Below, piece by piece: positions 1-34,997 of a stretch of 34,997 nucleotides of DNA. How positions within the stretch are numbered: the stretch's first letter is position 1; every line of letters starts with the position of its first letter. A model generated the notes under the pieces. It searched no databases. It was given only the letters and a program-made list of their open reading frames with translations, and had not been told where the DNA came from. Position numbers and translations under genes: made by a program. This DNA comes from a virus: positions 12 through 35,008 of the IMG/VR virus record IMGVR_UViG_3300000553_000148; one strand, written 5' to 3'.

Positions 1-35
1 TCCAGCGCCCTCCCAGGGCAAACTGAAAGCTGAGC

Positions 36-111
36 GCCAACTTAGCTCAGTTGGTAGAGCAGCTGATTCGTAATCAGCAGGTCGCAGGTTCGAATCCTGT
101 AGTTGGCTCCA
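36..111 (+). tRNA. tRNA-Thr (anticodon CGU)
   Basis: A 76-nt cloverleaf can be folded by eye. The acceptor stem pairs GCCAACT with AGTTGGC, the D arm carries AGCTCAGTTGGTAGAGC, and the anticodon stem GCTGA/TCAGC encloses the loop TTCGTAA. The anticodon is therefore CGT, reading ACG (Thr). The T arm holds GGTTCGAATCC, and the 3' end has a T discriminator with an encoded CCA. A terminator follows at once. The gene is intact and points toward the phage genes, which is the arrangement left when a temperate phage integrates into a tRNA 3' end and restores it. This makes it the likely attachment locus. Confidence 0.96.
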
Positions 112-114
112 GAC

Positions 115-155
115 AAAAGCCCCTAGGTTCAACGCTTAGGGGCTTTCGTTTGTCT
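115..155 (+). terminator. Intrinsic terminator after tRNA-Thr
   Basis: GCCCCTA (119-125) pairs with TAGGGGC (137-143). The stem is lengthened by AAA/TTT and followed by a TTTCGTTT tract. It begins a few bases after the tRNA CCA, so it should end the tRNA transcript. It may be host DNA or may have been carried by the phage att region; the sequence alone does not say. Confidence 0.8.
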
Positions 156-224
156 GAATGTCGTGTTGAAAGCTGTGTCGTTCTGTTGAGATAAGTCCTT
201 TGTTTTGGTGCCTTGTTTTGAATC

Positions 225-332
225 CGGTTCGCAGACGGTTCGCACGTTGCCCCCACAGATCCGCGCCTCGACCAGCTCGGCCTGGTGGTCCTGGGACTAT
301 TTTCACGGTTCGCACAGTTCGCACGGTTATCG
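225..332 (+). repeat. CGGTTCGCA direct repeats (candidate integrase arm sites)
   Basis: CGGTTCGCA occurs at 225-233, 236-244 and 306-314. A one-mismatch copy CAGTTCGCA lies at 315-323, and a decayed copy starting CGGTT at 324. The copies are in the same direction with 9 to 11 bp steps inside each of two clusters. The stretch lies between the tRNA terminator and the first gene and has no convincing ORF. Short direct repeats flanking a tRNA att core are typical of integrase or excisionase arm sites. That role is inferred from position only; no integrase gene is in the window. Confidence 0.5.
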
Positions 333-363
333 CCGGATACCCTGGTTCCACGAGGGGGATGTT

Positions 364-936
364 ATGCGAAATTACGCCTTAGTCCTTGCGCTACTGCTCG
401 GAATGCCATGTCTATCGGCAGCAGAGTGGCGCTGTATCAGCATCGGCAAAGACGACGTTTATTTTTTCGACCAGGACAGCATCATCAAGTCCGCGAACGG
501 GAACCTACTGGTTTGGGTGAAGCTCATCCCCTCAAAAGACATAATCGCCAGAATAAATAAGGACCTGAGCGATCCGCAGGAGAAGTTGGAACGACGACTT
601 GCTGCAAAGAATAATGAGACCTACATCCCCTTGGAACTGCAACTAAAGACGGTGAAAAGGGAGATGCAGGACATGGACGCACCCACGATTGGGAAATTCT
701 GGCGCACGCTTGTATCGATGGAAATCGTGGCGAATGACTACGGTCATGGAATCACGATGTTTCAGTGGGAAATCAACACCTCATCCAGGTCCTATCGCAC
801 TCTCAGCTACGACCAAAACGACAAGAACGGTGTCAAGAAGGTCATGCCCGGTTTTCCTAATGCCTGGGCGTCAGCGGTTCCCGACTCGCCCATAGCCGAC
901 ACGATTGAGGAACTCGGGATCCTGGGGTTCCGCTAA
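364..936 (+). CDS. Secreted surface-adhesin-E-like protein (candidate moron)
   Basis: A 190-aa protein starting at the ATG preceded by GAGGGGGATGTT. It begins with MRNYALVLALLLG and a cleavage-like LSAAE site, so a Sec signal peptide of about 20 residues is clear. After it come W, then a VYFFDQDSI segment and LLVWVKL, a pattern that recalls the adhesin-E family of small secreted proteobacterial proteins. The match is by pattern, not by search. It is the only protein gene on the plus strand and is visibly lower in GC than the phage genes. Its stop overlaps the stop of the convergent minus-strand gene at 933, leaving no room for a phage end between them. It is either a moron inside the phage or a host gene at the junction. 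Confidence 0.75.
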   Translation: MRNYALVLALLLGMPCLSAAEWRCISIGKDDVYFFDQDSIIKSANGNLLVWVKLIPSKDIIARINKDLSDPQEKLERRLAAKNNETYIPLELQLKTVKREMQDMDAPTIGKFWRTLVSMEIVANDYGHGITMFQWEINTSSRSYRTLSYDQNDKNGVKKVMPGFPNAWASAVPDSPIADTIEELGILGFR

Positions 937-1196
937 GCTCGCCCGATCTGCCGGTTGCGCCATGTCCTCAGGTTCCGAGCATGGTCCAGGTTGGCCCACC
1001 AGAGCCTCTTGGCGGCCTCGCGGTTCATCCAGCGCTGTCGAACCCTCTGGCGGTCCTCCAGGCGGAATTTGGCCTGTTCTAGGGCCTGGTCGGGGCTAAG
1101 CGGCGGGACCTTGCCGGTTGGGGGTGTGCGTGGCCCCTCATCACCGAACACGATGACGATCACCAGGATCAGGACGGGGATTGCGAATTCGATCAC
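933..1196 (-). CDS. Small membrane protein, single N-terminal TM helix
   Basis: An 87-aa product starting at GTG, with GGAGG five bases upstream. The start overlaps the TGA of the preceding gene (GTGA), so translation is probably coupled. Residues 2-17 (IEFAIPVLILVIVIVF) form one hydrophobic helix. The rest is a charged Arg/Gln-rich tail with an RLEDRQRVRQRWMNREAAKR segment likely to be helical. The layout resembles small inner-membrane proteins, and an inner-spanin-like shape is possible, but the lysis cassette is 30 kb away. It is the last gene of the leftward operon and its stop meets the stop of the convergent adhesin-like gene. No function is recognised. Confidence 0.65.
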   Translation of the reverse strand: MIEFAIPVLILVIVIVFGDEGPRTPPTGKVPPLSPDQALEQAKFRLEDRQRVRQRWMNREAAKRLWWANLDHARNLRTWRNRQIGRA

Positions 1197-1441
1197 TGGC
1201 GCCTCCGCCGGCGAGGGGGTTTGGGAGGGGCGGGGATGACGCCGGAGCGCCCCAGGACCTCGGCCCACTCCAGGAGCTCCAGGAGGTAGATCGCCCTGGC
1301 CTTGGTCGTGGCCACGGCGAACGGATCCGCGACCTGGCCGTCGACCAGGGACAACAGATAGCCGCCATCCGTTTCACAGATAGTCCAGGAGGGCCCTGTC
1401 AGAAAAACGGGGGTGTTTTTCTGACAGGGTGGCCTAGTCAT
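1193..1441 (-). CDS. Hypothetical 82-aa protein containing a perfect palindrome
   Basis: The start ATG overlaps the TAA of the upstream 40-aa gene (TAATG) and is preceded by GGAGG at good spacing. The product begins MTRPPCQKNTPVFLTG and ends in an Arg-rich tail (PPKPPRRRRRQ). The centre (TICETDGGYLLSLVDGQVADPF) reads like a compact beta fold, followed by a helix ending LLEWAEVLG. Codons 6 to 16 are made of a perfect 15-bp inverted repeat, so the message can fold just downstream of its own start. No family is recognised. The tight overlap on both sides and the ribosome site support a real gene. Confidence 0.65.
   Translation of the reverse strand: MTRPPCQKNTPVFLTGPSWTICETDGGYLLSLVDGQVADPFAVATTKARAIYLLELLEWAEVLGRSGVIPAPPKPPRRRRRQ
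1394..1429. repeat. Perfect 15-bp inverted repeat with 6-nt loop
   Basis: CCCTGTCAGAAAAAC (1394-1408) and GTTTTTCTGACAGGG (1415-1429) are exact reverse complements around GGGGGT. The element lies inside the first part of the 82-aa coding sequence. It is not a classical terminator because the T run is inside the stem. It could be a dispersed palindromic element, a protein-binding operator, or an RNA hairpin limiting translation. Confidence 0.85.
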
Positions 1442-1563
1442 TACCGACCTCCATTGCGGTCGAACCAGATGGAGCATGGCCCCAGGTAAATCCCAGTGGT
1501 CCATCGCCAGAACACGACGCCGACGAGCCAGTTGTCCCACCGGAGTTGAAATCCGATCTTCAT
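1441..1563 (-). CDS. Tryptophan-rich 40-aa protein
   Basis: A small gene with GAGG upstream of ATG and a TAA that overlaps the next ATG. The product begins MKIGFQLRWDNWLVG and continues VVFWRWTTGIYLGPC. It has five Trp in 40 residues and no long uninterrupted hydrophobic helix. Small Trp/aromatic proteins beginning with this type of strand pattern are common in phages and uncharacterised. Overlap with both neighbours suggests translation as part of one message. Function unknown. Confidence 0.6.
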   Translation of the reverse strand: MKIGFQLRWDNWLVGVVFWRWTTGIYLGPCSIWFDRNGGR

Positions 1564-1574
1564 GTCGGGCCTCG

Positions 1575-1967
1575 TTAGCGCTTGGCGCTGGGAATTTCCT
1601 GGACGGTCTCGACCAGGTGGACGTAGGGCAGGTAGTGGAAAAGGTTCTCGGGCTCATCGCCAATGACCCAGAGCTGCAGGCCCTTGGCGATCGCATAGCC
1701 GAATTCGACGTGCCGGCTGCCACGGGGGGGCTGGGCGGTCGGAGGCTCAGCCAGCAGGACGATCGCGTCGGCCCGGTCGATGTCGGCCAGGTCGAGCGTG
1801 GCGTGCACGGCCAGATCACAGGGGTCGAGATCAACGAGCTGGACGTTGGGTGGGTGGGTCTCGGACAACCAGGTGCTGGTGATCTCGTGGCCCGCGTCAA
1901 CGAGCTGCGTGGCGAGCTCGCGGGCCTTCACGATTCGGCTATAGGATGCGGCGACGTAGATCCTCAT
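1575..1967 (-). CDS. Nucleoside 2-deoxyribosyltransferase-like protein
   Basis: A 130-aa protein with the N-terminus MRIYVAASYSR, a Rossmann-like first strand, then ADAIVLLAEPP near residues 66-76 and HVEFGYAIAKG at 86-96. The Glu of EFGYA (E88) sits where the family keeps its catalytic nucleophile. Family members exchange bases on deoxyribonucleosides or cleave (d)NMP glycosidic bonds, so a nucleotide-salvage or base-modification role is likely. AGGAGG lies upstream of the ATG, and the ATG overlaps the stop of the metallophosphoesterase (ATGA). The length is close to small phage and bacterial homologues. Substrate cannot be read from sequence. Confidence 0.75.
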   Translation of the reverse strand: MRIYVAASYSRIVKARELATQLVDAGHEITSTWLSETHPPNVQLVDLDPCDLAVHATLDLADIDRADAIVLLAEPPTAQPPRGSRHVEFGYAIAKGLQLWVIGDEPENLFHYLPYVHLVETVQEIPSAKR

Positions 1968-3280
1968 TCGGCCTCCTGTTTGCGCACGTAGCGCTGGCCG
2001 CCAACGATCGCGGCGTTATCACTGAACACGACGGGCTCGGCGATCGCGGCCCTGGTGGTGGTGTCGACGTGGACAATCACGAACCCGTTTTGGTTGCGGT
2101 TCTTGTCGGTGTAGCTGTTGTCGACCCGGGCCATACAGCCATTGGTTACGCCCCACACGCTGCCGAGAACCTCGTTGCAGTGGGTTTTGAGGGCGGGCTT
2201 GTGGGTGTGGCCGGCGATCCAGTTGGTGCCGAAAGAAAACGTGTGGTCGGGGTAGTGGTCGATCGTGACGCAGCCGAAATAGGTGCGCCGGTTCTTACCC
2301 ATCTCAGCTCGAACGTCGCTGGCCTTGAACGCGGCCAGGTCGTGCTGGCAGACCAAGTTGATCTCCCACTGGCGGAGGCCAAGCAGGTCCGCGAACGTGA
2401 GGCCCATGAAATCAGCCAGGACGGCCCGCATCTCGGGCGTGCGCTCGCTCATGTGGCGGAGCATGTGGTGCTCGTGGTTGCCGGCCAGGAGGTCAATCTG
2501 CGCGTTGGGGCAGGCAGCTCGCAGGGGCCCGAACAGGTTGTCGCGAACCCAGGCCAGGCGCCCGGCTGCGTCCCACTGGCGAGGGTCCTTGTCGAACCGG
2601 CTGAACTCGTAGCTGTCGAACACGTCACCGGCCAGGCAAACGATGGAGGGCTGCACGCGCCGGCAGGTGTCCAAGAACACTTCCAGAGCAAACGGGTCGG
2701 TCTCAACGTCGTGGAAGTCCGAGGCGACGATCATGGTCTGCCAGCGGCCCTCGCGGTCCTTCTCGTAGCGACCGTTCCAGGGCAGAACCTCCACCTCCAT
2801 GAACCCGCGACGGGCATCCAGACTGGCGTGCTTGGCGATCTGCAGCTCAACCATGTGCTGGCCGCGGCTCAACTCCAGCCGGGCCTGGCGCCTGAACTCG
2901 TGGAACGTGCCGAACCTCTGGTTCCAGGTGGACTCAGAGAAATGACCCTCAATCTTGTAGAACGACCGGCTGATGTATTTCTCAGGGTGTTCCTGCTGGA
3001 CACGGCGGAGGTCCTCGATCAGGTCCTCCGTGGTTGCCGTCGGATCATACTTGAGGGCCTGCTCGCTGAGTAGCGGGGTCTCGGCCTCCGGGTGCGTGCT
3101 CAGGTGGGTCTGGATTCTGTGGTAGCGGAGCTCGCGCCCGTGTTGTTCCCACTCGGCGTCCCAATCGGTAGGGAATGGAATGCCCTGTCGCAGGCACATT
3201 CGGCGCCTGTTCGACTTCCAGCCTTTCCATGCGCTACCAACAGGTTTCGGATAGGTGTGTGGCTGGTTTGGCTCAGTCAT
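1964..3280 (-). CDS. Calcineurin-like metallophosphoesterase with HNH-repeat-like N-terminal domain
   Basis: A 438-aa protein from an ATG preceded by GAGGG; the open frame runs further upstream but without a better start. Residues 182-362 carry all metallophosphatase metal motifs: DFH (188-190), GDVFD (218-222), GNHEHH (267-272) and GHTH (357-360). Residues 84-135, with EDLIEDLRRV and WNQRFGTFHEFRR, look like the homing-endonuclease-associated repeat found in phage DNA-binding proteins. The basic N-terminus (KGWKSNRRR) fits nucleic-acid binding. It probably hydrolyses phosphodiesters, perhaps in DNA. It sits after the tail genes in the late operon, an unusual place for a DNA enzyme. Confidence 0.85.
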   Translation of the reverse strand: MTEPNQPHTYPKPVGSAWKGWKSNRRRMCLRQGIPFPTDWDAEWEQHGRELRYHRIQTHLSTHPEAETPLLSEQALKYDPTATTEDLIEDLRRVQQEHPEKYISRSFYKIEGHFSESTWNQRFGTFHEFRRQARLELSRGQHMVELQIAKHASLDARRGFMEVEVLPWNGRYEKDREGRWQTMIVASDFHDVETDPFALEVFLDTCRRVQPSIVCLAGDVFDSYEFSRFDKDPRQWDAAGRLAWVRDNLFGPLRAACPNAQIDLLAGNHEHHMLRHMSERTPEMRAVLADFMGLTFADLLGLRQWEINLVCQHDLAAFKASDVRAEMGKNRRTYFGCVTIDHYPDHTFSFGTNWIAGHTHKPALKTHCNEVLGSVWGVTNGCMARVDNSYTDKNRNQNGFVIVHVDTTTRAAIAEPVVFSDNAAIVGGQRYVRKQEAE

Positions 3281-3342
3281 GTTCCCTCTTGCCAGAGAGA
3301 GTGGTGACTGACGACTGCGGCGGGCACCGGGTCCAGCCGCAC

Positions 3343-3660
3343 CTACCGTGTGCGCGGGTAGAGCTGTCCGAATGCCGGCCGCCCTCCGCCCGTCTTGTAG
3401 ACCGAGGGGAACGTCAGGATCGCGAGCCGGCCCATTGGTGGGGTCGGGACTCGGTTGTAGATCCGCATCTTGCGCGTGTCTCCGCCGGGTTTCAGGAACA
3501 GCGGGATCTGCAGGGACTCGGAAGTTTTGTGCACCTGGTGCCCCGCCGGCAAGGGCCTCATGGAGACCCTTACCGGCTGATAGATTCGGAAGCACGATGA
3601 GAGCCCCGAATTGCGATAGAGGAACGTCGGATCGATAAACGCCTTCGCTGGAGCGGCCAC
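3343..3660 (-). CDS. Hypothetical 105-aa protein of the tail operon
   Basis: GTG start with an excellent AAGGAGG seven bases upstream, nine bases after the stop of the 729-aa appendage gene. The product is basic and rich in Pro, Gly and aromatic residues (for example QPVRVSMRPLPAG and KMRIYNRVPTPPMG), with no membrane helix and no signal peptide. No family is recognised. Position after the last tail appendage gene suggests a small virion component or an assembly factor. A 62-bp gap follows it before the metallophosphoesterase gene. Confidence 0.65.
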   Translation of the reverse strand: MAAPAKAFIDPTFLYRNSGLSSCFRIYQPVRVSMRPLPAGHQVHKTSESLQIPLFLKPGGDTRKMRIYNRVPTPPMGRLAILTFPSVYKTGGGRPAFGQLYPRTR

Positions 3661-3669
3661 GGGGCCTCC

Positions 3670-5859
3670 TTAACTGGGTTTGCTGGTGCCGAACAGCAGC
3701 GCACCGCCATTGATGATCGTGAACCACAGGCCCTGGTAGACGTTGTCGCCGGACCAGTGGTTGGACATGACAGTTCCATAGCGGGCCCGGGTTACACCGG
3801 TCAGGGTGCTGCCAGCGATGCCTGTGTATTGAACGATCTCGTTCTCGATAATCACGTAGCCGGCGGATGCCAGGCCAGCAGTGCTGGCCAGCGTCAGCGT
3901 CGTGTAGGCGGTGGTGGCGTCCATGACCTGGCCGAGCGTGGTGGTGCTGATGGTATCGGCGACCAGGGCGAGCGACTCATTGGTGGCCGTGCCGCGGAAC
4001 TTATACCAGTCGGTGACATCCAGCATTGGCACGACAGCAGCTAGACCCATGCTGAGTGTGGGCTGGACTTCTGTCAGCGCCTGCTCAGACACGCCCTGCA
4101 TGGTCATGCGGTGGATCTGGAAGTCGTCAGCAGCCATTTCCTGTGTGCCAGCAAAAATGCCTGAGCCAACAAGATTAAATCCGTAAAAGTAAGGGCTGCT
4201 AGACGAGATGTTGAGCGTGTCGCAGAACTGGTCGCGGAAACGGAAACCGGATGCCAGCGATGGCGAATAGCTTGAGTTGTAGTCATACGGCACCGCAGGC
4301 GCGGTAGACATCTTAGTGGTCAGGCCCATGAATTTTGAACATGACGCGACAGAAGTGTTGGACGATGCCAGGCCGTCGTATCCGACCAGCAACTCGTTGA
4401 CACCGCACCAGCGAAGATCGAAGGTGGTCGGCATCACACTCAGTGCGGTGCTATGCGTGCCCCACGCAGCGTGCAAGGGACCAAAATAGTTCGCGTTCGT
4501 CTTGGTGGCGATGGCAAAACCGCGAGCATTTACCTGCAGGTAGTAGATGAACCCGTTCACTAGATCGGTAGTGATCGACAGAGTTCCCACAGTGGGTTGA
4601 TAGACGCCGCCCATCTGGTCGGCTGCAGGAATGGCTGCAGGCGTATAGAGACCAGACATGGTTGTGTTCACGTTCCCGTTGTTAAAGATCCAGGAGGGGC
4701 TGATTGTGAAAGGCGCCATAGTGTGCCGCACGCCAACGATCCAGTCAGAAGTATCGTCAGCATTCTGCGGGCTGGGCTTCTGGTAATACCAGTCGTAGTC
4801 GGTGACGCGGGAATCGACGCTGGATTTCAGAGCCACGTAGAGCGCCCTGAGGTTGTCCTTGGCCGTGGATGCTCCCGTTCCAGTGGCCCCGACCACAGCG
4901 GTCATCGGGATCGAATAGCAGGTCTGACCCGCGCTGGTAGCGCAGTTGTTCCAAAGCGTGTAAGTGCCGTTGCCACCTGTGCCGGTTCCGAGCGCGCTGA
5001 TGTAGGTGTTGGGTGGAATTCCGACGCCGTAGATGATGCTACCGACCTGTAGGACGCCAGCCGTAGCTGTGACGGTGAGCGTGGTGCCGCTGATGCTTGC
5101 GGTGATTGCGAATGGGGATCCGCTTCCAACAAACAGGCCAGCAGCCACAGCGCCTGCCGTTTTCTCTGAGATGCTCCAGGTCGTCGGCATGTCCTGAAGA
5201 TACTGGTGGCCAGCTTGCAGGGAGATGGTCGTCGGACTGAATGATAGGGCGGCCACGTCGCGGCTGTTGGCATTGCCGATCGTCTCGGTGGCGGGCGGGA
5301 TCACATACAACCAGTCTTTGACGCTGACAAATTCGCCAGTCGCCAACCACGGGCGCCATTCGCCGAGGTAGATGGTGGTTCCATTGTGCCCAGCCGACAC
5401 GTTGAGCCTCCACCAGACATGCGCACCAGGAGTGCCACCCACCGTGTAGGTTCGACGCTCTCCACGCAAAAGCGGGACCTCGTTGGTAACCGTATGCGCT
5501 ACGGTCCAGGGGCCACCTGAGGCATCGGCCCACTCTACAGTCCAGGATTTGGGGCAGTAGCTGTACTGGCCGGTTTGCTCAGCCACCACGTCATACTTTG
5601 CGATTGTGCCCGCAGCCTGAAGCTGGATAACGATAGTGCACGGGATAGACCCGGCACCGGTGTTGACGACGCTTTCAGCGTGGTCCAGTGCTGGTGCCGG
5701 CGTGGTCCAGCCAGAGCTGGTGATGCTCTGGTAAGACACGCCTTTGGCCACGATCTGCCAACTGCGGCTCGTGAGTGCGGTGCCGATCTGATCGCGGACC
5801 TGCGTGGGCGTTGCGCCGAGAGAGATGAGGGTTGATTCAGCGCCGAGGAAGGTGGACAT
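3670..5859 (-). CDS. Large tail appendage or receptor-binding-region protein (729 aa)
   Basis: Starts at ATG after AGGAG. The protein is rich in Ser, Thr, Gly and Tyr with little Lys, typical of beta-rich virion proteins. Near the C-terminus it has VIIENEIVQYTGIAG followed by LTGVTRARYGT and HWSGD. This ENEIVQYTG...R..GT..H..G layout recurs in phage structural proteins. The last residues (LWFTIINGGALLFG) are hydrophobic. Its placement at the far end of the tail module, after the collagen-shaft protein, fits a distal tail structure. No enzymatic motif is visible. Function is inferred from position and composition. Confidence 0.65.
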   Translation of the reverse strand: MSTFLGAESTLISLGATPTQVRDQIGTALTSRSWQIVAKGVSYQSITSSGWTTPAPALDHAESVVNTGAGSIPCTIVIQLQAAGTIAKYDVVAEQTGQYSYCPKSWTVEWADASGGPWTVAHTVTNEVPLLRGERRTYTVGGTPGAHVWWRLNVSAGHNGTTIYLGEWRPWLATGEFVSVKDWLYVIPPATETIGNANSRDVAALSFSPTTISLQAGHQYLQDMPTTWSISEKTAGAVAAGLFVGSGSPFAITASISGTTLTVTATAGVLQVGSIIYGVGIPPNTYISALGTGTGGNGTYTLWNNCATSAGQTCYSIPMTAVVGATGTGASTAKDNLRALYVALKSSVDSRVTDYDWYYQKPSPQNADDTSDWIVGVRHTMAPFTISPSWIFNNGNVNTTMSGLYTPAAIPAADQMGGVYQPTVGTLSITTDLVNGFIYYLQVNARGFAIATKTNANYFGPLHAAWGTHSTALSVMPTTFDLRWCGVNELLVGYDGLASSNTSVASCSKFMGLTTKMSTAPAVPYDYNSSYSPSLASGFRFRDQFCDTLNISSSSPYFYGFNLVGSGIFAGTQEMAADDFQIHRMTMQGVSEQALTEVQPTLSMGLAAVVPMLDVTDWYKFRGTATNESLALVADTISTTTLGQVMDATTAYTTLTLASTAGLASAGYVIIENEIVQYTGIAGSTLTGVTRARYGTVMSNHWSGDNVYQGLWFTIINGGALLFGTSKPS

Positions 5860-5868
5860 GGGTGGCTC

Positions 5869-7338
5869 CTATGCTGTGATGACGGTTCGATTGCCACCGT
5901 TGGTGGCGGTTTCGGTTGGGTAGTAGCGGAACCAGTCCACGAAATACGTGGCGATAGGGTCCTGGATCCCACCCACCTGGTTCGAGAAAAATGCCAGACC
6001 GACGTAGGACATGGTTCCGGCGAATGAGGTGACAGTGCATCCAGACGACCAGGCGATGCCGTCAGCGCTGGTGTGGAATGAGTAAGAGTTGTCTGCGTGG
6101 CGAACGATTTTCAGATACAGGCTGTCGGTTCCAGCGGGCGACCATGTGCCAAGGTTCAATCCGAACCCGGTCCCGGTTGTCATCACGGGTGCGGCCTTAT
6201 GGTCCCCAGAGATGATTGACATCAGGAATCCCTGATTACCCATTGAAAAGATCGTGCTGTCACTCAGCGCCAGTCCGATGCCCGCAAACCCGCTGAACGC
6301 ATTTGAAAATGGGCTGGCCGTATGAATGCGGACCTTGGCCATGATTGTGAACACGCCGGCAGGAACCGACTGCAGGATCGCGGCAACGCTAAGCCCTCGG
6401 CTAATCTGCTGCGCATATAGGTGGCCAGGAATTGTCCCGTTGACACTGATCGACGACAGGTTGATAGCATTGAACGTCCATTTTCCAGCCAAGCTGCTGC
6501 CGCTGAATTCGTCGTCGTAGGCAGAGGGCGAGCTGGGCGGCATGTCTGGATCAAATACCGTCCAGGTGGTCGTTCCCATTCCGGTTCCGTTGGCACCTGC
6601 CGGGCCGGTTGCGCCAGTCGATCCAGCGGTGCCCTGAGGACCGGTTGCCCCTGTGGGGCCCTGGATGCCCTGAGCACCGGTGGTTCCTGTGGCACCAGTT
6701 GCTCCCGTTGCACCCGTCGGGCCAGTGGGGCCCTGAATGCCCTGGAGGCCCTGCGCACCAGTGGGACCTGCCGGCCCCTGGAGCCCCTGGAGGCCAGTAG
6801 GGCCCATGGGACCGGTGGGGATGGTGTGCTCCTGGGGCAGGACGGTGAAATCGATCGTGAGCGGGCCCGTGTAGCTGGTGTCCATCGAGGTCACGGCGAT
6901 GTATGCCGTTTTGCCCACCGGGTTGTCGCAGTTGTTGAACAGCGGGGCCGGCGACCAGTTGAGCGCCAGGTGGTCGGGTGCATAGGGGGCGATTTCGCCG
7001 ATCACGCCAGAGCCTGGCAGGGGGTCGACGGTCATGGTCCGACTCACGTCGGCAGCTCGGGCCGCTGCGCTCACGTAGACGCGGATCCAGCAGGTGTGAT
7101 CGGCTGCCACCGAGATGAGGTCACAGGACTCCGCGAACGTGAGGTCGAGGGTTGCCGTCTGGTTGCTGGTGAGCGAGCTGGTGATGCCGCGCACCGTAAT
7201 GCGGCCCTTTTGGCCGACAGCGGTGTCGAGTGCGGTCATCGCGTCGCGGATCGCCTGGCCCCATTGCGTGCCAGACGCTTTGCCTGCGCCGTCAGGGATA
7301 AGGGGCAGTCCCAGGTTGGGAGTGGTCGGGAATGTCAT
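5869..7338 (-). CDS. Tail fibre with N-terminal attachment domain, collagen-like shaft and C-terminal beta domain
   Basis: A 489-aa protein starting at ATG after AAGGGA. Residues 1-170 contain [23 protein letters not shown] and a beta domain with [15 protein letters not shown]; this whole part is paralogous to the 197-aa protein at 8493-9086. Residues 176-253 are about 26 uninterrupted Gly-X-Y triplets rich in GPT, GAT and GLQ, a trimeric collagen-like shaft. Residues 260-480 look like a concanavalin-type beta sandwich ([12 protein letters not shown] near its start, [20 protein letters not shown] later), suitable for glycan binding. It is probably a trimeric host-recognition fibre. Confidence 0.82.
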
Positions 7339-7341
7339 GGT

Positions 7342-7509
7342 TTATCCCTTCAGGGGCCACTGCTGGCCAGTGGACGGGAGGGCAGGCTGATCCTGCTGCA
7401 GAGCCGTGGCTGTGGTGGCTCCGGTGTTCACGCCGAACATGACGAACGGGCCATGGATCAACAGCGCGTCTGGAATGCAGTTGGGCTGCGGGAAGATGGT
7501 CTGCGTCAT
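7342..7509 (-). CDS. Small 55-aa tail-operon protein
   Basis: A complete small frame between the fibre gene and the 325-aa gene, with three-base gaps on both sides. The product begins MTQTIFPQPNCIPDALLI and ends TGQQWPLKG. The upstream GTGGGAATAAGCC offers a modest ribosome site. There is no membrane helix. The tight fit between neighbours and sensible composition support translation. Function is unknown; it may be a small fibre-associated or chaperone protein. Confidence 0.6.
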   Translation of the reverse strand: MTQTIFPQPNCIPDALLIHGPFVMFGVNTGATTATALQQDQPALPSTGQQWPLKG

Positions 7510-7512
7510 GGC

Positions 7513-8490
7513 TTATTCCCACAGCATCATGTAGGACGCCTGGCCATCGGGGTTCCCGTCAAACAATCGCGGGCCCACGTTGTCATAGAGTCGCCCGCAC
7601 GGCATGTAGGCGTGTGACACGCCATACATGGGCATGTTCAGGGGCTGCCCCGCTGGAGCGTCCCAATACGTATACATAACCAGCGACCTGATCGGGTTGG
7701 ATGGCTGACCCGCAAATAGGCGAATAGGGCAGACTCCGAACGTGTTCGACTCGCCCGAGAAACTAGCGGTAGTCAAGCTGGCGCCAGTCGGGACAGCTCC
7801 GATCACATTAAGGCTCAGCGCAAAGTTACGTGTAGGGGTTGCATACTGCGACATGGGTCCAATCGGGCCAATGCCAAGTTCCGTTCCACGGCCACTACCA
7901 GACGCCATGAACGCCACGTCGCTATTGTCGTTTCCGTTAACGTCCTGGCCCCGCTCGATGGCGAACGTCAAACCCTCGTGTGAGACCGTCTCCATGGCTC
8001 CGAATACCACAGCCACGCGGTTGGGTGCAGCACTCCCGAAACACGTTCCCTCGGCGGAGATAACGGAAGGCGTTGTCTCCGGGACGTTGAATCCATTTCC
8101 GTTGGGATACCCGTGCACGATAACGCGAGGGATCTTGACGCCGGTGATGGTGCCAGATCCGTTTGACCCAGTTCCGATGGTGATCCAAACAGCCGGGAAC
8201 CCAGTTCCAAACGAACCACAACCGTATTCGATCTTCACAAACACGGGAGCCGTGGACTGGAGTGCGTCGTTCATACGGAAAATGTGATAACCCTTGGCCT
8301 GCGGGGCCAGCGTGCAGGCTGACATCGACGCGGTCGTAGCCTGTCCCGTGTCCGAAGTCTTGACCCATCCGCCCGCCAGGAACAGATTCTCGATGAATCC
8401 AACCCACTGTCGGATGCAAACGACAGTGGCCCCGAGACCGGTCACGATCGAATCGGACCTTGTGGAAATTTGCGCCATGCTGGTTGCCAT
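7513..8490 (-). CDS. Phage tail structural protein (325 aa)
   Basis: Starts at ATG after CAGGAGTAAAA. The N-terminal third has a hydrophobic segment (WVGFIENLFLAGGWV) and the segment YHIFRMNDALQSTAPVFVKI followed by GFPAVWITIGTGSNGSGTITG. This kind of segment recurs in phage tail-tip and fibre-region proteins of unknown fold. Composition is Gly/Ser/Thr-rich and beta-prone. It lies between the two paralogous proteins that share the NLGLPL attachment domain, so it probably belongs to the same appendage complex. No enzyme motif is seen. Confidence 0.65.
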   Translation of the reverse strand: MATSMAQISTRSDSIVTGLGATVVCIRQWVGFIENLFLAGGWVKTSDTGQATTASMSACTLAPQAKGYHIFRMNDALQSTAPVFVKIEYGCGSFGTGFPAVWITIGTGSNGSGTITGVKIPRVIVHGYPNGNGFNVPETTPSVISAEGTCFGSAAPNRVAVVFGAMETVSHEGLTFAIERGQDVNGNDNSDVAFMASGSGRGTELGIGPIGPMSQYATPTRNFALSLNVIGAVPTGASLTTASFSGESNTFGVCPIRLFAGQPSNPIRSLVMYTYWDAPAGQPLNMPMYGVSHAYMPCGRLYDNVGPRLFDGNPDGQASYMMLWE

Positions 8491-8492
8491 TT

Positions 8493-9086
8493 TTACTCCT
8501 GAACGAGGTGGGTAATGGTCGCGGTGATGACACGCGCCACGGTGTCGTTATTGGTGACGGCCAGGTAACCGACCGAGCTCTCGGGCGTATCGCGATTCGT
8601 GAACACCGACACGGGGCTCTGGTTGACCGACATGGCGCCGAGCACCAGGGTGTTCTGGCAGATCAGGCCCTTGCCCGTGGGTGGGACGTCGGTGGTCAAC
8701 CGGCCGTAGTCCGCCAATCGCGAGGCGCTGCTCTCGTACAGCCGAACCTCAGCCGGGTAGTTGGTGGCCACGGTGAGGATCATGGTGCACGGGGCCAGGG
8801 TGATCGGGATCAGCGTGACGGAGGTGGCGGGGATGAGCGTGGTCGTGGCGGTGGACGTCTTGCGCTTGAACTTGTCCTGCAGGTCCGCGATCTCCTGGTC
8901 TACGACGACGAGGTGCGTGTTGATGGCCGTGATCGCAGAGTTGATCCCAGTGACCGCGGAGTCGAGGGTTGTGACCTCGCTGTCGATCGCCTGGAACCCG
9001 TCCCGAACAGCCTGGCCCCAGGCGCCATCGCCGTCGGGCACCAGTGGCAGTCCGATGTTGCCAGTCGTTAGCGGATAGTCGGACAT
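8493..9086 (-). CDS. Tail attachment-domain protein with coiled coil (197 aa)
   Basis: The ATG overlaps the TGA of the upstream gene (TGATG) and is preceded by GGGGGG; an alternative GTG four codons upstream is less favoured. Residues 10-35 (NIGLPLVPDG, WGQAVRDGFQAID) are followed by a short heptad-like segment (VTTLDSAVTGINSAITAINT). A beta domain follows, with EVRLYESSASRLADYGRL and SVGYLAVTNND. The start and the beta domain match the N-terminal 170 residues of the collagen-shaft fibre. It is likely a shorter sister subunit that attaches at the same tail site without a shaft. Confidence 0.7.
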   Translation of the reverse strand: MSDYPLTTGNIGLPLVPDGDGAWGQAVRDGFQAIDSEVTTLDSAVTGINSAITAINTHLVVVDQEIADLQDKFKRKTSTATTTLIPATSVTLIPITLAPCTMILTVATNYPAEVRLYESSASRLADYGRLTTDVPPTGKGLICQNTLVLGAMSVNQSPVSVFTNRDTPESSVGYLAVTNNDTVARVITATITHLVQE

Positions 9087-9694
9087 CAGTCCCCCCACGT
9101 GGCGTTGGCGAACTCACTGTCGCCGAAACCGAATACAGAGGCTCCAGAGCCCCAAGGGTTAGTGCACCAGGGGCCAATGCCCCAGCCGGCCAGGGTTGAG
9201 AGCACCGCGAGCGTGATGCCGTCGACGAGCCCAAGGCCGGAGAGCACGAGTTGGAGCTGGCTGTGGATCGCGCCTCGGTTATCAGACAGGCTGGGCCCGC
9301 GCTCCGTCACCAGGGCCGCGAACGACGGGATCGTGGAGCCCAAGAACGGCTCGACAAGGACGTTGGTATGGGCGGCTGCCTGAAGGATGTCCGCGTGGGC
9401 CTGGGCGGTCGTGATCGTGACGGGCGAGCTCCAGGAGCTGCCAGTCCAGGTTTCCACCAGGCTCGTTGTGCCGGCGGCCCACCTGAGCGAGAGCTCCTGG
9501 CGGAACCCCTTGTGGGCCCAGGAACGCTGTCGACTCGAGGCGGATCCCAGGACAGCCAGGGTGCCCTCGGGAACCCAGGACACGCTCCGGCCCTCTTTGA
9601 TGGTTGGCTGCAGCGTCCACCGGCACACGGCGGCACCGGTGGCGTCAAGGGACGTCACGCGGGTGCTCGGGGCCTTGCCGTAGACGGTTGCCAT
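9086..9694 (-). CDS. Tail protein, paralogue B of a tandem pair (202 aa)
   Basis: ATG preceded by TGGAG. The protein begins MATVYGKAPSTRVTSL and contains WAHKGFRQELSLRWAAG, VETWTGSSW, and SLSDNRGAIHSQLQLVL. These segments match the upstream 162-aa product in order (WAHHGFRPTLAIKWGVG, IETYSGGSY, NLKDNKGAYHTSLETTL), so the two are paralogues. This copy has an extra C-terminal tail of about 40 residues ending GFGDSEFANATWGD. It follows the tail-tip gene and probably builds part of the distal tail. No family name can be given. Confidence 0.65.
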   Translation of the reverse strand: MATVYGKAPSTRVTSLDATGAAVCRWTLQPTIKEGRSVSWVPEGTLAVLGSASSRQRSWAHKGFRQELSLRWAAGTTSLVETWTGSSWSSPVTITTAQAHADILQAAAHTNVLVEPFLGSTIPSFAALVTERGPSLSDNRGAIHSQLQLVLSGLGLVDGITLAVLSTLAGWGIGPWCTNPWGSGASVFGFGDSEFANATWGD

Positions 9695-9696
9695 GC

Positions 9697-10185
9697 TTAG
9701 CTCCAGGCCGGCAGGTCGGCGACGGTGGTGCCGATCAGGGTCGTCTCGAGCGAGGTGTGATAGGCGCCCTTGTTGTCTTTTAGATTCAGTGCCACGCCCG
9801 GGTCCGGCTGGGCCAGGAACGAGAACGCGTTGTCGAGGTGGGGCTGGACCAGCATCGGCTCCTTGAACCCGTAGGACAGGATCCTGGTGAGCGCGTCGGC
9901 GGTCAGGATCTGCGTCGGGGCCCCGTAGGACCCGCCAGAGTAGGTCTCGATGGTCGACTTGATGCCCACGCCCCACTTGATGGCCAGAGTGGGCCGGAAC
10001 CCGTGGTGTGCCCAGGTTTTCGCCCAGGCCGCCCCGCTGCCGAGCTGGCCGGCAGCGCCCTCAGGCTTGAACGAGAGGACCAGGCCCTCGGTGGATTCCT
10101 TTTGGAGGGTGATGCGGAAGGCAGGAATACCTCCGCTGTTGAGGACGATCCGGGTGGATCCGACGCCATAGACAACGAAACCCAT
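9697..10185 (-). CDS. Tail protein, paralogue A of a tandem pair (162 aa)
   Basis: The ATG overlaps the TAA of the 1097-aa tail-tip gene (TAATG). It begins MGFVVYGVGSTRIVLNSGG and shares collinear segments with the next gene. The shared features include WAHHGFRP, IETYSGGSY, an ADALTRIL helix, a VQPHLDNAFSFLA segment and the DNKGAYH motif. There is no signal peptide or membrane helix. Coupling to the tail-tip gene suggests a stoichiometric partner at the tail end. Function unknown beyond a structural role. Confidence 0.68.
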   Translation of the reverse strand: MGFVVYGVGSTRIVLNSGGIPAFRITLQKESTEGLVLSFKPEGAAGQLGSGAAWAKTWAHHGFRPTLAIKWGVGIKSTIETYSGGSYGAPTQILTADALTRILSYGFKEPMLVQPHLDNAFSFLAQPDPGVALNLKDNKGAYHTSLETTLIGTTVADLPAWS

Positions 10186-13100
10186 TAGCCCACCTGCATG
10201 AGAGAAACAGCGTTGACGAGACCAGCGCTCAGGGCGCTGTCATTGACCCGCAGGAGTTCGACGTCTACCGTGCGGTTTTCCTCGCCGCGCTTCATGGCCG
10301 TGATCTTGAACAGCTCGGTCGGGGCGGAGGTATAGGGGGTCAGCGAGATCAGGTCGCCGACAGTCCAGGAGGACCAGAACGTGGGCGGCATGTCCGCCGT
10401 GTTGCCGGTGCTCCGGTCGTGGAACGTCAGGGTGTGCACCTGCTGGGGCAGCCCGAACCAGTCCGCCCAGGCCCTTCCGATCGCCCGGGCAGCCGTGACA
10501 TCGCCCACCGTCTTGCCACAGTCGAGCTGGAGGGGCGAACCGCCCAGGTGGGAGGTGGGGACGATCACAGTGGCGCTGGAACCGGACACCGCGTCGTTGT
10601 AGGACACGCGCACCTCGGACAGGTAGGCCCGGCAGGTCTGCAGGACCTTCCTGGGCCCCTGCTCGGACGTCCAGCAGCTCGCGTGCTGCGTGGTGGCCGT
10701 GCGGACGTGGTGAGGGCCCGAGTTGCGTGACACCAGGCGGTAGGACCCATCGGGCATCGGCACAGCGGTGGCCAGCAGGGTTCCGCAGAGGGCGCCCAGG
10801 TAGTCGGTGGCGCTGAGGCTGGTGATGTCCAGGCGGCTGATCGTGGTCGAGATCTTCGTGTTGATCGTGAACAGGCGCCCACCGATCATGCCGATCATTT
10901 CGTCGCCGTTGCCGGTGCGGACCAGGCGGCAGGGGACAGATCCGGGAGGAACGAACTCGGAGATCGTCTCGCCACGGCTGAACCACCTGGTCGTGTCGCC
11001 CGGGTAGGACGGGTCCTCCTGCTCATCGCCGTTGTTGACGTTGAGAGAGCTGTCGAGCCACAGGAACCGCAGGTGGCGCGTGGTCGCGTAGTTGCTGTCG
11101 ACCATCGTCTCAATCCCGACCGCGTAGTAGCCGGCGATCGTCTTGGAACCAGCGGTGCCGGCCAGGGACAAGGGCTGGATCGACTGCGGGACGATCTCGA
11201 GCGTCTTGAAATCGACGCTGTTGACGGTGGTCCCGTTGAGCCGGTGCAGCCGGGTATGGGGATAGACCGTGCCGTTGATCGTCTCGGGATACGTGTGGAC
11301 GACCAGGCCGCCACCAATGGCCCACACGCCGGCAGTGTTGCCAGCGTCCAGTGCGGCTGTCTGGCGGACGGTGAGGTTCCCACTGGAGTCGGCGCTCAAC
11401 AGGGCCGCGCTGACGCTGGAATAGGGCAAGGCGCTGTCGGTGGTCGTCAGGGCCAGGATGGCCTCCTGTTCGTCGCCGGACGCGTAGATGCCCATTCCCA
11501 GGCCCATGACGGTGCCCGCCGGGAGCGAACCAGTGATCGTGGGGGTCACGGCGGATCCGAGTGTGTTGGCGGCGGTGTGCGGGGCGAAAGACCAGGCCCC
11601 GGAGCTCACCGAGTAGCGCCCTGGCTTGGCCGTCTGCGCGGCGAAATGGGCGTGCTTGGGGGACGAAATGGGCGTTGTGGCTGCAGCGTGGTTGGTCCAG
11701 TGGACCGAGGTGCCGTCCCAGTAGCTGTCGATGGCCTGCAGGGGGGTCGTGAGGGCGGCCCAGGTGCGCCAGGGGTGACGCCAGCCGTTGGTGGGCACGA
11801 TGGCCCCGCCAGACAGGTCGCCGGCCTGGCAGACGACCGGGGGAGCCAGGATGTTCGAACTGGCTGGGAACTGGTGCAGGTCGCCGAGGACGTCAAGCGG
11901 TGACGAGGCGGAGATCAGGCCGTTCCAGACGAACCCAGCATTAAACGATCCCGTCCAGACGCCGGCCATGGGGAAGGCGCCGTCGGTTTCGCGAGTGGGC
12001 CCGCGACGGGCCAGGCGGAGGTTGCCGGAGGTGTCCTTGGTTTGGAGGCTCGATACGCCGTAGAGCTGTGGGTTGGATACAGCGAGAGACTGCCAGCTCA
12101 CGACAGGTGCGCTGACGTCGGCAGGTTGCAGGTAGGTGGTGTCTAGCGCGAACGGCGCGAGCAGCGTCTCAGCCATGGCCACGCCGTCGAAATAGACCGG
12201 GTTGTGGCTGTTGCGCCGGATCCGCTTCACGAGGTTGATGTCCAGTGCACCGCTGAGGGGCGCACTGAGCCAGACCCACCCGCGCTCGCCGTCCACGTCC
12301 ACGATCGTGACGTCCTGAGTCGAGTAGCGCATGGCGCCAGAGCTGAGGTCGACCTGGAAGATGGACAGGACGTCACCAGGGACGAGCTGCTCCACGCAGG
12401 TGAGATGGAGGTAACGCTGGCCGTCAGAGCCACTGGCCGGAGCTGCCACGCCCTCTGCGAGCACGTAGTGGGTGCGCAGGGTCTCGGGAATGCCCCACTG
12501 GACCACGTCGCCCAGGTGGAGGTGGCCCGTCAGGTCGGGTGCCCCCTGCAGGGTCACTCGCAGCACGCGGAACGTCTGCAGCTCAGTCATGTTCGTGTAG
12601 TCCTGGTCGAGCTGCATTCCGCCGGATGTGGTGTGGATGGTATGGATCTCCTGGATCGTCGTGTCCCAGTCATAGCCGGCCACCGCGTAGGTTGTTCCGC
12701 CGATGACGATGGTCGAACTCGGCAGCGCGATGAACTCTGCCGGGGTGAACGAACCCGTGTCGCTGATGTGGTTGCCCATGAGTGTTCCTGCCAGGTTCCA
12801 AGCCTGGAGGCCGCCGGTCCAAGAGAACTGGCCCTGGGTCCACAGGGCGGCCTCAATTGCGGCTGCGTTCGACCTTGCGACGTAGGGGCCTGCGAACCCG
12901 CTGGTTTTGTCTACCAGGATCTGGTCCGCGCTCTCCATTGTGAAATTCTGCGAGGCCGTGGTCGGAAGGACGGGGTATGGCCGGGAGGCGCCAGCGATCA
13001 GCGGGTTGCCGGCGTCGTCCGCGATCAATCGCTCCGCCATGAGCTGCGAAGCGTGCAGGGCGGTGAACCGGAGCATGGCATTCGCCTCGTCCCACTCGAT

Positions 13101-13478
13101 CGAGGTCTCGTCCACGTAGCCGGACCAGCGCAGGGCCGAGCCGGTGCTCCAAACCTCGGTGATCTGGATCCAGGGCCCGAAATAGCGCATGGGCAGCCCC
13201 ATGGTCGAGCTACTGGGCCCGAGGGATGCTGCCAGGCTGCCGTCTTTGTCCACCAGGTCGAGGTTGATAGACCCGAATGAGCTCTTGCTGAGGTCGCGCT
13301 CAAGGGTGGCATCGAACGCGGCCAGTGGGCACAGGTAGGGGGTCAGGTCGATCGTGTGTAGTCCGTTGGCAGTGATCGGATCCGTTGCGACGGGAACAGT
13401 AGAAGGGCCCCAAATCGTGGGCCAGGTGACGTCCGGTGTTCCGAGGCGCTCAATGGCTTTGACAGTCCAGGTCGACAT
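10185..13478 (-). CDS. Tail-tip / hub protein (1097 aa)
   Basis: Starts at an ATG overlapping the tape-measure TAA. The N-terminal 130 residues (for example LERDLSKSSFGSINLDLVD and RWSGYVDETSIEWDE) have the ring or hub-domain look of tail-tip proteins. The C-terminal 150 residues (RVSYNDAVSGSS, HTLTFHDRSTGN, WTVGDLISLTPY, ENRTVDVELLRVN) resemble hub domains that end in a strand-rich barrel. The middle is beta-rich and low in Lys. In siphophages the large gene right after the tape measure usually encodes the distal tail or tail-associated protein, and the length fits. No peptidase or lysozyme motif was found. Confidence 0.75.
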   Translation of the reverse strand: MSTWTVKAIERLGTPDVTWPTIWGPSTVPVATDPITANGLHTIDLTPYLCPLAAFDATLERDLSKSSFGSINLDLVDKDGSLAASLGPSSSTMGLPMRYFGPWIQITEVWSTGSALRWSGYVDETSIEWDEANAMLRFTALHASQLMAERLIADDAGNPLIAGASRPYPVLPTTASQNFTMESADQILVDKTSGFAGPYVARSNAAAIEAALWTQGQFSWTGGLQAWNLAGTLMGNHISDTGSFTPAEFIALPSSTIVIGGTTYAVAGYDWDTTIQEIHTIHTTSGGMQLDQDYTNMTELQTFRVLRVTLQGAPDLTGHLHLGDVVQWGIPETLRTHYVLAEGVAAPASGSDGQRYLHLTCVEQLVPGDVLSIFQVDLSSGAMRYSTQDVTIVDVDGERGWVWLSAPLSGALDINLVKRIRRNSHNPVYFDGVAMAETLLAPFALDTTYLQPADVSAPVVSWQSLAVSNPQLYGVSSLQTKDTSGNLRLARRGPTRETDGAFPMAGVWTGSFNAGFVWNGLISASSPLDVLGDLHQFPASSNILAPPVVCQAGDLSGGAIVPTNGWRHPWRTWAALTTPLQAIDSYWDGTSVHWTNHAAATTPISSPKHAHFAAQTAKPGRYSVSSGAWSFAPHTAANTLGSAVTPTITGSLPAGTVMGLGMGIYASGDEQEAILALTTTDSALPYSSVSAALLSADSSGNLTVRQTAALDAGNTAGVWAIGGGLVVHTYPETINGTVYPHTRLHRLNGTTVNSVDFKTLEIVPQSIQPLSLAGTAGSKTIAGYYAVGIETMVDSNYATTRHLRFLWLDSSLNVNNGDEQEDPSYPGDTTRWFSRGETISEFVPPGSVPCRLVRTGNGDEMIGMIGGRLFTINTKISTTISRLDITSLSATDYLGALCGTLLATAVPMPDGSYRLVSRNSGPHHVRTATTQHASCWTSEQGPRKVLQTCRAYLSEVRVSYNDAVSGSSATVIVPTSHLGGSPLQLDCGKTVGDVTAARAIGRAWADWFGLPQQVHTLTFHDRSTGNTADMPPTFWSSWTVGDLISLTPYTSAPTELFKITAMKRGEENRTVDVELLRVNDSALSAGLVNAVSLMQVG

Positions 13479-16099
13479 TAGATCGCTCCGTTGACGACGC
13501 GGCCAGGGACGATGACCGAACCACGGCGCTGACCGGCCACCTGCAGGCCCTTGAGGACCAGGTTGCCCAGGCGCTCCATGCCGCGGTCGCTCGTGTCCAT
13601 GATCTGAGCGCCGGCCATGCTGATGTGGACCTGGTGGAGGCCACCGTCGCCGCCGGAAGTTCCGGCCGCCAGGGCAGAGCCATACGAACTGTAGCCAGAT
13701 ACCTGACCCTGACGGCCAACCACACTCGCAGCCAGATCAGCCGCGAACGTCTTGAAGTCGGTTTCAGGGGCCACGACCTCGCGAACGCCCGGGACCTCGC
13801 CCATGAGGGCCAGGGTGGGGCCGTCGATCACGCCGCCAGTGGCGAAGGCAGTCGCGGCCACGGCAGCCATGGAGCCTTCCATCTCGGCGATCTGCGCGAT
13901 GGCCAGGCCCTCGCCCACGAACGGAATGTCCGCGTATGAGGCCCAGGTCTCGGCAGCGGCCAGGACTGCGGCAGCATCTGCGGCCTCTAGCATGGCGATC
14001 GTCTTGACTTCGAGCGCGGCGACAGTCTCGGCAGATGTGGCGGCCTGTGTCGTAGCGACGGCAGCCTCCTCTGTGGATTGCGCAGCCGTGTCCGCCTTCT
14101 TGAACATGCTGTAGCCGACCTCGATGCCCTTGTTGATGAGCAGACGGGCAGCCATCGAGGCCAGAGACTGGACGACCTCCTGGGCCAGCGACTTCCACAT
14201 GGCCTGCAGGGACTTCTTGAAGCTGGCTCCGTTGACGAGGACGTCAGCCATGGCCTTGCCTAGCCCATTCGACAGGGAGGTGGCCATCTGGTGGGCCGCA
14301 TCGGCGACCTGCTGGCCAATCGACTTGGCCTCGTTGGCGAACCGCTGGAAGCCGGAGCGCAGAGCGTCCCAGGTGCTCATGTTCTGCTCGCGCTCGCGCA
14401 GGGAGATCTTCTCCATGTCGACGGCGTGCTTGTCCTTCAGTGCGAGGATCTTCGCGTTGATCTCAGCGATCTTCTCGGGCTTCTGGCCTTCGAGCGCGAG
14501 TTCCTTGTTGAGCTCGTCCAGCTCCAACTTGTATTTCTTGCCCTCGAGAGCCTCGGTCTGCCGGATGGCGTCGGCGCTGCTGATTAGACCGAGCTTCTCG
14601 AGGTTCTGGATCTTCAAGACTTCCAGGCTCTGCTCTGCGGCGATGTGGGAACGCTGAGACTCCAGCATGATGCCGTTGACCTTGTTCTGCTCCTCTTGCC
14701 GCTTCTTGTCGTAGTTGGCCTGGATTCCAAGAGACGCAGCGCTGGCGATCTCGTTAATCTTGGCCCGCTCCTGGGCAGCCTGGTCTCCGGTTAGTTGGCC
14801 CTTCTGCCGCTTCTTTTCCACCTCGTCAAGGTCCTGCTCATATTTGAGCGCGAGCTTGATGTATTCGATCTCCTCCTGCTTGTCGATGGTCGTCTTGTCG
14901 GCGAACTCCAGAGCCTGCGCGTCCAGCTTGAGCATGTCCTGCTTAAAGGTGTTTTCCTTCTCGCGGTGTTCTTTGGTGTCAGCGTGGTTGCCATCGGCGG
15001 ACTCAGCTTTGCCCTTTTTCTTGGGCCCAAGGCCCATGAGCTTCATGGTCGATTCGGTGTAATCGTCCTCGATCGACTTCATTGTCAGAGCGTGGGTTGC
15101 AGCCTCTTGCTCCTCTTTTGCGCGGTAGTCGGCCCAAATCTTCTTCAGGGCACCCACCTTGTCTTTCTCTTTGACGATCGCGATAGCGGCTGCGACGTTG
15201 GCGGAAACGGCATTCATGGCGTGGCTGATACCCGACGTGATGACCTCCCACAGCTTGCGGAACGTCTCCCGGATGGCGTTGACCATCTGATAGAGACCGC
15301 TGAACGCGTTGCTCAGGGACGAGACGGCCTCGGGACCGTTTTGGGCCAGGTCGTCGTTGAACGCCTCCAGCACCGGCATGAGCTCTTTGCCGATGGTGAT
15401 CTTGACGCCCTTCATCGTCAGGTCGAGCTCCTCTTGGCTCTTGCGGTAGGCATTTACAGCCTCCACCGAGTCGCTGCCGACAATGAGGTTGAGCTTCTCA
15501 GCCTTGACCCGAGCCTCCTCCAGGGCCTCCGCAGTGATGCCGAGGTATTTGCGGACCTCCATGAAATTGCGGCCGAAAATCTGCGTGGACGCGACGTTGG
15601 CGTCGGTGCCGGCCTTCATGTTTTTCAGGGCCCCGAACGTGTCGAGCAGGATGTCCTTCGAGCCCCGCAGGTGGCCGTTGCTGTCGCGAGTCGCGACGCC
15701 CAGGTTGTGGAACGCGTCCTCATTCGTATTGAGAGAGCGCGTCATTTTGGCGACGATGCCCTGGAACGTGTCGGCATCACCGTGCACGCCCTTGATGGCC
15801 ACACCGAACGCTGATGCGTCCTCGGTGGAGGTGCCAAGCGTTTTGGCCAGTTTCTGAGCCTCGACTGTCCAGTCCTTGGTCTCGTTGACCATGTCCTTGA
15901 ACATCGCACCGCCGCCAATGATGGCGCCCAGTGCGGCCAGGGGGGCCGCGAGGTTCTTGATGACAGCGCCCATGCCGGTGAACTGCTTTTCGACCTGACT
16001 CGTGCTGTCCTTCACGCCGGCGCTGAACTTCGCGAGGGCAGCCAAGGCCCCACCAGCATCACCGGAGATCAGGAATTTCAGCTCGGAGTTGCTGGCCAT
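13478..16099 (-). CDS. Tape measure protein
   Basis: An 873-aa protein starting at ATG after AGGTGA. The N-terminus (SELKFLISGDAGGALAALAKFSAGV) and the hydrophobic NLAAPLAALGAIIGGGAMF near residue 50 are typical of tape measures. A long Lys/Glu/Gln-rich helical centre follows (for example KKRQKGQLTGDQAAQERAKI), then an Ala-rich C-terminal part with several hydrophobic stretches. It sits directly after the frameshifted chaperone pair and before the tail-tip gene, as in lambda-like phages. By the usual rule of about 0.15 nm per residue, the tail would be roughly 130 nm long; that is an inference. Confidence 0.92.
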   Translation of the reverse strand: MASNSELKFLISGDAGGALAALAKFSAGVKDSTSQVEKQFTGMGAVIKNLAAPLAALGAIIGGGAMFKDMVNETKDWTVEAQKLAKTLGTSTEDASAFGVAIKGVHGDADTFQGIVAKMTRSLNTNEDAFHNLGVATRDSNGHLRGSKDILLDTFGALKNMKAGTDANVASTQIFGRNFMEVRKYLGITAEALEEARVKAEKLNLIVGSDSVEAVNAYRKSQEELDLTMKGVKITIGKELMPVLEAFNDDLAQNGPEAVSSLSNAFSGLYQMVNAIRETFRKLWEVITSGISHAMNAVSANVAAAIAIVKEKDKVGALKKIWADYRAKEEQEAATHALTMKSIEDDYTESTMKLMGLGPKKKGKAESADGNHADTKEHREKENTFKQDMLKLDAQALEFADKTTIDKQEEIEYIKLALKYEQDLDEVEKKRQKGQLTGDQAAQERAKINEIASAASLGIQANYDKKRQEEQNKVNGIMLESQRSHIAAEQSLEVLKIQNLEKLGLISSADAIRQTEALEGKKYKLELDELNKELALEGQKPEKIAEINAKILALKDKHAVDMEKISLREREQNMSTWDALRSGFQRFANEAKSIGQQVADAAHQMATSLSNGLGKAMADVLVNGASFKKSLQAMWKSLAQEVVQSLASMAARLLINKGIEVGYSMFKKADTAAQSTEEAAVATTQAATSAETVAALEVKTIAMLEAADAAAVLAAAETWASYADIPFVGEGLAIAQIAEMEGSMAAVAATAFATGGVIDGPTLALMGEVPGVREVVAPETDFKTFAADLAASVVGRQGQVSGYSSYGSALAAGTSGGDGGLHQVHISMAGAQIMDTSDRGMERLGNLVLKGLQVAGQRRGSVIVPGRVVNGAI

Positions 16100-16107
16100 A
16101 GGGTCAC

Positions 16108-16407
16108 CTAGTCGTCGAAATCTGGTGGTTCAGGTGGGTCGGGTGCTTTGGAGTAGGCTGAGAGGCTGGAGGCCCAAATCTGGAGGCTCTGCGCATGGGC
16201 CGCGATGGTGCGCTCTTTGAGGTGGTGCTCAGCGAGTGCGAATGCCTGATCTGCGGGAACGTGGGCAGCTTGGACCCAGCCGCCAACCATTGGCGCGATG
16301 AGGCGCCTGATTAGGTGGCGGTCGTCTTTGGGGGCTTGGCTTTGCTCTTGGCTGGGGCGCCATCGGAAGAGATATTTGTGCCTCTCACGGAGATGCCCCA
16401 TTCGGTA
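16108..16407 (-). CDS. Tail assembly chaperone, frameshift extension (T part of GT)
   Basis: This frame adds 99 residues to the first 104 of the G-like protein if ribosomes slip back one base at the T7 tract, giving a 203-aa fusion. The extension starts YRMGHLRERHKYLFRW, is Arg/His-rich, and ends in the acidic PDPPEPPDFDD. It overlaps the zero-frame gene by about 100 bp and stops eight bases before the tape-measure start. It has no good ribosome site of its own at its internal ATG (16401). G/GT pairs with -1 frameshifts directly before the tape measure are standard in long-tailed phages. Confidence 0.85.
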   Translation of the reverse strand, partial: YRMGHLRERHKYLFRWRPSQEQSQAPKDDRHLIRRLIAPMVGGWVQAAHVPADQAFALAEHHLKERTIAAHAQSLQIWASSLSAYSKAPDPPEPPDFDD

Positions 16408-16718
16408 AAAAAACCGATGACCGCCTGGAACGAAACCGAGAACGGCTGCAAGGCGGCAGCGGTAATAAGGGGGTCCATGATCGCGGGCGTGCTCTCGGCT
16501 GCGAGCAGAGTGGCGTCGTCGGCAGCCAGGACGGCAGCCAGCTTGCGGAACACTCTGGTCTGGCCAGCATCGGCCAGGGACTTCACGAGCTCGCTTAGCG
16601 CTGAGACATCGCCGCCCTGGAGCTTGACCTGAGCGCCTAAGAAGGCGCCCAGGTCGAGGTCCTTGAGCAGAGGCATCCCGTGTTCCATCCGAATGGTGGA
16701 GAGGACGCGGTCGCTCAT
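16311..16718 (-). CDS. Tail assembly chaperone, zero-frame product (G-like)
   Basis: A 135-aa, mostly alpha-helical protein beginning MSDRVLSTIRMEHGMPLL and ending in a Lys/Ala-rich tail (SKAKPPKTTAT). Two bases separate its ATG from the stop of the major tail protein. Codons 102-104 are GGT TTT TTT, forming the slip site. It should bind the tape measure and hold it soluble until tail tube polymerisation. Identity rests on position between major tail protein and tape measure plus the overlapping -1 frame. Confidence 0.85.
   Translation of the reverse strand: MSDRVLSTIRMEHGMPLLKDLDLGAFLGAQVKLQGGDVSALSELVKSLADAGQTRVFRKLAAVLAADDATLLAAESTPAIMDPLITAAALQPFSVSFQAVIGFFTEWGISVRGTNISSDGAPAKSKAKPPKTTAT
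16407..16413 (-). promoter_or_regulatory. Programmed -1 ribosomal frameshift site (T TTT TTT)
   Basis: On the coding strand the sequence is GG T TTT TTT ACC, with the heptamer in the correct X XXY YYZ phase relative to the G-like frame. Slipping one base back reads TAC CGA ATG and continues open for 99 codons to TAG at 16108. Any stimulating RNA fold downstream cannot be confirmed by eye. Confidence 0.85.
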
Positions 16719-16720
16719 GT

Positions 16721-17380
16721 TTACAGCCCAGCCGAGGTGGGATCGTCGGTGATGACGACCACGCCGTTGCCGGCCGCGTTGTAGATGAAGGGGCTGCACT
16801 GGAGCTGCAGAGTGACCTTCACCTTCATCTCGTCCTTCTTGGACATCTTGATCTCGATGTCGGACACGATGGAGGCAACGGGGAACAGGTAGTGCCAGAA
16901 TTCGCCAGGCACGGTGGAACTGGCGACGCGGTAGAGCACGCTATAGAGCGTGTTGTAGCTCTGGGGCCCGAGCAGGGCGATCTTGCGGGCGGCGACGCCA
17001 GTGGCAGCCGCGACGGTGATCAGATCGGCGGCCTGGCTGCCGAACAGGTCCACGAGGTGGGCCGGATCGACTTCGAAGAACGTGAACTCGGCGCTGGCGG
17101 ATTCGATGCCGGTGACGAGCTCCACGGCGGGGCCGTTGTTGGGGTCGAACTTCACGGTCGACGGTTTCACCTTGAAATCGAGGCCAGTGTTGTCGAGGGT
17201 GGCCCACGGCAGGATTCCACCGGTGAGGACCTTCTTGGCAGCGGCGAGGGTGCCGGTGCTGCCGAAGAAAATCTTGTAGTAGTCCTCCTCGTTGGTGATG
17301 CCGGTGGTGGGGGCAGGGGCGAGGTAGATCTGGCCGGGGCCGACCTTCTTGATGGTGCTGTTCGCGGTTGCGAGAGACAT
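16721..17380 (-). CDS. Major tail (tube) protein
   Basis: A 219-aa protein with a strong GGAGTAACC before ATG. It begins MSLATANSTIKKVGPGQIYLAP and contains LDNTGLDFKVKPSTVKF, VTGIESASAEFTFFEVD, then a long beta-prone second half ending YNAAGNGVVVITDD. This strand layout and the length match siphophage tube proteins. It lies after the tail terminator region and directly before the G/GT chaperone genes. The strong ribosome site agrees with high expression. Confidence 0.85.
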   Translation of the reverse strand: MSLATANSTIKKVGPGQIYLAPAPTTGITNEEDYYKIFFGSTGTLAAAKKVLTGGILPWATLDNTGLDFKVKPSTVKFDPNNGPAVELVTGIESASAEFTFFEVDPAHLVDLFGSQAADLITVAAATGVAARKIALLGPQSYNTLYSVLYRVASSTVPGEFWHYLFPVASIVSDIEIKMSKKDEMKVKVTLQLQCSPFIYNAAGNGVVVITDDPTSAGL

Positions 17381-17382
17381 GG

Positions 17383-17553
17383 TTACTCCGTAGGGGAAAG
17401 GGTTTCGGGATCGGTTTCGACGACGACGCCGGGCAGCTCTTGGACGCGCTGGACCGCTGTGTCGGGGATCAGGGTGCGGACGCCGGCAGGGAGCTCCAGT
17501 TCGAGCTCGGGATACCGGCTGGTGAACAGCGTTGAGGTGGCCCAGGTGCTCAT
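17383..17553 (-). CDS. Small 56-aa head-tail region protein
   Basis: Starts at an ATG that overlaps the stop of the tail-terminator gene (ATGA), with TGGAG upstream, and ends two bases before the major tail protein gene. The sequence MSTWATSTLFTSRYPELELEL leads into LPAGVRTLIPDTAVQRVQELPG. It has no membrane helix. Tiny proteins of this kind at this site are common in lambda-like phages and uncharacterised. Confidence 0.65.
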   Translation of the reverse strand: MSTWATSTLFTSRYPELELELPAGVRTLIPDTAVQRVQELPGVVVETDPETLSPTE

Positions 17554-17969
17554 TCGGGACTCCAGAAGTAGTGGAAAGAGAACTGCAGGCCCGTGGCGCT
17601 GTAGGGCGGGTCGCCGTCTTGGCCGTCCCATCCCTGGTTGACCCAGGTGGTCCTGAGCGCCAGGCCGCCGAGCGTGTCGTCGGAGAGGATGGCCCTGCGG
17701 ATCGCGATGGCGAGCTCGTCTGTGGTGTCCTCCTCCTCGCGTCCAGAGCAGCGGATTTCCACCTGGAGGGTGTAGATGCGCTGGTGGGTGCGGGAGTGGT
17801 CGTCAGATGGATCAGCCGGCACGTCGCCGGTCGAGTAGACGGCCACCAGGGGCATCAAGGCGTCGGCCAGGTCCTTGCGCGGTGCGGCGAAATAGCTTGT
17901 GTCGGGGATACCGGCAGCAGCCACGACCAGGGGCCGGATTGCGTCTCGGATGTCCTTTTGCAGGCTCAT
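17550..17969 (-). CDS. Tail terminator-like (U-type) protein
   Basis: A 139-aa product with GGGAGGG before ATG; the frame is open further upstream but this start is coupled to the previous stop (ATGA). It begins with a helix (MSLQKDIRDAIRPLVVAAAG), then PLVAVYSTGD, a YTLQVEIRC strand, a DELAIAIRRAI helix and a C-terminal LQFSFHYFW strand. That helix-strand order and size fit tail terminator proteins that cap the tail tube. Its position between the FII-like gene and the major tail gene is where lambda keeps Z, U and V. The assignment is by layout and order. Confidence 0.7.
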   Translation of the reverse strand: MSLQKDIRDAIRPLVVAAAGIPDTSYFAAPRKDLADALMPLVAVYSTGDVPADPSDDHSRTHQRIYTLQVEIRCSGREEEDTTDELAIAIRRAILSDDTLGGLALRTTWVNQGWDGQDGDPPYSATGLQFSFHYFWSPE

Positions 17970-18268
17970 GACGCCCTCCCGAGGAATGCACGGGTGACGG
18001 CGCCATTGCCGCGCAGCTCGACATGGATGACCGACCAGAGCTGGCTGGCCCATGTGAGCGTGTCGCGAGAGGCCGACAGGTTGGGGACGTCGGCGGTGGC
18101 CATGCGCAAGACCTTGGTGCGGCCTGCGACGATGGCTGTTCCGCCGAGTGTGTCCTCAGCGTTGGCGACAGACGGGATCCCGCGAATGACCGTGCCATCG
18201 GACAGGGTCACCAGCTCGCCGAATGAACCGGCGAGCATGGAGTGGACGTCTGCAGCCACGTTGACCAT
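17966..18268 (-). CDS. Head-tail joining protein (FII-like)
   Basis: A 100-aa protein. Landmarks TLSDGTVIRGIPSVAN, GRTKVLRMATADVPNLSAS, RDTLTW and the C-terminal AFLGRA follow the order of lambda gpFII (VIRGVFDDP, LFVRTDEV, RGDTLTI, WLGRG). FII-family proteins sit on the filled head and form the socket for the tail. The start ATG follows a TAA with no spacing (TAAATG) and only a weak GGGA upstream, so it probably depends on translation of the preceding gene. Confidence 0.8.
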   Translation of the reverse strand: MVNVAADVHSMLAGSFGELVTLSDGTVIRGIPSVANAEDTLGGTAIVAGRTKVLRMATADVPNLSASRDTLTWASQLWSVIHVELRGNGAVTRAFLGRAS

Positions 18269-18487
18269 TTACTTGGGATCCCGATTGGTGACCTTGGAGG
18301 AGGCGTCGCGGTTGACCAGCTTCTCGTCTTCGTCGGCAGCGGGCTGCGTGGGTTCGACGTGGAACATGGCCTTGCCGTAAGCAACCAGGGCCCTGGCGTC
18401 ACCTTCGGCGCACTCGATGAGTTCGCCCTTAAAAGCGACCTCGCCGGAGACGACGACGTGTTCGAGGATTTCGATGATTCGGCTCAT
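18269..18487 (-). CDS. Small head protein in FI position
   Basis: 72 aa, with CAGGAG before ATG. It reads MSRIIEILEHVVVSGEVAF then KGELIECAEGDARALVAYGKA, a small beta-helix unit, followed by an acidic and polar tail (ADEDEKLVNRD). The first half resembles the C-terminal domain seen in lambda gpFI, where a strand, an acidic turn and a helix occur in this order. It lies between capsid and FII genes as FI does. Homology is tentative; a role in packaging or head completion is inferred. Confidence 0.6.
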   Translation of the reverse strand: MSRIIEILEHVVVSGEVAFKGELIECAEGDARALVAYGKAMFHVEPTQPAADEDEKLVNRDASSKVTNRDPK

Positions 18488-18502
18488 GTGTGCTCCTGGA
18501 AT

Positions 18503-18528
18503 CGGCAGGGCGCCGGAACGCCCCGCCG
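18503..18528 (-). other. GC-rich hairpin after the capsid gene
   Basis: CGGCAGGGCG (18503-18512) pairs with CGCCCCGCCG (18519-18528), 9 of 10 positions, with a 6-nt loop. It occupies the 58-bp gap between the capsid stop and the next gene. No T tract follows, so it is more likely an mRNA-stabilising or partly attenuating hairpin than a full terminator. Confidence 0.55.
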
Positions 18529-18545
18529 GTTCAGAACATCGCGGT

Positions 18546-20402
18546 TTAGGCGATGATGTCGTTCATGAAGGCGAAGCTGCCGGGGTGGCGCACGCCAGCG
18601 TCGACCATCTGGATGCCGGTCACGCGGACCAGGCCGGAAGTGCTGAGGCTGTAAGGATCCACGGTGATGTCCAGGGAACCGAACTCGCCGACGAGCAGTT
18701 CGCTCCAGTTACCGAAGAACAGGTCGGACAGGTTGGTGCCGGAACCCTTTGTGTTGGTGCTGGCGACCTGGTTGGAGGCGAGAGCCTCGTAGCCGTTGAT
18801 CTCGTTGTTGTCCCAGATCATGCGGCTGCCAGCGGCGGCGGCCACGAGGGTCTGCTTGGCAGAACCGCGGACCTTGCTGTTGGTGACGTACTTGCAGGGG
18901 CTGCCGTCCAGAGCATTTGCGACGGCGACGGCCGTCTCGAGCGCCACGGCATTGGCGAAATTCAGGGCGAGACCATTCGTCGCGCCCGCAACCACACCCA
19001 CGCCGGTCTGGCCCTTGAGGCCGAGGGGTTGGTTGGCGCCGGAGCCGGTGCCGTAGAGGCAGGCGGCGTCGATCGCCAGGGCGATGCTCTTGCTGAGGTC
19101 GTCCATGACGTAGTGGTCAGCAGCGATAGTGGCCTGCTGGAGCAGCATCTTGGAGTAGGCGCGAGCGGCCAGGACCTGCTTGGGGCTCAGGGTGAAGATT
19201 TCCAGCGAGGGGTCGGAGACGCCCACGGCGGTGCTGTTGTCAGCCAGCCAGGAGGCAGCGCCGGAACCGTTCTGACGGGCGAAGGGCACGTAAGAGGTCA
19301 GGCCGGTGAGGAAGGTCGCGCCGGCCTGGGCCACGATCAGCTTGTTGCGGAGCAGCTCGATGAACGTGACGGGCGCGGTGCTGATCAGGTTCTTGGCGCT
19401 GGCGGCCACGGTGGCGTCCTGGGCGCGGGAGGCCAGGTTGGTGGGGATCAGGATGCCCTTGGCGGTGCGGCCAGTGCGCTTGGCGAGCTCGTCGCTGACT
19501 TCACGCTCGAAGCACCGCTCGCCGCTGACCTGGGCGTTGATGGCCCGGCAGATGCTGTATTCGCGGTTTTCCTTCTCAGTGAGCTGGATCACGCCGGGGG
19601 CAGCGCCCATCTGCGTGCCACCGCGCTCGATGACCTTGTCCAGGAACATCTTGCGGACCTGCTCGCCAGTGGCGCCGGCCTGCAGGAGCTGGGAAGTTTC
19701 GGAGCGGAGGCCGAGACGCTCGCCAGCAGCCTGGAGCTCGAGGCTCTCGGTGATGGCAGCGGCGCGGACGGCGTCGGTATTGAGGGCGGCCACGGAGGCC
19801 GCAGGGGTGTTGGGTTCCATGAGAACCTCCTGGGTGTGTCGGGCCGCTTCAGTGGCCGGATTAGGGGAGACAGCGGGGACGCTGTCGGGTGTTGCGAGAG
19901 CTTCAGAGGACCGGCCAACACCAACGGTGTTGTCGGCGGGGATAGAGACGAACGAGGTCTCGTAGGGGGTCCAGCAGGTGGCTCGGACCTGATCGGGGGC
20001 ACCGGCCTTGCCGGCCGTGGTTTCGAAGTCGTCAATGCTGTATCCGACGCTGATCTTGGTGCGGATTCCATCAAGCACGTCCTGCCAGATCTCGCTGGCG
20101 TGCACGCTCTTGGAGAACCGGACCACACCGCGCAGAACGCCATCGGCATCCAGGCTCACGGAATCGACCACACCGATCTGGTCGCTGGGGTCATGGTTGA
20201 GGAGCAGCGGGGCACCGTCCTGCATACGTGACAGGTCGATCTCGCCGGCACGGTGGCCGAGGGTCTCGATTCCGAACCAGCGCTCGACAGGCTGCTCGCT
20301 GGAGATCGCTATGGCGCAGGTGCGGGCCTCGTGGTCAATGGCATCACGCTGGAAGGTGATGCTGCGGCGTTGAACGCCCTTGATTGAACGGGTTTCAGTC
20401 AT
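18546..20402 (-). CDS. Prohead protease - major capsid protein fusion (HK97 fold)
   Basis: A single 618-aa frame. Residues 1-160 form an S78-type prohead protease with LLLNHDP (H70), KISVGYS (S118) and YETSFVSIPAD (E148), a plausible catalytic triad. A linker of about 35 residues ends at M195. Residues 195-618 form an HK97-type capsid: a helical delta-like region (AAAITESLELQAAGERL), then RTAKGILIPTNL, SWLADNSTAVG, YSKMLLQQATIAADHY, ALAIDAACLYGTG and the C-terminal DITVDPYSLSTSG. AGGAGG precedes the first ATG, which overlaps the portal gene. A second AGGAGG precedes the in-frame M195 codon, so free capsid may be made separately. Confidence 0.92.
   Translation of the reverse strand: MTETRSIKGVQRRSITFQRDAIDHEARTCAIAISSEQPVERWFGIETLGHRAGEIDLSRMQDGAPLLLNHDPSDQIGVVDSVSLDADGVLRGVVRFSKSVHASEIWQDVLDGIRTKISVGYSIDDFETTAGKAGAPDQVRATCWTPYETSFVSIPADNTVGVGRSSEALATPDSVPAVSPNPATEAARHTQEVLMEPNTPAASVAALNTDAVRAAAITESLELQAAGERLGLRSETSQLLQAGATGEQVRKMFLDKVIERGGTQMGAAPGVIQLTEKENREYSICRAINAQVSGERCFEREVSDELAKRTGRTAKGILIPTNLASRAQDATVAASAKNLISTAPVTFIELLRNKLIVAQAGATFLTGLTSYVPFARQNGSGAASWLADNSTAVGVSDPSLEIFTLSPKQVLAARAYSKMLLQQATIAADHYVMDDLSKSIALAIDAACLYGTGSGANQPLGLKGQTGVGVVAGATNGLALNFANAVALETAVAVANALDGSPCKYVTNSKVRGSAKQTLVAAAAGSRMIWDNNEINGYEALASNQVASTNTKGSGTNLSDLFFGNWSELLVGEFGSLDITVDPYSLSTSGLVRVTGIQMVDAGVRHPGSFAFMNDIIA
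19818..19831 (-). promoter_or_regulatory. Internal Shine-Dalgarno and start codon for capsid alone
   Basis: On the coding strand CAGGAGGTTCTCATG places a perfect AGGAGG five bases before ATG codon 195 of the protease-capsid fusion. Starting here gives 424 residues, about the size of a normal HK97-type capsid precursor with its delta domain. The site falls exactly at the protease-capsid linker, which argues against chance. Confidence 0.7.
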
Positions 20403-21972
20403 TGGCGTCCTCCTGGTCGTCCTTCTTGGTTTTCTCGGTGTCCTTGCCGTCGCCGTCGTCCTTGGGCTCGATAGCCTCCTGAGCTCCAGGGCCCGCAGCG
20501 GCGGGAGGTTTGGCCAGGGCGCCGATATTCAGGCCCAGCTTGTCGATGAGGTCCTGCTCAGCCTTGAGCTGGTTGCAGAGCTCGACGAAATCAACGCCCT
20601 TCTCTGCGCAGACACGGGTGCGGGAATCGAGGCCGAATCCAATCGACTCGATCTTGCTCTGCGTGTCTTTGACGGGGTCGACCCAGTCGAAACCGCGAGG
20701 CTCCCACTGGTGGGTGCTGAACTTCTCGAATGTGACTCCGGCAGGCAGGGCAATCTGGCCAGTGAGGAACACCTGCGCGAACAGGAACTCGTTGGCGACC
20801 CGCTCGCACAGCGAACCAACCAGGAGCGCTTGGCACTCGCGGAAGAAATCACGCTGCTGGAGGATGCCCTGGCGGATCGAACTGAAGGACACGCTGGTCA
20901 GGTCACCAGTGAGGTCGGAGTAGGCCACGCCCATGCCGGCGGCGATGAGCTTCAGGATGGCCTTACTGAACCCGTCGAACGCCGTGTTGGGGTGCTGCAG
21001 GTTGGGGAACTCGATGTCGAGGCCGGCGGGGACGCCCTGGTAGAAGATGCCGTTTTCGCGGGGCATCGACCGGGCGGCCATCATGGGGTCCAGGTTCGTA
21101 TTGAGGTCGCGGTCGTCGTCGTTCTCCAGGCTGCCGCTCGTGTCTTTGAGCAGGCCCAGGCGCTGCGATTCGTGGTGGGCTGCAGCCACCTCTGATTCCC
21201 AGTAGGAACCCAGGAGGCTGAGCAAATACATCGACGGCGCGACCCAGCTCGTGCCACGCGTCTGGATGCAGCGCTCGGGATCGAACCCATGAATGATGTC
21301 CTCGGCGGGGATGCGGACCTTGGGTCCGGCGCCCCATGCCTGGCGGTAGTTGATGAGCTCGGGATCAGTGAACCAGTAGGCAGCGGGCCGTCCGTAGAGG
21401 TCGACCTCGACGCCCTGGATCACGGCGTTCCTGCCTTGGCCGGCAACCACGCTGTAGTTGTGGTCCAGCAGATCGGCGTCGAGCCACTGCAAGGCGAACC
21501 CGTATTTGTTGCCGCTGTATCCGCGAATGATGCGAATGAACGCCTCGCCGTCCATGGCGATCGTCTTCATCCACTGGCGCTGGACAGCAGCGAAATCACT
21601 CTTGCCATCAGCGGTGGCGGACTTGGCCCACTGGCCGAACACGTCCTCGATCTTGTTGGCGTAAGGGTCGCGCCGGGTGCCGGACTTGCGGCTGCTGAAC
21701 GTGCTCTGGAACGTGCATCCCTTGGGGCCCGCAGTGCCATCCGATATCAGGCGCAGGAACTGGCGCATGATCGGGTTGTTGTTGGCGAGGCGCCGGGCGT
21801 TGGACCGCAGGAGCATGGCGTCGCGCCGGATCTCCTCGTCCTTGCTGCGGAGTTGGTTGATCCAGCCGGCACCGGCCTGGGGGGTCGCGCCAACGTAGTA
21901 GGCCGCGATGTTGGGCAGCATCATGCCGCGCTTGCCGGAGCTTTTGAAAAGGCCCTTCAGACGCTCAAACAT
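20395..21972 (-). CDS. Portal protein (lambda B family)
   Basis: 525 aa, starting at an ATG that overlaps the upstream TGA (TGATG). Landmarks of lambda-type portals are visible. They include RSNARRLANNNPIMRQFLRL near residue 60, QWMKTIAMDGEAFIRII, ALQWLDADLLDHNY, VRIPAEDIIHGFDPER and the crown-side YSDLTGDLTSVSFSSIRQG followed by LLVGSLCERVANEFL. The C-terminus is highly acidic and Lys-rich (PKDDGDGKDTEKTKK). It forms the dodecameric DNA gate at the capsid vertex. Order terminase - gpW - portal - protease is that of lambda. Its stop lies inside the start region of the protease-capsid gene. Confidence 0.93.
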   Translation of the reverse strand: MFERLKGLFKSSGKRGMMLPNIAAYYVGATPQAGAGWINQLRSKDEEIRRDAMLLRSNARRLANNNPIMRQFLRLISDGTAGPKGCTFQSTFSSRKSGTRRDPYANKIEDVFGQWAKSATADGKSDFAAVQRQWMKTIAMDGEAFIRIIRGYSGNKYGFALQWLDADLLDHNYSVVAGQGRNAVIQGVEVDLYGRPAAYWFTDPELINYRQAWGAGPKVRIPAEDIIHGFDPERCIQTRGTSWVAPSMYLLSLLGSYWESEVAAAHHESQRLGLLKDTSGSLENDDDRDLNTNLDPMMAARSMPRENGIFYQGVPAGLDIEFPNLQHPNTAFDGFSKAILKLIAAGMGVAYSDLTGDLTSVSFSSIRQGILQQRDFFRECQALLVGSLCERVANEFLFAQVFLTGQIALPAGVTFEKFSTHQWEPRGFDWVDPVKDTQSKIESIGFGLDSRTRVCAEKGVDFVELCNQLKAEQDLIDKLGLNIGALAKPPAAAGPGAQEAIEPKDDGDGKDTEKTKKDDQEDAND

Positions 21973-22520
21973 CAGAACACCCGTTCAGGACTGTGGAACG
22001 TGAACATGGAGCCACCGCGCTCTCGCCGGACCATGCCGCGATAGACGCCACGCAACTTCAGGAGGTCGGCGTGGGGCAGGTGCTTGGCCTTCACGCCGTC
22101 GATCTCGTATTCGACGATTGAGTCGCCCAGGCGGCCCTCAAGAACGGCCTCCACGGCAGCCAGGCCCTTCTCGGCGTGGGTGCGCGGGTCGTAGCCTGCC
22201 GGAGGATTCGCGGGGTCGATCAGGACCTTGAGGACGCCAGAGCCGACCGTGTAGCGCTCGGTGCCATTCGACACAGTGGCGACATAGCGATAGTCGCCCG
22301 GGGTGAGCTCTGCGGTGACTGCGGCTGCGATCCGCACCTCGTGGCCGTTGGGGTCGGTGGGAGAGGGTGCCGATTCCAACGTCTGAACCACAGCTCCAGC
22401 GAGGTGGAGGTATAGCGCCAGCGCCCAACCATCAGCCGGCGAATACGCGGGCAGATCGATAGACCAGAGAACTGTGTCTCCAGCCGTAAGGGCGTTTGGG
22501 ATAGTGCGGATCGCGGCCAT
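21972..22520 (-). CDS. gpW-like head-tail connector with extra N-terminal beta domain
   Basis: 182 aa. The C-terminal 70 residues (THAEKGLAAVEAVLEG, then VEYEIDGVKAKHLPHADLLKL and RGVYRGMVRRERGG) follow the helix-hairpin-helix plan of lambda gpW, which binds below the portal. The N-terminal 100 residues begin MAAIRTIPNALTAGDTVLW and look like an Ig-type beta sandwich (LELTPGDYRYVATVSNGTE-like region). Lambda gpW is only 68 aa, so this is a two-domain version. Just upstream is a 75-bp gap with a conserved dyad element. The ribosome site is weak. Confidence 0.75.
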   Translation of the reverse strand: MAAIRTIPNALTAGDTVLWSIDLPAYSPADGWALALYLHLAGAVVQTLESAPSPTDPNGHEVRIAAAVTAELTPGDYRYVATVSNGTERYTVGSGVLKVLIDPANPPAGYDPRTHAEKGLAAVEAVLEGRLGDSIVEYEIDGVKAKHLPHADLLKLRGVYRGMVRRERGGSMFTFHSPERVF

Positions 22521-22562
22521 TCTTTGGGGTTTCCCTCAGATATGGCCAGTTTCGTGGTGCAG

Positions 22563-22594
22563 CACTGCGGGGATTACCCTACTGAGCCGCAGTG
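22563..22594 (-). promoter_or_regulatory. Dyad element A with conserved GATTACCCTAC loop
   Basis: CACTGCGG (22563-22570) pairs exactly with CCGCAGTG (22587-22594). Between them lies GGATTACCCTACTGAG. The element begins next to the stop codon of the zinc-ribbon gene and its downstream edge is 43 bp from the gpW-like start. A near copy stands at 31606-31631 in the same context. It may be an activator-binding site or an RNA hairpin; see findings. Confidence 0.6.
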
Positions 22595-22595
22595 T

Positions 22596-22778
22596 CTACT
22601 TGTTGCTGTAGCCGTCCTTATACCAACCGCCACCCGACAGGTGGAACGAGCTGTTGGCGATGATCCTCTCGGCCTGCTTGCCGCACTCAGGGCAGGCGAT
22701 CTCGCGCTGCTCCCGGTTGTGGGTAAATCGCTCGGCCATGGTTGCGCAGGAGGTGCAGCGGTAGAGGTATAAGGGCAT
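22596..22778 (-). CDS. FmdB-type zinc-ribbon protein
   Basis: 60 aa, ATG overlapping the terminase TGA, with TGGAG upstream. It reads MPLYLYRCTSCATMAERF and later ACPECGKQAERII, giving two CxxC knuckles (C8, C11 and C29, C32). This is the short FmdB/CxxC regulatory-type zinc ribbon that begins MPxYxYxC. Its role in phages is unknown; location between the large terminase and the gpW-like gene suggests help in packaging or connector assembly. The last 20 residues are Gly/Ser/Tyr-rich and unstructured. Confidence 0.8.
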   Translation of the reverse strand: MPLYLYRCTSCATMAERFTHNREQREIACPECGKQAERIIANSSFHLSGGGWYKDGYSNK

Positions 22779-24739
22779 CACCAGGCTCCAGATCCACCAC
22801 CCATCGGGCGTGGCGTTGTGGTGGGGACCTGCACGGCCTGTGGCGACGGCTGGGGTCGTCCAACCACGCGCACGACCCTGCGGGGCATGTCGGGTGCAGG
22901 CTCGGGTTGATTCACTGCGGCGGCCACGGGATCAGTCGCAGTGTGTTCAGCCATCTCTGGATCAGGGGCCCGTTTCGGCATCTCCATCGCCTGGCCGGCC
23001 CTAGAGACCATGGCCTTCAGGTCCTTTGGGGCAAAAATAGAGACCGCGGCAAGGCAGTAAACGTGCAGATCCAGGATCTCGTTGGGTCGCCCCGCCTTGA
23101 CCTGCTCGTAGGCCCGCCGGCCAGACTTGCGTGTCGCCCGCTCGGTCAGCAGCTCGTCGAAATAGTACTGCTCGGTGTCACATGGGAAATGCTGGAATCC
23201 GCCGCCGTGGACAGCGATTTTCAGCGAACTGTAGATGTCGTCCTTGGCCGAGACCGTGTCGACCAGGTGGAGGCCCTTCACCTTCTTGGACTTCAGCACC
23301 AACTTGGCCTGGGGCGTCGTGGCGCCCTTGATCGGGTAGATGACGCTGGTGAGGTCTCGGCGCTCGCGGCGGAACTTGTAGACCTGTTTGTCAAAGTGGC
23401 CGCCGGTGTCGATGGCGCATACGCGAACCCGCATCGATCCTCCCGACACGCGAGGCCAGCTCCGTTTCAGATAGCTCTCCAGGACGTCCCAGGGCTCATC
23501 GGTCAGCAGGTTGCCCGGGATCTCGACATGCTCAACGGTCCAGGCTTCCATGCCGGCGCCAAATCCGCGCACCAACAACTCCAGGCGCTGCGGATTCTCG
23601 GTCTGGATGTCGACGCTGGCCACCAGGAGACCGACGCCATCGGGGACGGTGCCGGAGACGTAGGACTCATCGCGGGCCCGCTTCATCAGGCCCTCGGCAT
23701 CAGCCGCCTGGCCGTGGTTCAGATCCCAGGTCTCGCCCAGGCTCTCGTTGACGAACGTCTGGAGCTGGGCCGGGCCGCCGGCCACCTTGGTCACGAACGA
23801 CTGAGCCATGCCTGCCAGCGTGCTCCAGGGGCTATACAGCTCGTTTAGGTGGAAACCGACTGTTCCAGGCACCAGAGCCTCGCGGGTGGCCCTCCAGACG
23901 CCCTTGCGGAGCATTCCGGGCCGGTGCGACTCGGTGATCTCGCCCCCACAGACCGGGCAGGCCAGGACCGCCTCCCAGGGCTTGCCCTCTGGCCAGACGA
24001 CGTTTTTCCATTCCAGCAGGTGGAACTCGTCGCAATGGGGGCACGGGACATAGCGTTTTCGCATGTCCGAGGTGTTGAATGCCTTCTCGATCCTGGACTC
24101 GCCCTTGATGCCTGGCGTGCTCACGTAGACATGTTTCCGGCGCCCGACATAGGTCTGCGTGCGTTTCACGGCAAGGTCGATTGGGTCACCCATTCCGGTG
24201 TCCTCACAGAACTTGTCGACCTCGTCAAAAAACACGGCGCGGCAGGTGCGGCTCGCGAGTTGGCTGGGGCTGTTACTGCCGGCGATGGCGATGAAACCAC
24301 CGGCGAACTGTTTCAAGAGCTGCGTGTTGCTGCTGTCCCTGGCCTTCTCCACGATCCGCTCAGCCAGCTCGGGCGTGTCTCGGATCAGCAGGCTCAGGCG
24401 TTCTTTTGACCAGGCCGTGGCAGATTCTACGGTCGGGTAAACGACCAGCATTGGGCAGGGGTCCTGGTGGGTGAAATAGCCGATTGCGTTGTTGATCGCC
24501 TCTGATTTGCCGACGCGCGCGCTGCACATCAGCACCACGTTCTCGACTGCTGGATCGCTGATCGTGTCCATGATTTCCCGCAGGTGGGGGGCCCTATCCG
24601 TTCGCCACCTACCTGGTTCTGCTGAGATCTCGGGCGAGAGCCGTCGGTAGGTATCGGCCCAGCCGCTAACCGTTAGGCGAGGCGGGGGGGGAAGGACGCG
24701 GGCCCGGATCTCCCTGGCCAGGGAGAGAGGATCACGCAT
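22778..24739 (-). CDS. Terminase large subunit (GpA family)
   Basis: 653 aa. The ATPase half has a Walker A variant CSARVGKSE (72-80) and Walker B VFFDEVD (169-175). A zinc-binding pair, CPHC (233-236) and CPVC (261-264), is characteristic of the GpA family. Nuclease-domain acids are likely D377 (SVDIQTE), D444 (CAIDTGG) and the Asp in LDLHVYC. It cuts and translocates concatemeric DNA into proheads with the Nu1-like subunit. GpA-type terminases normally use cos sites. The ATG overlaps the end of the small-subunit gene by eight bases, so expression is coupled. The C-terminal 60 residues are Pro-rich and low complexity. Confidence 0.95.
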   Translation of the reverse strand: MRDPLSLAREIRARVLPPPPRLTVSGWADTYRRLSPEISAEPGRWRTDRAPHLREIMDTISDPAVENVVLMCSARVGKSEAINNAIGYFTHQDPCPMLVVYPTVESATAWSKERLSLLIRDTPELAERIVEKARDSSNTQLLKQFAGGFIAIAGSNSPSQLASRTCRAVFFDEVDKFCEDTGMGDPIDLAVKRTQTYVGRRKHVYVSTPGIKGESRIEKAFNTSDMRKRYVPCPHCDEFHLLEWKNVVWPEGKPWEAVLACPVCGGEITESHRPGMLRKGVWRATREALVPGTVGFHLNELYSPWSTLAGMAQSFVTKVAGGPAQLQTFVNESLGETWDLNHGQAADAEGLMKRARDESYVSGTVPDGVGLLVASVDIQTENPQRLELLVRGFGAGMEAWTVEHVEIPGNLLTDEPWDVLESYLKRSWPRVSGGSMRVRVCAIDTGGHFDKQVYKFRRERRDLTSVIYPIKGATTPQAKLVLKSKKVKGLHLVDTVSAKDDIYSSLKIAVHGGGFQHFPCDTEQYYFDELLTERATRKSGRRAYEQVKAGRPNEILDLHVYCLAAVSIFAPKDLKAMVSRAGQAMEMPKRAPDPEMAEHTATDPVAAAVNQPEPAPDMPRRVVRVVGRPQPSPQAVQVPTTTPRPMGGGSGAW

Positions 24740-25199
24740 TAGGGGCCTCTACCTGGTCCTGGCTGGACAGATTGGCCAGGGCCTCGTGCACCAGGTCGGT
24801 GATCAGGGCCGCCCGTTCGCCCACAGAGCTCAGGGGGTCGATTGCAGGTGCCACACGGTTGGGCAGGGCCAGCAGGGAGGCCCTCATCATGGCGCACTGT
24901 TGGGACCACACTCGCTGCACCTCTGTGGCCTCCAGGAGCGTGCCGGCCTGCAGGTCGCGCTCCATTTCCGCCATGTCTGCCTCGGCCGCCAGCTTCCTGC
25001 TCTTGTCATCTAGGGACGGCTGCCATTTGTGCTCCCGAACCCAGGTGATGCCCTTGTTAAGGTCAATATAAACGCTGTTGCGTGTCGGCTTCTCGTGGGG
25101 GAGCCCGGCGTCCATCCAGTCGCTGATCGCCTGAGGCGTGACGCCGCATAGATGCGCGAACTCGTTCCTATTCAGGTCGATCTGCTTGGGCGCTGCCAT
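24732..25199 (-). CDS. Terminase small subunit (Nu1-like)
   Basis: 155 aa, starting at ATG after CAGGAG. Residues 8-35 (LNRNEFAHLCGVTPQAISDWMDAGLP) form the winged-helix DNA-binding unit typical of Nu1. Next come KWQPSLDDKSRKLAAEADMAEME and a helical dimer and large-subunit contact region. It recognises the packaging signal and recruits the large subunit. The gap directly upstream contains paired repeats that are candidate binding sites. Confidence 0.9.
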   Translation of the reverse strand: MAAPKQIDLNRNEFAHLCGVTPQAISDWMDAGLPHEKPTRNSVYIDLNKGITWVREHKWQPSLDDKSRKLAAEADMAEMERDLQAGTLLEATEVQRVWSQQCAMMRASLLALPNRVAPAIDPLSSVGERAALITDLVHEALANLSSQDQVEAPNA

Positions 25200-25365
25200 A
25201 TAACTCCTGGTTCATGTAGTAAAGTAGGGCAAAACGTGCACCTAGACGAGAAGGGAAGTCTGCGCGGTACCCGCAAATTCAACGGCTGGAAGGACCCGTA
25301 AACTCAAGGCAAATAGGGCCGACCGTCCTGTGGTTATAGCCTGCACGAACTGCATTGAAAGCCTC
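25200..25365 (-). other. Non-coding gap before terminase: candidate cos region and promoter
   Basis: No gene is seen in these 166 bp. On the coding strand a 14-mer TTGARTTTRCGGGT occurs twice (25294-25307 and 25269-25282, 12 of 14 identical, 25 bp apart). Beside it is an imperfect dyad, TGCGCGGTACCCGCA (25261-25275). A TATAAC hexamer (25333-25338) could be a -10, with no convincing -35. In lambda, cos lies immediately upstream of Nu1, so this gap is the natural place for it. Confidence 0.45.
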
Positions 25366-26091
25366 TCACTTCATGGTGGATATTGCCTGGTCGAATGCCT
25401 TGGATACCTCTGTTGCGAACTGCTCGTTGACCACCTTGTTGGCGATGTCTACGAACTGCAGCGTTGCTGCTACAGGCGTGCGTCTGAGCAGCGTATAGAG
25501 CAGGCGATTGCCAGTGTTGATCGACAGGCCCTTGCGCTTCTTCTCTCGCGCCTTCTGCTGCTTGGACGTGCGAGCAGGCGTGTATGCCTCAGCCAGGTTC
25601 ACCCGCTGCAAGATCAGCCACGTGTCTTTGCCGCGCTTACCCTGGATCATGAAGGTGTTGGCCTTCCCTTCCATTTGGCCGTTGGCCATCCGTTTAATGT
25701 CCAGATTCTTGATGTTAAGAGCGTTGCCCTTGGTGATCACGCCATTGCCCAGCACACGTCGGTTGGGGATGGCCAGATACTTACCCTTGCTTGGGACCTT
25801 TTGCCCGCCTTCCTCGAACTTGTTGAGGAAATCGCGATTCTCTTGCACGCGAACAATGACAGACCAATTCGACTTAGATGCACGTTCCATTGGGTCGATA
25901 TAGATGCCCTGCAGAACCCACGGTCGATTGATCTTAAAAGTGGACGAGATATGCTCCCGTTGTGCCTTCTGAACAGCATTGGCCAGATTATTAAGCGTCA
26001 GCATCATCGCAAACGGCGCCTGGGTTTCCTGAATCGAATTCAGCTTGCCCAGGACGTCGTCCGCGTTGAGTTTGGCGGTGATTGTGATCAC
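25366..26091 (-). CDS. Putative minor virion protein (241 aa)
   Basis: GTG start that overlaps the preceding TGA (GTGA). The N-terminus MITITAKLNADDVLGKLNSI is followed by LNNLANAVQKAQREHISSTF, then an Lys/Asn-rich strand region (GKYLAIPNRRVLGNGV) and the C-terminal helix FDQAISTMK. The plan of an N-terminal helix bundle with a basic beta domain recalls gpZ- or HK97 gp10-like minor tail proteins, but the match is loose. It is noticeably lower in GC and richer in Lys and Asn than most neighbours. It is the last gene before the terminase gap. Confidence 0.6.
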   Translation of the reverse strand: MITITAKLNADDVLGKLNSIQETQAPFAMMLTLNNLANAVQKAQREHISSTFKINRPWVLQGIYIDPMERASKSNWSVIVRVQENRDFLNKFEEGGQKVPSKGKYLAIPNRRVLGNGVITKGNALNIKNLDIKRMANGQMEGKANTFMIQGKRGKDTWLILQRVNLAEAYTPARTSKQQKAREKKRKGLSINTGNRLLYTLLRRTPVAATLQFVDIANKVVNEQFATEVSKAFDQAISTMK

Positions 26092-26384
26092 GGCAGCACG
26101 ACCTTGACCGTGAACTTGAAATCCTCCTCGTCGCCAGTGCCAGACACGACATGGCAGATGACGGGATAGCTCTTGCCGGCGACACCGCCGCCCAGTTTGA
26201 CCCAGGCTGTTTTGTCGACGGCGTTGGTGCCCTGTCCTAGCAGGTCAATGCCGGCAGCAGCCGTGAATACGGCCGAGACGAGCGTGTCAGCTCCCAGCCA
26301 GGCCGAGAGGTCAACGATATAGGGCAGCTTGGACGCCGGGTGCTTCAGAATCCAGGATCCAGCCTCATCAGTTACGAATGCCAC
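26088..26384 (-). CDS. Hypothetical 98-aa virion-region protein
   Basis: GTG start with a very good AAGGAG six bases upstream; the frame extends further upstream but without comparable support. The product reads MAFVTDEAGSWILKHPASKL, then LVSAVFTAAAGIDLLG and a beta-rich end (KSYPVICHVVSGTGDEEDF). It resembles a small decoration or fibre-linked beta domain, but no family is recognised. Its first 17 bases lie inside the end of the repeat-protein gene, in another frame. Confidence 0.65.
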   Translation of the reverse strand: MAFVTDEAGSWILKHPASKLPYIVDLSAWLGADTLVSAVFTAAAGIDLLGQGTNAVDKTAWVKLGGGVAGKSYPVICHVVSGTGDEEDFKFTVKVVLP

Positions 26385-27729
26385 GTCTGCTCCTTGTTTT
26401 GAGAATACGGTTGTCCAAAACGACCTTAAAGACACGAGAATCGGCATAAGTCGCCATAACGCGACTGTCAGACGCGATTTTAAGAACTTCAACTGTTCCA
26501 AGATTGATAAAAACAGGCTTAGTGAATGTGCCATCGGCAGAGCCGCCTACTAACACGACCTGGTTGGATGCGCCTGAAACGCCGCGAACGCCCGTGGCTG
26601 AGCCAGACAGTGCCCGCGACCTGGTGCTCGTGCCTGATACGCCATGGGCCCCGGTTGCGCTGCCAAAGACAGTCAACGTGCCAGAGCTCGTTCCGATGTC
26701 AGGGGCCAGGTGGGTGCCAGACGCGCTGCCGGCGAGTTGCAGGGCCCTGGACGAGCTGCCCGAGACGCCTTGAACGCCCGATGCCGAGCCCGAGATCGGC
26801 AGGGAGACCGAGCTGGTGCCCGTGGTGACACCCGCGACCGAACCCGTGGCCGAGCCAGTGAGAACCAGGGCCCTGGAGCTCGTGCCCGTGACAGTTGCCG
26901 GCGTGAATGTGCCCGAGGCAGATCCGGCGAGCACCAGGCCGCCATTGGCTGTGCCCGAGACGCCGTGCTTGCCCGCGGCAGATCCAGACACGGGGATCGA
27001 ACCAGAACTGGTGCCCGTGATCGGCGCCAGGTGGGTGCCAGAGGCAGATCCAGCCACCTGCAGTGCACCCGTGGCCGATCCAGTGACGCCATGGGCCCCT
27101 GAGGACGTTCCAGCGATCGCCAGGGCCTTGGATGTGGTTCCGGTAACCCCATGAGTTCCAGTGGCCGTTCCGGCGAGCTGCAGGCTGCCCGTCGAACTGC
27201 CGATCACCACCAGGCTGAACGAACCCGAGGCGGATCCAGCCATGGGCAACGTCGCCGAGCTGGTGCCAGAGATCCCGGCGCCAGTGAATGTGCCAGTGGC
27301 AGATCCAGAGAGGGCCCCGATTGCAGACGAGCTCGTGCCCGTAACAGGGGCGATGAACGTGCCCGAGCTTGAGCCAGACATGGCCATTGAGCCGGAGCTC
27401 GTGCCGGCGACACCGTGCGATCCAGTCGCGGATCCTGTCGGGGCCCCGATTGCGGTAGTGCTGGTGCCCGTGATTGTGGTTCCAGTGAACGAACCAGATG
27501 CCGATCCGCCGATCGACATGGTGGCCGAGCTGGTGCCAGTGACCGTTGGGGCAGTGAACGAACCGGAGATCGATCCAGCCAGCAGCAGGGCCGCGGTGCT
27601 GGTGCCAACGATGGACGTCGAGATCATCGACCAGAAAGAATCTCCGGCCACCTGCTCAACAGGGGTCGAACCGTCGAACGCGGCCAGGTTGTCTCGCGTG
27701 TCGCGCGTGCTGAAAAACGGATTGCCCAT
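26368..27729 (-). CDS. Ser/Gly/Thr/Ala-rich tandem-repeat protein (453 aa)
   Basis: The ATG overlaps the preceding TGA (TGATG). Residues about 41-405 consist of roughly 18 degenerate units of 18 to 22 residues on the theme GTSSxxLxxAGSASGTFxxxV. Charged residues are almost absent from this part. The N-terminal 40 residues (MGNPFFSTRDTRDNL, VEQVAGDSFWSM) are unique. The C-terminal 46 residues (VEVLKIASDSRVMATYADSR, then VFKVVLDNRILKTR) are charged and look like a folded end domain. A long beta-rich fibre is likely, with assembly contacts at both ends. It stands among accessory virion genes between lysis and terminase. Confidence 0.72.
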   Translation of the reverse strand: MGNPFFSTRDTRDNLAAFDGSTPVEQVAGDSFWSMISTSIVGTSTAALLLAGSISGSFTAPTVTGTSSATMSIGGSASGSFTGTTITGTSTTAIGAPTGSATGSHGVAGTSSGSMAMSGSSSGTFIAPVTGTSSSAIGALSGSATGTFTGAGISGTSSATLPMAGSASGSFSLVVIGSSTGSLQLAGTATGTHGVTGTTSKALAIAGTSSGAHGVTGSATGALQVAGSASGTHLAPITGTSSGSIPVSGSAAGKHGVSGTANGGLVLAGSASGTFTPATVTGTSSRALVLTGSATGSVAGVTTGTSSVSLPISGSASGVQGVSGSSSRALQLAGSASGTHLAPDIGTSSGTLTVFGSATGAHGVSGTSTRSRALSGSATGVRGVSGASNQVVLVGGSADGTFTKPVFINLGTVEVLKIASDSRVMATYADSRVFKVVLDNRILKTRSRRGIRN

Positions 27730-28565
27730 CACGCACCGCCGATCGTGATGGTCCCGTCGATCACGGGTGTCGTGCTAATCGCGCTCATTGGGACGATGTA
27801 TGCCATCAGGTGGGCATCGGGTCCGACCTCAGCCAGGCCGAGCTCCTCCCAACCTTTCCGCTCGATGTAGTTGGCGGGGGACGTTGGGTTCATGCTGATG
27901 GCGCCCAGCTCCTTTGTGGCGATGAGATTTGCAGGTCCAGTCCCACTCGTGCCGGATATGGTGACATCCGCGATGGCCTTGATTGTCTTGCCCGTAACCC
28001 CAGGGTCTATCAGGAACATGGCTGGTGGAGCATTTGTTACAGGCGGAGAAAATACAATCTGGCCCGTCGAACCATCGTTATATGTGACATTCAGCGTGTA
28101 TACGGTGATGTTCAAGATTCCGTATGTGCCAATCGATTCCATCCACCACTGAACATCTGCCCCGCCCGGGTCACATCGTCCGGCCGCAGACAGGGCCACC
28201 AGGTCCGCATTGAGCGCGTATGGGATGCCTTGGGTTGTCTGGTCGAAATACATGCTGGCAAGGCGGTCGACAATCACAAGCCGGTGCTGGCCTGATGCAG
28301 CCTTGGCCTCAAGCTCCAACACGCGATTGGTTTTGGTCCCACCGTTGACGATATTCGGAATAAGAGCTCCGGCAACCGTGTCGTCCATGACTGTCCACGT
28401 GACAGAAGTCGCTGCCCCACCCGCTGCCCACCACAGGGTAATTGGATAGAGAGCGATGATCGATGACGATGGGTAAGCGGGAATCGTAAACCTACGGCTC
28501 ACGCCTCGATTGCCGACGGCTGACCATGCAGCAGAAATGTCGTTCAGAGACGAGAAATCGCTCAT
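27729..28565 (-). CDS. Virion-associated protein, paralogue 2 (278 aa)
   Basis: ATG after TGAGGG. The protein contains RLVIVDRLASMYFDQTTQG, GRCDPGGADVQWWMESIG, LNVTYNDGSTGQIVF, GKTIKAIADVTISGTSG and LIATKELGAI. The same segments occur in order in the 275-aa product of the gene just upstream, so the pair arose by duplication. Proteins with this DRL...TGR/C...YTDGSTG...GV+SI plan recur in phages as structural proteins of unknown role. There is no enzyme motif or membrane helix. Confidence 0.68.
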   Translation of the reverse strand: MSDFSSLNDISAAWSAVGNRGVSRRFTIPAYPSSSIIALYPITLWWAAGGAATSVTWTVMDDTVAGALIPNIVNGGTKTNRVLELEAKAASGQHRLVIVDRLASMYFDQTTQGIPYALNADLVALSAAGRCDPGGADVQWWMESIGTYGILNITVYTLNVTYNDGSTGQIVFSPPVTNAPPAMFLIDPGVTGKTIKAIADVTISGTSGTGPANLIATKELGAISMNPTSPANYIERKGWEELGLAEVGPDAHLMAYIVPMSAISTTPVIDGTITIGGA

Positions 28566-28574
28566 GGGTAGCCC

Positions 28575-29402
28575 TCAGTGGCCGCCGGCGATGATGGTCC
28601 CGAGAACCGTCCCGAGCGTGGTTGTGGTTGTCCAAAAGGTTCCGAACAGGCAGGCGTTGGAACCGATCTTTGGCATCGCGAGCCGGGCCCAGTCACGGGT
28701 GTCGTTGTAGCCTGCGACAGCCAGGAACGAGGTCGCCAGCTTCTTAGTGGCCGTTACACCGAAGTTTCCAGCGGTGCCTGTGGTAGCGCTGAGGGTCACG
28801 CTGGTGATGCCCTTGATCGTGCGACCCGCGACGGCAGGCTGGATGCGATACATGCGATAGGCCGGGACGGTTGCGGGAAGTGCGACCACCACGTTGCCAG
28901 TGCTCGCGTCGTCGTAGGTCACGGCTACCGTGGCGTTGACGCCCGTTGCACCTGTGGCCGTATACCATTCCAGGAACCACTCGACATCACTTCCAGATAC
29001 ATCGCAGCGACCATCGGCAGCAGGGGCCGTCAGGGTCGCTGCAACAGTCTGCGCCGTAGTCACAATTCCAGACATGCCGCCCATGTGACCAATGCGGTCG
29101 CGCAGGATTAGGCTCTGTCCAGCATTGGTCATCACGATGTCAGTGAGTAGCAGACGGTTAGTCCCACCTGACGAGTTGGCGTATTTCGGGGCCCATGTTC
29201 CGGCAGTGGCAGCGGTGGGATGTGCCCAGGTAGTAGGCGCAACACCCACAGTAGGACTGCCGGTCATCATCCAGCCGGAATAGTCGAAGTTGGCCACGAC
29301 GGTCAGGGTCGTTTTATAGAACTCTTGCCGGCAGCCGGAACCGCCATTAGAGGCGGCAGCCAGGGCCGAGACTACGTCAGAGGCTGTCGCGAAATCAGTC
29401 AT
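28575..29402 (-). CDS. Virion-associated protein, paralogue 1 (275 aa)
   Basis: ATG overlapping the previous stop (ATGA), with TTGGAG upstream. Segments SLILRDRIGHMGGMSG, GRCDVSGSDVEWFLEWYT, VAVTYDDASTGNVVV, GRTIKGITSVTLSATTG and VTATKKLATSFL match the next gene in order. The N-terminal third (VVSALAAASNGGSG, then the FYKTTLTVV region) differs more. Both copies end in a compact domain with RDWARLAMPKIG or KGWEELGLAEVG. A capsid-surface or tail-attached role is inferred from composition and context. Confidence 0.68.
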   Translation of the reverse strand: MTDFATASDVVSALAAASNGGSGCRQEFYKTTLTVVANFDYSGWMMTGSPTVGVAPTTWAHPTAATAGTWAPKYANSSGGTNRLLLTDIVMTNAGQSLILRDRIGHMGGMSGIVTTAQTVAATLTAPAADGRCDVSGSDVEWFLEWYTATGATGVNATVAVTYDDASTGNVVVALPATVPAYRMYRIQPAVAGRTIKGITSVTLSATTGTAGNFGVTATKKLATSFLAVAGYNDTRDWARLAMPKIGSNACLFGTFWTTTTTLGTVLGTIIAGGH

Positions 29403-29560
29403 TGGACGAGCTCCAAGTAAGAGAAGTCGAACGCGTTCGAGAGGGCATCACAGACGCCATCGAGGAACGCGGTCGTCCCGTCCACCGAGGCCACCTGGTA
29501 TTCGCCAGGGAATGCCTCGGAGAACGGATCGAGGACGCGGACGCGATCGCCGGTCTGCAT
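29399..29560 (-). CDS. Small 53-aa beta-rich protein
   Basis: The start overlaps the TAA of the 132-aa gene (TAATG) and the stop overlaps the next ATG (ATGA), so the frame fits exactly between its neighbours. The product starts MQTGDRVRVLDPFSEAFPGE, continues YQVASVDGTTAFLDG and ends DFSYLELVQ, like a small SH3/KOW-type barrel. Function unknown. Confidence 0.68.
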   Translation of the reverse strand: MQTGDRVRVLDPFSEAFPGEYQVASVDGTTAFLDGVCDALSNAFDFSYLELVQ

Positions 29561-29958
29561 TACATCGACCGAATGAACGAACTCACCTGGATAGGCCCAC
29601 CGATGACGATGGAGACCGTATTCAGGTTGAGGTCCTGTCCAGAGGTTCCGATCGTGCCCTGCTCAATCACGGTCGTACCGTCGGACTTGAGTGCACGGTA
29701 GAACGCCGCGGTGCCAGTGGCGTCGGCAGAGCTGTCCTGCGTGATGGCATTGGCCGTCATGCTGCCAGCGGAGGGCGCGGGGAACGCGGTGGCGCCGAAC
29801 GTCAGGGTGCCGAGCAGCACCTGGCTGCCGAGGGCGGTGTCAGCGTTGGCCGGCACGCCGCCAGTGGCGTCATAGATTTTGAGCTGGCCCGTGTTGAACA
29901 GGGCAGCGTAGGTGGTGAGCATGGCGTTTTTCTGTGCGACGGCAACAGACAGAGTCAT
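29560..29958 (-). CDS. Small phage structural protein (132 aa)
   Basis: ATG after TTGGAGG. It begins MTLSVAVAQKNAMLTTYAALF and contains GQLKIYDATGGVPANADTALG, then LLGTLTFGATAFPAPSAG and GTAAFYRALKSDGTTVIEQG. This sequence plan is widespread in phages next to virion genes and is predicted to be a beta sandwich. It may be a decoration or fibre-base protein; no experiment-based name is known to me. It leads the accessory virion block after the lysis genes. Confidence 0.72.
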   Translation of the reverse strand: MTLSVAVAQKNAMLTTYAALFNTGQLKIYDATGGVPANADTALGSQVLLGTLTFGATAFPAPSAGSMTANAITQDSSADATGTAAFYRALKSDGTTVIEQGTIGTSGQDLNLNTVSIVIGGPIQVSSFIRSM

Positions 29959-29973
29959 GGGGCCTCCAAGGGG

Positions 29974-30441
29974 TTAGGGTTGCGGGTCAGTCTTGCGTCG
30001 GTTTTGGTCGTGCGCACCGGGCCCAGGACAGGCCGCGAGCTTGGTGACGGCAGCGCTGAGCTGCTTGGTGAGGGCGTCGAATTTCGCCTCCATTTTTTCT
30101 TCGAAGCGACGCAGGGTCTGCTTGGTCTCGTCAGCCTCTTTGGTGCCGGATGCCTGGCGCTCGTCCACTCGGGTGACGACACTCTTTACACCGGAGAGCT
30201 CCTCGTCAAAATCGTCCAGCTTGCGATCCAGCTCTTCGATCCGCTTGCTGAGCCGGCCCTCAATGGCCTGTTCGAGCGTTGGTAGCGAGCGCTTGATCTC
30301 ACCGATGTCATCTCCGATCCGCTTCATGTCCTGGTCGACGCGCTCTCGGTCACGGGTGGCCAGATAGCGGAATGCGCCACCAAAGGCGCCAGCCACTGCG
30401 AGGCCCACAGCCACCGCGACGCCGATCATTTCCTGGGTCAT
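29974..30441 (-). CDS. Membrane-anchored coiled-coil protein of the lysis cassette
   Basis: 155 aa, with the ATG overlapping the holin stop (ATGA). Residues 5-26 (MIGVAVAVGLAVAGAFGGAF) form one transmembrane helix. Residues 35-130 are a long charged coiled coil (for example IEELDRKLDDFDEELSGVK). The C-terminus is Pro/Arg-rich. One N-terminal helix and a periplasmic coiled coil next to holin and lysozyme is the topology of an inner-membrane spanin. However, no lipobox-bearing outer spanin was found overlapping or following it, so the call stays tentative. Confidence 0.65.
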   Translation of the reverse strand: MTQEMIGVAVAVGLAVAGAFGGAFRYLATRDRERVDQDMKRIGDDIGEIKRSLPTLEQAIEGRLSKRIEELDRKLDDFDEELSGVKSVVTRVDERQASGTKEADETKQTLRRFEEKMEAKFDALTKQLSAAVTKLAACPGPGAHDQNRRKTDPQP

Positions 30442-30983
30442 TTGCCACCATCATCAGGACGGGACTGCTGCAGGAGCACGTCCTTGTTGGCGCTGCCGGC
30501 ACTGGAGCCGAAATAGTAAGAGATGACGCTGATCCAGGCGGTGCCGAGGCTACCGAGCATGATGTTGAGCACGTCCTTGTTGTCGGACGGCGGGGCCCAC
30601 TTGAGCAGATACCAGAGCAGGGCAAAAAACCCGAGGGTCACGCCGATGGCAAGCACGGCAGGGATCTTGTCCCGCACCTGGATCTCGCGGTTGCGGGCCC
30701 CTTCGCGGTCCTGAACGGCCAGAGCCTGCAGGTCCTTGATCGCGTTGATGTCCAAAGCCTTGAGCTTGAGTTGGAACTCCTGGTCGGCGTCCTTCAGGGC
30801 CAGGAGCTGCTCGGGCGTGACGCTGGTGACCAACTTGGCCAGGTCGTCCGGTGTGGCCTTGGTTGGATCGCCGCCGAGGGCTGAGGCGATGAGCTGACCT
30901 GCAGCTCCACCGAGGGGCCCTCCGAGTGCCGTGCCGAGAAACGGGGCAGCCTTACTAACCACGGCCTTCCAATCGAATGCCAT
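30438..30983 (-). CDS. Holin (3TM family)
   Basis: 181 aa; the ATG overlaps the lysozyme TGA, with GGAGG eight bases upstream. The N-terminus (FDWKAVVSKAAPFLGTALGG, then PLGGAAGQLIASALGG) is a Gly/Ala-rich amphipathic or membrane helix. An acidic and Gln-rich linker follows. Two clear transmembrane helices lie at 107-128 (IPAVLAIGVTLGFFALLWYLL) and 138-158, followed by the family-typical YYFGSSAGSANK. It would form the inner-membrane lesion that releases the lysozyme at the end of the lytic cycle. Confidence 0.85.
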   Translation of the reverse strand: MAFDWKAVVSKAAPFLGTALGGPLGGAAGQLIASALGGDPTKATPDDLAKLVTSVTPEQLLALKDADQEFQLKLKALDINAIKDLQALAVQDREGARNREIQVRDKIPAVLAIGVTLGFFALLWYLLKWAPPSDNKDVLNIMLGSLGTAWISVISYYFGSSAGSANKDVLLQQSRPDDGGK

Positions 30984-31564
30984 CACGCCTCCACAGGGGG
31001 AATGGCATTGGCCCGAGCGGCCCAGCCTTTGGCGAACTTCTGGTTGACGGGCTTGGCGTCGATGATTGCCTGATACCGCTTGGCAGCCTGGACGCAGATG
31101 GCAGCCAGGAGGTCCAGTTCGCCGTCACGGGTCTCGCACTGCTTGTTTATGCCGGAGATCGTCTGAGGGCCAAGCTGGCCGTCAACGGACACGAGATAGC
31201 CGCACAGCACCAGCGCCTTTTGGGTCACCAAAGTGCTACCCAGCAGCCCCATGTTCACGCCCAGGTCGAACAGCTTCCATGAGATCAGATCGCTGTTGAT
31301 AGAGCCGAGGTTCCGGCTGCACCAGTATTTGCGGCAGTAGTGATGCTCGACCGCCTCCTTGGGCATGACCTTCAGGTCCTCGACGTCGACGTGGCCGTCC
31401 TTGTTGAAATCGGACTCGATGCCAGCAGCAGCCGCTTCCTCGAAATCATTGAGGGTGATGCCCGCGAAAGTAGCTCCGCCAGCATCACCCACAATGTTCG
31501 TAAACCGATAGCCCCCCTCGAACTTGAGGGTCCAGTCGAGCAGGCGCTGGGAGAATTGGGCCAT
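30983..31564 (-). CDS. Endolysin, GH108-type N-acetylmuramidase
   Basis: 193 aa from the ATG at 31564; an upstream TTG at 31588 has its purine tract too close. It begins MAQFSQRLLDWTLKFEGGY, with E16 in the place of the catalytic Glu of GH108. GGATFAGITL replaces the usual GGETNFGIT. An insertion at 52-63 (DFNKDGHVDVED) has the spacing of an EF-hand calcium loop. KLFDLGVNMG and SVDGQLGPQTISGIN are the family's second half and the PG-binding-3 motif. It cleaves peptidoglycan glycan strands. No signal peptide is present, so export depends on the holin encoded next. A dyad element lies 42 bp upstream. Confidence 0.9.
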   Translation of the reverse strand: MAQFSQRLLDWTLKFEGGYRFTNIVGDAGGATFAGITLNDFEEAAAAGIESDFNKDGHVDVEDLKVMPKEAVEHHYCRKYWCSRNLGSINSDLISWKLFDLGVNMGLLGSTLVTQKALVLCGYLVSVDGQLGPQTISGINKQCETRDGELDLLAAICVQAAKRYQAIIDAKPVNQKFAKGWAARANAIPPVEA

Positions 31565-31605
31565 GGGCAAATACGTCCAGTAGCCCAATCCTCACGTCGA
31601 CCTGG

Positions 31606-31631
31606 TGCGGCGATTACCCTACGCAGCCGCA
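31606..31631 (-). promoter_or_regulatory. Dyad element B with conserved GATTACCCTAC loop
   Basis: TGCGGC (31606-31611) pairs with GCCGCA (31626-31631) around GATTACCCTACGCA. With flanks it matches element A closely over about 30 bp. It follows the TAG of the Mor-like gene after two bases and its edge is 42 bp from the lysozyme start. No T tract follows, so it is not a standard terminator. Confidence 0.6.
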
Positions 31632-31633
31632 GT

Positions 31634-31933
31634 CTAAAACCCGGACGCCCTCTTAGCGACGATCGCGTAGATCTGGCGCTCGCTGTAGCCGGTCTCGCGC
31701 CGGATCTCGCGCCAGCCCATGCCGGCGCGGTGGAGCTCGACGACGCGGGTGTGGCGCTCCTGGACGATCTGGAACCGGCCCCTGGGGACGTAGACCTCAC
31801 AGCCTCCAGCCACAGCCCTCAGGGCGGTGTCGACCAGCTCAGCGATCCTGGCATGATCGGCCACCTGTGCTTGTTCCAGGTTGAACCGGACAGCGGCCAT
31901 GGCCCGCTTGAACGCGATGGTAGGTTGGGCCAT
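31634..31933 (-). CDS. Mor/C-family transcription activator
   Basis: 99 aa; the ATG overlaps the upstream TAA and GGAGG precedes it. The N-terminal half is helical (FKRAMAAVRFNLEQAQVADH). Then comes the family hallmark, a GG followed by a short strand (GGCEVYVPRG, 43-52), and a helix-turn-helix (VVELHRAGMGWREIRRETG, SERQIYAIV; 64-92). Mor and C of phage Mu are dimeric activators of middle and late promoters that bind dyads upstream of weak promoters. Its place just before the lysozyme and dyad element B suggests it switches on the late genes. Confidence 0.82.
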   Translation of the reverse strand: MAQPTIAFKRAMAAVRFNLEQAQVADHARIAELVDTALRAVAGGCEVYVPRGRFQIVQERHTRVVELHRAGMGWREIRRETGYSERQIYAIVAKRASGF

Positions 31934-32472
31934 TAGACACCTCCGACGATGGCGGGGAGCTGGTCGACCGACTTGTGGAACTGGGCCAGCTTTCCGTTGT
32001 TGGGGATTACCACGTCGCAGAGGGTCTCCAGGATCGCGGGGATCTCCATCTCGCTCGCGTGGGTCTCGTGGGTGGCTCCGGCGGCCTGGCGGGCCTTATC
32101 GGAGCGGCGGAGGCCAACCAGGGTGAATCCAGCAGCCTGCATCCGGCGAGCTTCGTTCAGGAACCTGACATCGGAACAAAAGACGTTGCCCTCGATACCC
32201 GCGATGCGCTTCAGCAGGGTTTCGACCCAAATGTCTGGCCCGAATTGGACTCGTCCGTACTGCGTTCCCAGGACCTGCAAGAGCAGCCGATCGCGTTCTC
32301 GCAGCGGATCATCAGCCGCGAGGCCCAGGACGTCGTGAATGGCCCTCTGGCACTCGTAGAGGGGGGCAGCCAGTTTGACGATGGTGCCGCCCACAGTGGC
32401 CACCAGGCGATCAGCGGCGGTGTCTTTGCCGGACCTCATAGCGCCAACGAATCCGATCAGGAGGCGCGACAT
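31933..32472 (-). CDS. Deoxynucleoside monophosphate kinase
   Basis: 179 aa; GAGGTGG precedes ATG. The P-loop GAMRSGKDTAADRL lies at residues 10-23. Then come LAAPLYECQRAIHDVLGL, RLLLQVLGTQYGR and the nucleotide-site strand FCSDVRFLNEARRMQ, the pattern of phage dNMP kinases related to T4 gp1 and of P-loop adenylate-kinase-like enzymes. The H-E-T-H-A-S-E segment near 134-140 is also typical of the group. It phosphorylates dNMPs to dNDPs for phage DNA synthesis. It sits between replication and lysis genes as expected for an early or middle gene. Confidence 0.82.
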   Translation of the reverse strand: MSRLLIGFVGAMRSGKDTAADRLVATVGGTIVKLAAPLYECQRAIHDVLGLAADDPLRERDRLLLQVLGTQYGRVQFGPDIWVETLLKRIAGIEGNVFCSDVRFLNEARRMQAAGFTLVGLRRSDKARQAAGATHETHASEMEIPAILETLCDVVIPNNGKLAQFHKSVDQLPAIVGGV

Positions 32473-33042
32473 CTAGGCCACCTCGCTCAGCAGGGCGTGA
32501 ATCCAGCGGATTGCGAGGCCGTCTTTGACCTGATTGCCAGTGACGTGGATGACCCGGTATCCGGCCAGGACGCCCAGCGCGAGCTTCTCGCAGTCGCGAG
32601 CGATGCCGGTGCCAGTGGAATGGCCGCCGCGCCCCCAGGTGCCGCCCTGGACCTCGACCAGGAGGAGCTGCTCGGGCCAGGCGAAATCGAACTTGAACTG
32701 GCGGGTGGTGACGGCCTTGAATTGCGTCTGGAAGGGGCCCAGGCCAGCGGCGTCGATCTGAGCGGCCAGGAGGGTCTCCAGGTGGCTGCCGACCTTCTTG
32801 GGGGTGTTCAGGAGCGCCAGCGCCGCCCTGGCAGCCTTCTTGTCTGCCGCCACCTTCGCATCAGCAGTCCTTTCGGCCTTCCGGTAGGCAGCCTTGCCTT
32901 TGCGGCTCTTGCGGTAGGCGAGCTGGGACGCCTTCCGGCACGCTCGGCATTCCTGGCCACCGCTGGGGGTGGTGTTGACGTTGCCGTCGATCAGGAGGTG
33001 GAGTCCTTTGCGGCAGGTGGTGGGGGTGGTTTCGGTGGTCAT
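32473..33042 (-). CDS. PD-(D/E)XK-type endonuclease with N-terminal zinc knuckle
   Basis: 189 aa from an ATG preceded by AAGGA. The N-terminus has C10, H15 and C32-x-x-C35 (CRKGLH, ECRACRK), a zinc-knuckle-like set, followed by a very basic Lys/Arg helix. The C-terminal half has a nuclease core: helix with E89, KFDFAWP (D119), LLLVEVQGG (E130, Q132), HSTGTGIARDCEKLALG and GYRVIHVTGNQV. This D...ExQ arrangement and the GGTW element recur in phage DUF559/VSR-like endonucleases. It may act in recombination or replication-intermediate processing. An open frame continues upstream of the ATG through the repeats but has no supporting start. Confidence 0.8.
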   Translation of the reverse strand: MTTETTPTTCRKGLHLLIDGNVNTTPSGGQECRACRKASQLAYRKSRKGKAAYRKAERTADAKVAADKKAARAALALLNTPKKVGSHLETLLAAQIDAAGLGPFQTQFKAVTTRQFKFDFAWPEQLLLVEVQGGTWGRGGHSTGTGIARDCEKLALGVLAGYRVIHVTGNQVKDGLAIRWIHALLSEVA

Positions 33043-33100
33043 GGGTGTGTCCTTGTTTTGGGTCAGTGGGTGGGTGGGAGAGAGACAAAAAACCGCACCT

Positions 33101-33139
33101 CGTATAGAGGGGCGCTCTAAAGAGCGCCCCCTCTGTACG
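33101..33139 (-). terminator. Long GC-rich hairpin, possible terminator
   Basis: GGGGCGCTCT (33109-33118) and AGAGCGCCCC (33121-33130) are exact complements. The stem can be lengthened outward with CTCT and TACG on the right arm, with one bulge. On the minus strand a T6 run (33087-33092) follows about 10 nt after the stem, so weak termination after the PrimPol-helicase gene is possible. It overlaps the first CGTATAGA repeat. Confidence 0.45.
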
Positions 33140-33276
33140 AAGAGGGGGTCGTATAGAAGTGTTCGTATAGACCTATACGATTGAAAAACGCAGCATTGGC
33201 AACACTTCCAAGCGATGCCGCGAAAAATCGTATAGAGGTTCGCATAGAGAAAAGGGGGCTGTGCGGCGTATAGAGG
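33101..33276. repeat. Iteron-like CGTATAGA repeats between replication gene and endonuclease gene
   Basis: CGTATAGAGG stands at 33101, 33229 and 33267, CGTATAGAAG at 33150, CGTATAGACC at 33164 and CGCATAGAGA at 33241. A reversed copy (CTATACG) at 33173 makes the palindrome CGTATAGACCTATACG. The 259-bp region 33043-33301 has no convincing gene and is lower in GC. Multiple direct copies beside a replication protein gene are what an origin looks like; operator sites are the alternative. Confidence 0.65.
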
Positions 33277-33301
33277 AAAAAATTGCCGAGAAGCGACATA
33301 T

Positions 33302-34997
33302 TTAGACCTCACCGAAAACAGTTTTGAGGGCCAACGCGACGGCCTTCGATTCGAATTTCCCCTTGGTCGTGAGGGTCATCCCGGTGGCCGTGATGAACCC
33401 CTTCTCCCTCAGCTTGTCGACGTGCTGCTGGGCCCGGGACTTCGAAATGTCCATGGCCGTCCCCAACGCCGCCAGGGACGACGGGTGTTCAGTTGCGATC
33501 GCGTTGAGCGCGAGCTGCCAGGGCTGGACAGGGGCATCGACCTGCCGCCAGTCAGCGCTGCCATCGGGATTGTCCTTGAGCTCCCAGGCGTTGTTGGCGG
33601 GCTTCTTTGCGCACCGCCATTTCACGAATTCAGTCCTGATCCCGGCTCCTTCAGTGCCGGCGGAGGTCAGGGAGATCGTGTAGTCGAGGTTGTCTTTGCG
33701 CCTGGAGGCACCACGCTGGTCCCCGGACTTGCCTGTGTGGTGGACGAGCTGAACGGCGTATTGCTGGTGTCGGAGGCCCATCAGCCAGGCCATGATGACC
33801 GTCTGAGCGTTGTTGTCGTTCTCGTCGGCGGTCGTCAGGGTGGACAGGTTGTCGATGATGATTAGGTCGGGACGGGCCCCCTCGCGCTCCAGGTCGGCCA
33901 GCATCGTATTGAACCGCGCCTGGCCGTCGGGGATCGACACGTCGAGGGGGGCCTGCTCCAGCCAGAGGAACTCGCTGGGGAGGACCATCAGGTTGTCGCT
34001 CAGGGGCCCGCCAGACAGCAGGCGGAACCGGCGCTGGATCTCGGCACCCGGCAGCTCGCCATCGACGTAGAGGACCCGCCTGGGGCCCGTGACGTCCCAG
34101 CCCAGGAACCGGCGCCCCTCGGCCAGGGACAGGGCCTCCTCCATCGTGAACCAGGATTTGCCGACACCGGTGGGCGCGTAGACCATGCCCAGGCTGGCCG
34201 TGGTGAGCCAGTCTTCGGCGATGACCTCGCGCACAGGGAACGACACCGCATCCAGGGCCCCACCGCGCAGGACGTGGGCAGACAGGGGCCTAACGACAGG
34301 GGCCCCAACCGGAGCTGGGGCCTGGGGCGCAGGTGTGGTCTCGGTGCCCTCCCAGAGGTCGTCAGGTGGTGCGTCTGCGAACCCGTTGGTGTCGCTGGGG
34401 GGCAGGGGTTTCGACCTGGGACCGTCCAGCATCTCGCGCAGGTCGGTCCAGTGGTTGCCAGTGGTGGACGAGCCAGGGCAGGTCGCGTGCCGGCAGGTGG
34501 CGGAGATCGCCCCGCTGGGCATCTGGACCAGGACCGCCGACTGGCCATCGGACTCGCGCCAGGGGCAGCAGCCGAGCCTCCAGATCAGGCCACCACGAAA
34601 CGGATCGGGGCCCTGGACGTCCAGGTTGTGGCGCGAGATGAACGCCGGGAGGTCGAACGCCTGGAGGTTAGTGCGGGGCAGCTCGTCCTTCGTGGCCTTC
34701 GAGGGCTCGCCCGGGCCCGCCAGGGCCTCCAGGAGTGCGACCGGGACCACCTGCAGGTCCTCGGGCACGTCGAGCAGCCGGGTGAGCCTGTGGGGGCGAT
34801 CCGGCGTGCTGTCGCCCTTGCGAGCTACGGTGCCGGGGAGCTTGGTGATGCGGCTGGGATTGCCGTTGCTGGCGTCCACCGTGACCAGGGTCGTGCTGAA
34901 CTGGCTATGGAGGGCCTTGAGGCAGCGCGAGACGAGATCGCTCTCGATCGGCAGGTCGACCCGGTAGTAGAGGTGATACCCGTTACCGGAGTCGCCA
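33302..34997 (-). CDS. PrimPol-helicase fusion (partial at right edge)
   Basis: 564 residues are visible; the 5' end lies beyond the window. The first 60 residues are the end of an archaeo-eukaryotic primase domain (DSGNGYHLYYRVD, VDASNGNPSRITKLPGT, RKGD). A Cys/His patch follows (LGCCPW, TCRHATC). The helicase part has Walker A APTGVGKSW (about visible residues 274-282), VLYVDGELPG, Walker B LIIIDNLS (378-385) and LVHHTGKSGDQRGAS, the RepA/AAA-25 type. The end (ALGTAMDISKSRAQQHVDKL, REKGFITATG) is a winged helix. It would prime and unwind DNA at the phage origin, perhaps the repeats just downstream. Confidence 0.9.
   Translation of the reverse strand, partial: GDSGNGYHLYYRVDLPIESDLVSRCLKALHSQFSTTLVTVDASNGNPSRITKLPGTVARKGDSTPDRPHRLTRLLDVPEDLQVVPVALLEALAGPGEPSKATKDELPRTNLQAFDLPAFISRHNLDVQGPDPFRGGLIWRLGCCPWRESDGQSAVLVQMPSGAISATCRHATCPGSSTTGNHWTDLREMLDGPRSKPLPPSDTNGFADAPPDDLWEGTETTPAPQAPAPVGAPVVRPLSAHVLRGGALDAVSFPVREVIAEDWLTTASLGMVYAPTGVGKSWFTMEEALSLAEGRRFLGWDVTGPRRVLYVDGELPGAEIQRRFRLLSGGPLSDNLMVLPSEFLWLEQAPLDVSIPDGQARFNTMLADLEREGARPDLIIIDNLSTLTTADENDNNAQTVIMAWLMGLRHQQYAVQLVHHTGKSGDQRGASRRKDNLDYTISLTSAGTEGAGIRTEFVKWRCAKKPANNAWELKDNPDGSADWRQVDAPVQPWQLALNAIATEHPSSLAALGTAMDISKSRAQQHVDKLREKGFITATGMTLTTKGKFESKAVALALKTVFGEV

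Follow-up and report, generated by a model that had tools for sequence, protein, structure and literature searches.

Three dyad-bearing gene junctions and a Mor-family activator gene: a candidate late regulon in a probable Acidobacteriota prophage

The window, i.e. the whole stretch of 34,997 nucleotides analysed here, represents a 35,008-base virus record minus 11 bases. All annotated phage genes lie on the - strand, and hence the right-hand gene of any junction is the upstream one. At three junctions a 26-bp dyad, read on the same strand, separates two genes. Element A (TGCGGCTCAGTAGGGTAATCCCCGCA, 22566-22591) lies between a 61-aa FmdB-type zinc-ribbon gene (22596-22781; Pfam Zn_ribbon_8, 1.2e-10) and the gpW-like head-tail joining gene (21972-22520; PHROG 5774, E 1.3e-33). 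Element B (TGCGGCTGCGTAGGGTAATCGCCGCA, 31606-31631) occupies the first gap after the gene for a 99-aa Mor/C-family protein (31634-31933), the gene order being dNMP kinase, activator, B and a GH108 lysozyme (30983-31564, with its start uncertain between ATG 31564 and TTG 31570). Element C (TGCGGCTGGACCCGGTGCCCGCCGCA, 3316-3341) follows a 105-aa gene (3343-3660) that has a GTG start behind AAGGAGG, and precedes a metallophosphoesterase gene (1964-3280; PHROG 20266, E 1.8e-63).

The tRNA-Thr(CGT) gene at positions 36-111 points to the origin of the contig. Together with its flanks it is 90-99% identical to one Acidobacteriota family, and the matches in this family are longer and higher-scoring than in any of 200 Pseudomonadota genomes sampled. 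Several genomes of the same family carry a second, partial tRNA copy at a distance of several kilobases, which is the kind of trace left by integrated elements. Because of the tRNA and flank matches and the partial second copies, the left end is probably host DNA beside the attachment site, and the contig as a whole probably represents a prophage integrated in an uncultured member of the Acidobacteriota. A separate feature is found toward the other end, in the interval separating the AAA helicase gene from its neighbour. There, about eight boxes (CTATACGA/TCGTATAG) in both orientations fill positions 33093-33290, with a GC-rich hairpin at 33109-33130 within them. The arrangement suggests an origin of replication or an array of operators.

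Elements A, B and C share their orientation, and each is placed directly after a stop codon and ahead of a new gene block. The distance past the TAG stop is 5 nt for A, 2 nt for B and 1 nt for C, and the distance from the dyad edge to the next start codon is 45, 41 (counted to the lysozyme ATG at 31564) and 35 nt, respectively. An earlier note on this DNA had described two such elements, A and B, beginning at the stop codon of the preceding gene and ending 42 or 43 bp before the next start. Both elements are real. However, the gaps to the next start are not exactly equal, and the set was incomplete, as it lacked C. Stop-codon read-through was also considered and discarded, since the frames do not run on into the next gene. 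According to our own gene list, gaps of at least 15 nt total 704 of 33,304 nt, or about 2% of the gene region, a figure that is approximate because gene starts were picked by eye and small genes near 29398-29588 and 7343-7508 have no clean translation. Five gaps in the late region are longer than 50 nt and three of the five hold a dyad site. The remaining two are located ahead of the small terminase gene and behind the gene for the major capsid protein, and the second of these contains a plain GC-rich hairpin (18488-18545).

On the coding (-) strand A and B are identical at 23 of 26 positions. When this strand was scanned with the region of B, A scored 23/26 and the next best place 18/26. The A/B consensus with up to three mismatches matches the window twice, at A and B only, and gave zero matches in 100 shuffles. 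The view of A and B as twin elements is thereby confirmed, no other place in the window being comparable to them. If the A/B consensus is scored along the window, the next-ranked place is C. The arms and the spacing are identical in all three (TGCGGCT-N14-CCGCA), with the TGCGG half-sites 21 bp apart centre to centre, that is, two helical turns. The centre of C is different. In A and B, eleven successive centre bases (GTAGGGTAATC) are identical and asymmetric, whereas this stretch is absent from C. Since C keeps the arms and the length but not the centre, it is the arms and their spacing that this comparison suggests to be the signal.

How often such arms would arise by chance was estimated in two ways. 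A Markov model predicts about 0.015 occurrences of the exact arm pattern per window, both strands counted. In 77 Acidobacteriota genomes of the probable host family, which amount to roughly 240 Mb as the sum of listed genome sizes, the pattern occurs 62 times, i.e. about 0.009 times per 35 kb. This is about as frequent as the reversed control, and two separate arm-pattern sites close together were never seen in these 77 genomes. For C, the probability of a chance arm match is about 1-2% per window, with its position not yet counted. Derivation of the A/B element from a host repeat was rejected, because with three mismatches allowed it is no commoner than its reversed control in the 77 genomes.

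The gene before B had previously been assigned to the Mor/C family of activators, and profile searches bear this out. Pfam Mor (PF08765) matches the 99-aa protein with 2.4e-7 and 31.1 bits against a cut-off of 24.9 (30.2 bits in a second search), and the PHROG match, a late transcriptional activator, has a value of 2e-9. A phmmer comparison with Mu C (9l0x) gave E 0.018. Identity is 23% to Mu Mor and about 24% to Mu C over the GG-Y-P-G motif and the helix-turn-helix. Alignment with both Mu proteins reveals the GG-x-x-x-Y-x-P-x-G strand motif and the C-terminal helix-turn-helix, and helices are predicted at residues 74-81 and 85-96. As for the N-terminal dimerisation domain and the Mor fold, the N end of the protein is shorter, the single-sequence structural model is of low confidence (pLDDT 68), and among PDB structures the model comes closest to Mu C in complex with polymerase (9l0x), though weakly (E 0.9). 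By its profile matches the protein is a real member of the Mor family. Close relatives of it were not found in viral contigs, phage records, 396 Acidobacteriota genomes or 398 Pseudomonadota genomes.

An ordinary sigma-70 promoter was found at neither A nor B. In a post hoc test the best -10-like hexamer came out at the same offset, 12-13 nt past the dyad, in all three leaders. The candidates are GAAACT for A (22548-22553), GAGGAT for B (31588-31593) and CACTCT for C (3298-3303), each of them 12 nt past the dyad and each a weak match. They are poor in that none of the three has T at the first position. Their summed score, obtained with approximate E. coli hexamer frequencies, was reached in 1.9% of shuffles (P 0.019), a value to be read as post hoc and for weak hexamers. 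With a transcription start about 7 nt past the hexamer, the mRNA would still include the probable ribosome-binding sequences of A and C, and the dyad would lie between about -50 and -25, with its centre at about -38. Another candidate, TAGGGT inside A and B, was dismissed as a common -10 because C is without it.

Phage Mu provides the obvious comparison. The Mu Mor dyad at Pm is 16 bp long, extends from -51 to -36 and is centred at -43.5 (PMC4287176), and four late promoters of Mu, which bear related dyads, depend on C (PMC4287176). The present prophage resembles the Mu C system in that the gene of a Mor/C-family activator lies directly before an endolysin gene (in Mu, lys directly follows the C gene) and in that several dyad-bearing late promoters would stand at the heads of separate late blocks, as in Mu (PMC4287176). 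With Mu Mor and Pm it shares the Pfam family and would share an activator serving a promoter without a -35 and, if the start is where we predict it, a dyad overlapping the -35 region. Unlike the single promoter of the Mor system, three sites were found here; their dyads are GC-rich and measure 26 bp outer to outer, 10 bp longer than the 16 bp of Mu, and the predicted centre lies at about -38 instead of -43.5. Protein identity to the two Mu activators is 23-24%, and the gene set, in contrast to that of Mu, is siphovirus-like with a lambda GpA-type terminase, the terminase relatives being lambda GpA-like. No transposase was seen among the proteins scanned, in a contig that may be incomplete. When Mu Plys and Pm were put through the same scan, a 26-bp match above background was not found elsewhere in the Mu stretch.

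None of the collections searched yielded a relative having both the Mor gene and the dyad, and a search of viral contigs with the exact element gave no match. The closest relative found is L018, a 12.8-kb contig (portal 54%, terminase 46% and gpW 44% identity), in which the A/B dyad element was not detected. Mor matches were likewise absent from all 49 TerL- or portal-related viral records, including L018, which is a fragment. Before its gpW gene L018 has a hairpin (ACTGCGGCCTGGCCTTCGGGTGTGAGGGCCGC, 7154-7185) at nearly the distance of A from the start codon, adjoining an inserted gene on the opposite strand. The likeness of this hairpin to our sites, seen at the level of letters, is suggestive only; despite the arm letters in common it was not accepted as a dyad site, being longer by about 5 bp. 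We also abandoned the notion of a dyad generally present before gpW in these phages, for most of about 110 relatives are without one. In the probable host family, the Mor genes found belong to Mu-like prophages. Two of these prophages (L316 and L318) resemble the window in that a Mor-family gene precedes putative lysis genes, there together with a Mu-like small terminase, whereas their Mor proteins are 29-32% identical to the 99-aa protein. No repeated element was found downstream of the Mor genes in these two prophages. As a separate observation, two Lachnospiraceae loci each contain near-identical hairpins (AAGAGAGCTTGGAAACAGGCTCTCTT) twice, at 8424 and 14686 in L126 and at 1233 and 7812 in L138.

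Taken together, we favour the interpretation that A, B and C are candidate operators of one phage late regulon under the Mor-family activator, with a probability of roughly 0.55. A single dimeric DNA-binding protein fits the three sites because C retains the arms and the length but not the centre. The sites with their arms, spacing and positions are established, as is the family of the activator, whereas binding, promoter activity and the role of Mor as the ligand are inferred. The earlier note had taken A and B for late promoters of the head/tail and lysis genes under the Mor-like protein, a reading that our analysis supports in part. According to this scheme, the gene that closes the preceding operon would supply the activator, and a dimeric protein, most likely the 99-aa one, would occupy both TGCGG half-sites. 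Once bound, it would recruit host RNA polymerase to promoters in which there is no -35 and the -10, located about 12 nt further downstream, is weak. Transcription from B would then start the block running from lysis to terminase, that from A the portal, capsid and tail block, and that from C the distal block. In favour of the regulon we count the identical arms and spacing of the three sites at the low chance frequencies given above, their position in gaps, the changed centre of C, the equal offset of the -10-like hexamers, the folding values given below, and the activator gene directly before B, just as Mu C is directly before lys. Against it we count the length and predicted centre of the dyad, which differ from those of the Mu Mor site, the poor hexamers with their post hoc offset, the failure to find a relative with both Mor gene and dyad in the collections searched, the GTAGGGTAATC centre common to A and B, which a dimer site would not need, and the other DNA-binding phage proteins that could be the ligand.

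It might be argued that the sites work at the RNA level, with stem-loops at operon junctions serving in mRNA stabilisation, processing or protein binding, and the earlier note had allowed for such a role. Hairpins just past stop codons would explain why A, B and C all begin 1-5 nt after a TAG. In addition, A folds well (z -3.0), and a different hairpin, with CTGCGGC/GCCGC arms, is present in L018 38-39 nt before the gpW start. However, B (z -0.1) and C (z +0.75) fold no better than shuffles. A stable hairpin is thus not a common property of the sites. Moreover, the exact 26-nt length is kept while the loop of C has changed, compensatory changes are absent, and there is a terminator-like T run at neither A nor B. 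We consider an RNA function rather unlikely.

Alternatively, the ligand of the three sites might be a different protein, with Mor acting elsewhere; a phage repressor, the zinc-ribbon protein and a host regulator are conceivable examples. The zinc ribbon and the MarR-like domain of the AAA protein are indeed further putative DNA-binding proteins encoded here, and additional genes may be missing from the right end of the contig. Yet it is a Mor-family activator gene that stands directly before B, in an arrangement known from Mu, and a host regulon is made less likely by the lack of enrichment of the arm pattern in genomes of the probable host family. On balance, a different ligand seems to us an unlikely solution. 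Finally, A and B could stem from a recent duplication or represent a conserved, asymmetric signal (such as the promoter of a specialised polymerase or a recombination site), with C matching their arms by chance. The exact centre shared by A and B but not C and the direct orientation of A and B would allow this. It is distinctly improbable, however, given that C has both arms exact and occupies a gap of the same kind, at the low chance estimated above, and that no single-subunit polymerase or recombinase was seen among the proteins scanned, which are part of the gene set. For a recombination site, moreover, the arms are short.

Returning to the late regulon, it is tempting to take the interpretation further, although we do so tentatively and regard the fuller version as possible rather than likely. 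The contig would then be a non-Mu tailed Acidobacteriota prophage, in which a Mor-family activator works on dyads one helical turn longer than those of Mu and serves three promoters, one of them for a distal accessory block. The centre shared by A and B might represent a second, promoter-specific signal. Beyond model phages, little is known of how late genes are controlled. If the regulon is real, Mor/C-type control would operate outside Mu-like phages, and there would be three concrete sites to test with one small protein. Arms situated behind an activator gene and repeated at operon heads would, in that case, also provide a pattern for finding the late promoters of metagenomic phages.
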